DNA of 44,062 nucleotides from Candidatus Gastranaerophilales bacterium (GTDB lineage Bacteria > Cyanobacteriota > Vampirovibrionia > Gastranaerophilales > Gastranaerophilaceae): positions 1 through 44,062 of the forward strand of contig CALVEI010000011.1 of assembly GCA_944326515.1 (NCBI GenBank). The letters run 5' to 3'. The notes under the pieces were generated by a model. It was given only the letters and a program-made list of their open reading frames with translations, was not told the DNA's origin and ran no database searches. The position numbers and the translations under genes were made by a program. Positions 1 to 44,062 of this stretch are shown piece after piece (position 1 is the first letter of the stretch; each line of letters opens with the position of its first letter).

Positions 1-2
1 GT

Positions 3-125
3 ACATATTGCGGTATAGAAAAAAATATTCCGACAATCACTTTGGAATTGCCGGAAAAATCTGATAAAGATTTGTTATGGAATAAAACCAAAGGAATCTT
101 TGATTTTATCGCTAATTTATTTTAA
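3..125 (+). CDS. C-terminal end of a probable M14-family zinc carboxypeptidase (5' truncated)
   Basis: The window opens inside a plus-strand gene; 40 codons remain, ending in TAA at 123-125. The peptide contains IPTITLELP. This resembles the segment of M14 carboxypeptidases and murein-peptide amidases that carries the general-base glutamate, usually followed by a short helix up to the C terminus, as seen here. If correct, the enzyme trims peptides, possibly from peptidoglycan. Only the tail is visible, so the zinc ligands (HxxE and a later His) cannot be checked. The stop overlaps the 3' end of the convergent amylase gene by four bases. Family assignment rests on one short motif. Confidence 0.5.
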   Translation, partial: TYCGIEKNIPTITLELPEKSDKDLLWNKTKGIFDFIANLF

Positions 126-1711
126 TTATTTTTTTGTGGTTCCGCATTTTTACTAATCATAAACACTTCGATTTCACCAGGTAGTAAATCTATTTTTAGT
201 TTGTTTTTTTCAATCGTTGGTGTCGTTGTAAAGGCAAGCGGAACAATTACATCTTTTTCTTTAATTGCTTTTATATGCAGATTTGCTGCTTGACTATATG
301 CCAAGTCTTTATTAAATACTACCAATATTGAGGAGTACCTGTAGTTGATCATATATGAAAATACTTTTGGATTGCCTGTATTTAAAAATACATATTCACC
401 GTTATTTAGTATTTCGGTTGCTTTTTGTTTAAATTGGTTGCCGATAACAAAATCAAAAATTAATTTGTTGTTTTTAGCTCCGGGTTTACGTGAGAAGTTA
501 AATATATCAAATTTACCTTTATGAACAAAGTAAACATCATCATCTGTATATGATTTTGAAGCTTTTTTATTGCCGTATTTGTAGCAGTATGAGTCACCCG
601 TTTGGAAGCCGTCAACAAAATATGAATTTACTGGCAAGGTTGCTTGTAACCATATAATTTCTTGTGAAAAAGGAATACCTCCTGTAATTATCGGAGACAC
701 TTCATCATGGGTTGCAAAGCTGCCGATAACAGCTTTGGGTGTGTTTTTATCTGCATAGCTTTTTCTTATATCATTAATTAATGCAAGATTCTTTTGAAAC
801 TCTTCTTGCGTTTTCCAGTTTTTAAAATCGAAGAAACTTCCGTACCAACCGTCAAAGCCTGCTTCTAAAAGTTGATGATATGGAGTGAATGGTGCTCCGT
901 TGGCAATTGGCTCATTCCATTTTTCAGAAGCTTCTGCAATGAATGTAAATTCGGGATCTTTTGATTTTGCATAAGAAATCAAGCTTTTCCAGAAATCAAA
1001 TGGTTTGGATGTTGCAACATCGGCTCTGATGCCGTCAGCACCAAATTTTTGTACCATATCGATATACGCTTTGTACTCGTTATAAAGGTCATTATTTAAA
1101 GTTCCATCAGCGTTTTGAGTTTTAAATACTCTAACATCTGTCCAGTCAAAAGGAACTATCGGATTTCCGTCTTCTCCTTTCAAGAATAATTCCGGTTTTT
1201 CCAAAAACAGGTCATAAGAACCGCAGCTTGGTAAATCTACTATTACTCGAATATCTCTTTTGTGACATTCTTTTATGAAGTTTTTTGCTTCTTGTTCTAC
1301 AGATAAATTGTTGTCTTTGTCGTCAAGAAGAGGGTCAATTTTTCTGAAATTTGAAATGGCATATACAGAACCTGCTGTGCCAAGTGCTTTTACTTTCCCA
1401 GTTGGCGTGATAGGGAAAAGGTGTATTGTGTTTATTCCATATGATTTAATTTCATCGAGTCTTTTAACTGCATTAACAAAGTTGCCTTGAACTTCACCAA
1501 GTTCCGGTTGGATGATATCATCATTATTTTTGTCTTCTGCATTAAAAGAACGTATATTTATTGCAAGTATTGTTGCTTTGTTTTCTGTAAATAAAGATTT
1601 TAAGTCATTAAACCAAACACCATTATTTATTGCTGCTTGAGATGGTTGCATACCAAACATACCCGCTGCAATAAATAGTGTTGACAACAGTTTTACAAAT
1701 TTTTTATTCAT
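122..1711 (-). CDS. Exported GH13 alpha-amylase-family protein with an altered conserved region I
   Basis: 529 residues. Residues 1-26 form a signal peptide (KK, hydrophobic core, SQA then AI), so the protein is probably exported. The body is a GH13 (beta/alpha)8 barrel: region II GIRAD gives nucleophile D231, region III FIAEA gives acid/base E260, and region IV ATHDE gives D336. The catalytic triad is therefore complete. Region I is abnormal: the usual DxxxNH reads DLPSCG (D159-G164), so the substrate-binding Asn and His are missing. Expected activity is on alpha-glucans or maltodextrins, but specificity cannot be read from sequence. It is a single-gene unit with its own promoter (1750-1778), divergent from hpf. 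Confidence 0.85.
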   Translation of the reverse strand: MNKKFVKLLSTLFIAAGMFGMQPSQAAINNGVWFNDLKSLFTENKATILAINIRSFNAEDKNNDDIIQPELGEVQGNFVNAVKRLDEIKSYGINTIHLFPITPTGKVKALGTAGSVYAISNFRKIDPLLDDKDNNLSVEQEAKNFIKECHKRDIRVIVDLPSCGSYDLFLEKPELFLKGEDGNPIVPFDWTDVRVFKTQNADGTLNNDLYNEYKAYIDMVQKFGADGIRADVATSKPFDFWKSLISYAKSKDPEFTFIAEASEKWNEPIANGAPFTPYHQLLEAGFDGWYGSFFDFKNWKTQEEFQKNLALINDIRKSYADKNTPKAVIGSFATHDEVSPIITGGIPFSQEIIWLQATLPVNSYFVDGFQTGDSYCYKYGNKKASKSYTDDDVYFVHKGKFDIFNFSRKPGAKNNKLIFDFVIGNQFKQKATEILNNGEYVFLNTGNPKVFSYMINYRYSSILVVFNKDLAYSQAANLHIKAIKEKDVIVPLAFTTTPTIEKNKLKIDLLPGEIEVFMISKNAEPQKNN

Positions 1712-1749
1712 TTTTGTAACCCCTCTGATTCTTTAAAATGTTTGTCAAA

Positions 1750-1778
1750 ATTATACAAAACTCATTATTCGATTGCAA
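1750..1778 (-). promoter_or_regulatory. Promoter of the amylase-family gene (shares its -35 with the hpf promoter)
   Basis: On the minus strand, TTGCAA (1778-1773) is followed by a 17-bp spacer and a perfect TATAAT (1755-1750), about 40 bp upstream of the ATG at 1711. The -35 hexamer is its own reverse complement and also serves the plus-strand promoter. Confidence 0.65.
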
Positions 1779-1801
1779 CTCGACAGCAGATGAGTTATAC
1801 T
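1773..1801 (+). promoter_or_regulatory. Promoter of hpf
   Basis: TTGCAA (1773-1778), 17-bp spacer, TATACT (1796-1801), about 30 bp before the hpf ATG at 1833. This matches housekeeping sigma spacing exactly. The -35 box is the same palindromic hexamer used by the divergent promoter. Confidence 0.65.
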
Positions 1802-1832
1802 TAGTAAGTATCATTATTATTGGAGGCAATAC

Positions 1833-2198
1833 ATGCGCATTCACGTAAACGGAAAAAATATTGAAATCACTGATGCAATTAAAGCTTACACTAAGGAAAA
1901 AATTGGTAAAGTAGCCACTCATTACGACCAAATTGAAGCTATTGACGTTATGTTAACAGTAATTAAAAATCCTAGTGTTGCAGAAAACCACACAGCAGAA
2001 GTAACTTGTAAACTAGTTACTGGTTCTGTTCACGTAGCAGAAACTGCTGAGTCTATGTATGCAAGTATTGACCTTGTTGCTGATAAATTGGCAAGACAGG
2101 TTAAAAAGTTTAAAGACAAAAATCTTGGCAAATCAAAATTAGATTCTATCAGAACAGGTGCTGTAGTTGAAGAAGTTGCTGAAGAGTCAGCTGAATAA
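1833..2198 (+). CDS. hpf: Ribosome hibernation promoting factor, short form (HPF/YfiA family)
   Basis: 121 residues. The beta-alpha-beta-beta-beta-alpha HPF fold is recognisable: MRIHVNGKNIEIT at the start, a strand rich in HTAEV and TCKLV, then the helix MYASIDLVADKLARQVKK. Such proteins bind the 30S decoding site and inactivate or dimerise ribosomes in slow growth. Only a short acidic tail follows; the long-form C-terminal dimerisation domain, usual in Cyanobacteria (LrtA) and Firmicutes, is absent. The start is set by GGAGG (1822-1826) six bases before ATG. Transcription probably ends at the hairpin 2332-2370, which leaves a 3' region holding a possible 18-codon ORF. Confidence 0.93.
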   Translation: MRIHVNGKNIEITDAIKAYTKEKIGKVATHYDQIEAIDVMLTVIKNPSVAENHTAEVTCKLVTGSVHVAETAESMYASIDLVADKLARQVKKFKDKNLGKSKLDSIRTGAVVEEVAEESAE

Positions 2199-2254
2199 AA
2201 TTGTCCGAGAAAAATTTGCGATAATGAACGTGAGCAAATTTTTGGAGGGAAACT

Positions 2255-2311
2255 TTGAAAAGGTTAGTAAACTGGCGGAAACGTTCAGTTTTCGACAGGT
2301 TACGACACTAG
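2255..2311 (+). CDS. Possible 18-residue basic small protein downstream of hpf
   Basis: A strong SD (GGAGGG, 2244-2249) lies five bases before TTG at 2255, which opens a short frame ending in TAG at 2309-2311. The product would be about 18 residues and very basic (starts MKRLVNWRKRS). It sits between hpf and its terminator. No homologue is recognised; the SD is the main support, and it could be chance. Confidence 0.3.
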   Translation: MKRLVNWRKRSVFDRLRH

Positions 2312-2331
2312 ATTGGATTTATGTTTTTACT

Positions 2332-2370
2332 AAAAGAGCTTGTACACGATTGGTGTTACAAGCTCTTTTT
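2332..2370 (+). terminator. Intrinsic terminator after hpf
   Basis: Stem AGAGCTTGT paired with ACAAGCTCT, extended by CAC/GTG around the loop GATTG, followed by TTTTT. Confidence 0.8.
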
Positions 2371-2450
2371 GGTATGTAAACAACAGGGCTATTTTATAAC
2401 TTTTATGATCAATTTATCGTGACAATTACCCAAGCAGAAGGAGAATTGTT

Positions 2451-3467
2451 ATGACAAAAATTGTTTATTTTGACGTCCAAGAGAATGAAACAGACTTTTT
2501 AAAAGAACATAATGAAGGCAAATACGATTATGCTCTTACACAAGGTTCTTTAAACGATCTTAACCCTTTAAAAGACAGCTATAAAAAAGCAGAGATAATT
2601 TCTGTGTTTACTACATCAAGAGTTGATGAAAGAGTTTTAGGTCAGTTTGAAAACTTAAAACTTATTGCTCTGAGGTCTGTTGGTTTTAATCACATAGATT
2701 TGGAATACTGCAATAGAAACAATATTTTTGTTGTTAATACTCCAAATTATGGTAATAAAAGTGTTGCAGAGTTCGCATTTGGTCTGATGCTTGATGTATG
2801 TAGAAAAATCACTAAATCTTATATGGACTTTAAAGATATGGAAGTTGTTCCACAAAAGCTTATAGGTACTGAACTTGGAGGAAAAACTGTAGGTGTCATT
2901 GGGCTTGGGGCAATCGGCAGTGAGTTTGCAAGGCTTGCTTACGGTTTTGATATGCAAATATTGGGTTATGATAAATACCCTAAACTCGAGTTGACAGACA
3001 AGTATAATGTCAGATTTGTGGATTTCGACACTTTGCTTGAACAGTCTGATTTTATTTCTATTCATACTCCATTAACTCCTGAAAACAGACATATGTTTAA
3101 TGAAGAAAGCTTTAAAAAAATGAAAAATTCATCAATTTTGATAAATACAGCACGAGGTGAACATATTGACACAATGGCTCTTTATAATGCGATAAGCAAA
3201 AAACAAATTGCAGGAGCCGGTCTTGATGTTGTTGAAAGTGAAGAAACTTTGTCAGATCCAGAGTATTTAATTGATATCAATAAACTTAATGAATGTGCAT
3301 TAAAACAGACTATTTTAAATACTCGATTACAGCAATTACCTAATGTTATAATTACTCCCCACATTGCCTATAACACTAAAGAAGCAATCTACAGAATATT
3401 AAGTACAACAATGTCTAACATAAGTGCTTTTTTAGAGGGAAATCTGCAAAATTGCGTTAATAAATAG
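2451..3467 (+). CDS. D-2-hydroxyacid dehydrogenase (D-lactate dehydrogenase-like), NAD-dependent
   Basis: 338 residues. The Rossmann motif GLGAIG (151-156) is followed by D174, typical of NAD preference. The catalytic set is present: R235 in NTARGE, a Glu near 264 in VVESEE, and H304 in ITPH. The N-terminal catalytic half (SVGFNHID, about 76-83) fits the D-lactate/2-hydroxyisocaproate dehydrogenase family. Likely role: reducing pyruvate or a related 2-keto acid to the D-hydroxy acid, regenerating NAD+ during fermentation. SD AGAAGGAGA precedes ATG 2451. It is monocistronic, between the hpf terminator and rpsF. The exact substrate is uncertain. Confidence 0.88.
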   Translation: MTKIVYFDVQENETDFLKEHNEGKYDYALTQGSLNDLNPLKDSYKKAEIISVFTTSRVDERVLGQFENLKLIALRSVGFNHIDLEYCNRNNIFVVNTPNYGNKSVAEFAFGLMLDVCRKITKSYMDFKDMEVVPQKLIGTELGGKTVGVIGLGAIGSEFARLAYGFDMQILGYDKYPKLELTDKYNVRFVDFDTLLEQSDFISIHTPLTPENRHMFNEESFKKMKNSSILINTARGEHIDTMALYNAISKKQIAGAGLDVVESEETLSDPEYLIDINKLNECALKQTILNTRLQQLPNVIITPHIAYNTKEAIYRILSTTMSNISAFLEGNLQNCVNK

Positions 3468-3579
3468 TCTAAAAATTCTTGAAATATTACGTATCTGTAA
3501 GATTTTGAGAAAATTGTTTGTATTGGTTTTTTGTTCATGATAAGCTTTCTTTTACGAGAAAACCATAAGGAGCAAAAAA

Positions 3580-3876
3580 GTGAGAAAATACGAATTACTT
3601 TCAATTATTAAACCTAATATGGATGCAGAAGAAGCAGATAAAGTGATAGCTAAAATTGAAGAAGCTGTTAAAGCTCTTGGTGGTAGCGTTACTTCTACTG
3701 ACAAAATGGGCAGAAAAAAATTAGCTCATGACATCCAAAACTTCAGAGACGGACATTATGTTGCACAAAAACTTGAATTAGCACCTGAAAAAGTTGCTGA
3801 GTTCAAAAGACAATTGAGCTTAAATGACAACATTTTAAGAACAATGTTTATGGAACAATCAAAAGTTAGCGCATAG
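3580..3876 (+). CDS. rpsF: 30S ribosomal protein bS6
   Basis: 98 residues, normal length for bS6. It begins RKYELLSIIKPNMD, and the strand DGHYVAQKLELAP follows a GxRKLAHDI-type segment (GRKKLAHDIQ), all typical. bS6 binds the central domain of 16S rRNA together with bS18. The start is GTG at 3580 with SD AAGGAG (3567-3572). First gene of rpsF-ssb-rpsR, the order known from Bacillus subtilis. Confidence 0.97.
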   Translation: MRKYELLSIIKPNMDAEEADKVIAKIEEAVKALGGSVTSTDKMGRKKLAHDIQNFRDGHYVAQKLELAPEKVAEFKRQLSLNDNILRTMFMEQSKVSA

Positions 3877-3899
3877 TCAGGAAAATTAGGAGATAATAA

Positions 3900-4301
3900 A
3901 TGAGCTTAGCTAAAGCAGTTATATCAGGTACGGTATATAGAGCACCCGAAAAACGTTTTACGTCAAACAACGTTCCTATTTCTGCGTTTGCTTTAAATAT
4001 CTCCGAAACTGAAGAAACATTGGTTAGAGTTATTGCTAAAGGCAATCTTGCACAAACTGTTGAGGATTCTATCAACAAGGGTGACAGGATTGTTGTTGAA
4101 GGCAGACTTCAAAACAATACGGTGAAAGGCGAAGACGGCTCAGAAAAAAGAATAGTAGAGATTGATGCATTCGCAATGGAAAAACTTGGCGGTGGCTCAG
4201 TTTCTGCTACATCTTCTAAACCTTCACCAGATTCATTAGTCCAGTTTGGACAAACCGATTTCTCGGACGACTTGATAGGCGAGGATGAAATCCCGTTTTA
4301 A
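3900..4301 (+). CDS. ssb: Single-stranded DNA-binding protein
   Basis: 133 residues, slightly short for a bacterial SSB. The OB fold is at about 1-100 (GTVYRAPEKRFTSNNVPISAF is the typical first half), followed by a short linker. The acidic C-terminal tip ends EDEIPF, the classic peptide that recruits replication and repair proteins. Sandwiched between rpsF (23-bp gap) and rpsR, so co-expressed with the two ribosomal proteins. SD TTAGGAG lies before ATG 3900. Confidence 0.96.
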   Translation: MSLAKAVISGTVYRAPEKRFTSNNVPISAFALNISETEETLVRVIAKGNLAQTVEDSINKGDRIVVEGRLQNNTVKGEDGSEKRIVEIDAFAMEKLGGGSVSATSSKPSPDSLVQFGQTDFSDDLIGEDEIPF

Positions 4302-4356
4302 GAGTTAGTTCGGGCGCAAACGCCACGTTACAGATTAAATAGAAAAGGAAAAAACA

Positions 4357-4587
4357 ATGGCAAGACCACAAATCGACAAAAACAAAAGAAAAAGCTGCAA
4401 TTTCTGTGCTGATAAAGTTGAAGTTATCGACTACAAAGATGCACAAAAAATCAGAAGATATTTAACAGAAGCAGGTAAAATCCTTCCTAGAAGAATTACA
4501 GGAACTTGCGCTAAACACCAAAGAATGTTAGCAAGAGCTGTTAAAAAAGCTAGAGAAGCTGCTTTAATCAATTACGTTTACGACTAA
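4357..4587 (+). CDS. rpsR: 30S ribosomal protein bS18
   Basis: 76 residues. The diagnostic core is present: KKSCNFC-like start (RKSCNFC), [21 protein letters not shown], then TGTCAKHQR. Two Cys near the N terminus plus one in TCAKH give a zinc-ribbon-like cluster seen in some bS18 proteins. Pairs with bS6 in the small subunit. Last gene of the operon; a terminator follows 20 bp later. No rplI follows, unlike in E. coli. Confidence 0.97.
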
Positions 4588-4606
4588 TAAGTTGCAAAAT
4601 AATTTG

Positions 4607-4639
4607 AAAAAAAGACACCTTTATGGGTGTCTTTTTTTT
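4607..4639 (+). terminator. Terminator of the rpsF-ssb-rpsR operon
   Basis: Hairpin AAAAAGACACC / GGGTGTCTTTTT with loop TTTAT and a run of T residues. Confidence 0.88.
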
Positions 4640-4684
4640 GATACAATTTTATTATCGCAAGGTGTTTTAGAAAGATTTTGAATT

Positions 4685-6658
4685 ATGAAAGAAACTGTTT
4701 ATACTTTAACCGATAAGATTGATAACGACTTAGCTTGTACTTGTCTTTCAGAACAAGAAAGAGCTGAAATTGTCAGCGAGTTAAAACCGTTATTGAGCAA
4801 AGATGCGATAGTCCTTGCACAAATTAACCCGACATCAGGTGATGTTAGGGGTAACGCTCTAAAAGCCTTTGAATGGATTAAATGGGCGCAAAAATTAGAG
4901 GTTAATGCAATAGTTTTTCCTGAAATGTATTTGATTGGTTATCCTATTGGCGATTTTATAGACAGATTCCCTCTTGTTGTTGAAGAAAATATTGAGTGGC
5001 TTGAAGCATTAGCTAAAAAAACTGATGATAAAACAAAGGTAATAATTGGCTTTGTTGAGTTTAATAAAAGCAAAAAGGGTAAGAAATATTATAATTCTAT
5101 TGCCGTGCTCACAGGTGGTAAAATAGAGCGAGTTATCAGAAAATCATTGTTACCAAATTATGCTGAATTTAATGATTACAGACACTTTGAACCAGCACCC
5201 GTTGACAGTTTAAACAGAATTACAAATATAGGTGACGACAAAGCAGGTATAATTGTTTGCGAAGACGGATGGAATGATTTTGATTTCTTTGATAAAAATC
5301 TTTATTCCGTTGATCCTGTAGAAGTTGTTGTAAATGAACAGCATCCTGATTTCCTTTTAAATTGCTCTTCTTCTATAACAAGAGCAAAAAAAGAACAGTT
5401 AAAGCACAATATGTTGGGATTTGCTGCTAAAAAACACGCTACGCCTATTGTTTATGTAAATCAGGTAGGCTCAAATGAGTGTGTTTCTTTTGAAGGTGCT
5501 TCAAGAGTTTACGACAAAGACGGAAAACTTGTTGCTATGGCAAAATCTTATAGTGAACAGTTTTTCATCGTTTCACCAACAATGGGCGGAAAAATTTATC
5601 CATTACCTAATGGTTTAGAAAAGACATTGAACTCTCAAAAAGCTTTCACTCTAGATCACGAACCTGATTTAGAAAGAACTTATTTAACAATTATCCAATC
5701 TATAAGAGATTATTTCAAAAAAACAGGCTTTAAAAGAGCTGTGTTAGGGCTTTCAGGAGGTCTTGATTCTACAGTAAGTGCTGTGCTTTTGGCTGATGCA
5801 TTAGGGGCAGAAAATGTTTTTGGTATAAGTATGCCGTCTAAAATAACAAGTGTGGAAAGCAAAAACGATGCACGTGAGTTGGCTGAAAATCTCGGTATCA
5901 ATTTTACTGAAGTTTCGATAAAAGATATGTTTGATTCGACAAGAAGCAAATTTGACGAAGTATTTGATTCCATTGACGCTCAATGGGATTGCAGATATAA
6001 AGAATGTTTTACAAACGATAATATTCAGGCTCGTTCTAGAGCGTTGATTTTATGGGGAGTTGCAAATGAGTTTCAATCTTGTTTGCCGATAGCTACATCT
6101 GATAAGTCTGAACTTTATATGGGGTATGCAACAATAAACGGCGATATGTCAGGCGGGTTTGCTCCTTTAGCTGACGTGTCAAAGACCAAGCTTTTTGCAC
6201 TTGCAAGATGGATGAATAAAAATAGAGCTATAAAAAATGCAATCCCTGAGGCTATTATAGCAAAACGTCCGGGGGCAGAGCTTGCAATTAACCCTAAAAC
6301 AGGTAAGCCATTGTTGGCAGAAGAAGCACTTATGCCTTACGAATTTTTGGATGAGGTTATATGGCGTGTTGAAAACTTGCAACAAACAATCGGAGATATG
6401 ATGCAAGCAGAATTTTTACATGAGAAGCATCTTGTTCAAGAAGGTACTCCGCTAAGCAAAGAGCAAAAAATGGAATGGCTTAAAAAATTCTTTAGAAGAA
6501 TGTCAACATCTTTATACAAATGGACAATAATGCCACCTTCTCCGATTGTTGATGCTCGTTCAATTAATAAAGCTGAATACAGACATCCTGTTATAGCTTC
6601 AAAAATAAACTACAACAAAACCACTTTTGAAGAAAAGTTGCAAGAATTGTCAAAATAA
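4685..6658 (+). CDS. nadE: Glutamine-hydrolysing NAD+ synthetase
   Basis: 657 residues, the two-domain length. Residues about 40-300 form a nitrilase-type glutaminase with the Glu-Lys-Cys triad visible: E80 in FPEMYLIGYP, K153 in IRKSLLP, C192 in VCEDGWND. Residues about 325-655 are the synthetase, with PP-loop LSGGLDS (356-362). Ammonia released from glutamine converts deamido-NAD+ to NAD+ at the cost of ATP. Its SD is weak (AGAAAG). It is monocistronic and ends in a hairpin shared with the convergent mtnA gene. Confidence 0.96.
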   Translation: MKETVYTLTDKIDNDLACTCLSEQERAEIVSELKPLLSKDAIVLAQINPTSGDVRGNALKAFEWIKWAQKLEVNAIVFPEMYLIGYPIGDFIDRFPLVVEENIEWLEALAKKTDDKTKVIIGFVEFNKSKKGKKYYNSIAVLTGGKIERVIRKSLLPNYAEFNDYRHFEPAPVDSLNRITNIGDDKAGIIVCEDGWNDFDFFDKNLYSVDPVEVVVNEQHPDFLLNCSSSITRAKKEQLKHNMLGFAAKKHATPIVYVNQVGSNECVSFEGASRVYDKDGKLVAMAKSYSEQFFIVSPTMGGKIYPLPNGLEKTLNSQKAFTLDHEPDLERTYLTIIQSIRDYFKKTGFKRAVLGLSGGLDSTVSAVLLADALGAENVFGISMPSKITSVESKNDARELAENLGINFTEVSIKDMFDSTRSKFDEVFDSIDAQWDCRYKECFTNDNIQARSRALILWGVANEFQSCLPIATSDKSELYMGYATINGDMSGGFAPLADVSKTKLFALARWMNKNRAIKNAIPEAIIAKRPGAELAINPKTGKPLLAEEALMPYEFLDEVIWRVENLQQTIGDMMQAEFLHEKHLVQEGTPLSKEQKMEWLKKFFRRMSTSLYKWTIMPPSPIVDARSINKAEYRHPVIASKINYNKTTFEEKLQELSK

Positions 6659-6687
6659 GCTTTTGGTTATAAACCAAAAGCTTTTTT
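6657..6687. terminator. Bidirectional terminator between nadE and mtnA, overlapping the mtnA 3' end
   Basis: Perfect stem AAGCTTTTGGTTT / AAACCAAAAGCTT around a very small loop, followed on the plus strand by TTTTTTAAT and on the minus strand by TTTTG. The stem contains the nadE stop and the last codons of mtnA. Confidence 0.75.
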
Positions 6688-7731
6688 AATAGATTCGTTA
6701 TAAGGCGGATAAAGCACGCCTTTTTCTGTGATAATTCCTTTTATAAGACTTGCCGGAGTTACGTCAAAACCGGGGTTTATTACATTAATACCTTCAGCGC
6801 ATACAGCTTTGCCGTTAATGTGAGTAACTTCATCGTGGCTTCTTTCTTCTATAGGTATTTCTTTACCTGTTTCTATAGATGTATCTATTGTAGATAAAGG
6901 TGCTGCTATATAGAAAGGAACATTGTGGTAATTTGCTACGATTGCAAGGTTGTAAGTTCCTATTTTGTTTGCAGTATCTCCGTTTGAGGCGATTCTGTCA
7001 GCACCAACAACAACCATATCTATCATACCTTTATTCATAAAGTATCCGCTCATACCGTCTGTGATGAGGGTTACTGGTATTCCATCCATAGCAAGTTCAA
7101 ATGTTGTTATTCTTGCACCTTGTTGACGCGGTCTTGTCTCGTCTGCAAAAACTTGTATTGTGTTATCGTTTGCAAAAGCAGAACGAACAACCCCGAGAGC
7201 CGTACCATAACCTACTGTTGCAAGTGCACCTGCGTTGCAGTGAGTGAGAATTGTTGCTCCTTTTTTAGGAACGAGCTCAGCTCCAAAATCACCGATTTTT
7301 TTGTTAATTTCTATATCTTCATTTTCAAGCTTAATTCCGTGTTCAATGAGCATTTGAACCATTTCATTTACAGATTTGTTGCTGTCTTTTATGAAATCAA
7401 ATTGCTTATCAACCGCCCACATGAGGTTTACAGCTGTAGGACGTGAGCTTTTTAAGTATTCAGCTTTTTCTTTTAATTCTTTTAAGAACGTATCTTGGTC
7501 TTGTGTTTTTTGTGCAATTTCAAGAGCAGCGAGAGCCATACCGTGTGCGCCTGCAATGCCTATTGCCGGTGCACCTCTTACTATCATTGTTTTTATTGCA
7601 TTATACATATCATCAGATGTTGTTATATCAACAAGTTTGTACTCGTATGGTATAACAAGCTGATCCACCATTCTTGATACGTTTTTGTCTTTAATCCATT
7701 CTATAGTTTTTATTTTTGATTTAAAATCCAT
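6667..7731 (-). CDS. mtnA: S-methyl-5-thioribose-1-phosphate isomerase
   Basis: 354 residues, normal length. Motifs include VRGAPAIGIAGAHG (51-64), LTHCNAG with catalytic C165, ADETRPRQQGAR, and VVVGADRIASNGD with catalytic D245. Together these separate MtnA from eIF2B-type relatives. It converts methylthioribose-1-P to methylthioribulose-1-P in methionine salvage; some relatives act on other pentose phosphates. No other salvage gene is in the window. It is last in a minus-strand series after ruvC and a membrane protein, 21 bp downstream of the latter. SD AAGGA precedes ATG 7731. Confidence 0.94.
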   Translation of the reverse strand: MDFKSKIKTIEWIKDKNVSRMVDQLVIPYEYKLVDITTSDDMYNAIKTMIVRGAPAIGIAGAHGMALAALEIAQKTQDQDTFLKELKEKAEYLKSSRPTAVNLMWAVDKQFDFIKDSNKSVNEMVQMLIEHGIKLENEDIEINKKIGDFGAELVPKKGATILTHCNAGALATVGYGTALGVVRSAFANDNTIQVFADETRPRQQGARITTFELAMDGIPVTLITDGMSGYFMNKGMIDMVVVGADRIASNGDTANKIGTYNLAIVANYHNVPFYIAAPLSTIDTSIETGKEIPIEERSHDEVTHINGKAVCAEGINVINPGFDVTPASLIKGIITEKGVLYPPYNESIKKAFGL

Positions 7732-7752
7732 TCCTTAGTTCCTTTATAAAAA

Positions 7753-8229
7753 TTATTCTTCTATTTCGATATCAGTTTTTGTTTCATCAGGTTTTGCTTC
7801 AAGTTGGTTATATACAAACATTGTAACCATACCTGTGAATGCATTTAACAAAGAATTCAACAATGCTACAAAGAAAACTGACATAATAAGGACAAAAAAT
7901 CCTGAACGAAACAGCATGCTGACTCCAAGATAAAAAGAACCTTTATAGATTAATGCAATAATTGTAGCCAATGGTACAAATGATACAGAAAAACCTAAAA
8001 ATGAAATAAAACCGATTATTGCACCGTACATAGCACCTTGTTTTATATCAAGTATTCCAATCATTTCCATCTTTTTCATATAGTACAATATCGCCGGTGC
8101 GGATAGGATTAACAATGCAAAAAATGAAAAGTTGCAAATAAACGGTATTATTGTTAATACCCCTAATACCAAGCCGAGTATTGCTGATAATATACACATT
8201 TGTTTAAATAAAAGTTCTTTTAAAAGCAT
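7753..8229 (-). CDS. Small multi-pass membrane protein, function unknown
   Basis: 158 residues with about four hydrophobic segments (roughly 12-30, 35-50, 67-95, 104-138) and a charged tail ending DIEIEE. There is no signal peptide cleavage site and no recognisable family motif. It lies between ruvC and mtnA on the same strand with small gaps (46 and 21 bp), so it is probably co-transcribed. SD AAGGAAG precedes ATG 8229. I do not recognise the family. Confidence 0.75.
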   Translation of the reverse strand: MLLKELLFKQMCILSAILGLVLGVLTIIPFICNFSFFALLILSAPAILYYMKKMEMIGILDIKQGAMYGAIIGFISFLGFSVSFVPLATIIALIYKGSFYLGVSMLFRSGFFVLIMSVFFVALLNSLLNAFTGMVTMFVYNQLEAKPDETKTDIEIEE

Positions 8230-8275
8230 TTTTTCTTCCTTTTTGTATGTATAGTTATATTTTATAATAAAGTTA

Positions 8276-8773
8276 TCAGGATATACATCTTAGTTTTATT
8301 TCATAGTTTCTTGCGTGACATACAGCAATAGCTATAGAGTCCACTGTGTCGTCGAGCTTGGGCCAAATGTTTCCGTTTGTTTTAACCATTTGTCTTACAG
8401 CTTCTGCTACTTCTTGCTTTTCTGCTCTGCCATATCCTGTAATAGTTTGTTTTACGACTATTGGAGTGTATTCGTAAGTCTTTACATCGTATTTTTCAAG
8501 AGTCATAAGAATAATTCCTCTTGCTTGTGCTACAGGAATTATTGTTTTTTGATTTTTAAAAAAATATAGTTTTTCGACACCTGCGCAGTCAGGTTTGTAT
8601 GTCTTTATAATTTCTTCCATATCTTGGGAAATTTCTAAAAGACGTCCTGCGTCTGATTTATTCTTGTCTGTTTGTATTGACCCTGATGCAACAAGATTGT
8701 AAGTATCATCAATGACATCAATAATACTGTATCCCACTATAGCTATTCCGGGGTCAAGTCCTAATATTCTCAT
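8276..8773 (-). CDS. ruvC: Holliday junction endonuclease RuvC
   Basis: 165 residues. Begins MRILGLDPGIAIVGY (catalytic D7), then GVEKLYFFKN (E67), QARG and ITGYGRAEK, and ends with DDTVDSIAIAVCH (D142 and D145). All four acidic metal ligands are present. It resolves Holliday junctions with RuvAB, which are not in the window. No SD is visible. A perfect TATAAT lies only seven bases before the ATG, so the mRNA may be leaderless. Confidence 0.96.
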   Translation of the reverse strand: MRILGLDPGIAIVGYSIIDVIDDTYNLVASGSIQTDKNKSDAGRLLEISQDMEEIIKTYKPDCAGVEKLYFFKNQKTIIPVAQARGIILMTLEKYDVKTYEYTPIVVKQTITGYGRAEKQEVAEAVRQMVKTNGNIWPKLDDTVDSIAIAVCHARNYEIKLRCIS

Positions 8774-8780
8774 AAGTATA

Positions 8781-8808
8781 ATTATAGTGTATAGATATTG
8801 AAAAACAA
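8781..8808 (-). promoter_or_regulatory. Candidate ruvC promoter giving a leaderless mRNA
   Basis: Minus strand TTGTTT, 16-bp spacer, TATAAT (8786-8781). The -10 box ends seven bases before ATG 8773, so transcription would begin at or beside the start codon. Confidence 0.35.
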
Positions 8809-8888
8809 ATTTGTATTATTTTGAAATAAAAAACTATTTTTTGCTGTATTATTATAATAAGTATTTATCAAGAGAATAGAGATTGTTT

Positions 8889-9707
8889 ATGAATAAATTA
8901 GAACAAAAGATGCTAAGCACATTGCTTGATTTGAAAGAAAATCATCACGTAGTTGGGGTAAAGGCTGAATTTGAAGCAGAAGGCACAAGAATGGAAGAGG
9001 CGTTAAGGCTCAAAGAAGTTGTGACAAGAGCGGGTTTGGAACTTACCATTAAAGTGGGTGGATGTGAAGCTATAAAAGATATGTTAGAGGCCAGAGTTAT
9101 TGGAGTTAATACGATTGTTGCTCCGATGATTGAAACTGCTTATGCAATGAAAAAGTTTGTGCATGCTTCTCATTTTGTATTTTCTCAAGAAGAAAGAAAA
9201 AACATGAAGTTTTTGATAAATGTGGAAACTATCACAGGTTTTAAAAATATTGATGAGATGATAGCTGAGTCTTCTTTTTATGACGTTGATGGTGTAGTTG
9301 TTGGTCGTGTTGATATGACAGGTTCAATGGGGCTTTCTCGAGATGATATTAATACAGAAGCAATATTTGATATTGTTAATCAGGTTGCTCAAAAAACTTT
9401 GGCGAATAATAAAGAGCTTGTTATTGGTGGTGGAGTTTCTGCTCAATCTTTACCATTCTTTAAAAGATTGCCACAAGGTTCTTTAAATAGATTTGAAACG
9501 AGAAAAATAATTTTTGATGCGCAAAAGGCTCTTGTTGACGATAAAGCAGACAAAGGTATTTTAAAAGCAGTTGGCTTTGAACTTATGTGGCTGCGTAATA
9601 AACGTGAGTTTTATGGAATGATATATAAAGAAGATGAAGCCAGATTGCAGCTGCTAGAATCAAGATACAAAAAACTTATCGAAGATGCAGGCGGTCAGTA
9701 TGAATAG
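8889..9707 (+). CDS. HpcH/HpaI-type aldolase / citrate lyase-family protein
   Basis: About 272 residues from ATG 8889 (a TTG at 8883 is a weaker alternative; neither has a strong SD). The TIM-barrel pattern fits HpcH/HpaI and CitE-like enzymes: GVKAEFEAEGTR, IVAPMIETAYAMKKFV, FLINVETITGF with a metal-site-type Glu, and DGVVVGRVDMTGSMGL. Family members make or break C-C bonds between pyruvate or acetyl units and an aldehyde or keto acid. It is first gene of a tightly overlapping operon with a HAD phosphatase and a ThDP carboligase, a context seen in surface-sugar loci rather than aromatic degradation. Substrate unknown. Confidence 0.78.
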   Translation: MNKLEQKMLSTLLDLKENHHVVGVKAEFEAEGTRMEEALRLKEVVTRAGLELTIKVGGCEAIKDMLEARVIGVNTIVAPMIETAYAMKKFVHASHFVFSQEERKNMKFLINVETITGFKNIDEMIAESSFYDVDGVVVGRVDMTGSMGLSRDDINTEAIFDIVNQVAQKTLANNKELVIGGGVSAQSLPFFKRLPQGSLNRFETRKIIFDAQKALVDDKADKGILKAVGFELMWLRNKREFYGMIYKEDEARLQLLESRYKKLIEDAGGQYE

Positions 9708-10368
9708 TTGCATAAAAAATTACATTTTTGACTTAGATGGGACAATTATTAATTCCTCTGAAGAAGTTTTATTGTGCTTTAAAAAGGCGTTTGATCTTTC
9801 TAATGTGGTTATTGACGAGTCAAGGCTTTCTACAGATGTGATAGGTCCACCTTTAATTGATATCATAAAGCTTATTGCTCCTGACTTAAATGACGAGGCT
9901 AAAATAAATTTGGTTATGCAAAATTTTCGTCAAATTTATGACAATGACGAAAATGACATAAGCTGTTTTTATGACGGTATTTTTGAGTTTTTGCAAAAGT
10001 TAAAAAGAGAAAACAAAAAGGTTTTTTTGGCAACTTTTAAACCAATGTTACCAACAATGAGAATAATAAAAAAAATGAAATTGGATATGTTTGACGACAT
10101 ATATACAATAGACAAATTTGGCAAAAAGATTACAAAATCAGAAATGATTGAAGATATTGTAAATAAATATGCTTTAAAAAAAGAAGAAACAGTTATGATT
10201 GGTGATGCCATAACTGATATGACTGCCGCTAAACAAGCAGGTGTTATAGGTATAGCTGCTTTGTGGGGCTATGAGAAAAATAAGCTCAAACTGGCAGAAG
10301 TAACAGGCCTATCTATAAAAGATATAAGGGATTTAGAATGTCTAAAATTAAAGTTTCAGACTACATAG
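9700..10368 (+). CDS. HAD-superfamily phosphatase (phosphoglycolate phosphatase-like)
   Basis: 222 residues from ATG 9700. An in-frame ATG at 9685 is possible, but 9700 overlaps the aldolase stop (ATGAATAG) and follows GGCGGT, fitting translational coupling. HAD motifs: DLDGTI with nucleophile D11 and D13, a helical cap, a Thr/Lys region (ATFKPM), and GDAITDMTAAKQAG (motif III/IV). Expected to remove phosphate from a small phosphorylated metabolite, probably the product or precursor of its operon partners. Its 3' end overlaps the next gene by 31 bp. Confidence 0.82.
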   Translation: MNSCIKNYIFDLDGTIINSSEEVLLCFKKAFDLSNVVIDESRLSTDVIGPPLIDIIKLIAPDLNDEAKINLVMQNFRQIYDNDENDISCFYDGIFEFLQKLKRENKKVFLATFKPMLPTMRIIKKMKLDMFDDIYTIDKFGKKITKSEMIEDIVNKYALKKEETVMIGDAITDMTAAKQAGVIGIAALWGYEKNKLKLAEVTGLSIKDIRDLECLKLKFQTT

Positions 10369-12125
10369 CCAAAAGACTCAAAGATGTGCATGGTGTTAGT
10401 AATGTTTTTATGGTTTCGGGTGGCGGAGCCATGCATCTTAATGATAGTTTTGGCAGGTATATTCCATATATTTGTAATCATAATGAACAGGCATGTGCAC
10501 TCGCTGCTGAGGGGTATGCAAAAGCAAGTCAAAAACTTGCTGTTGTTAATGTTACGACAGGTCCTGGCGGTTTAAATTGCTTGAATGGTGTATTTGGTCA
10601 ATGGACAGATTCTGTGCCTGTTTTGTACATATCAGGTCAGGTTAAGTATTCTACAACTATTGCATCTTGTCCTGAGCTTAAATTAAGACAGCTTGGTGAC
10701 CAAGAGGCTGATATTATCAGTGTTGTTAAGCCTCTTACAAAGTATGCCAAGATGGTTACAGAACCAAGAGAGATTAAATATCATTTGGATAGAGCGATAC
10801 ATCTTGCAACAACAGGAAGAAAAGGTCCTGTTTGGCTAGATATACCGATGAATGTTCAAGGCGCTATTATTGACGAGTCAGAACTTATCGATTGTGATTA
10901 TCCTTGTCCTTTGGAATCGACAGCGATTGATTGTAAAATTAAGGAAGTCCTCGAAAAGCTAAGTACTGCCAAACGCCCTTTGATTGTGGCTGGCCACGGT
11001 ATAAGGCTTGCTGGGCAGAAAAAAAACTTTTTAAAGTTTTTGGAAAAAATTGATATACCTGTTGTTACAACATTCAATGGTTTTGATTTAATATCAGAAA
11101 ACCATAAAAACTATATAGGTCGTATGGGTACTATTGGTCAAAGGTGTGGTAATTTTGCGCTACAAAATGCTGATTTAGTACTTTTCCTAGGTACAAGAAA
11201 TAACATAAGACAAATAAGTTATAACTGGGAAAATTTTGCTAAAAAGGCTTTTAAAATAGTTGTTGATATTGATGCTGCAGAACTTCAAAAACCAACGTTA
11301 AAGCCAGATTTACCTATAAATGTTGATTTGCAAGATTTTATACCTTTGCTTTTAGAGTCTGTTGATAAAATTGAAAAGACAGAGTGGTTGACGTTTTGTA
11401 AAAATCTTAAAGAAAAATATTCGTTTGATAAAAATCCTGATTATAAGCACAAGGATGATAAAATCAATGCGTACGGCGTAGTCCGCAGAATTACGGAATT
11501 GTTGAACGATGATTCCGTATGCGTGATAGGTAATGCAACTGCGATAATTGCGTCTGTCCAATCTGCTTATGTAAGAGAAAATCAGCGATATTTTTCTAAT
11601 TCAGGTGATGCCTCTATGGGGTTTGATATTCCTGCTGCAATAGGTGCTTGTGTAGCTAATGGTTTTAAAAGTACTGTTTGTATCACTGGTGATGGTTCTG
11701 CAATGATGAATATCCAAGAGTTGCAGACAATAAAGCACAATAATCTGCCTGTGAAAATTTTTATAATAAATAATGATGGTTATATATCTATAAAACAAAC
11801 ACAAAACAACTTTTTTGAAGGCAGAAATACCGGTGCCGGTACAAATAGCGGGGTTAGTATGCCTGATTTTGTGAAAGTCGGTAATGCTTTTGGTATTGAA
11901 ACTTTTAGAATATCAAAACCTGAAGAAATTGATTCTGCTGTTAAAAAAATGCTTGATTCTTCAACACCTATGATATGTGAAATAGCTGTTGAACCAAACT
12001 ATATATTTACACCAAAGCTTTCATCAAGAAAACTCCCTGACGGGACGATGGTTTCCCCGTCTTTAGAGGATATGTATCCGTTTTTGCCTAGAGATGAATT
12101 TGAGCAAAACATGATTAAAGACTAA
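10338..12125 (+). CDS. Thiamine-diphosphate-dependent enzyme, acetolactate synthase-like
   Basis: 595 residues in the three-domain POX/AHAS layout. PYR domain with catalytic E50 (CNHNEQACALAAEGYAK), central FAD/DHAP-synthase-like domain (about 200-340), and PP domain with GDGSAMMN (451-) and NND (478-480) binding Mg-ThDP. Relatives include biosynthetic acetolactate synthase and sugar-modifying carboligases such as YerE. There is no small subunit (ilvN) and no other branched-chain gene. The overlap with an aldolase and a phosphatase favours carboligation of pyruvate with a sugar-derived partner. SD TAAGGG precedes ATG 10338. It meets the convergent flavin reductase-rubredoxin gene with a 4-bp overlap. 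Confidence 0.85.
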   Translation: MSKIKVSDYIAKRLKDVHGVSNVFMVSGGGAMHLNDSFGRYIPYICNHNEQACALAAEGYAKASQKLAVVNVTTGPGGLNCLNGVFGQWTDSVPVLYISGQVKYSTTIASCPELKLRQLGDQEADIISVVKPLTKYAKMVTEPREIKYHLDRAIHLATTGRKGPVWLDIPMNVQGAIIDESELIDCDYPCPLESTAIDCKIKEVLEKLSTAKRPLIVAGHGIRLAGQKKNFLKFLEKIDIPVVTTFNGFDLISENHKNYIGRMGTIGQRCGNFALQNADLVLFLGTRNNIRQISYNWENFAKKAFKIVVDIDAAELQKPTLKPDLPINVDLQDFIPLLLESVDKIEKTEWLTFCKNLKEKYSFDKNPDYKHKDDKINAYGVVRRITELLNDDSVCVIGNATAIIASVQSAYVRENQRYFSNSGDASMGFDIPAAIGACVANGFKSTVCITGDGSAMMNIQELQTIKHNNLPVKIFIINNDGYISIKQTQNNFFEGRNTGAGTNSGVSMPDFVKVGNAFGIETFRISKPEEIDSAVKKMLDSSTPMICEIAVEPNYIFTPKLSSRKLPDGTMVSPSLEDMYPFLPRDEFEQNMIKD

Positions 12126-12748
12126 ATCTTTTCAAAAAAAGTTTTGTCTTTTTTGCATACTGGGCATACATAGGTATCAGGTTCTTTAGTTATATCTCCT
12201 TTGTAGATATAGCCGCATATTTTGCATCTGTAAGCCATTTCGTTTGTATCTGTGTTTTCTTCTTTATAAGTCGGGGCAGCTTTAGGGCTTTTTCCTTTTT
12301 TTACTTCGTGATAATAAGCATAAGTCATTGGAGTATCGTTGTTTTCGATGTCACCATCTAATATTTTGCCTATAAAAACGCTGTGTGTTTCTGTTTCAAA
12401 TTTGTCAACGAGTTCACATATTACGTAGCCTACAGCATCTTCCAGTACATGCAATCCGTCAACTATTTTGGTTTTAACGTTCTCAAATTTGTTTACGTCT
12501 CTGCAAGAGCTGAAGCCAAACACAGGGATTATATTGTCGTCAACATGTTCACCAAGTATTGATATTGCAAACTTTTGGTCTTTTTCAATGCATTCGTTTG
12601 TAAAATTGTGATGGTTTACGCTTATACATAAAGTGTCGTAAGTGATTTGCATTACGCAATTGACAATACATCCTACAGGTTTTTCATTACAATTTGTGGT
12701 AACTGCGTAAACACCGTAAGAAATTTTATTTAAAACTTCATTATTCAT
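12122..12748 (-). CDS. Flavin reductase-rubredoxin fusion (high-molecular-weight rubredoxin type)
   Basis: 208 residues. Residues about 1-155 are a flavin reductase-like FMN-binding domain (ISYGVYAVTT, VNHHNFT, FAISILGE). Residues about 170-208 are a rubredoxin: YRCKICGYIY and VCPVCKK supply the two CxxC iron knuckles. Such fusions (Hrb of acetogens and sulfate reducers) pass electrons from NAD(P)H to flavodiiron proteins that reduce O2 or NO in anaerobes. No flavodiiron gene is visible here. It is downstream of the GmhA-like gene on the same strand (42-bp gap). SD AAGGGG precedes ATG 12748. Confidence 0.88.
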   Translation of the reverse strand: MNNEVLNKISYGVYAVTTNCNEKPVGCIVNCVMQITYDTLCISVNHHNFTNECIEKDQKFAISILGEHVDDNIIPVFGFSSCRDVNKFENVKTKIVDGLHVLEDAVGYVICELVDKFETETHSVFIGKILDGDIENNDTPMTYAYYHEVKKGKSPKAAPTYKEENTDTNEMAYRCKICGYIYKGDITKEPDTYVCPVCKKDKTFFEKI

Positions 12749-12790
12749 ATAAACCCCTTTTGTTATAAAAATGTTTTAATAATAAATGCT

Positions 12791-13348
12791 TTATTGGCAG
12801 GAATATTGCATAAGCATATGACAAAGTATCAGATGAATATCTTCAGAAACTTGTTTGTCAAAAGAATTTGCATTAACAGAGTATTTTGATATTTCTTTTA
12901 GTTTGCCTCCGTCACAGCCTGTTAAACCTATTGTTGCGATATTGTTTTTGTTTGCGTATTCTACCGCTTTGATTATGTTTGGAGAATTTCCGCTGCTTGA
13001 GATTGCTATAAGTATGTCATTAGGTTGAACAAAGTTTTTGAGTTGTTCTACGAAAATATCATCGTAGCATACATCGTTAGAATAAGACATTACCGTAGCG
13101 ATGTTGTCACTGAGACAAATAAATTTAAAACGTTTTTTGTTGTCATAGCCATAGCTTGCTACTTTGTTAAAGTCACAACAAAAATGGCTGGCTGTTGATG
13201 CAGAACCACCGTTACCTATTATAAAAATGTTTGCTTCTTTTTCTCTTGCGTCAGAAAGTATTTGAGCAAATTGCTCTATTTCTTTTCTGTCTAATTTGTC
13301 CAGCGCTGTTTTTAGTCTGCTTATGTAGCTTTCAATTTGCTCTAACAT
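12791..13348 (-). CDS. SIS-domain sugar-phosphate isomerase (GmhA-like)
   Basis: 185 residues from ATG 13348. A TTG six bases upstream is less likely because GGAG sits six bases before the ATG and abuts the TTG. SIS motifs: IIGNGGSASTASHF near 45-58, AISSSGNSPN near 117-125, and a C-terminal SEDIHLILCH helix resembling the metal/active-site helix of sedoheptulose-7-phosphate isomerase. GmhA-type enzymes supply heptose phosphates for LPS or S-layer glycans. The neighbouring aldolase, phosphatase and carboligase genes suggest a role in an unusual higher sugar. Substrate not proven. Confidence 0.85.
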   Translation of the reverse strand: MLEQIESYISRLKTALDKLDRKEIEQFAQILSDAREKEANIFIIGNGGSASTASHFCCDFNKVASYGYDNKKRFKFICLSDNIATVMSYSNDVCYDDIFVEQLKNFVQPNDILIAISSSGNSPNIIKAVEYANKNNIATIGLTGCDGGKLKEISKYSVNANSFDKQVSEDIHLILCHMLMQYSCQ

Positions 13349-13470
13349 CTTCAACTCCGATAAGTGTATTTATTATAGTAAACTATGCTAAAGGCTTTTC
13401 TGTCAAACGTTGTTATTAATAGCAAAATTTTTTATGTTTGTTTTTTCTATTGAAAAAGAATTTTTTACAA

Positions 13471-13929
13471 ATGGACTCCAACGTAAGTTTTAAAGGTATT
13501 TTATACGGCAAAACAGGAAATCACCTGACAAAGGGGATAGTTTGTTGTCCACACGGGGATAACAAATTTGTAAGGTTTGTTAACAGTATCGGAGAAAATT
13601 CTACTAATATAAAAGAAAAAATAAAAGTTACTTGCAGTTCTGATGGGCTTGATAAAATCCTTATAGAAACAAAAGAAATACCTAAGTTAAGCTTTTGGGA
13701 ACAAATATTTTTTAGAGTTGATAAGTTGCAAAACAAAGCTATAAAGTGGCGTAAAGAAGGCAAGATTGACAGTTTTGTTTTTAAACTTAATGAGCTTGAA
13801 TATAAAAATTTGAGAGATGATTACCCGTATTTGCCTAAAAAACAGTTAAGAAAGTTTGCCAATTTTGTAAAAGCTGCAGCACCTGACGAAATGCAAAAGT
13901 TTTTAAACAACTTCTTTGGTAAGCTTTAA
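13471..13929 (+). CDS. Hypothetical basic protein with N-terminal SFKG motif
   Basis: About 152 residues from ATG 13471; an in-frame TTG at 13438 would add 11 hydrophobic residues but has no SD. The start reads MDSNVSFKGILYG. The rest is Lys-rich with a helical C terminus (PKKQLRKFANFVKAAAPDE). No signal peptide and no known domain. It stands alone between the divergent SIS gene and the TPR gene. A similar N-terminal SF(K/R)(G/A) segment occurs in the protein at 37546. Function unknown. Confidence 0.6.
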   Translation: MDSNVSFKGILYGKTGNHLTKGIVCCPHGDNKFVRFVNSIGENSTNIKEKIKVTCSSDGLDKILIETKEIPKLSFWEQIFFRVDKLQNKAIKWRKEGKIDSFVFKLNELEYKNLRDDYPYLPKKQLRKFANFVKAAAPDEMQKFLNNFFGKL

Positions 13930-14008
13930 AATCTTTGTGTAATGCATTTTTATAACAAAAAATTCTTGCTTATTGTAAAATAATAGGTGAGCAAAAAGAG
14001 GTGTTATT

Positions 14009-15793
14009 TTGGAGAGAGAAGATATTTTAAACAGTGCAAACGAGTTGATTTGCGAAAAGAATTTTAAAGAAGCAAAAGAACTTTTAGAAAATTATGTAAA
14101 AGAAACATCTGATACCTCTATAGAGGTAGAAAAAACTTTAGGGCTATGTAATGTTAATCTTGGATTAAATGATGCAGCTAAAGAAAATTTTGAAAAAGTT
14201 GTAGCCCAAAACGATGATGATGCCACATCTTGGTTTTATCTCGCAATGATTTATGAAGATACAGACAACCTTGAGCAGGCTCTTAAAGCTTATGAAAAAG
14301 TTCTTGTTTTAAGAGAAGATTATAAAGACGCTTATAAAAATCTTGGGGTTTTACATTTAAAACTTAAAAATTATGATTTGGCTCTTGAATTTGCAACAAA
14401 AGCATTAAGTTTTGATGATGAAGACTATCAAGTGTATTACATAATAGGTACCGCTTATACATCTAAAAAAGAATACGAAAAAGCTGTAAAAGCTCTAAAA
14501 CAAGGTATTGATTTAAAACCGGAACACCCTTTAATGTATAACAATTTGGGTTCTTGTTATTTGGCTTTGAAAAAAATTAAAGATGCACAAAAAGCGTTTG
14601 AAAAGGCTGTAGAACTTGGGCCTGAAAATGCAACAAGTTATTATAATCTTGCAACTGCAATGCAGCTTCAACAATGGCACAAACAGGCTTATGAACTTTT
14701 TGAAAAAGCCTATTCTATTGAACAGTCTGAGTTTTATCTTTCTGCAGTAGCTGTGGCTGCTGTAAATGCAGATAAGTGGGAAAAAGCAGTTGAATACTAT
14801 CAAAAGCTTATTGTGTTACATCCTGAAAAACAAAATTTTCAGTACAATTTGGCTTGCGCATATCACGAGCTTAAGAGGTATCCTGAAGCAATCAGATTGC
14901 TTGCTCAATTAGTAACTTTAAACCCTAAATCAATTTCTATGGGACAAAAGCTTGCTGATTGTTATGAAAAAACAGGCAATACAGAGCTTGCTAAAAAAGT
15001 CTATACAAATATGATAAGGCTCGGTAAGATTCCTCCTGAGGTCTATTATCGTTATGCACTTTTGTGCATGCGAACAGGTGATAAAGATAAAGCAGAAAAT
15101 ATATTCAAAAAAGTTATTCAACTCGACCCTAAAAATCCATATGCGCATAAAGATTTGGGCGTAGTTTATTTGTCTCAAAGACTCTTTGATTATGCTAAAG
15201 AAGAGTTTGAAACAGCTTATGAACTTGCTCCTGATAATGCATCTGTAGTGTTTGAATTGGCTAATTTTTACCATGCAATGAATGACTACCAAAAAGCTGC
15301 AGAGTATTACGAAAAGGCTTTTGCTAATGATAGTGAATCGATGGATATTGCTGTATTTAGAGCATTAAATTATCAAAGAATGAATGATTTGGACAAGTCT
15401 TTAGAATTGTTCTTGGATGCTATGAAAAAATATCCGTCACAGTATATGATATTGTTCAATATTGGTTTGATATACTATCAAAAAGGCAATTATGACGCAG
15501 CTAAAGAGTTTTTGTCAGATGCATACAGCCTGTATCAGGATGCAGAGATAATGAATGTCCTTGCCTTAACGTTTTATGAACTTGAGGAATACGAAAATGC
15601 AAGGAATTTGGCATTAAAATTGGTTGAACAATACCCTGACAATATCAATGTTTTGCTTTTGCTTGCTAAGTCATATATTGAGCTTGGGGATGCTGATAAT
15701 TCTGTTAAATATCTTGAAAAGATTTTGGATGTTTTCCCTGAACAGCCTGAAGCAAAAGAATTGTACGAAAAAATTAAAGGAGTAAGTAAATAA
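14009..15793 (+). CDS. Large cytoplasmic tetratricopeptide-repeat protein
   Basis: 594 residues made almost wholly of TPR units, about 14-16 of them (examples: ATSWFYLAMIYEDTDNLEQA, HPLMYNNLGSCYLALKKI). The start is TTG at 14009, supported by AAGAGG eight bases upstream. There is no signal peptide or TM segment, so it is probably a cytoplasmic scaffold. The stop overlaps the ATG of queD (TAATG), meaning translational coupling with queD and then uppP. The partner proteins are unknown. Confidence 0.88.
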   Translation: MEREDILNSANELICEKNFKEAKELLENYVKETSDTSIEVEKTLGLCNVNLGLNDAAKENFEKVVAQNDDDATSWFYLAMIYEDTDNLEQALKAYEKVLVLREDYKDAYKNLGVLHLKLKNYDLALEFATKALSFDDEDYQVYYIIGTAYTSKKEYEKAVKALKQGIDLKPEHPLMYNNLGSCYLALKKIKDAQKAFEKAVELGPENATSYYNLATAMQLQQWHKQAYELFEKAYSIEQSEFYLSAVAVAAVNADKWEKAVEYYQKLIVLHPEKQNFQYNLACAYHELKRYPEAIRLLAQLVTLNPKSISMGQKLADCYEKTGNTELAKKVYTNMIRLGKIPPEVYYRYALLCMRTGDKDKAENIFKKVIQLDPKNPYAHKDLGVVYLSQRLFDYAKEEFETAYELAPDNASVVFELANFYHAMNDYQKAAEYYEKAFANDSESMDIAVFRALNYQRMNDLDKSLELFLDAMKKYPSQYMILFNIGLIYYQKGNYDAAKEFLSDAYSLYQDAEIMNVLALTFYELEEYENARNLALKLVEQYPDNINVLLLLAKSYIELGDADNSVKYLEKILDVFPEQPEAKELYEKIKGVSK

Positions 15794-16158
15794 TGTACGA
15801 ATTAAAAGTAATAAGCTCGTTTTCAGCAGCTCATCATTTGTTGAATTACGAAGGTGAATGTGAAAATCAACACGGTCACAACTGGAAGGTTGAAGTTTAT
15901 GTAAAAGGTGAAAACCTTGATAAATCTAATATTCTTGTTGATTTTAAGGTTTTGAAAAGAGAACTCAAAAAAGTTTTGGATAAACTTGATCATAAAGATA
16001 TAAACGAATTACCGGAATTTAAAAATGTAAGCCCAAGCAGCGAAGTCTTGGCAAAGTTTATTTATGATGAGATGAATAAAATATTTCCTCAAGTTTCAAA
16101 AGTTGGAGTTTGGGAAAATGAAAATTCTTGCTCAATGTATTACGAGCAATGGAGTTAG
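15793..16158 (+). CDS. queD: 6-carboxy-5,6,7,8-tetrahydropterin synthase
   Basis: 121 residues, PTPS/QueD family. Zinc ligands and catalytic residues: FSAAHHL (His near 14-15), CENQHGHNW (Cys 23, His 27, His 29), DFKVLK, and a C-terminal WENENSCSMYYE with the substrate-anchoring Glu. It converts dihydroneopterin triphosphate to carboxytetrahydropterin in queuosine (preQ0) synthesis. The ATG overlaps the TPR stop by one base. QueC, QueE and QueF are not in the window. Confidence 0.94.
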   Translation: MYELKVISSFSAAHHLLNYEGECENQHGHNWKVEVYVKGENLDKSNILVDFKVLKRELKKVLDKLDHKDINELPEFKNVSPSSEVLAKFIYDEMNKIFPQVSKVGVWENENSCSMYYEQWS

Positions 16159-16178
16159 CTTAAAGAGGTTATAAAATA

Positions 16179-17024
16179 ATGAATTTAATACAAGCAATCA
16201 TAATGGGGTTGATTCAAGGTTTAACTGAATTTTTGCCTGTTTCAAGCTCAGGACATTTGGTTTTGACATCCAGCTTATACAAGTATTTTACTCATAAGGA
16301 ATTTGTTACAGGAAGCAGTGAAGAGGTCGTTTTTGATATAGTTTTGCACCTTGGAACGTTGTTAGCTGTGGTGTTGTTTTTTAAAGATGATATTTTAAAA
16401 ATAACAAAATCTTTTATTAACGCTTGTGTAAAAAGGGATTTTTCTGATGCGGATGCAAAGCTTGCTGCTTTTATATTGTTAGGTACTGTTTTTACTGTGC
16501 TTGTAGCTTTTCCTTTGAAAATAGTTTCTGAAAGTTTGATTAATCTTCCTTATATCGTTGGGATATTTATTTTTCTTACAGGTTGTATTTTGTATCTTGG
16601 CGAATGGGCTTCTGAGAAAAAGAAAGCAAAAACTGACAAAGTTGATTTAAAAACAGCAATAATAATAGGTTTAGCTCAAGGTATCGCTTCTATACCAGGG
16701 ATTTCTCGTTCAGGTTCTACTATTTCAACAGGTATATTTTTAGGTCTCGATAGAGTATCTTGTGCAAGATATTCGTTCTTGTTGAGTTTACCGATTATTG
16801 TCGGAGCTTCTATTTTTTACCCTGTTTTGGAGCTTGATTTGCACCAGATGATGAGTTTCAGCTGGGTAGCTTTTGTTGTCGGCTTTATTGTTTCTTTTGT
16901 TTCTGGATTCTTTTGCATTAAATATTTTTTGAAATTTTTAGGCAAACATTCAATGAAGGTATTTGCTTATTATTGCTGGATTGCCGGCATATTTATGTTT
17001 GTATTTTTTAAATTTTTTGTGTAA
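16179..17024 (+). CDS. uppP: Undecaprenyl-diphosphatase (UppP/BacA)
   Basis: 281 residues, polytopic with about eight TM helices. Signature motifs: GLTEFLPVSSSGHLVL at the N terminus and SIPGISRSGSTIS in the middle, containing the catalytic Glu, Ser and Arg. It recycles the C55 carrier lipid for peptidoglycan and surface glycans and confers bacitracin tolerance when abundant. Last gene of the TPR-queD-uppP unit, 20 bp after queD, followed by a terminator. Confidence 0.96.
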   Translation: MNLIQAIIMGLIQGLTEFLPVSSSGHLVLTSSLYKYFTHKEFVTGSSEEVVFDIVLHLGTLLAVVLFFKDDILKITKSFINACVKRDFSDADAKLAAFILLGTVFTVLVAFPLKIVSESLINLPYIVGIFIFLTGCILYLGEWASEKKKAKTDKVDLKTAIIIGLAQGIASIPGISRSGSTISTGIFLGLDRVSCARYSFLLSLPIIVGASIFYPVLELDLHQMMSFSWVAFVVGFIVSFVSGFFCIKYFLKFLGKHSMKVFAYYCWIAGIFMFVFFKFFV

Positions 17025-17030
17025 GAGTTT

Positions 17031-17049
17031 TTGTAACATTTCTTAATAT
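17031..17049 (+). promoter_or_regulatory. Candidate 19-bp operator site (one good half)
   Basis: TTGTAA CATTTCT TAATAT. It fits the left half and core of TTGTWA-N7-TWACAA; the right half is degenerate. The site ends 88 bp before the EF-hand gene. Related sites are at 17765, 24057 and 40472. Confidence 0.35.
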
Positions 17050-17087
17050 TTCCTCTCTTTATATGATGTAAAGAGAGGAAAATTTTT
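17050..17087 (+). terminator. Terminator of the TPR-queD-uppP operon
   Basis: Perfect stem TTTCCTCTCTTTA / TAAAGAGAGGAAA around TATGATG, followed by ATTTTT. Confidence 0.85.
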
Positions 17088-17137
17088 GCAAAATGATAGT
17101 AGATTAAAAAGGCTTGGCAATAGTCAGGAGAGGTTAA

Positions 17138-17575
17138 ATGGTAGGATCAATAGGCTCAGTTTCGAGCAGTATGTTTCAATACTTGCTTTCGATGCCTTCG
17201 ACAACAGAATTTTCTCAAAATGTTAGTTTTGATAATGTGCTTTCTGGCAATAAGGTTGATAATCAGTCTGCTGCTGATTCGGCTTCAAATGCTGGTGGAA
17301 CTTCTTCCACATCTTCGTCATCAGCTAACAGTGAGATGGATTTAAATAATGATGGGCAAGTTACTATTGATGAGGTAATCCGTTATACTCAAATGCAAAT
17401 GACAGAAAAAATGTCTGAGCAAATGAGTTCTGAAGACGGAGCTTTTGAAATGGGGCAGCAAGCTCAAAATCAATTCAATGGAGTGGAAGAACTGAAAAAT
17501 AAACAGGCGGCAAGTGCATATAGGCTTAATCAAAACAGCTTTGTTGATATGATTACGTCAGGTTTTCTTGCTTGA
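17138..17575 (+). CDS. Hypothetical Ser-rich protein with one EF-hand loop
   Basis: 145 residues. The N terminus (MVGSIGSVSSSMFQYLL) is not a Sec signal. A Ser/Thr/Ala low-complexity stretch (about 42-64) leads into an EF-hand loop: D68, N70, D72, G73 and E79 occupy the calcium positions of a 12-residue loop. The rest is Gln/Met-rich and helical. Only one EF-hand is seen, as in dockerin-like or pairing proteins. SD AGGAGAGG precedes ATG 17138. Its composition resembles substrates of flagellar/type III-like export, but no export gene is visible. Function unknown. Confidence 0.72.
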   Translation: MVGSIGSVSSSMFQYLLSMPSTTEFSQNVSFDNVLSGNKVDNQSAADSASNAGGTSSTSSSSANSEMDLNNDGQVTIDEVIRYTQMQMTEKMSEQMSSEDGAFEMGQQAQNQFNGVEELKNKQAASAYRLNQNSFVDMITSGFLA

Positions 17576-17634
17576 TAAATTAAATAATGGCTACTAGACT
17601 TGGTTAGGAGTCTGAACAGGAATGATAAATAAGC

Positions 17635-17660
17635 AAAAAAAAAGACCTTTCGGCCTTAAA
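17635..17660 (-). terminator. Minus-strand terminator of the ruvX-DUF1292 operon
   Basis: Read on the minus strand: AAGGCC GAAA GGTCTT then nine T residues; the GAAA tetraloop is favourable. It lies about 130 bp after the DUF1292 stop. The 17576-17788 gap holds this hairpin, the 17765 palindrome and no ORF with an SD. Confidence 0.8.
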
Positions 17661-17764
17661 TATTTTGTGATTCCTCGTGTGTGGTAGATTTCTCGTCTCT
17701 AATTTTTATCCTCGTATATATATAAAGTATAGATTCAAGAAATAATTGCCACATAAGGAATATA

Positions 17765-17783
17765 TTGTTAAGAAATATTACAA
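17765..17783. promoter_or_regulatory. 19-bp palindrome, copy of the TTGTWA-N7-TWACAA site
   Basis: TTGTTA AGAAATA TTACAA, both halves conserved. It lies just past the stop of the DUF1292 gene. It is not upstream of any gene I can see, so a role there is unclear. Confidence 0.35.
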
Positions 17784-17788
17784 GATGA

Positions 17789-18076
17789 TTATTCTTCAAT
17801 TTCTATATCATCTTCGAGTGAATCAATATAATCAACAACTTTGTTGAATTCGTCATCATCTTCTATCATCTCAAATACATATTCTTCGCCTTCTTTTGTT
17901 AATCGCATAAGGACGACTTCTTTTTCTTCTTCGGAGTCGTCATTTTCTTTTGGTAACAAAAGACCGTATTCTTTGCCTTCCATTTCTATGATATCGATGA
18001 GTTCAAAGTTAATAACATTGCCTTCTTCATCAATAGTTTCTATTAATTGTTCTTCCATTTCTTCGTGGTTTGTCAT
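17789..18076 (-). CDS. DUF1292 family protein (YrzB-like)
   Basis: 95 residues, extremely acidic. The pattern fits DUF1292: ETIDEEGNVINFELIDII, EGKEYGLLLP, VVLMRL, then an Asp/Glu tail. In Firmicutes this family sits directly after ruvX (yqgF), as here, 18 bp downstream. Biochemical role unknown. SD AAGGAAA precedes ATG 18076. Confidence 0.85.
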   Translation of the reverse strand: MTNHEEMEEQLIETIDEEGNVINFELIDIIEMEGKEYGLLLPKENDDSEEEKEVVLMRLTKEGEEYVFEMIEDDDEFNKVVDYIDSLEDDIEIEE

Positions 18077-18094
18077 TGTTTGTTTTCCTTTATT

Positions 18095-18511
18095 TTAATT
18101 TGTTCTGTCTAAGTATTGTTGTAGTATGATACAAGCACTTTTTAAATCAACAAGCCCTTTGTTTTTGGTGTATTTTTTGCCTTGCAGTGCAAGAATATTT
18201 TCAGCTTGTCGGCTTGTTAATCTTTCGTCTTCAAAAATTATTTCGCAATCCTGCATTTTTATTTTTAACAGATTTGCAAATTTTTCGCAATCCTGTGCTT
18301 GTTGTCCGATTGTTCCATTCATATTTTTGGGCAAGCCGACAACAATTTTTGTTACGCTGTTACTTGTGCATATTTGTGCAATTTTTTCGATAGCTTTATC
18401 TTCAGGTTCTCTGCTTATTGTTTCGCACGGTTGAGCAGTGAGTAATAAAAAATCACTGAGCGCTATCCCTATTCTTTTTGTGCCAACATCTAGGCCCATT
18501 ATTTTGTGCAT
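18095..18511 (-). CDS. ruvX: Putative pre-16S rRNA nuclease / Holliday junction resolvase RuvX (YqgF)
   Basis: 138 residues, normal length. RNase H-like fold: MGLDVGTKRIGIALSD with the first catalytic Asp, IVVGLPKNMNGTIG, and FEDERLTSRQAE, all YqgF signatures. The final acidic cluster is in LVDLKSACIILQ. YqgF matures the 5' end of 16S rRNA and has been proposed as a resolvase. Four bases after the HEAT-like gene and 18 bp before DUF1292, so operonic. Confidence 0.93.
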   Translation of the reverse strand: MHKIMGLDVGTKRIGIALSDFLLLTAQPCETISREPEDKAIEKIAQICTSNSVTKIVVGLPKNMNGTIGQQAQDCEKFANLLKIKMQDCEIIFEDERLTSRQAENILALQGKKYTKNKGLVDLKSACIILQQYLDRTN

Positions 18512-18515
18512 TATG

Positions 18516-20135
18516 TTAAATCCAATTGTCTTCTATTGTTTTTATACATTGTTTTATGTGTTTTATATCAATATTTTGAAGGTCTTTATTTGCTTTTCTT
18601 GTGAATATTGATGTCGCATTTTTTAAATTTTCATATCTTTCTTTTTGGGTCAAAAAATGCTCATATAAGCTTCTTTTAAGTATATCAGTTTTAAAGGTTT
18701 CTTTAGTAGATGATTCTTTAATAAGTGAATATGTCAGATCTGCAAATGTTTTTTCGTCAGACAATTCAAGTAAATAAGCAGCAACTAATAGTCTATGGTT
18801 GAAAATTTTCATAAATGCGTCAAAAAAGATTTCAGACTTAGCTTCTTCTACAATTTCATTGAATTTATTGATTTCTTCTATTTTGTTTTCATTGATTTTT
18901 TCAATTATTTTTTCAAAAGGCTCGTTATTAGAAGAGTCAAAGAACCATTTGTCAAAGTAATCTTTTTTGTATAGCTCGTTAAGAAGAACATCGTTCAGCT
19001 CTATCGAATTAAGATTTTGTGCTAAATTAATGTCTTCGTAATCTATGTCTTTAGTTATCATTGACCAAGCCGCGTATTCATAGGATATTTCTTGATATTT
19101 TAGTCTTGATATTTTTTCTGCATTTGTCAAAAGGTATTTGCAGAGTTTTTCATCAATTTCAATAATCTTATCATTTTGGTAGAATTTGTTGACGATTCTG
19201 TCAAATTCTTGTTCAGAAATTTCATTAAATCCAAAGCAATCAATAATACCATCAATGTCGTTTATAACGATAGCGAACATTTGTATGAACGCTGCTTCGT
19301 TTTTTCTTGAAAAGATTATACCGATATTTCCGTGACCGTCTGGAAAGTTAACAAAACATTTGTAAACAGGTGTGTTAGCCAAAAGTTTTTTGTAGTATTC
19401 ACCTGTAAAATCTTCCTTTACTCCTGATAGCTTAAGCAGACTCAGACTTTTTTGAAGATTTGCTTTAACTGACAAATCATCTATGTTGTTCATAAGTGAA
19501 GTTAAAACAGGATAGGCTAAGTTAGACTTGCTTTCACCAAGTGCTTTTATAGCTATTTGTGAAATATTATTATAGGGGTTTGCCAATACAAGTGGGATAA
19601 GAATGTTGGCAAGGCTGTCACCTGTATAGTCATTAGCCAGAGAATCAACAAGCATTTCTTTTTCTTTTTCTGGCAAAGCGTTTACAAAGTCAAGAAAGTC
19701 AATTTGTGCTTCTGGATTGATTTTTGCATTTTCAAGAAGTTTTACTGTATCTAAGTCTATTATTTCATCAGGATTTTCAAAGTATGTGAGATACTGTTCG
19801 TAATTTACGTGTTTGCCTATTTCTCTTAAAAATGAGACGATTTTTGCTTTAATGGAATCTTTTATTTGTGGGTTTGCAAGCGTTTCAAAAAAAAGTTTTT
19901 CTGTTTTTTCTTTTTCTACAAGCTCACCAAGCAAAAAAGAAATTGTGTAATCTCTCATTTCTGAGTTTTCTTTTAATAATTCCTTATGTAAAATTTCTAG
20001 TACTGTATCTTTGTCCTTGATTTCATTTAATTCATCAAGAGTTTTGCCGACAAAAGAAAAGTCAGAAGTGTTATTTTGAAGATTTATAATTGCAGACAGC
20101 AATTTTGCTCTTATTTGAAGCTTGTTTTCTGTCAT
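18516..20135 (-). CDS. HEAT-like repeat protein, function unknown
   Basis: 539 residues. The N-terminal half is alpha-helical repeat with HEAT-like units (for example NISQIAIKALGESKSNLAYPV). A middle segment, about 265-300, looks like a small beta domain (KCFVNFPDGHGNIGIIFS). The C-terminal half is acidic and helical. There are no catalytic motifs, TM segments or signal peptide. It is flanked by the ClpX-type zinc finger protein (6-bp gap) and ruvX (4-bp gap), so it probably belongs to one unit. Not recognised. Confidence 0.8.
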   Translation of the reverse strand: MTENKLQIRAKLLSAIINLQNNTSDFSFVGKTLDELNEIKDKDTVLEILHKELLKENSEMRDYTISFLLGELVEKEKTEKLFFETLANPQIKDSIKAKIVSFLREIGKHVNYEQYLTYFENPDEIIDLDTVKLLENAKINPEAQIDFLDFVNALPEKEKEMLVDSLANDYTGDSLANILIPLVLANPYNNISQIAIKALGESKSNLAYPVLTSLMNNIDDLSVKANLQKSLSLLKLSGVKEDFTGEYYKKLLANTPVYKCFVNFPDGHGNIGIIFSRKNEAAFIQMFAIVINDIDGIIDCFGFNEISEQEFDRIVNKFYQNDKIIEIDEKLCKYLLTNAEKISRLKYQEISYEYAAWSMITKDIDYEDINLAQNLNSIELNDVLLNELYKKDYFDKWFFDSSNNEPFEKIIEKINENKIEEINKFNEIVEEAKSEIFFDAFMKIFNHRLLVAAYLLELSDEKTFADLTYSLIKESSTKETFKTDILKRSLYEHFLTQKERYENLKNATSIFTRKANKDLQNIDIKHIKQCIKTIEDNWI

Positions 20136-20141
20136 TTATGA

Positions 20142-20414
20142 TTACTCCAATTTTGTCCAGAATGCATCTAATATCTTTTGTGCTTCACCTGATGGCATTT
20201 TATCTTCCAATATGAGATATTGAACGGCAATCATTGTGCACTCAGAACAGATGTTAACCCCGGGACCTTTTACCATTTTTACAACTTGGGTGTTTGGTCT
20301 TCCGCAAAAGCTGCAATAAACCGGTTCAAAGCCTTGGTTATTATTTTCTTCGGTTTTAGATTGGTTGTCGTGCTTAGCTCTGCTGAGGGATACTACTTTT
20401 TCATCATTTGACAT
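20142..20414 (-). CDS. Stand-alone ClpX-type C4 zinc-finger protein
   Basis: 90 residues from ATG 20414. A GTG at 20438 is in frame but has no SD, whereas AAGGA lies upstream of the ATG. Residues about 40-75 match the N-terminal zinc domain of ClpX: CSFCG, KGPGVNICSECT. The AAA+ domain is absent. In ClpX this domain dimerises and binds adaptors or substrates, so the protein might act as an adaptor or competitor. First gene of the zinc finger-HEAT-ruvX-DUF1292 unit. Confidence 0.8.
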   Translation of the reverse strand: MSNDEKVVSLSRAKHDNQSKTEENNNQGFEPVYCSFCGRPNTQVVKMVKGPGVNICSECTMIAVQYLILEDKMPSGEAQKILDAFWTKLE

Positions 20415-20577
20415 AATATTATTATCCTTATGTGACACAAAAGGTCAATTAACTCTATATTGACTTATTTAAGGAGTTTTAACGATTTTATGAAAAATAT
20501 ATTCAATCTAAAAACGTTACACCAGTCTACGTTGTTTATTGTATCTTATTTTAGGTCAGTTGCCAAATATTTTAATT

Positions 20578-20606
20578 TTGATTATTATGTTAAAAAGTGT
20601 TATAGA
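20578..20606 (+). promoter_or_regulatory. Candidate promoter of the TPR lipoprotein-lgt unit
   Basis: TTGATT, 17-bp spacer, TATAGA (20601-20606), about 15 bp before the lipoprotein ATG at 20622. A short leader would result. Confidence 0.4.
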
Positions 20607-20621
20607 GTTGATGACCTGTTT

Positions 20622-21248
20622 ATGAAAAAGTTTGTACTATTAATAACTATATTATTCGTTTCTGTAATTTCTACAGCGTGTATTAATAATCTTGCTGTAC
20701 AAGAACTCAATAATAAAGCTAAAGAGTATATGGCTAACGGTGAGGCTGAAAAGGCCGTTGCTCGTTTGAGATCAAGTATTGATTTAGATACAAGTATTTT
20801 TGAAACGCATTATAATCTTGGTGTAGCTTTGATTGCGACTAATGAATACGAAGAAGCTCAAGATGCCCTTAAAAATGCTATTAAGCTTAAACCTGATTTT
20901 GCTGATGCTTATTATTCACTTGCTTTGGCTTATGAAGGTCAAGCTTTTGAAATTATAGACGGTGACGATGTTGATGCTGATGAAGTGGAATCAACGGAAA
21001 CTAAAAAAACAGAAGATAAAAAATTAACACTAGAAGACAAAAACAAGATTGTTGAATTGTTGAATTTGGCTGTTGATAACTATAATGCCTATCTTACTAA
21101 AAAAACTGATGCAAAAGACAAAGATAAAGTTTTGACTCAGATAGAATTTTTGAATCAACAAGTTCAACAATATAATTCGTTAAATAGTAATGCTATAGAA
21201 GATTTGAGAGCTTTTAAACAAAAACCTCAATCAGGTGCTGAGGAATAA
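20622..21248 (+). CDS. TPR lipoprotein
   Basis: 208 residues from ATG 20622. The frame stays open upstream to a TTG at 20460 and an ATG at 20490, but 20622 gives a textbook lipoprotein signal: MKKFVLLITILF then lipobox ISTAC with the acylated Cys at residue 19. Three TPR units follow (TSIFETHYNLGVALIATNEY, FADAYYSLALAYEG), then an acidic linker and a helical tail. It overlaps lgt by one base (TAATG). The neighbour Lgt is the enzyme that would lipidate it. Confidence 0.82.
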   Translation: MKKFVLLITILFVSVISTACINNLAVQELNNKAKEYMANGEAEKAVARLRSSIDLDTSIFETHYNLGVALIATNEYEEAQDALKNAIKLKPDFADAYYSLALAYEGQAFEIIDGDDVDADEVESTETKKTEDKKLTLEDKNKIVELLNLAVDNYNAYLTKKTDAKDKDKVLTQIEFLNQQVQQYNSLNSNAIEDLRAFKQKPQSGAEE

Positions 21249-22045
21249 TGCAGTCACCTCCGTCTTCTATTTTGATAAGTATTGGCGGTTTTGATATTCA
21301 TTATTACGGTTTGATAATGTTTTGCGCAATCATTTGTGCTCTTTTTGTCATCAGGCACATTGCAAAAAAATATTATCGAAATATTGATACTGACGTGGTT
21401 TTAGATATTTTACCCGCAGTCATAATCTCAGCTATTTTAGGGGCAAGGTTGTATTATGTGTTGATGGATTTTGGCTATTTTTATAATCACCCGACTGAAA
21501 TATTAGCACTTTGGCACGGTGGTATGTCTATTCACGGTGGGATTATAGGTGGGGTATTAGCAGGAGTGATACTTGCAAAAGTAAAAAAAATAAGCTTTTT
21601 ACAATATGCAGATGTGTTTTCTTACGGACTTACAATTGGTCAGGCAATAGGCCGTTGGGGAAACTATTTTAATTGCGAAGCTTTTGGCAAACCTTGTTTT
21701 GTCCCCTATTTGCAATTATATATACCTGAACAGTATCGCCCTTATGGATATGAAGCTTATCAGTATTTTCATCCGACATTTTTATATGAATCTTTGTGGG
21801 ATGTTGTCGTATTTTTATTGTTGTTTTTTGTAATACGAAAAGTGCCAAATATTAAAGATGGTACAATATTTTGTGCTTATTTGATAATGTATTCTATTGG
21901 AAGAATGATTATAGAATCTTGCAGATTGGATAGTGTTTTAAATATTGGTGGTATTGAAATTGCAAGTATTGTTTCTGCTTTTATAATAGTTGTTTCTTTT
22001 GTTGTTTTGTTTTTTCTTTATAAAAAGAAAAGACAAGATGTGTAG
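21248..22045 (+). CDS. lgt: Prolipoprotein diacylglyceryl transferase
   Basis: 265 residues, polytopic. Signatures: GARLYYVL, GGMSIHGGIIGG (with the essential His region), and GQAIGRWGNYFNCEAFG, plus HPTFLYESLWD. It transfers diacylglycerol from phosphatidylglycerol to the lipobox Cys of prolipoproteins at the inner membrane. Translationally coupled to the upstream lipoprotein gene. Its stop codon lies in the loop of the downstream terminator. Confidence 0.95.
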   Translation: MQSPPSSILISIGGFDIHYYGLIMFCAIICALFVIRHIAKKYYRNIDTDVVLDILPAVIISAILGARLYYVLMDFGYFYNHPTEILALWHGGMSIHGGIIGGVLAGVILAKVKKISFLQYADVFSYGLTIGQAIGRWGNYFNCEAFGKPCFVPYLQLYIPEQYRPYGYEAYQYFHPTFLYESLWDVVVFLLLFFVIRKVPNIKDGTIFCAYLIMYSIGRMIIESCRLDSVLNIGGIEIASIVSAFIIVVSFVVLFFLYKKKRQDV

Positions 22046-22058
22046 TCTTGTCTTTTTT
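22028..22058 (+). terminator. Terminator of lgt, overlapping its last codons
   Basis: Stem AAAAGACAAGA / TCTTGTCTTTT around a loop that contains the lgt TAG, followed by TT. Confidence 0.8.
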
Positions 22059-22090
22059 ACAATAGATGATGTATATAGTTAAGTTTTATA

Positions 22091-23950
22091 TTAATATATC
22101 CATTGTTGATATGGTGATACATACAAGTCTTCAAAACCGAGCCCTGATTGCATTGGTGGTTGCATTGTTGTTACAGTGAATCCGTATGGATTGCTTGTGT
22201 ATTGGCTGTTTTGTGTAATGTATTGGTCTGCATTGTTTAATGCTTGTTGACTGTTGTTCATTGCGTTTATGTAAGCTTGCATTGCTTCTGCTGATTCAAA
22301 ACCGTATTGTTGAGCGTATGCATCAGCTTGTGCTTTTTCATCAATACCATCTACTTGTGCTGCCGGATTTGAAAGGTAGTAAGAACCGTATGCAAGTCCA
22401 ACTTGTGGTAAATGTTTTTGTGCAGCAACTTTATAATTTGCATTTCTTAAAATTTGTTTGTCTTTTACAATTGCCTTTTCAATTGTATTGATTCTTGCTG
22501 TAATATTTTCTTTTTGTGCATCAGTTGTAGCTGTTCTTAGTTGATCGTTTAATTTTGTTATGTCAGCTTCAGCTCTTTTAATGTTGTGTTGAGCAAGTTC
22601 GACTTCTTTTTGGGCTTTGATGCCTTTTAAAATATTTTGTTGTACTTTTATTTCTGCCTGTATTTTGGCTTTATCTTTGTCAGCAGCTGTTTTTAATTGC
22701 TCTTTAAGATTTTTAATGAAATTTTCTTTGGCTGCAATGTCTTTGTTGAAATTAACACGATAGTGGGCGTCTATTTCATTTGCAGATTTGTAGAATTCTT
22801 CTCTTACTGCTCTTAGTCTTGCTTTTTCTGCGGCAGATACAGAAGGATCAGCTAACTTTTTCTCTACTTTAGTGATTTGTTCTTCTAAAATATCTAGAGA
22901 TTTATTTTTTCCGTTATTTTTTAGTAATCTGTTTTCAGCAACAGTTCTTTCTTGTTTTAATTTTGCAATTTTTGCTTCTATTTCGCTTACTTTTTTTGCT
23001 GATGGTTTTGCTGCTAATTCATCATTAAGTTGTTTAATTTGATTGTCAATATCTTTGATATTTTTATTTAGTTTTTTCTCAAGAGCTTGTGTATAATTTT
23101 TGTGACCATTTTTGTAAGAGAAGGCTTCTGTCATATTAGGTTTAACTGTATTGTTATAGTATGCTCTTATTGCACGTCCTGATTGCATTGGGTGAGTAAT
23201 AAGTGCTTTGCCTCCTTTTATTGCTCCTGAACCTGCTATTTTGATGCAGTCTTTTGTTGCTCTTAAAGAACTTGTAATTGCATTGCCTTTTGGTATTGGG
23301 GCTCCAGCAGCTTTTAATGCACCTTTTGCGCCTGCAACCGAACCAACAAGAGCTGTTGTTCCGGAACCTATTTCTTGCCATGCTGCTTCAGCTTCTGCGT
23401 CGGTTTTTGCAGTGGCTGCTTTATATATGCCTTTTCCTGTTTGGACAGTTGCAATTGTTGCACCTGCTGCTACTAAAAATGGTGTTGCTGCACCACCTGT
23501 AGCGACTGTAAGAGCAACAGCTCCTGCAGCTACTGCTGCTGTTGTTAATGTTCGTTTCCAGCTAAATTTGCCATTTTCATCGCAAACCATTCCCTTAAAG
23601 AAGTTGCCAACACCTTTAACAAAGTTTTTACATTTTTTACCCAAGCTTATTTTGCCGTCATCTTGGCCGTCACCTTGTACGGTTGTTTGAACAGCTGCTT
23701 GAGTTGTTTGAGCGGCTTGTTGTGCTTGTATTTGTTGTTGAATTTGCTGTTGCTCCAACTGTTTTTGTTGCAACATTTGTTGTTGCAATTTTTGTTGCTC
23801 TTGTTGTTTTTGCAACAATTCCATTGTCTGTTGATATTTTTGTTGTTGCATTTGTTGTGCTTGTTGCATAGATTGCATCAAGTACATCCAATATAAACCA
23901 TTTTGATAATTAGATGGCAAATTAACGCCGTAACTCATTCCGAATCCCAT
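22091..23950 (-). CDS. Gln-rich coiled-coil protein with an Ala/Gly hydrophobic hairpin
   Basis: 619 residues, not recognised. Order: Met/Tyr/Asn-rich start without a Sec signal; residues about 24-85 almost half Gln; residues about 128-175 a small-residue hydrophobic stretch (AAVAAGAVALTVATGGAATP) able to insert as a membrane hairpin; about 270-490 a long Lys/Glu/Ala coiled coil; and a Gln/Asn/Tyr-rich tail ending SPYQQWIY. The layout (coil plus one hydrophobic hairpin, no signal peptide) recalls translocator or effector proteins of specialised secretion systems, but no homology is claimed. SD AAAGG lies a few bases before ATG 23950. It ends facing lgt. Confidence 0.75.
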   Translation of the reverse strand: MGFGMSYGVNLPSNYQNGLYWMYLMQSMQQAQQMQQQKYQQTMELLQKQQEQQKLQQQMLQQKQLEQQQIQQQIQAQQAAQTTQAAVQTTVQGDGQDDGKISLGKKCKNFVKGVGNFFKGMVCDENGKFSWKRTLTTAAVAAGAVALTVATGGAATPFLVAAGATIATVQTGKGIYKAATAKTDAEAEAAWQEIGSGTTALVGSVAGAKGALKAAGAPIPKGNAITSSLRATKDCIKIAGSGAIKGGKALITHPMQSGRAIRAYYNNTVKPNMTEAFSYKNGHKNYTQALEKKLNKNIKDIDNQIKQLNDELAAKPSAKKVSEIEAKIAKLKQERTVAENRLLKNNGKNKSLDILEEQITKVEKKLADPSVSAAEKARLRAVREEFYKSANEIDAHYRVNFNKDIAAKENFIKNLKEQLKTAADKDKAKIQAEIKVQQNILKGIKAQKEVELAQHNIKRAEADITKLNDQLRTATTDAQKENITARINTIEKAIVKDKQILRNANYKVAAQKHLPQVGLAYGSYYLSNPAAQVDGIDEKAQADAYAQQYGFESAEAMQAYINAMNNSQQALNNADQYITQNSQYTSNPYGFTVTTMQPPMQSGLGFEDLYVSPYQQWIY

Positions 23951-24056
23951 TTAATACCTTTCTCTAAATAAAAAATTCCCGTGTAAAATAATCTCTTAAA
24001 TTCCCTTATTTAGATAAAGTATTTTTTTAAGAAAAAATTGACTTTTTGATGCGGAT

Positions 24057-24075
24057 TGTTAAGAAATGTAAAACC
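24057..24075 (-). promoter_or_regulatory. Candidate 19-bp operator upstream of the Gln-rich protein
   Basis: Minus strand reads GTTTTA CATTTCT TAACAA: same core (CATTTCT) as 17031 and a good right half. It ends 106 bp before the start at 23950, in the same orientation as the 17031 site relative to its gene. Confidence 0.35.
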
Positions 24076-24108
24076 AGGGCAAGATGTCTATATTTATTGG
24101 CTTTGTAA

Positions 24109-24771
24109 TCAATAATTAGGGCGCGTAAAAATGTGCAATCTGTTTGGTGGCCAGAATAAAAATATTGCCTTACCAATAAATCTTTCTTTGGGTAGGAATC
24201 CCCAAAATCTTGAGTCTTGAGAGTTGCCTCTGTTATCACCCATCATAAAGTAGTTACCTGCAGGTATTTTCATAGGTCCGCAAAACATTTCATTTGTACA
24301 AGGAATGTAATCATCTGGGCTCATTATGTAAGGTTCGTTGAGAGGTTGATCGTTTATGTATACTTTAAAAGTTCCGTCAACAAATTCTTTAACTTCAAGT
24401 TTATCTCCTGGAACGCCAACAACTCTTTTAATATATGCAATGTCTTTGCAGAAAAAACCAGTTAATCTTGCCATTATAGAAAGCGGATCTGTTTTAATTT
24501 CCTCTTCAGGGGGGTAAAAAACCATAATGTCTCCCCTTTTAGGCTCTGAGTAAAACCTTGAAAATCTTTCAACAAAAATTCTGTCACCTTCTATAAGCGT
24601 TGGACGCATTGATGCGGAGGGAATCCAACGAATTTCTCCGATAAAAAATCTTATTATAACAACCATAACCACTACAAAAACAACTGTTTCTACAGTTTCT
24701 TTTAACATTGCTATAAATTTTTCTTTTGGTGTTTCAGGTTGCTTGTCTTTTTTTTCTTCTTTATCCATCAT
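24109..24771 (-). CDS. lepB: Signal peptidase I
   Basis: About 220 residues from ATG 24771, which overlaps the upstream stop (TAATG); an in-frame start 33 bp earlier is less likely. After a Lys/Glu-rich cytoplasmic N terminus there is one TM helix (TVVFVVVMVVIIRFFIG). Catalytic Ser is in IPSASMRPTL and Lys in AYIKRVVGVPGD. Box E is GDNRGNSQDSR. It cleaves Sec/Tat signal peptides. Translationally coupled to the polyprenyl synthase, so both belong to an envelope-related unit. Confidence 0.95.
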   Translation of the reverse strand: MMDKEEKKDKQPETPKEKFIAMLKETVETVVFVVVMVVIIRFFIGEIRWIPSASMRPTLIEGDRIFVERFSRFYSEPKRGDIMVFYPPEEEIKTDPLSIMARLTGFFCKDIAYIKRVVGVPGDKLEVKEFVDGTFKVYINDQPLNEPYIMSPDDYIPCTNEMFCGPMKIPAGNYFMMGDNRGNSQDSRFWGFLPKERFIGKAIFLFWPPNRLHIFTRPNY

Positions 24772-25730
24772 TATTCTTTTCGTTTGCCTGATAATAAATT
24801 GCACAGGTCTATTATTGCTCTTTTATATTGATTATCCTCAAGAAAAGATGTATTTTCAATAGCCCTGTTAAGGTAATATTTTGCAAGTTGTTCTGCTTTT
24901 TCTATTGTATCACTGTTTTTAATGTGTTTGGCGATAAGTTTTACATTTTTGATTTTTGTTAAATCTCCATGATATTTATCTTGTACGTAGTATATGAAAG
25001 GTGCGCTATAGTCTCCGTTTTGAATATCTTCATCAACCTTTTGTGTATTGTTAAAGTTTTCTATGTCGTTAATTATTTGAAAAGCTGTTCCAAAATTTAG
25101 TGCAAAGTTTTTCACATTTTCTTTATTTTTTATGTCAGGATTGTCATATATGTAAGACGAAACCAATCCTGCTTCAAAAAGTCGGGCTGTTTTGTCTTTT
25201 GATTTTTCTATGTATTTGTCTATACTAAGGAGCTTGTAACGATTAAAGTATTGGTAAAGTTCTCCGTTGATAAGGTTTGAAACTGCTTGAGAATGTATTT
25301 CTCTTATTCTTTTGTCATCAATATCAAATAATAGATTAAGAACTTGTGCTATTAAAAAATCTCCCGCAAGTACAGCCAGTTTGCTGTCATAATCAAAATT
25401 TAGCGTTTTTTGTCCTCTTCTCAAAAGAGAACAGTCTATTATATCGTCATGGATAAGTGTTGCGTTATGCAATAGTTCATTAGCCATTGCGATTTTTACG
25501 TAAAAGTCGTTTTCTTTTTTGTTTAGAGCTTTTGCCCAAAGAAATATAAGAGCAGGTCTTAGTCTTTTTCCTTTGTTGTTTATAAACTCTTTTATTATTG
25601 GAATAATTTGTGTGTTATTTGTTTTTTGTTTTTCAAAATAAGAAGCAATTTCGCAGTCTAATTTTTCAAAATCAGACTGAATGATGCTTATGATTTCATT
25701 ATATTTTGTGTTAAAAACCGAATCCGCCAA
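24771..25730 (-). CDS. Polyprenyl diphosphate synthase family protein with altered second Asp-rich motif
   Basis: 319 residues. Family landmarks: KGKRLRPAL, first aspartate-rich motif DDIID (95-99), RRGQ, KDKTARLFEAG and AFQII. The second aspartate-rich motif, normally DDxxD, reads NDIEN (221-225), so two of three metal-binding Asp are Asn. Expected role: chain elongation to quinone side chains or the like, but the change may alter activity. The start is TTG 25730 with SD AGAGG six bases upstream. Coupled to lepB downstream. Confidence 0.85.
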   Translation of the reverse strand: MADSVFNTKYNEIISIIQSDFEKLDCEIASYFEKQKTNNTQIIPIIKEFINNKGKRLRPALIFLWAKALNKKENDFYVKIAMANELLHNATLIHDDIIDCSLLRRGQKTLNFDYDSKLAVLAGDFLIAQVLNLLFDIDDKRIREIHSQAVSNLINGELYQYFNRYKLLSIDKYIEKSKDKTARLFEAGLVSSYIYDNPDIKNKENVKNFALNFGTAFQIINDIENFNNTQKVDEDIQNGDYSAPFIYYVQDKYHGDLTKIKNVKLIAKHIKNSDTIEKAEQLAKYYLNRAIENTSFLEDNQYKRAIIDLCNLLSGKRKE

Positions 25731-25814
25731 ATGAGACCTCTTTTTTGTTAATTATAACAAAAAAGATTTATACGCTCTATTTATATCAGTATAATAATCG
25801 GTTGTACATAGGCA

Positions 25815-26696
25815 TTAAACAAGACTGTTATATTCATCAGTTAATGATGCGACACACCTACCCCAATTGACATTTAAGTTAGTTGGGTCATTATTTGCTC
25901 CGATTGGACAGTATTTTTCGTGAATTTGAGATACGGTGACCCTGCCTTGATTAATATAATTATTTCTCAAGTTTTTGGCTAACGATTCAAGACATGCATC
26001 TACGCTACTGAATGTCGCTAGTTCAGTGTAGTTGCTGGATGCGCTCATTATACCGGCTACATTGTTTTTTTCTACTGCTGCAGGGCTTGTTCCATATGTA
26101 CTTTCACTGTTTGCTATAGCTGCCATCATTGCTGCGCTTACTCCGTATTTTTCTTGTAATTCAAGGAGCTTTTGTCCTTTGCCCGCCAGAACACCTTTGA
26201 GGTGTTTGTTTAAATCTTCTGCCGTTCCTTTGTATAAGTCAGTTGCCTTTTGGTTGTAGTTGCCGTATTTTGCTGCAGGTATTACCGATCCTCCTGAGCT
26301 TCCGTTCGTACCAAAGTTGAAATTAAAATCGAATTGAGGCATTTTGTAATTTTTTACAAGTTCCATAAAATTGCCCCACATTTGGTTTATCATAGTTTGC
26401 TGCTGTTTAGCGTGCATTGCTTCCATAAGGTTAAAATTCATTGATGACAACCCAAACGGGTCAAAGTTCCCGAAAGTACTAAATTCGGGCATTATGAAAT
26501 TTGAACTGTTCATTGGGAATAAACCTCCCGTAGAGTACAACATAGGCGAAGGTGAAAAACCTCCACCTAAGAAGTTATTGTTCCCAAGAGCAAAAGGATT
26601 TCCTAAGGCAAACGAATTGTCAAACGTTGTTGAAGGTGCCAACGCAGGAAGATATTTCATATTCATTGTTGTGAAATCTATTTTATTTCCCGACAT
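25815..26696 (-). CDS. Glucosaminidase-like peptidoglycan hydrolase with FGN-rich N terminus and no signal peptide
   Basis: 293 residues. The N-terminal ~135 residues are rich in Phe, Gly, Asn, Met and Pro, with a short repeat FALGN-FALGN and FNFNF runs, and carry no Sec or lipoprotein signal. Residues about 150-293 resemble GH73/lysozyme-like glucosaminidase domains: KGTAEDLNKHLKGVLAGKG, KYGVSAAMMAAIANSESTYG (candidate catalytic E198), NNVAGIM, then ANNDPTN and a C-terminal V-x-Y helix. It would cleave the glycan strands of peptidoglycan. Export without a signal peptide is unexplained. SD AAGGGAA precedes ATG 26696. Confidence 0.75.
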   Translation of the reverse strand: MSGNKIDFTTMNMKYLPALAPSTTFDNSFALGNPFALGNNNFLGGGFSPSPMLYSTGGLFPMNSSNFIMPEFSTFGNFDPFGLSSMNFNLMEAMHAKQQQTMINQMWGNFMELVKNYKMPQFDFNFNFGTNGSSGGSVIPAAKYGNYNQKATDLYKGTAEDLNKHLKGVLAGKGQKLLELQEKYGVSAAMMAAIANSESTYGTSPAAVEKNNVAGIMSASSNYTELATFSSVDACLESLAKNLRNNYINQGRVTVSQIHEKYCPIGANNDPTNLNVNWGRCVASLTDEYNSLV

Positions 26697-26714
26697 AAAA
26701 TTCCCTTAGAATAT

Positions 26715-26743
26715 CCTATATATGAATAAAAACATATTGTTAA
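26715..26743 (-). promoter_or_regulatory. Candidate promoter of the glucosaminidase-like gene
   Basis: Minus strand TTAACA, 17-bp spacer, TATAGG (26720-26715), 19 bp before ATG 26696. Confidence 0.5.
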
Positions 26744-26837
26744 AAAAAATTGCCTAAAGACTTTTATAGATTTTGATTTCTGCTATCTTCATGTAAAAAT
26801 ATTGTCATTACTTATTTACACAATGGAAGCTGAAAAA

Positions 26838-28466
26838 ATGATAACAACTAGTAATTTAACTGTAAGATTTGGTTCTCAAACACTTTTTGAAAATATAAAT
26901 ATAAAATTTGTTCCAGGACACTGTTATGGCGTAATCGGTGCAAACGGTGCCGGCAAATCTACTTTGCTCAAAGTCATAGCAGGGGACATAGAACCCACAT
27001 CAGGCGAGGTTCATATACAAAAAGGCATGAGAATTGCAGTTTTAAAACAAGACCACTTTGCTTATGATGCTTTTCCAGTTATTGATACTGTTATAATGGG
27101 TCACAAAAGGCTCTATGATGTTATGAAAGAAAAAGAAGCTCTTTATGCTAAAGCTGATTTTACTGATGAAGATGGAATGAAAGTTTCTGAGTTAGAAACA
27201 GAATTTGCAGAGCTTGATGGTTGGCAAGCTGAGTCACAAGCAGCTACTTTGTTAAGTGATTTGGGTATTGATGACGAAAAACATTACCAATTGATGAGTG
27301 AGTTATCAGGTAGTGAAAAGGTCCGTGTATTGCTTGCTCAGGCTTTATTTGGAAACCCTGATATCTTGTTGTTAGACGAGCCTACAAACCACCTTGATAT
27401 AACAACTATTAAGTGGTTAGAAGAATTTTTGATAGATTTTCCTAATACTGTTATTGTTGTGTCTCACGACAGAAACTTTTTAGATAAAGTTTGTACACAT
27501 ATTGCTGATATTGATTATTGTAATATTCAGCTTTATACAGGTAACTATTCTTTCTGGGCACAAGCCAGTCAGTTGATTCAAAAACAAAAAGAAGAACAAA
27601 ACAGAAAAACTGAAGAAAAAATAGAAGAGTTAAAAGCTTTTATTGCAAGGTTTAGTGCAAACGCTTCAAAAGCGGCTCAGGCGACATCAAGAAAAAATAT
27701 GCTTGATAAATTAACTCTTGAAGATATTAAACCTTCATCAAGAAAGTTCCCAAGAATAAGATTTAATTATAAAAAGATTCCGGGCAAAGATGTTTTGCAT
27801 ATCGATAAGTTAAATAAATCTATTGATGGTGAATTGCTTATAAAAAACTTTTCTATGGATGTTTATCAAGGTAATAAAATTGCCTTTATAAGTCGTGATC
27901 CAATGATTGTTACTACTTTGTTTCAGATTCTTGCAGGCGAGCTTGAACCTGATTCCGGTAAAGTTGAATGGGGCGTAACAGCAACTCGTTCTTATTTTCC
28001 AAAGGATAATAATGCCTACTTTGACACAAAAGTAAGTTTGATTGATTGGTTAAGACAATATTCTGAAGAACAGCATATAAGCTATATCAGAGGCTACTTG
28101 GGCAGAATGCTTTTTACTGGTGAAGAATCTGAAAAAAGCGCAAATGTTCTCTCAGGTGGAGAAAGAGTTAGATGTATGCTTGCTAAGATGATGGTTGCAG
28201 AGTCTAATGTGTTGATTTTTGATGAACCAACAAATCACCTTGATCTGGAGTCTATCACTGCATTGAATAACTCTTTGATTGATTTTAACGGTAGCGTTTT
28301 ATTTACTTCTCAAGACCATGAATTTATCCAAACAGTCGCTGATAGAATTATTGAAATTTCTCCAAACGGTTGGATAGAATCTCATTACAAATACGAAGAA
28401 TATATGCTTAACCCTGAAATGAAAAAGAAAAGAGAACTTTTATATAGAGATACGGTGAAAAAATAA
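26838..28466 (+). CDS. ABC-F ATPase (YbiT-like) with a degenerate second nucleotide-binding domain
   Basis: About 542 residues from ATG 26838 (GGAAG eight bases upstream; typical ABC-F start MITTSNLTVRFG). NBD1 is complete: Walker A GANGAGKST (34-42), signature LSGSE, Walker B LLLDEPTNHLD, His switch VVSHDRNF. The linker has FIARFSANASKAAQATSR, characteristic of the YbiT subfamily. NBD2 keeps LSGGE and IFDEPTNHLD, but its Walker A reads FISRDPMIVTT (no G-K) and its switch reads FTSQDHEF (His to Gln). ABC-F proteins bind the ribosomal E site and relieve stalling; there are no TM segments. Single gene with terminator. Confidence 0.93.
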   Translation: MITTSNLTVRFGSQTLFENINIKFVPGHCYGVIGANGAGKSTLLKVIAGDIEPTSGEVHIQKGMRIAVLKQDHFAYDAFPVIDTVIMGHKRLYDVMKEKEALYAKADFTDEDGMKVSELETEFAELDGWQAESQAATLLSDLGIDDEKHYQLMSELSGSEKVRVLLAQALFGNPDILLLDEPTNHLDITTIKWLEEFLIDFPNTVIVVSHDRNFLDKVCTHIADIDYCNIQLYTGNYSFWAQASQLIQKQKEEQNRKTEEKIEELKAFIARFSANASKAAQATSRKNMLDKLTLEDIKPSSRKFPRIRFNYKKIPGKDVLHIDKLNKSIDGELLIKNFSMDVYQGNKIAFISRDPMIVTTLFQILAGELEPDSGKVEWGVTATRSYFPKDNNAYFDTKVSLIDWLRQYSEEQHISYIRGYLGRMLFTGEESEKSANVLSGGERVRCMLAKMMVAESNVLIFDEPTNHLDLESITALNNSLIDFNGSVLFTSQDHEFIQTVADRIIEISPNGWIESHYKYEEYMLNPEMKKKRELLYRDTVKK

Positions 28467-28469
28467 AAT

Positions 28470-28500
28470 AAAAAAGACCTGATTATTTCAGGTCTTTTTA
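28470..28500. terminator. Bidirectional terminator between the ABC-F gene and the pentapeptide gene
   Basis: Stem AAAAAGACCTGA / TCAGGTCTTTTT with a short loop; T-rich on both sides. Confidence 0.85.
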
Positions 28501-28505
28501 TTATT

Positions 28506-29036
28506 TTAGTAATCGCTTGATGAGCTGTCGTCATCGTCATCAAGAGAGGACAAGTCTTTTGTATATGTTGTATCAAAATCTTCGGGCAACATATCTGTAT
28601 CAGGCCATACTGTAGATTCATCAAATCTTACTGCATCCATATTTTCTGCAGTTGCAAAATCTGAGTTTTGTAAATCACTTTCGTTAAATACTGCACCTGC
28701 CATATCAGCATCTGTGAAGTTACAGTAATTTACTGTAGCGTAGCTAAAATCTGTACCGTTTAACAACGCACCTGAGAAATTACATTCAACAAGGGTTGAA
28801 CGAGAAAAATCTGCAGAAGTTAGATCTGTATCAGTAAAGTTAACCTCTGTAAAATGAGCATCACCAAAAGAACAGCCCGACAAGTCTGCGTTGGTTAGGT
28901 CGATGTTTTCTAGAGTTAGGTTGGAAAAATCGAGTTCACTCAAGTCAATCTCTTCGTGACTTTTACGATAGTTTTCATATTCTGAGGGGTTAGATACTAT
29001 AAGATCAAAAATTTCATCTTTGGTATATTCTGCCAT
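28506..29036 (-). CDS. Pentapeptide repeat protein
   Basis: 176 residues. Residues about 35-140 contain around 20 A(D/N)LXX-type units (LDFSN, IDLTN, ADLSG, CSFGD, VNFTD, TDLTS, ADFSR). These build a right-handed quadrilateral beta-helix. The tail is Asp/Ser-rich. There is no signal peptide. Some family members mimic DNA and protect gyrase; most have no known role. SD AAGGAGA precedes ATG 29036. It lies downstream of, and in the same direction as, the response regulator genes. Confidence 0.9.
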   Translation of the reverse strand: MAEYTKDEIFDLIVSNPSEYENYRKSHEEIDLSELDFSNLTLENIDLTNADLSGCSFGDAHFTEVNFTDTDLTSADFSRSTLVECNFSGALLNGTDFSYATVNYCNFTDADMAGAVFNESDLQNSDFATAENMDAVRFDESTVWPDTDMLPEDFDTTYTKDLSSLDDDDDSSSSDY

Positions 29037-29075
29037 TTAAAAAATCTCCTTAATAACTAATAATAATTCCCGCTT

Positions 29076-29705
29076 TTAATCTTCAATGATTCTCATTTGC
29101 ATTGCAAGTAGTACTGCTTGTGTTCTGTTTTTAACTTTTAGTTTTTTGAAAATACTGTTCAAGTGTGTTTTAACAGTAACTTCTCTAACATAAAGTTTTT
29201 CAGCTATATCGTTGTTACTTGCACCTTGTGATACCATTTTGAGTATTTCTTTTTCTCTTGCGGTAAGAGGTTCAATGTTGCCTTCTTTTACAAACTTTAA
29301 GTCAACGTTGTTGTGTTTTTCTTTTTGCCAGTTTGAACGTCTTAAAAGCGCTTCGATTCTGGCTAGTAAGTTTGGCAGGATAAACGGTTTTACAACATAG
29401 TCGTCTGCTCCGAATTTGAGGCCTGAAATTTCTTTTTGTTCTTCGTTTATAGCCGTAATCATAATTATAGGTATATTTTCAAGCTTTTTGTTTTGGCGGA
29501 TTGCCTTTAATGTTTCCCATCCGTCCATATTGGGCATTATTACATCAAGCAATACCATGTCAAAGTCATTTGTCTCTGATGTAAGTCTTTTTATACCTTG
29601 CAAGCCATCCTTTGCTACTTCAACTTCGTAGCCATACATAGGTAAAGCATCAGCTAAATACTTTGGATTGTCGTCAATAATAAGAATCTTTGCAATAGCA
29701 ACCAT
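29076..29705 (-). CDS. Response regulator, receiver plus LuxR-type HTH
   Basis: 209 residues. Receiver domain 1-120: DD at 11-12, phospho-acceptor D54 in VLLDVIMPNMDGW, T84, and K106 in VVKPF. The receiver looks more like OmpR/PhoB types than NarL types. LuxR HTH about 147-205: LTAREKEILKMVSQGASNNDIAEKL and TVKTHLNSIFKKL. A transcription regulator. No histidine kinase lies in the window. Second of two LuxR-type regulators in a row. SD AAGAGA precedes ATG 29705. Confidence 0.92.
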   Translation of the reverse strand: MVAIAKILIIDDNPKYLADALPMYGYEVEVAKDGLQGIKRLTSETNDFDMVLLDVIMPNMDGWETLKAIRQNKKLENIPIIMITAINEEQKEISGLKFGADDYVVKPFILPNLLARIEALLRRSNWQKEKHNNVDLKFVKEGNIEPLTAREKEILKMVSQGASNNDIAEKLYVREVTVKTHLNSIFKKLKVKNRTQAVLLAMQMRIIED

Positions 29706-29795
29706 GTTTTGTCTCTTTTATACTACTTTAGTTGTAATTTTAATAAATAAATCTGCAATTATCAATTAATACTACTGCAAATTCATCTATTTAAC

Positions 29796-30473
29796 TTAGA
29801 TTAGGTTATCTTTTAAGGCTTTTATTGCTGCTTGTGTTCTGTCATTTACTGCAAGTTTTTGAAGTATGTTGCACACATGGGCTTTTGTCGTATTTATACT
29901 TACATCTAGCTTTTTTGCAATTTCGTTATTAGTCAATCCCTCAACTATTAACGCTAGTACTTGCTTTTCTCTTACAGTAAGGTTGCTTTCTGTATTTTTG
30001 TTTGTTTCCGAATTAGCAGATATAGTTTGCTCGTTTACTTGATTTTCTGTTCTTCGAGCAGCATTTAGAACATATTGTGCCACTTTGGGGTCAAACCAGG
30101 CTGCGCCTTCTAATATCGATTTTGTTATATCTATAAGTTTGTCGGGTTCAATGTCTTTTGTACAATAAGCATTTGCGCCATTGTGCAATGATTTAAGTAC
30201 ATCCTCTTCTTGTTCGTGAGAGGAGAGAATTACAACTTTGATTGATGGGTGTTTTTCTTTGATTATTTTTGTAGCTTCAATACCGTTTATGTCTGGTAAG
30301 CCTAAGTCCATAATTACAGCATCAATTACTTCTTTTTGAGCTATTGCTATGCCTTGTTTTGCATTAGCAGCTTCAAAAATTTTTGAGAAGTTTTTATCAG
30401 ACTCAAAAGCCGTTCTTAGTCCAAATCTCGTTAGAGAATGGTCTTCTATAATTAGGATGCTGTATTTTTTCAT
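29796..30473 (-). CDS. NarL/FixJ-type response regulator
   Basis: 225 residues. Receiver: E10-D11, phospho-acceptor D56 in VIMDLGLPDINGIEA, LSSHE, and the CTKD lysine. A linker rich in Asn/Thr/Glu (about 140-162) joins a LuxR HTH: LTVREKQVLALIVEGLTNNEIAKKL and NTTKAHVCNILQKL. It begins eight bases after the TPR gene stop with its own SD AAGGAAA. Probably co-transcribed with the HD-GYP and TPR genes; its cognate kinase is not in the window. Confidence 0.93.
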   Translation of the reverse strand: MKKYSILIIEDHSLTRFGLRTAFESDKNFSKIFEAANAKQGIAIAQKEVIDAVIMDLGLPDINGIEATKIIKEKHPSIKVVILSSHEQEEDVLKSLHNGANAYCTKDIEPDKLIDITKSILEGAAWFDPKVAQYVLNAARRTENQVNEQTISANSETNKNTESNLTVREKQVLALIVEGLTNNEIAKKLDVSINTTKAHVCNILQKLAVNDRTQAAIKALKDNLI

Positions 30474-30481
30474 AATTTTCC

Positions 30482-32080
30482 TTACAATTGTGAACGCATT
30501 TCAAGGTTTGCTTGTTCGTTTAGCGGATCTAACTCTAATGCTTTTTTAAAGTCTTTTTGTGCCGCATCAACGTGTCCTGCTTTTTTGTTTATCAAACCGT
30601 TGTAATAATAGTAGTTGCTGTTTTTGCTGTCGATATATTTGACCGGTTTTAGGTAGGTTCTGGCAAGTTCAAGGCGGTTGTTTTTTATTGCGATGTCTGC
30701 TAATCCTAACCAAGCATTAGTCATTAACGGATCAAGTGAAACTGCTTTTTTTAGGTATTGAATATTTTTTATATCGTCAATTTTTGAGGCAATGTAGTAA
30801 ATATTTGCGTCAGTTGTCCCTTTTTCAAATACTTTGTTTGCGTATTCGACAGATTTGTCGCTCATATCAAGCATTTTGTAACACAAAGATGCTTTAATCA
30901 TTGCTTCTTTGTTCTTTTTGTCTTTTTTAGCTGCTTTTAAGAAATAATCAAGCGCATTTTTGTAATCTTTTTTGAAAAGATACATTTCTGCTATACCCAT
31001 AATTGTTGGTGTATAGTTCTTTTTGATTTTATAAGCTTTTTCGTATAGCTCCATAGAATCAGCTAAGTTGTTTTGTTTAAAATAAATTTCTGCAAGCATT
31101 GTCATTGACTTGTAGTCTTTTGGATTTGTGCTGATATTTTGGTTTAGTTCTTTAATAGCTCTTGGTGTATCTCCTGCTTTTTCAAAGTATTTTGCAAGAT
31201 ATAGTGCTGACAAGTTTCTGTCTTTTGTTGCTTTAGCCAGTGTATAATAATACAATCCTTCTAAATCCTTTTTGTAGTCAAGAATATTTATATCTTGAGA
31301 TAAAAGGTTTTCCATTATTTTTACGGAATCTGAAAGTTTATTAGTTTCGCAGAATATTTGAGCTTTGTATTTTTGATAATTTATATTGTCTGGGCTTATT
31401 GATATAGCTTTGTTTATTTCGTTAATTGCTTTTCCGTACTCTTTTGTATTGTAGTATGCCTGAGAAAGTATGTAGTGAGCGTAATCTGACCTTTTTAAAT
31501 TGTCAGGAAGCCTGTTCATATCTCTTGCAACTTCAAACGCAAGGTTGTTGTAGTAAATTTCTGTATAATTTTGAGCAAGTTTAATCTCGTCATCATAAGA
31601 AAGAACAACCATTGGAAATAATTTTGCTTTAATTAACTGAATTTGGTGGTTGTATGTTTCTCTGTCTTGAATATTGTTTATAGCTTCTTGTGCAAGAGAG
31701 AATAAACCTATATTTGCAAATTTATAAGCAAATCCTATGTTGGCAAAATCATTGTTAGCCGTTTTTTGCAAGATAAGCTTGTAGTCTTTGTACGCAGAGG
31801 TTATATTACCTTGAGAAAATTTTTCGTTTGCTTCAGCATATTTTTTTGCATAGTCTATTTCACTAACAGAAGCTGCATTTAAATTGTCAGTTCCTTGCGC
31901 GTACGTTAACAATCTCAAAAAATCGTTTGTAAGTTGGTTATTTTTTATCAACTTTAAATTTTCCATATTAAAAGTTGATATTGGTGTTCTTACAATATTT
32001 TTATTTATATCTTTTGCATAGCACATTCCTGATGTTGCGCTTGCCATTATGATTGCTGATACTATAAATTTTCTAATCAT
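30482..32080 (-). CDS. Exported TPR protein
   Basis: 532 residues. Residues 1-22 form a signal peptide (MIRKFIVSAIIMASATSGMCYA then KD), so the protein is periplasmic or surface-exposed. About 11-12 TPR units follow (YAHYILSQAYYNTKEYGKA, YKSMTMLAEIYFKQNNLADS). There is no lipobox. It sits between the HD-GYP gene (21-bp gap) and two response regulators, which suggests an envelope sensor or scaffold in one signalling unit. SD AGGGAAGG precedes ATG 32080. Confidence 0.9.
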   Translation of the reverse strand: MIRKFIVSAIIMASATSGMCYAKDINKNIVRTPISTFNMENLKLIKNNQLTNDFLRLLTYAQGTDNLNAASVSEIDYAKKYAEANEKFSQGNITSAYKDYKLILQKTANNDFANIGFAYKFANIGLFSLAQEAINNIQDRETYNHQIQLIKAKLFPMVVLSYDDEIKLAQNYTEIYYNNLAFEVARDMNRLPDNLKRSDYAHYILSQAYYNTKEYGKAINEINKAISISPDNINYQKYKAQIFCETNKLSDSVKIMENLLSQDINILDYKKDLEGLYYYTLAKATKDRNLSALYLAKYFEKAGDTPRAIKELNQNISTNPKDYKSMTMLAEIYFKQNNLADSMELYEKAYKIKKNYTPTIMGIAEMYLFKKDYKNALDYFLKAAKKDKKNKEAMIKASLCYKMLDMSDKSVEYANKVFEKGTTDANIYYIASKIDDIKNIQYLKKAVSLDPLMTNAWLGLADIAIKNNRLELARTYLKPVKYIDSKNSNYYYYNGLINKKAGHVDAAQKDFKKALELDPLNEQANLEMRSQL

Positions 32081-32101
32081 ATACCTTCCCTGGTCTGTTT
32101 A

Positions 32102-33856
32102 TTATTTGCCTGCTTTACAATTGTAGTATGTATTGAACAATTCAATCAATACTTTATCTGCTTCTGTATATTCTTCTTCATTTTTCATTAATAAATCGAA
32201 AAGATAATCTACGTCATATTTATCAAGAAGTTCTCTGTCTTTTTTGTCGTATAAAACAGAATCAACCTCACTCAAAAATACATCAACAAGTCTATCTAAT
32301 TTTATTTTGAAAAATGCGTCAACAATATCTCCGTCAAAGTGTTTCCAAGCACCAGATTTGATTATATCAAGGGCATTTTTAATCGGCATTTTGTCACGAT
32401 AGTGTCTTTTTGATGTAATAGCGTCAAAAACATCGCTTACCGCAAGGATTCTACCTCCTAAAGGTATTTCTTCACCTTTTAGCTTTCTAAAATAACCTGA
32501 TCCGTCATATTTTTCGTGGTGGCTTGATGCAATTTCAGCTACTTCTTTGAATTCCTCAGAGATATATACTCTATTGAGTATGTCATAAGTTATTTTTACG
32601 TGTTCTTGGATATGCTTATATTCATCATCAGTAAGTTTTCCGTCTTTTTGCAATACTGCATCTCTGATACCGATTTTGCCTATATCGTGAAGAATGGCTG
32701 CGTGTATGATGTTTGCTGTTGCTTTTTCATTAAGCTTCATAACTTCACAAATAAGCTCTGAGTACATTTTTACGCGGTTTGAGTGACCTGCTGTTATTTT
32801 GTCTCTTGCATCGATTGATGCAGCAAGTGTATCTACGAAGTTTTTAAATAATTCTTTTTGTTTGTCTATCATTAATTGTTGAGATTCAAACAACTTTGCA
32901 TTTTCAATTGCAATGCCTGCACTTGATCCGATTGCTATAAGAATTTCTTCATCTTCCTTTGTAAATACGGCATCATTATTTTTGTTCAATACTTGAAATA
33001 CGCCTAAAATTTCGTGTTTCATGTTCCATATAGGCATACAAAGTATTGTTTTTGTTCTGTATCCTGTTTCTTTGTCTATATCTTGGTTGAAACGTTCGTC
33101 TTTGTAGGCATCTTCGATGTTTATTATTTCACCCATTTGAGCGACATAGCCTGCCAATCCTTTGTCAGCTGGGAATCTGAGCTCTTGAGTACCCATACCT
33201 AGCGCAACTTTAGAAACTAGTTCATTTCGTTCTTTGTCTAAAAGAAAAACAGTACATCTGTCTGCATCCAGAACTTTTTTGATCTCTTCTGCTACAGTTT
33301 TTAAAAGGTGTTCAAGACTAGTTTCCGCAGCCAATGTTCTTGCTACGTTAAGCAATGCAACAATTGGTTTTTCTGCGTTGTTAGCTGAATCTGAACCTTC
33401 TTCTTGTACATTGAGCTTTTCAATTTGAGTAATTAAATTGCTCACTTTTGTTTCTATAACTTGATTGTCTGACTTTATATTGTTAGCTTGTCTTAGAACA
33501 TTCAGTGACATTGCGTAATTCTTTTCTGCATTATAAATATAACCCCAGCAGTACAAGTTGGTTTTGATTGCATTTTTGTTATGTGAGTTTTCAGCTAAAA
33601 ATCTTGCATCTTCAAGCATATTAATGGCAATTTTATAATTGCTTTTATCTGCTTTATACTTAAGTACAGCGAGTAAAGAGAGGTTTTGTGCTATAAATTC
33701 ATAAGATTTATTAAGTAAAAATGTGTTATGAATCATTTCAGCTTTTGGAACCAGAGAAGAAATAGCTGCTGTATCTAATGTCTTGAATATTGTAAACATT
33801 GTGTTTTGAGCGTTATTTAAGTCTTCTACACAAACAGATTTTATAAACTCTTCCAT
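32102..33856 (-). CDS. GAF-HD-GYP cyclic-di-GMP phosphodiesterase-like protein
   Basis: 584 residues. Helical N terminus (1-150); GAF domain about 175-320 (DADRCTVFLLDKE, KGLAGYVA, LCMPIW); short coil; HD-GYP domain about 340-510. Metal motifs include H358 (GHSNRV), H390-D391 (LHDIGK) and HHE (446-448). The name-giving GYP reads GYF (454-456), while KGEEIP is kept. HD-GYP enzymes linearise c-di-GMP; the GAF would sense a ligand. No GGDEF protein is in the window. First gene of the module with the TPR protein and two response regulators. SD AAGGG precedes ATG 33856. Confidence 0.92.
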   Translation of the reverse strand: MEEFIKSVCVEDLNNAQNTMFTIFKTLDTAAISSLVPKAEMIHNTFLLNKSYEFIAQNLSLLAVLKYKADKSNYKIAINMLEDARFLAENSHNKNAIKTNLYCWGYIYNAEKNYAMSLNVLRQANNIKSDNQVIETKVSNLITQIEKLNVQEEGSDSANNAEKPIVALLNVARTLAAETSLEHLLKTVAEEIKKVLDADRCTVFLLDKERNELVSKVALGMGTQELRFPADKGLAGYVAQMGEIINIEDAYKDERFNQDIDKETGYRTKTILCMPIWNMKHEILGVFQVLNKNNDAVFTKEDEEILIAIGSSAGIAIENAKLFESQQLMIDKQKELFKNFVDTLAASIDARDKITAGHSNRVKMYSELICEVMKLNEKATANIIHAAILHDIGKIGIRDAVLQKDGKLTDDEYKHIQEHVKITYDILNRVYISEEFKEVAEIASSHHEKYDGSGYFRKLKGEEIPLGGRILAVSDVFDAITSKRHYRDKMPIKNALDIIKSGAWKHFDGDIVDAFFKIKLDRLVDVFLSEVDSVLYDKKDRELLDKYDVDYLFDLLMKNEEEYTEADKVLIELFNTYYNCKAGK

Positions 33857-33948
33857 ATTAAACCCTTAACATAATCTCTTTTTAATTATACAATATTTTC
33901 TGTAATTAATAAACCGATATAGAATAAATAGGGGAATTAAGGAGTTTT

Positions 33949-34641
33949 ATGAATAAAGTCAGTATAATTATTCCTGTTTTTAATGAAATCTCAACTTTAG
34001 ACAAAATATTGGAAAAAGTTGAACAAGCTTCTTTTTGCGGGTTAGAAAAAGAGATTATTCTTATTGATGATATGTCAACTGACGGAACAAGAGAACACCT
34101 TGCAGAGTTAGAAAACAAGTATAAGGTCTTGTATCACAATTATAACAAAGGTAAAGGCGCAGCAATCAGAACAGGTCTTGAACAGGTTACAGGGGACATT
34201 ATGGTTATACAAGATGCTGATTTAGAGTATGATCCGGTAGATTATGAACCTTTGGTTAAACTTATTGTTGATGATAAAGCAGATGTTGTTTACGGTTCAA
34301 GATTAACGGGGGCAAAACCTTCTCGTTCATTTATGTTTACTCATTGGTTGGGTAATAAGGTTTTGACATTGACAACAAACATCTTGTATGGAGCAACATT
34401 AACTGACATGGAAACTTGTTATAAGGCTTTTAGAACAAGCTTTCTTGAAGGAATACAGATTAAGTCTGACAGATTTGACTTCGAGCCTGAAATAACGGCT
34501 AAGGTATTGAAAAGAAAGCCAAGACTTTATGAATTGCCTATTTCATACTATGGACGTGATTATTCAGAAGGCAAGAAAATTACTTGGAAAGACGGTATAC
34601 ATGCGCTATGGGCATTATTAAGATTTAGATTTACTGATTAA
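33949..34641 (+). CDS. Family 2 glycosyltransferase (polyprenol-phosphate sugar transferase type)
   Basis: 230 residues. GT-A fold: SIIIPVFNEISTL, IILIDDMSTDGT, NKGKGAAIRTGLE, and the metal-binding DADLEYDP. The C-terminal region with DMETCYKAFR and FDFEPEIT is typical of DPM1-like enzymes, which charge polyprenyl phosphate with a sugar from UDP or GDP. It lacks the C-terminal TM pair of GtrB types, so it is soluble or peripheral. SD AAGGAG precedes ATG 33949. The 3' end overlaps the anti-sigma gene by 11 bp. Confidence 0.9.
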   Translation: MNKVSIIIPVFNEISTLDKILEKVEQASFCGLEKEIILIDDMSTDGTREHLAELENKYKVLYHNYNKGKGAAIRTGLEQVTGDIMVIQDADLEYDPVDYEPLVKLIVDDKADVVYGSRLTGAKPSRSFMFTHWLGNKVLTLTTNILYGATLTDMETCYKAFRTSFLEGIQIKSDRFDFEPEITAKVLKRKPRLYELPISYYGRDYSEGKKITWKDGIHALWALLRFRFTD

Positions 34642-35320
34642 TTTTCATAGTGTTTTCATAGTTTTCAAAATCATCGATATTGGAGTCTTGTTGTGATTCT
34701 TTATCGATGATTTTCTGTATCGTATGTTGTATTTTGGGCTTTATGGGGGTATCTAATAGTTTAAATTCATAAGCTCCTACAATAACAAATCCTGCAAGTA
34801 TTGCTATTTTTGCTGTTTTTGTCGTGAAAATTTGGTTTAATATTACACTGTCAAATATGCTTTGTTTTTGGTTAATTTCTCTTAGTACGTTACGTGTGAT
34901 TTCCGAAGATACTTGTTTTTTTGTTTTATTAAAAGCATATTTAATGTGTTTTTGCATTATGTATGTGTTTTTTAGTGCTTTTTGAGCATTTTTAGATTTC
35001 ATAAGATATTTTCTAAATTCAAAACACTCATCTGCATTCAGTTCGTTATCTATGTAAGGAGAAATTTGGCTCACAAATTTTTCGTGCTCTTTTATGCTGA
35101 AATTGTTTTTTTTCTGTTTTTGTTTAGACAGTTCTACAAATTGTTTGTAAGAATCTTTCAGATTTTTTATGAGCGATTTTAGGTATAAGTATTTTTTTCT
35201 GCAAGCAGGGCAGATTGCAATGTGCTCTTTTACAAAAAACATTTCATTTGTAGAAAGGTTTTTATCAATATAAAGCGATAGCATAGATGTTACTTTTTTA
35301 CAGATTACTTTATTTTCCAT
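34631..35320 (-). CDS. Membrane anti-sigma factor with a zinc-finger (zf-HC2-like) domain
   Basis: 229 residues. C7 with H33-x3-C37-x2-C40 forms the zinc-binding anti-sigma domain. A second similar helical segment at about 78-115 lacks the ligands and may be a degenerate duplicate. One TM helix (about 169-186, AKIAILAGFVIVGAYEF) separates cytoplasmic and external parts. It follows the ECF sigma gene by 15 bp on the same strand, the usual order of sigma and anti-sigma. SD GGAG precedes ATG 35320. Confidence 0.85.
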   Translation of the reverse strand: MENKVICKKVTSMLSLYIDKNLSTNEMFFVKEHIAICPACRKKYLYLKSLIKNLKDSYKQFVELSKQKQKKNNFSIKEHEKFVSQISPYIDNELNADECFEFRKYLMKSKNAQKALKNTYIMQKHIKYAFNKTKKQVSSEITRNVLREINQKQSIFDSVILNQIFTTKTAKIAILAGFVIVGAYEFKLLDTPIKPKIQHTIQKIIDKESQQDSNIDDFENYENTMKINQ

Positions 35321-35335
35321 AGCAACTCCGAATTT

Positions 35336-35941
35336 TTAAGCAATATAGTTTTTTAAATCTTCTTGTAATTTGTTTCTGGCTCGAGCGATACGAGATTTTA
35401 CCGTGCCTACATTTGTATTTGTTATATTAGCTATTTCTTCATAAGTTAGACCTTGGAATTCTCTCAAAACTATTGCAAGTCTGAAAGAATCTGGTAGCTT
35501 GTGTATTGATTTTTCGATTATGCGATTTAGTTCTGAATTTATGCTTGCTTCTTCAGGCGTTCCGCTTTTACAGGGAACTTCCGTAATACAAAAACGATCT
35601 TGTTCATCGTCATTATTTTTATCAATAGGAATAGTTCTTAGTTTTTTGCTTTTGCTCCTTATGTGGTCGTAAAAAAGTCTTGTAACTATTTGGTTTAACC
35701 AAGCTTTGAATTTGGTTGGGTCTTTTAGCTTTTTTATGTTTTTTGCCATTTTAAGTAAAGCTTCTTGAGTCAAATCCATTATGTCTTCACACTCATTGCT
35801 TAAATAGTAAAAAGATGCATATATGCTGTCTTGATTTCTTTTGATTAGTTCTTCCATTGCATCAAAGTCATCATTTTGCGCAAGGATAATGATTTCATTC
35901 AAATTTTTATGTTTGTATTTTTTATTATCAAATAGCTTCAA
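35336..35941 (-). CDS. ECF-type RNA polymerase sigma factor
   Basis: 201 residues. Region 2: DIMDLTQEALLKMAKN and FKAWLNQIVTRLFYDHIR. Region 4: LPDSFRLAIVLREFQGLTYEEIA and NVGTVKSRIARARNKL. There is no region 3, as in ECF sigmas. The start is TTG 35941 with GGAG ten bases upstream; no better ATG is in frame. Held by the anti-sigma partner downstream; probably responds to envelope stress. Its target promoters are unknown. Confidence 0.92.
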   Translation of the reverse strand: MKLFDNKKYKHKNLNEIIILAQNDDFDAMEELIKRNQDSIYASFYYLSNECEDIMDLTQEALLKMAKNIKKLKDPTKFKAWLNQIVTRLFYDHIRSKSKKLRTIPIDKNNDDEQDRFCITEVPCKSGTPEEASINSELNRIIEKSIHKLPDSFRLAIVLREFQGLTYEEIANITNTNVGTVKSRIARARNKLQEDLKNYIA

Positions 35942-36077
35942 TTTATAAACACTCCATTTATTTTTTAAATTAAATGAAGGTTTGATTTATTAGTATGCTC
36001 TTTGATTTATATACAGTCAGATAATAAAAAATATCTTGTCTGATACTCGGGGGTCAGAAGTAGTAATATGGATGTGT

Positions 36078-36872
36078 TTATATGTTTAATATATATAAAT
36101 CTTTATCAAGTTTGATTTCGAAGTATGTATTAGCCGGAATAATAAGATCATTGCCTCTTTTTCCTAGTGCAACAAACGGAGAAATCAAAAGGTCTGCAGC
36201 TTGTAATGCTGCTGCAACTATGAACCAAGCTGGTTTTGTAAATGTGCTCATTTCACAAATTTTGTCACTTCCACAAGGGTCTTTTGCTGCATTGTGTATG
36301 ATACCTTGTTCAGCTAAGTCAGATAAATTGGAAAGGTAACAAGGTGAACCGGATAGTGTCCCCAAATATACGCTTTTGTTATCCATTTTTGAAATAGAAG
36401 CTGCAACTGGGTAGGTGATTTTGTCTATTGTTATTTTTTGAAGCTTTACCTTTGCTGTTGCGCTTTTACCAGCCAGTCTGGGTTTACCTGTTTTTTCTAT
36501 CACACCATGTAAAACAACTGTAGATGGTTCTTTATCGTAAGTAAGATACTCGTCTTGTACGGATGTAAACTTGATTGGAATACCGCTGGCGTTATTGTTA
36601 AGGTTGCTGTCAGAGACTACAAGAAATTTTCTTCCTTTTTCTATTTTGATTGTTTCAAATTCCATATCAGGTAGGATGTTGCTTATGTTATCCCCAACTT
36701 GGACATCTCTTGGGGTTCTTCTTTTTACATCTTCTTCCAGTATGTAGGCTTTGTGTGTTGTGTTTTCGTCATAAACCTGTAGTGTTGGGTTTATGATTTC
36801 TTGAGCAAATAGTGGAGAAATATTAAAAAATGCATACGACAATATAAGCAGATATGATATTCTACTTTTCAT
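36078..36872 (-). CDS. Hypothetical secreted protein
   Basis: 264 residues. Residues 1-23 form a signal peptide (hydrophobic core, LFA then QE). The mature part is beta-rich (FETIKIEKGRKFLVV, STVVLHGVIEKTGKPRLAG, ATAKVKLQKITID) with a hydrophobic segment near 215-235 and a final strand motif IIPANTYFEIKLDKD. Four Cys could pair outside the cytoplasm. The last segment recalls beta-barrel assembly or conjugal TrbI-like folds only loosely. Upstream of the sigma gene on the same strand (136-bp gap). Function unknown. Confidence 0.72.
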   Translation of the reverse strand: MKSRISYLLILSYAFFNISPLFAQEIINPTLQVYDENTTHKAYILEEDVKRRTPRDVQVGDNISNILPDMEFETIKIEKGRKFLVVSDSNLNNNASGIPIKFTSVQDEYLTYDKEPSTVVLHGVIEKTGKPRLAGKSATAKVKLQKITIDKITYPVAASISKMDNKSVYLGTLSGSPCYLSNLSDLAEQGIIHNAAKDPCGSDKICEMSTFTKPAWFIVAAALQAADLLISPFVALGKRGNDLIIPANTYFEIKLDKDLYILNI

Positions 36873-37154
36873 GTAAAAAACCTCAAAAATGTCTAAAATA
36901 CTCTTTTTTTTTAACCCCTCGTTTGTTGGGATTTATATTCTATCTTCAAATATAAATAAATATATCCTTTATTTATCGGATTTACAAAAAATAATTTTGT
37001 ATTTTCGAATATTCAGGTTTTGCTTTTGGTAAATTGTAAAAAATACACTAAATAGCCCGATCAGGTAATGGCGTATTACACAAAATAAGATAATATTTAT
37101 GATAACTTTTGTGTTTATATGTATTACTAAGAAAATAGCAGCCAGGAGAAATCT
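36873..37154. other. Largest intergenic gap (282 bp), very AT-rich
   Basis: Divergent promoter region for the secreted protein (minus) and the small ORF at 37155 (plus). It contains the inverted repeat at 36952-36976 and a T run at 36905-36912. I see no RNA gene or ORF with an SD in it. Confidence 0.6.
36952..36976. repeat. AT-only inverted repeat upstream of the secreted protein gene
   Basis: ATAAATAAA, loop TATATCC, TTTATTTAT: a perfect 9-bp inverted repeat 80 bp before ATG 36872. It could be an operator or a chance AT-rich palindrome. Confidence 0.3.
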
Positions 37155-37412
37155 ATGCTTGAAAAAAATTGCAATGTTACGGTATCAGATTTTGCTGTAT
37201 ATCCAAGAACAATCAATACAAACTCATCACTTTCAAAGAAACATATTATGGGTGAGCTTAAGGATTTATTAAAACTGATTAGTGCGTATGATTTTTTTGT
37301 TAATGAGAATATTGTTAAGATGACGATAAAAAAAATTAAAAATAACAACAGAAGACTAAATATATGTAAAACGAGTTATTGCATTCTTACCGATTCTGAG
37401 TATAAAAACTAG
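37155..37412 (+). CDS. Small hypothetical protein
   Basis: 85 residues, basic, no signal peptide or known motif. A good SD (AGGAGA) lies five bases before ATG 37155, which is the main reason to accept it. The C-terminal half is Lys/Asn-rich. It could be a regulatory small protein or a spurious frame in AT-rich DNA. Confidence 0.5.
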   Translation: MLEKNCNVTVSDFAVYPRTINTNSSLSKKHIMGELKDLLKLISAYDFFVNENIVKMTIKKIKNNNRRLNICKTSYCILTDSEYKN

Positions 37413-37545
37413 TATTTGTATCAATTTATAAAAAGATTTTTGGAAAAAACGCAATTTTTTTTAATATTCGGTTTTAGAATAAAAAAGATTGGCTTGTGAT
37501 TATTTATGCCTTTCGTGTGTGTGAAAATTTTTCCGGAATCTTAAA

Positions 37546-38577
37546 TTGATATCAAATATTGCAAATACTTACTCAAATAGCATCCCATCATTTAGGGCAA
37601 AATTGACGGTTTTAGGATCAAATACTCCTAAGGCCTCTTATGTGCATTCTTCCTCTTATATGAAAAGTAAGGCTGATGAGTATTTGCAAAATGGCAATTT
37701 TGAGAGAGCAATAGAGTATTATAAAAGTGCCTTAAATGCTGATCCTTATAATACTGATATTCATTTGAATATTGCCAAAACATACGGCTTTAATGGACAG
37801 TATAAAGAGGCTATTCCTCATTTACAAGAATATCTGAATAAAAAGCCTGAGGATATAGAAAACATTACACTGCTTGGCGAATATTATAAAAAGTCAGGCA
37901 TGTTTGCTAAGGCCATAGATTGTTTTAATAGAGCTTTGTGCATAGAACCAAATTATGACTATGCAAAAAGGAATCTTCTTGATACACAAAATTTAAAATT
38001 GGCCTGCATAAATCCACAAAAAGCTAGACAAGAACGCTATGATACTGCAATAAAAAATCTTACAGAAGCTGTAAAGATTGCAAAAAGTTTTTTTCCTCAG
38101 GGCTATATGGATGATATGAAGGACATGACCGTGTCTTTTGATAAAACATCCAAGATGGGTGGGCGTACTAACATTGCTCAATACGAGCATGGAAAAAGAA
38201 AAATATCCGTCACTGATGAATATACTTACGCTGACCCTAAGCTTACGGGTGCTTATCTTATACATGAATTTGTTCATGGCAAGGATAATGACCCATATAC
38301 ATCTGTTAGGGAAGAACAAGACGCATATAGGATACAGGCTCAGTATTGGACAAATAATGTTTTTGATGTCTATGATCCAGAGATGGATTATGTCTCAGAC
38401 TTGTATAAGCAGTCTGCAGAAGCTTTAGATGCAAGGGTTGCAGAAATATACAAATTGAGAGACCCTGGTATTCCTGATGTTTCTTATAATCATCCTCCAT
38501 CTACTAAAAAAGCATCAGCATTTTCTTTATCTAAAACAACAAGCAAGCCTATAAAAGCTTATGACATAATATGTTGA
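37546..38577 (+). CDS. TPR protein fused to a putative zinc metallopeptidase domain
   Basis: 343 residues. The start is TTG 37546 with only a weak GGAA upstream. Short N-terminal segment with SIPSFRAKL; three TPR units at about 38-135 (KADEYLQNGNFERAIEYYKS); then a helical region and, at about 205-300, a zincin-like domain: YLIHEFVHGKD gives HExxH at 240-244, with REEQDAY (E256/E257) twelve residues later as a plausible third ligand, gluzincin style. There is no signal peptide. Peptidase activity is predicted from motif only; the substrate may be recruited by the TPR part. Confidence 0.72.
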   Translation: MISNIANTYSNSIPSFRAKLTVLGSNTPKASYVHSSSYMKSKADEYLQNGNFERAIEYYKSALNADPYNTDIHLNIAKTYGFNGQYKEAIPHLQEYLNKKPEDIENITLLGEYYKKSGMFAKAIDCFNRALCIEPNYDYAKRNLLDTQNLKLACINPQKARQERYDTAIKNLTEAVKIAKSFFPQGYMDDMKDMTVSFDKTSKMGGRTNIAQYEHGKRKISVTDEYTYADPKLTGAYLIHEFVHGKDNDPYTSVREEQDAYRIQAQYWTNNVFDVYDPEMDYVSDLYKQSAEALDARVAEIYKLRDPGIPDVSYNHPPSTKKASAFSLSKTTSKPIKAYDIIC

Positions 38578-38696
38578 TAGAAATGTTTAAAAATGTAAAT
38601 AAGTGTAACAAAATCACTAATTATTGTATTATGTTCGTGCAAAAATAATTCTTGAGAATACTTATATCACCGAAACGAATTTTGAAATAGATTAGT

Positions 38697-40466
38697 ATGA
38701 GACTTGACCCCTCGATATACAATAAATATTTAATTAATAAAACATCAGCAGCACGCTCATTTGTGACAAAGTTGAATAAGGACGGTGCAATACTACCGGT
38801 TGTATTGCTTGAGGCTACTGTTACAGGTGGTAGAACTTATCAAGCATATAAAAGAGATGGGTTTGTTGAAGCAAGAGAACGTGTTACAGAAGAGTCTTTG
38901 GGTGCTATATTCTGGTTGTTTGGTGCAACTATGGCTGCCGCTTTGTTTGATAAAATAGGGCAAAAGTTTTTGAAGATTCCTAAAAATATGCCTGATGTCG
39001 GTCGTGACAAAATCAGAGGGCCTTTTAACAACTTTGTTAATAAGGTAGCTTCAGTTTTGAATTTGTCGGCCGCTCAAAAAGACGCAGTTAAAAATAATTT
39101 AGCAAGGTTCTCTGTTGGTAAAACTGCAGCAAGTCTTGTTACTGCTTGTCTTTTTATTGGATATGTCGTTCCAAAATTAAATCAGGCTATTACTAAACAT
39201 CTTTTTGGCAAGATGAGTCAAAAAGACCCTAACCATGAAAAGGCGCCAGATCCTAGAACAAATAAACTTACAATTAAGGATGCTAGAGCAATATTTTCTG
39301 CTAAAGGGATTTCAATAAATGCTGTTGAAAACTTTAAGGCAAGTAATTCTTCTCTTAAAAATCCGGCAGCTCTGTCTAAAAATAGTACACCTTCATTTGG
39401 TTTAGGTGCAGATTCTATGTTAAGAATCGTTCAAAACTTCCAAACTAACGATGTTTGGAAGCTTCTTGGTACAGATGTTGGTACTGTTACAGGAAGAACA
39501 GCAAATGCCAGAAATAAAGACGAGCGTATCGAGATCTTGTTTAGAGATGTTTCTTCTATCTATTTCTATTGTTTCTCTATGCCTGCGATAGTTGCGTTTA
39601 TGAATAAAAAAGATACTTTTAAAGGATTAAACACCAAACTTAATCCGATGAGTGCAATGGAAGTCCATAACCATATGGTGAAAAGAATGGCTGAATCAGG
39701 TTTTGATAAAATGCAGCCTGAAAGCTTTAAAAATATGATGTTAGGTAATGAACTTAATGATGTGGAAAGTGATTTATTGAAAAAGGCATTCCCAAATCAA
39801 AAACCTGCATCAACTAAAAAAGTATTCTTTGGTTTATTTAATAAAAAAGTTCCGGCTGTATATGATTCAACAACTTTAGAAAATTTTGAAAAAATTGTTG
39901 ATGACTACATTAAAGATCCTCAAAGAGCAGAAAATATTAAAATAAATGCACGCGCAATGTCTAAATTGCAGCCTCTTAAAGAAGGTGTTGCTATGATAAC
40001 AGCTACGCAAGCAGAAGATGCAATGAGAGGTGGCGAAGTTAGAACTCCTGCATTTATGCAAAAAGTTTTAAATCACGCATTTGAAGACTTTATTGTAAAA
40101 CCTGAAAATTATGATGAAGCAGGAAATGTTATCAAAAAAGGTGCTAAAAAATTAACAAATCCATTGACTGACAGTTACAGATATGTTTCTCAATCTCAAA
40201 TTGAAGGTACTCGTAAACAAGTAATTGATTACGTTAAAGCAATTGTTGAAGAGGCAAAATCAAAAGGTAAGAATGTTGACTTTGAATTGATGACAAAAAT
40301 GAACAAACGCAACATGGCTAAGAGTGGTTTATTTATGGGCTTGGCAATGGGTGTTTCTTCGTTATTCTTGTCAACAATTATCCCAAAAATTCAATATTAT
40401 ATTACATATTTAAGAACTGGTAAGAACTCATTCCCAGGTACAGAAAGTTTGACTCAGAATAAATAA
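38697..40466 (+). CDS. Large hypothetical multi-pass membrane protein
   Basis: 589 residues, not recognised. Hydrophobic helices at about 65-85 (AIFWLFGATMAAALF), 142-162 (AASLVTACLFIGYVVP), 280-297 and 545-570 (LFMGLAMGVSSLFLSTIIP). Between them are long basic, soluble segments with TPSFGLGAD and DTFKG. There is no signal peptide. SD is not obvious before ATG 38697. Two of the hydrophobic helices have small residues and Pro-Lys ends, as if anchored at the same membrane side. Part of the run of unfamiliar plus-strand genes 37155-43000. Confidence 0.72.
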   Translation: MRLDPSIYNKYLINKTSAARSFVTKLNKDGAILPVVLLEATVTGGRTYQAYKRDGFVEARERVTEESLGAIFWLFGATMAAALFDKIGQKFLKIPKNMPDVGRDKIRGPFNNFVNKVASVLNLSAAQKDAVKNNLARFSVGKTAASLVTACLFIGYVVPKLNQAITKHLFGKMSQKDPNHEKAPDPRTNKLTIKDARAIFSAKGISINAVENFKASNSSLKNPAALSKNSTPSFGLGADSMLRIVQNFQTNDVWKLLGTDVGTVTGRTANARNKDERIEILFRDVSSIYFYCFSMPAIVAFMNKKDTFKGLNTKLNPMSAMEVHNHMVKRMAESGFDKMQPESFKNMMLGNELNDVESDLLKKAFPNQKPASTKKVFFGLFNKKVPAVYDSTTLENFEKIVDDYIKDPQRAENIKINARAMSKLQPLKEGVAMITATQAEDAMRGGEVRTPAFMQKVLNHAFEDFIVKPENYDEAGNVIKKGAKKLTNPLTDSYRYVSQSQIEGTRKQVIDYVKAIVEEAKSKGKNVDFELMTKMNKRNMAKSGLFMGLAMGVSSLFLSTIIPKIQYYITYLRTGKNSFPGTESLTQNK

Positions 40467-40471
40467 AATTT

Positions 40472-40490
40472 TTGTAAACTATTGTTACAA
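40472..40490. promoter_or_regulatory. Perfect 19-bp palindrome TTGTAA-N7-TTACAA
   Basis: Both halves conserved, 107 bp before ATG 40598. It is the best-matched of the four related sites. It is not followed by a T run, so it is not a terminator. Spacing is one base longer than Rex (TTGTTAA-N4-TTAACAA) and than NtcA (GTA-N8-TAC). Confidence 0.4.
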
Positions 40491-40597
40491 TTGTGTAAGC
40501 TTTGCTAAAGTTTTTGACTAAAAATGTCGACATGCAGACTGTAAGGTCTAACAGGCTGATTTAGGGAAAGTTATTTAGCAAAAGATAAGGAGTCACA

Positions 40598-42295
40598 ATG
40601 GTACAAGGTATCGGTCCAACTGGTGGAGATGGTGGTTCAATCTCAGGAATGGTTGAATATCAAGCCTTATATGCTCAGTATGAACAATACAATAAGAATA
40701 ATAAAGGTTCAGAACTATCTTTTGAGACTTGGCTTGCTATGACCGGAAAAATGGGATGGTTTAATAAATGGACTGAAAACTATATTGAGTCTGGCGGCAA
40801 GAATTTTTCTGATGGTGATGGTGTTTCTGGCAATACTATAGCCGGAGGTCGCCATATTTATGGAAATAATGATAGCGCAATATTTCAATCTCAAGATGAA
40901 GAGACTTACTATCAACTGGACTATGAAACAGGTGATTACAGGGTATTGCACGGAAATCAAGAATTGGCTGCTGCTTTGGGCTTGCCAGAAGGGACAAATA
41001 TTGATTTAGTTGAGTTTGGTACTTTATCTGCTCAAATTACAGATATTACTTTTGGTGAACTTGATGATGGTCAAGATTCTACAAGTTATAAAGTAGACGG
41101 AACCTATGGTAATGTTACGATGACTGACCAAGAGTTTGATATCCATTATATCCTTAATGCATTGTTAATGGATCCTACAGATCCTCAATACCAAATAGCA
41201 AAAGGGGTATTTGATAAATTGTGTGAAAATACAGATCAGTGGCTTCCTCAGTCTGATTTGGATATGCTGAATGAAGTAGCTGCACAGTATGGGACAGATT
41301 CTGCTGAGTATAAGGCAGTTTTAAAAGATGTGTTGTTGACGAATTTAGACCAAGCTAATGAGTGGGTTGAAGACCATACTCACGTTGCTCATAACCAAGC
41401 GTCTTTAGAAGAACTTGGCTCCAGCAGTACAAATGGTACCGGTAGTGCTGATGGTACCGGTAGTGCTGATGGTACAGAGAGTACAGAAACTTCAATTCCT
41501 GATTATGATCAAACAGACGTTTTAACAGCAGCTGGGTTGGCAAATGCATATTCAAGGGGTGATACACGAAAGGTTGAAAGTACCAATAACTCAGAAGGTA
41601 ATAGAAGAAAAGAACTACAAGCTCTAATGGATCAAGATTTAGATACAATTGCAAATGCTTTGATATCTGAATTGGGTGATCAAATGACTGATGAAATCCA
41701 GTCTTATATAAACAAAGCAAAGGCTGCTGTTGCAAGTAAATCAGAATTAATAAGGACTTGGTCTGAAAAACATGGCTTTTTGAATATGCACAAAAAGACA
41801 CTTGGTGAGTATTCAATAAAAGAAGTTGCCGATGCATTTTTTAACGAGTTTAACACACTTTGCGCTAATGGCGGTAAATCTACAGAAGAAGTAGCTGCAG
41901 AAGAACAAGCAAAACAAGAGCAAGCTGCAAAAGAAGAAGCTGTTTTTAAGGAACTTTATTCTATGGATATCAACTCAATAGCAAAAGATGCCGGTTTGGA
42001 TAAAGATCCACAGGTTGTGAGCCCTTCTTCTGCTGCGGATATTCAAGCTAAAGCTGAATCTGAAATTTTACAACCGTTGATGAATAAAATAAAATCTCAA
42101 TTATCTGGCAAAGGTGTATCTGATGCTGATATTGACTCAGCATTACAACAATGTGCTTCTTACGCTTTGTCTTATTGCACAGAATGGGCATCTACGTCTA
42201 ACAATTACGTTTACACAATAGACGCTGACAAGCTTATTGATAAGTTTGAAGAGGCTGTAAAAGAAATTGTTAAAAATAAAGGCTATGCGGTATAG
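40598..42295 (+). CDS. Large acidic hypothetical protein without signal peptide
   Basis: 565 residues, not recognised. Gly-rich start MVQGIGPTGGDGGS; residues about 15-270 mix short strands and acidic helices; residues about 277-295 form a short repeat of GTGSAD; residues about 340-420 are helical (QALMDQDLDTIANALISEL); the C-terminal third has an Ala/Glu/Gln coil and an ordered helix pair ending VKNKGYAV. No Sec signal, TM segment or lipobox. SD AAGGAG eight bases before ATG 40598. Its composition is like a secreted or surface protein. Function unknown. Confidence 0.75.
   Translation: MVQGIGPTGGDGGSISGMVEYQALYAQYEQYNKNNKGSELSFETWLAMTGKMGWFNKWTENYIESGGKNFSDGDGVSGNTIAGGRHIYGNNDSAIFQSQDEETYYQLDYETGDYRVLHGNQELAAALGLPEGTNIDLVEFGTLSAQITDITFGELDDGQDSTSYKVDGTYGNVTMTDQEFDIHYILNALLMDPTDPQYQIAKGVFDKLCENTDQWLPQSDLDMLNEVAAQYGTDSAEYKAVLKDVLLTNLDQANEWVEDHTHVAHNQASLEELGSSSTNGTGSADGTGSADGTESTETSIPDYDQTDVLTAAGLANAYSRGDTRKVESTNNSEGNRRKELQALMDQDLDTIANALISELGDQMTDEIQSYINKAKAAVASKSELIRTWSEKHGFLNMHKKTLGEYSIKEVADAFFNEFNTLCANGGKSTEEVAAEEQAKQEQAAKEEAVFKELYSMDINSIAKDAGLDKDPQVVSPSSAADIQAKAESEILQPLMNKIKSQLSGKGVSDADIDSALQQCASYALSYCTEWASTSNNYVYTIDADKLIDKFEEAVKEIVKNKGYAV
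41435..41476 (+). repeat. 18-bp tandem repeat within the acidic protein gene
   Basis: Two exact copies of GGTACCGGTAGTGCTGAT (41435-41452, 41453-41470) followed by a partial third unit (GGTACA). Each encodes GTGSAD, keeping frame, so copy changes would shorten or lengthen a linker. Confidence 0.85.
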
Positions 42296-42376
42296 CAAAA
42301 ATACAACGTTAGTATAGTTCAAATTTCGATGCAGGGTTGTTATATTAGTATTATATCCCCATTGAAAGGAACGAAT

Positions 42377-42580
42377 ATGTCAGATGCTATGAGTGCAATA
42401 AACTCTCAAATGGCTTCGCAAACAGCTAGTTTGCAGATGGCTTGTATGGCGCTTGGTATGCAAAAACAACAAGGCGCAATTGCTTTGCAGTTGCTACAAG
42501 GAGCAGCTCAGATGATGCCGCAAGATCCTTCAACAATTACAGCGGCACAGTTGCAGTCGCCAATTGATATAAGAGTTTAG
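42377..42580 (+). CDS. Small YjfB-like helical protein
   Basis: 67 residues from ATG 42377 (AAAGGAA upstream; an in-frame start 48 bp earlier lacks an SD). MSDAMSAINSQMASQTASLQ leads into MACMALGMQKQQGAIALQLLQ, an amphipathic Met/Gln/Ala helix. This resembles the small putative motility protein family YjfB, whose members occur near flagellar or chemotaxis genes. No such genes are in the window. It is followed by a terminator. Family call is by pattern only. Confidence 0.6.
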   Translation: MSDAMSAINSQMASQTASLQMACMALGMQKQQGAIALQLLQGAAQMMPQDPSTITAAQLQSPIDIRV

Positions 42581-42581
42581 T

Positions 42582-42612
42582 AAAAAGCTGTTCTTTTAAA
42601 GAACAGCTTTTT
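42582..42612 (+). terminator. Terminator after the YjfB-like gene
   Basis: Stem AAAAAGCTGTTCTTT / AAAGAACAGCTTTTT with almost no loop, T-rich tail. Confidence 0.85.
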
Positions 42613-42688
42613 CGTTTAAAGAAATGATTTATTATTTCTGTGCAGATATATAATTATCTTATTATTAACAGAAAGAAAGTGTGTGTAT

Positions 42689-43000
42689 ATGATTAGTTTG
42701 AATTCTATTTCAGAAGATTCTTCAGCATCTGCTAGCATGAGCAGCTGGATTGCAAAACTGCAAGAAGGTAAAAAAAGTACTCAACAATTGCAGATGGATA
42801 TGCTTGATAGTGCTATTGAACAAATAAATAAGCTTCAAGAAGCAGCGTTGGAAAAAGCAGAAGAAAAAAGAGAAGAAGAACTCAAAGAAAATCAGAAAAA
42901 TGAAAATGCAGTTGAAGTTTCTGTTTCTTCCGTAAGCGTATCATCTACATCAGATGTTGCTGAGGTTGAACAGTCATCATCTGTTGAAGTAGAAGCATAA
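42689..43000 (+). CDS. Small coiled-coil hypothetical protein with a Ser/Val tail
   Basis: 103 residues from ATG 42689. Ser-rich start (MISLNSISEDSSASASMSS), a Lys/Glu/Gln coiled coil (about 24-75), and a Ser/Val tail (VEVSVSSVSVSSTSD). No signal peptide. The Ser-rich head and the helix resemble the two preceding proteins in composition. SD is weak. Function unknown. Confidence 0.6.
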   Translation: MISLNSISEDSSASASMSSWIAKLQEGKKSTQQLQMDMLDSAIEQINKLQEAALEKAEEKREEELKENQKNENAVEVSVSSVSVSSTSDVAEVEQSSSVEVEA

Positions 43001-43024
43001 TTTAAAAAAATCTCTTCTTAAACG

Positions 43025-43051
43025 TTGACAATCGTTGTACAATTATATAAA
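43025..43051 (+). promoter_or_regulatory. Candidate promoter of the uracil-DNA glycosylase gene
   Basis: Perfect TTGACA (43025-43030) and TATAAA (43046-43051), but with a 15-bp spacer, shorter than ideal. The -35 overlaps the inverted repeat ACAA-TCG-TTGT, which might be an operator. Confidence 0.4.
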
Positions 43052-43066
43052 AGAAGGGATTTTTTG

Positions 43067-43660
43067 TTGGAAAATATTGTTGAAATAAAAAAGATTTTGG
43101 AAGAAACGGAAGAAAAATGCCGAAATTGCTTTAAATGTCCTTTGGGTAAATCTAGAACAAAAACAGTTTTTTCTGCAGGAGTTCCTAATGATAAGCTTAT
43201 GTTGATAGGCGAGGCTCCTGGTTATTGGGAAGACCAAAAAGGTGAACCGTTTGTGGGAAAAGCAGGACAACTGTTAGATAAGATATTTGCTTCTGTAGGG
43301 CTGTCTCGTCAAAATGACGTTTATATTTGTAATACATTAAAATGCAGACCACCTGATAATAGAAATCCGTTGCCGGAAGAAAAGGCCGCTTGTAGAGAAT
43401 ATCTGGATGTGCAGGTGGATTTATTAAAACCACGCATAATTCTTTTATGCGGGAATATTGCTGTTCAATCATTTATTGAGAATGCACGCGGCATAACTAA
43501 AATGCGAGGACAGTGGTTTGATGGCCCTTATGGGGCTGAGATGATGCCTATTTTTCATCCCTCTTATCTTTTAAGGAATGATTCTAGAGAAAAGGGAAGC
43601 CCTAAATGGCTTATGTGGCAAGATATTCAAGAAATTAAAAAAGTTTATGACTCTTTGTAA
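43067..43660 (+). CDS. Family 4 uracil-DNA glycosylase with iron-sulfur cluster
   Basis: About 197 residues. The frame is open upstream to 43025, but AGAAGGGA (43052-43059) fits a TTG start at 43067. Cys pattern CRNCFKCPLG near the N terminus and two more Cys (CNTLKCRPP region, CREY) supply the 4Fe-4S ligands. Motif A: GEAPGYWEDQKGEPFVGKAG. Motif B: FHPSYLLR near the end. It removes uracil from deaminated DNA. The 3' end overlaps the next gene by 16 bp, convergently. Confidence 0.93.
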   Translation: MENIVEIKKILEETEEKCRNCFKCPLGKSRTKTVFSAGVPNDKLMLIGEAPGYWEDQKGEPFVGKAGQLLDKIFASVGLSRQNDVYICNTLKCRPPDNRNPLPEEKAACREYLDVQVDLLKPRIILLCGNIAVQSFIENARGITKMRGQWFDGPYGAEMMPIFHPSYLLRNDSREKGSPKWLMWQDIQEIKKVYDSL

Positions 43661-44062
43661 TCTTTAAAGGACTGTAAAAGATTTTTCTGAATTTCTTCAA
43701 CTTTTTGCATTGAGATTAATGTAGGATAGTCTTGTATTATTTTATCTACAGTTTGTTCTGTTATTATATCGTTACGAAGGTCTATTGGCCTTGGGTTTGT
43801 TATACCAAAAACAGAATAGTAATCTTGGAATTTGTAGTTTTTTCCATAGACTTTTTCTGACAGTTGAATCCATTGATTAGGTATCCCAAGAGAGTCTGCT
43901 GCAATTAGTCCATGCATTGCTGATGAAAATATAACTTTGCATTCTGCAATTTCCTTAAGAACTTTTATTGGGTGATCTTCAATGTCTATCAACTTATATT
44001 CAGGTAAATTTATATTTTTTAAATATTCTGAATTTTTGTCAACATAGTGAAGTATAACTCCT
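43645..44062 (-). CDS. Polysaccharide pyruvyl transferase-family protein, C-terminal part (5' truncated)
   Basis: The frame is open from the window edge (GVILHYVDKNSEYLKN) to the stop at 43645, about 138 residues. VIFSSAMHGLIAADSLGIPNQW matches the C-terminal nucleotide/phosphate-binding segment of the CsaB/WcaK pyruvyl transferase family (S-x-x-H-G-x-I-A). Such enzymes add ketal pyruvate to surface glycans. The N-terminal half is outside the window, so this cannot be confirmed. Confidence 0.75.
   Translation of the reverse strand, partial: GVILHYVDKNSEYLKNINLPEYKLIDIEDHPIKVLKEIAECKVIFSSAMHGLIAADSLGIPNQWIQLSEKVYGKNYKFQDYYSVFGITNPRPIDLRNDIITEQTVDKIIQDYPTLISMQKVEEIQKNLLQSFKDYKES

Follow-up and report, generated by a model that had tools for sequence, protein, structure and literature searches.

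A GH73 glucosaminidase without a Sec signal as a candidate type III export substrate in Gastranaerophilales

Diderm bacteria normally rely on the Sec system to export their wall hydrolases. In FlgJ of Salmonella a rod cap and a GH73 hydrolase are combined in one protein, and the protein described here resembles it in its GH73-type fold (5dn4 being among the fold matches), in having no Sec signal and in its proposed export by a flagellar-type system; unlike FlgJ, however, it has no rod-binding domain, carries an unrelated head rich in Phe, Asn and Gly, and belongs to a family also kept by genomes that have no flagellin. Phage GH73 endolysins (phrog_25820; the domain of Clostridioides difficile Ecd09610, 8yxk) possess the closest catalytic domain by sequence and likewise have no signal peptide, whereas the present gene lies in a chromosomal housekeeping context with a DNA element upstream, encodes a head of its own and is spread across the order. 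LytB (S. pneumoniae) and AtlE (S. aureus) share the same GH73 domain and the aligned catalytic Glu, but they come from monoderm bacteria, where they are exported as surface autolysins provided with wall-binding repeats. Borrelia burgdorferi has a single-domain FlgJ and, apart from it, a wall-lytic enzyme, although the latter, BB0259, is an SLT transglycosylase needing its own Sec signal (PMC8517470).

Export machineries derived from the flagellum but lacking motility genes have been described as well, as in the ancestral-type non-flagellar type III secretion system (T3SS) of Myxococcales (PMC3459982). The second apparatus reported below is similar in this respect, but by its scores it is flagellar-type, it has retained FliE, and it is scattered over at least two loci and occurs order-wide within a group of Cyanobacteriota. 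In the Gastranaerophilales, Soo et al. (PMC4040986) found only a subset of flagellar genes in most of the members then known, from which loss of function was inferred. In the literature that we searched, no type III system of non-flagellar kind was described for the order, though this is no proof of absence.

The gene under study belongs to Candidatus Gastranaerophilales and lies in a stretch of 44,062 nucleotides analysed as a whole, hereafter the window. G000 denotes the host genome, the other G codes denote genomes of relatives, and L codes denote individual loci.

GH73 domain, head and missing Sec signal

The open reading frame (25815..26696, (-)) runs from an ATG to a stop codon at 25815-25817 and encodes 293 residues. 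Pfam, the structure model, and fold and sequence matches all place a GH73 catalytic region at residues 150-293 (25818..26249, (-)), with the Glucosaminidase family PF01832 matching residues 177-249 at 38.6 bits (E 2e-9), above its curated cut-off of 30.2. The solved relatives of this domain, both by sequence and by fold, are LytB, AtlE and the C. difficile endolysin domain. The aligned catalytic Glu, E198 (codon GAA, 26103..26105, (-)), is unchanged across 14/14 homologues and falls in the profile alignment on the position of LytB E585, the residue mutated to Q in entry 7pj4 (E585Q). A preliminary description of this DNA, which had read the C-terminal half as a glucosaminidase with E198 as candidate residue, is thus borne out, and the prospect it had raised of inactive catalytic residues in all homologues did not materialise, the catalytic Glu being conserved. 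Its domain boundary, by contrast, has to be shifted: confidence in the AlphaFold model is limited to the catalytic domain, which starts near residue 150 and leaves a disordered head of about 143 rather than 135 residues. By its domain and catalytic Glu, the protein is a GH73 endo-beta-N-acetylglucosaminidase, with predicted hydrolytic activity.

The head (residues 1-143; 26268..26696, (-)) is rich in Phe, Asn and Gly, poor in charge and mostly disordered by prediction, apart from a low-confidence helix at 94-116. These three residues make up 37% of positions 1-135, compared with 17% on average and 28% at most in 81 background ORFs of the host genome, and charged residues account for 9% compared with a background mean of 23%. 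The biased composition claimed at first therefore stands, but uniform low complexity does not, since orthologues of the genus conserve residues 1-18 and 61-125 (54-63% identity, almost gap-free) but vary in residues 19-60 and 126-143 (24-40% identity, 30-37% gaps).

The absence of a signal peptide or transmembrane segment, also noted at first, was confirmed by Kyte-Doolittle windows, the signal-peptide test being a simple hydrophobicity rule: within the first 45 residues no 12-mer averages more than 0.55, and no 19-mer anywhere more than 0.84. A missed upstream start supplying a Sec signal, which could have overturned this, is impossible because an in-frame TAA (26706..26708, (-)) closes the frame 9 nt before the ATG; a ribosome-binding-site-like AAGGGAA (26701..26707, (-)) lies directly 5' of the start.

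With the alignment as query, homologues were recovered from 66/192 genomes and 22/45 genera of the order. The modules preceding GH73 vary, and include heads rich in F/N/G(/C), LysM at the extreme N-terminus and acidic EF-hand-like regions, yet nearly all homologues, whatever the module, start without a Sec-like segment. LysM-first proteins of this kind make sense only outside the cytoplasm, which counts for export. Because related proteins replace the head by LysM or EF-hand modules, the original proposal that the entire 135-residue head serves as export signal finds no support; a signal near the N-terminus is more likely, and the conserved residues 1-18 (26643..26696, (-)) are the candidate stretch. 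When the same head was sought on other proteins, as the preliminary description had suggested, one good candidate emerged, in the flagellin-less genome G034 (L129, G034:C3:199500-202000), where an F/P/N-rich head with the element upstream precedes a CHAP-like domain instead of GH73, the latter being a sub-threshold Pfam match (E 0.008). In distant homologues (e.g. L196-L205), a moderately hydrophobic stretch at about residues 35-55, which may be a long signal peptide, coincides with the lack of a good copy of the element.

A shared upstream element

Upstream of the gene lies a promoter-like element, GCAATT-N17-TTTAT (26726..26753, (-)), of the GTTTTTAT class and common to the regulon outlined here; a near-identical upstream stretch is shared by orthologues whose proteins are 56-86% identical. 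The host genome contains 61 sites of this form, compared with six for the reversed control, with GTTTTTAT and TACTTTAT as their two main classes; the variant GCAATT-N14-K-TTTTTAT has 24 exact sites. An earlier form of the motif, TGTTTTTATNNATATANAGGATA, gave eight sites versus four in its control and was dropped, the two-box form being far better. Exact sites of the first class recur in nine other genomes of the order, flagellin-less ones included (2-22 each; controls 0-1). The class-level outgroup without FlhA and FliP, which is the sole one of its kind and consists of one genome in a dataset made up mostly of MAGs, has two element sites in 4.3 Mb, both without an ORF behind them.

The proteins encoded behind the element stand out by their N-termini. 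Among ORFs following either class in the host genome, 2/36 have a hydrophobic N-terminus, compared with 25/90 background ORFs (Fisher p 0.007); one of the two sites concerned lies inside an apparent membrane-protein coding region (L058, compare L082) and the other before a short doubtful ORF. The N-termini contain 34% S/T/N/Q versus 22% in the background, weak evidence for type III substrates. Most of the products are unknown proteins, among them LysM-first and EF-hand proteins, coiled-coil paralogues and a metalloprotease-like protein. RHH DNA-binding proteins also occur behind the element in three genomes, as does one Sec-signal protein in G024, so that the element marks a regulon rather than a pure secretome. 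The small RHH (CopG-like) proteins recur at L062, L150, L096 and L214, and one of them could be a regulator of the regulon.

A second copy in the window (17722..17749, (-); ACTTTAT class) has no ORF behind it; about 70 nt further on comes a terminator-like hairpin with a T-run (17636..17656, (-)), which may delimit a small RNA; this candidate (17636-17749) has no Rfam match and folds no more stably than its shuffles. A few other element sites without an ORF likewise run into terminator-like hairpins (similar cases at L233 and L235), as would fit a promoter. We infer that GCAATT-N17-TTTAT is the dedicated promoter of several dozen mostly signal-less proteins.

Two forms of the flagellar-type export gate

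In the Gastranaerophilales, FlhA and FliP each occur as two types, and the genomes examined carry one or two flagellar-type export gates. FlhA or FliP of the second type was found in 58/58 order genomes of the relatives set, host included, one of the two being missing from five incomplete assemblies (75-88%); second-type FlhA was found in 20 further genomes, in one of them split over contigs. Near-complete flagellin-less genomes have the second type only. The second FlhA is about 700 aa long and reaches about 670-730 bits against FHIPEP, and the second FliP comprises about 220 aa. The loci of the second apparatus (L031 and L125 on contigs C1 and C58 of the host; L034, L126 and L127 in relatives) include homologues of FliE, FliF, FliH, FlhA and FliI, those of FliM/N, FliP, FliQ and FliR being encoded elsewhere. 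Export-gate homologues are thus present without flagellin, and an ATPase homologue was seen in G000.

These matches lie mostly under the flagellar and Sct equivalog cut-offs: the second FlhA scores higher with the FlhA model (688 bits) than with SctV (584), both below their own cut-offs, and hence does not qualify as an Sct equivalog. Neither a secretin nor a rod was identified at the second-apparatus loci; the search for a secretin (SctC) there yielded a Sec-like protein of 120 aa between fliQ and fliR with no relevant family match. The protein in the fliG position has no NCBIfam match, and we do not claim it as FliG. A third FHIPEP match (L033:185-1645, G000:C110) is confined to the cytoplasmic half of FlhA (~300-655) in a protein of 486 aa with a different N-terminus, of which homologues of about 490 aa occur in most relatives.

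The coexistence of an element common to mostly tag-less proteins with a flagellum-type machine kept without a flagellum suggests that this machine probably exports the enzyme, which has no Sec signal and belongs to a set with S/T/N/Q-rich N-termini, as would suit a type III substrate. We assign a probability of roughly one half to the reading that the enzyme passes a type III export apparatus, probably the second, non-flagellar one, and opens the peptidoglycan. The GCAATT-N17-TTTAT promoter would drive the gene along with several dozen others, most of them for signal-less proteins; a short N-terminal signal would steer the enzyme, still unfolded, into the gate of FlhA, FliP, FliQ and FliR, the disordered head rich in F/N/G would act as spacer or assembly module, and the GH73 domain would cut peptidoglycan beyond the inner membrane, letting the apparatus or its cargo through the wall. 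In the host genome, one more gene with the element is located about 1.6 kb past the second fliI, and the exact element was not found at the second-apparatus operons themselves. As the whole order carries the second apparatus, its presence or absence cannot distinguish a functional link from common descent.

A wider picture, in which an order-wide, flagellum-independent flagellar-type apparatus and a dedicated promoter class together serve a signal-less secretome of several dozen proteins, including modular hydrolases (F/N-rich, LysM or EF-hand heads; GH73 or CHAP-like domains), is somewhat more tentative. Co-regulated signal-less proteins that bind and cut the wall would imply a dedicated non-Sec route in widespread, hardly cultured bacteria of the animal gut. 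If true, this would explain why non-motile Gastranaerophilales have the partial sets of flagellar genes noted by Soo et al. (PMC4040986), and the element would allow candidate members of the secretome to be listed for any genome of the order.

Competing routes

The second apparatus has a rival in the ordinary flagellum, for which the enzyme could be the wall hydrolase, passing the flagellar type III gate and clearing the way for the rod as the C-terminal half of FlgJ does. Flagellin and a flagellar-type FlhA are both encoded in the host genome, one homologue (L049) is flanked by two flagellin-like genes, and recognised FlgJ in the order is a short rod-binding-only frame (about 96-170 aa in clear cases), so that a separate hydrolase would be needed. 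Homologues, however, are present in the flagellin-less genomes G085, G127, G095 and G099, the combination of head and GH73 being accompanied by the exact element in G085 and G127 and by a copy with one mismatch in G095, the FlhA of these three being of the second type alone, whereas the flagellated same-genus genomes G001, G014 and G022 have none. Moreover, the flagellar fliP/fliQ/fliR/flhB genes of the host have a different signal-less enzyme beside them, an SLT lytic transglycosylase whose gene carries an ACTTTAT-class element (L128:11506-12282, G000:C43). Service to the ordinary flagellum is consequently unlikely. FlgJ itself was rejected as an identity, given the lack of any Pfam match in the head, of any PF10135 match in G000 and the homologues in flagellin-less genomes; the flagellar-type, non-Sec export first proposed by analogy with FlgJ nevertheless has indirect support from the shared element and the export gates.

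Endolysins commonly have no signal peptide, and the protein could instead be cytosolic and freed by lysis, for example as a domesticated phage endolysin or a bacteriolysin without export. Its best PHROG match is indeed an endolysin family (E 2e-15), and phage matches exist, but these span just the catalytic part, 34-38% of the protein, with an identity of 28-38%. The neighbours are housekeeping genes (signal peptidase, polyprenyl synthetase), conserved near several orthologues, with no holin seen, and the element is common to many unrelated non-lytic proteins. A prophage endolysin was rejected on the grounds of these neighbours, the partial phage matches and the lack of prophage context, and we regard release by lysis, too, as unlikely. 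A nanotube-like or other export path, or a cryptic Sec-type signal, is improbable, for although distant homologues may use long signal peptides, the present protein has no hydrophobic stretch whatsoever and, in published CORE work, the hydrolase LytB has a signal peptide and reached the surface even without CORE.

Three further proteins of the window may be mentioned. One of 619 aa (22091-23950, (-)) has a Q/M-rich N-terminal head and no Pfam match, and is retained beside the GH73 gene in the closest relative (L037). The other two (17138-17575 and 40598-42295, both (+)) have S/T/N/G-rich N-termini without a Sec-like start, the first showing a weak EF-hand match. Elsewhere in the order (G110:C16, G012:C35, G191), Flagellin_N domains occur in very long frames of 1395-2085 aa, and one genome has 23 flagellin-like matches.
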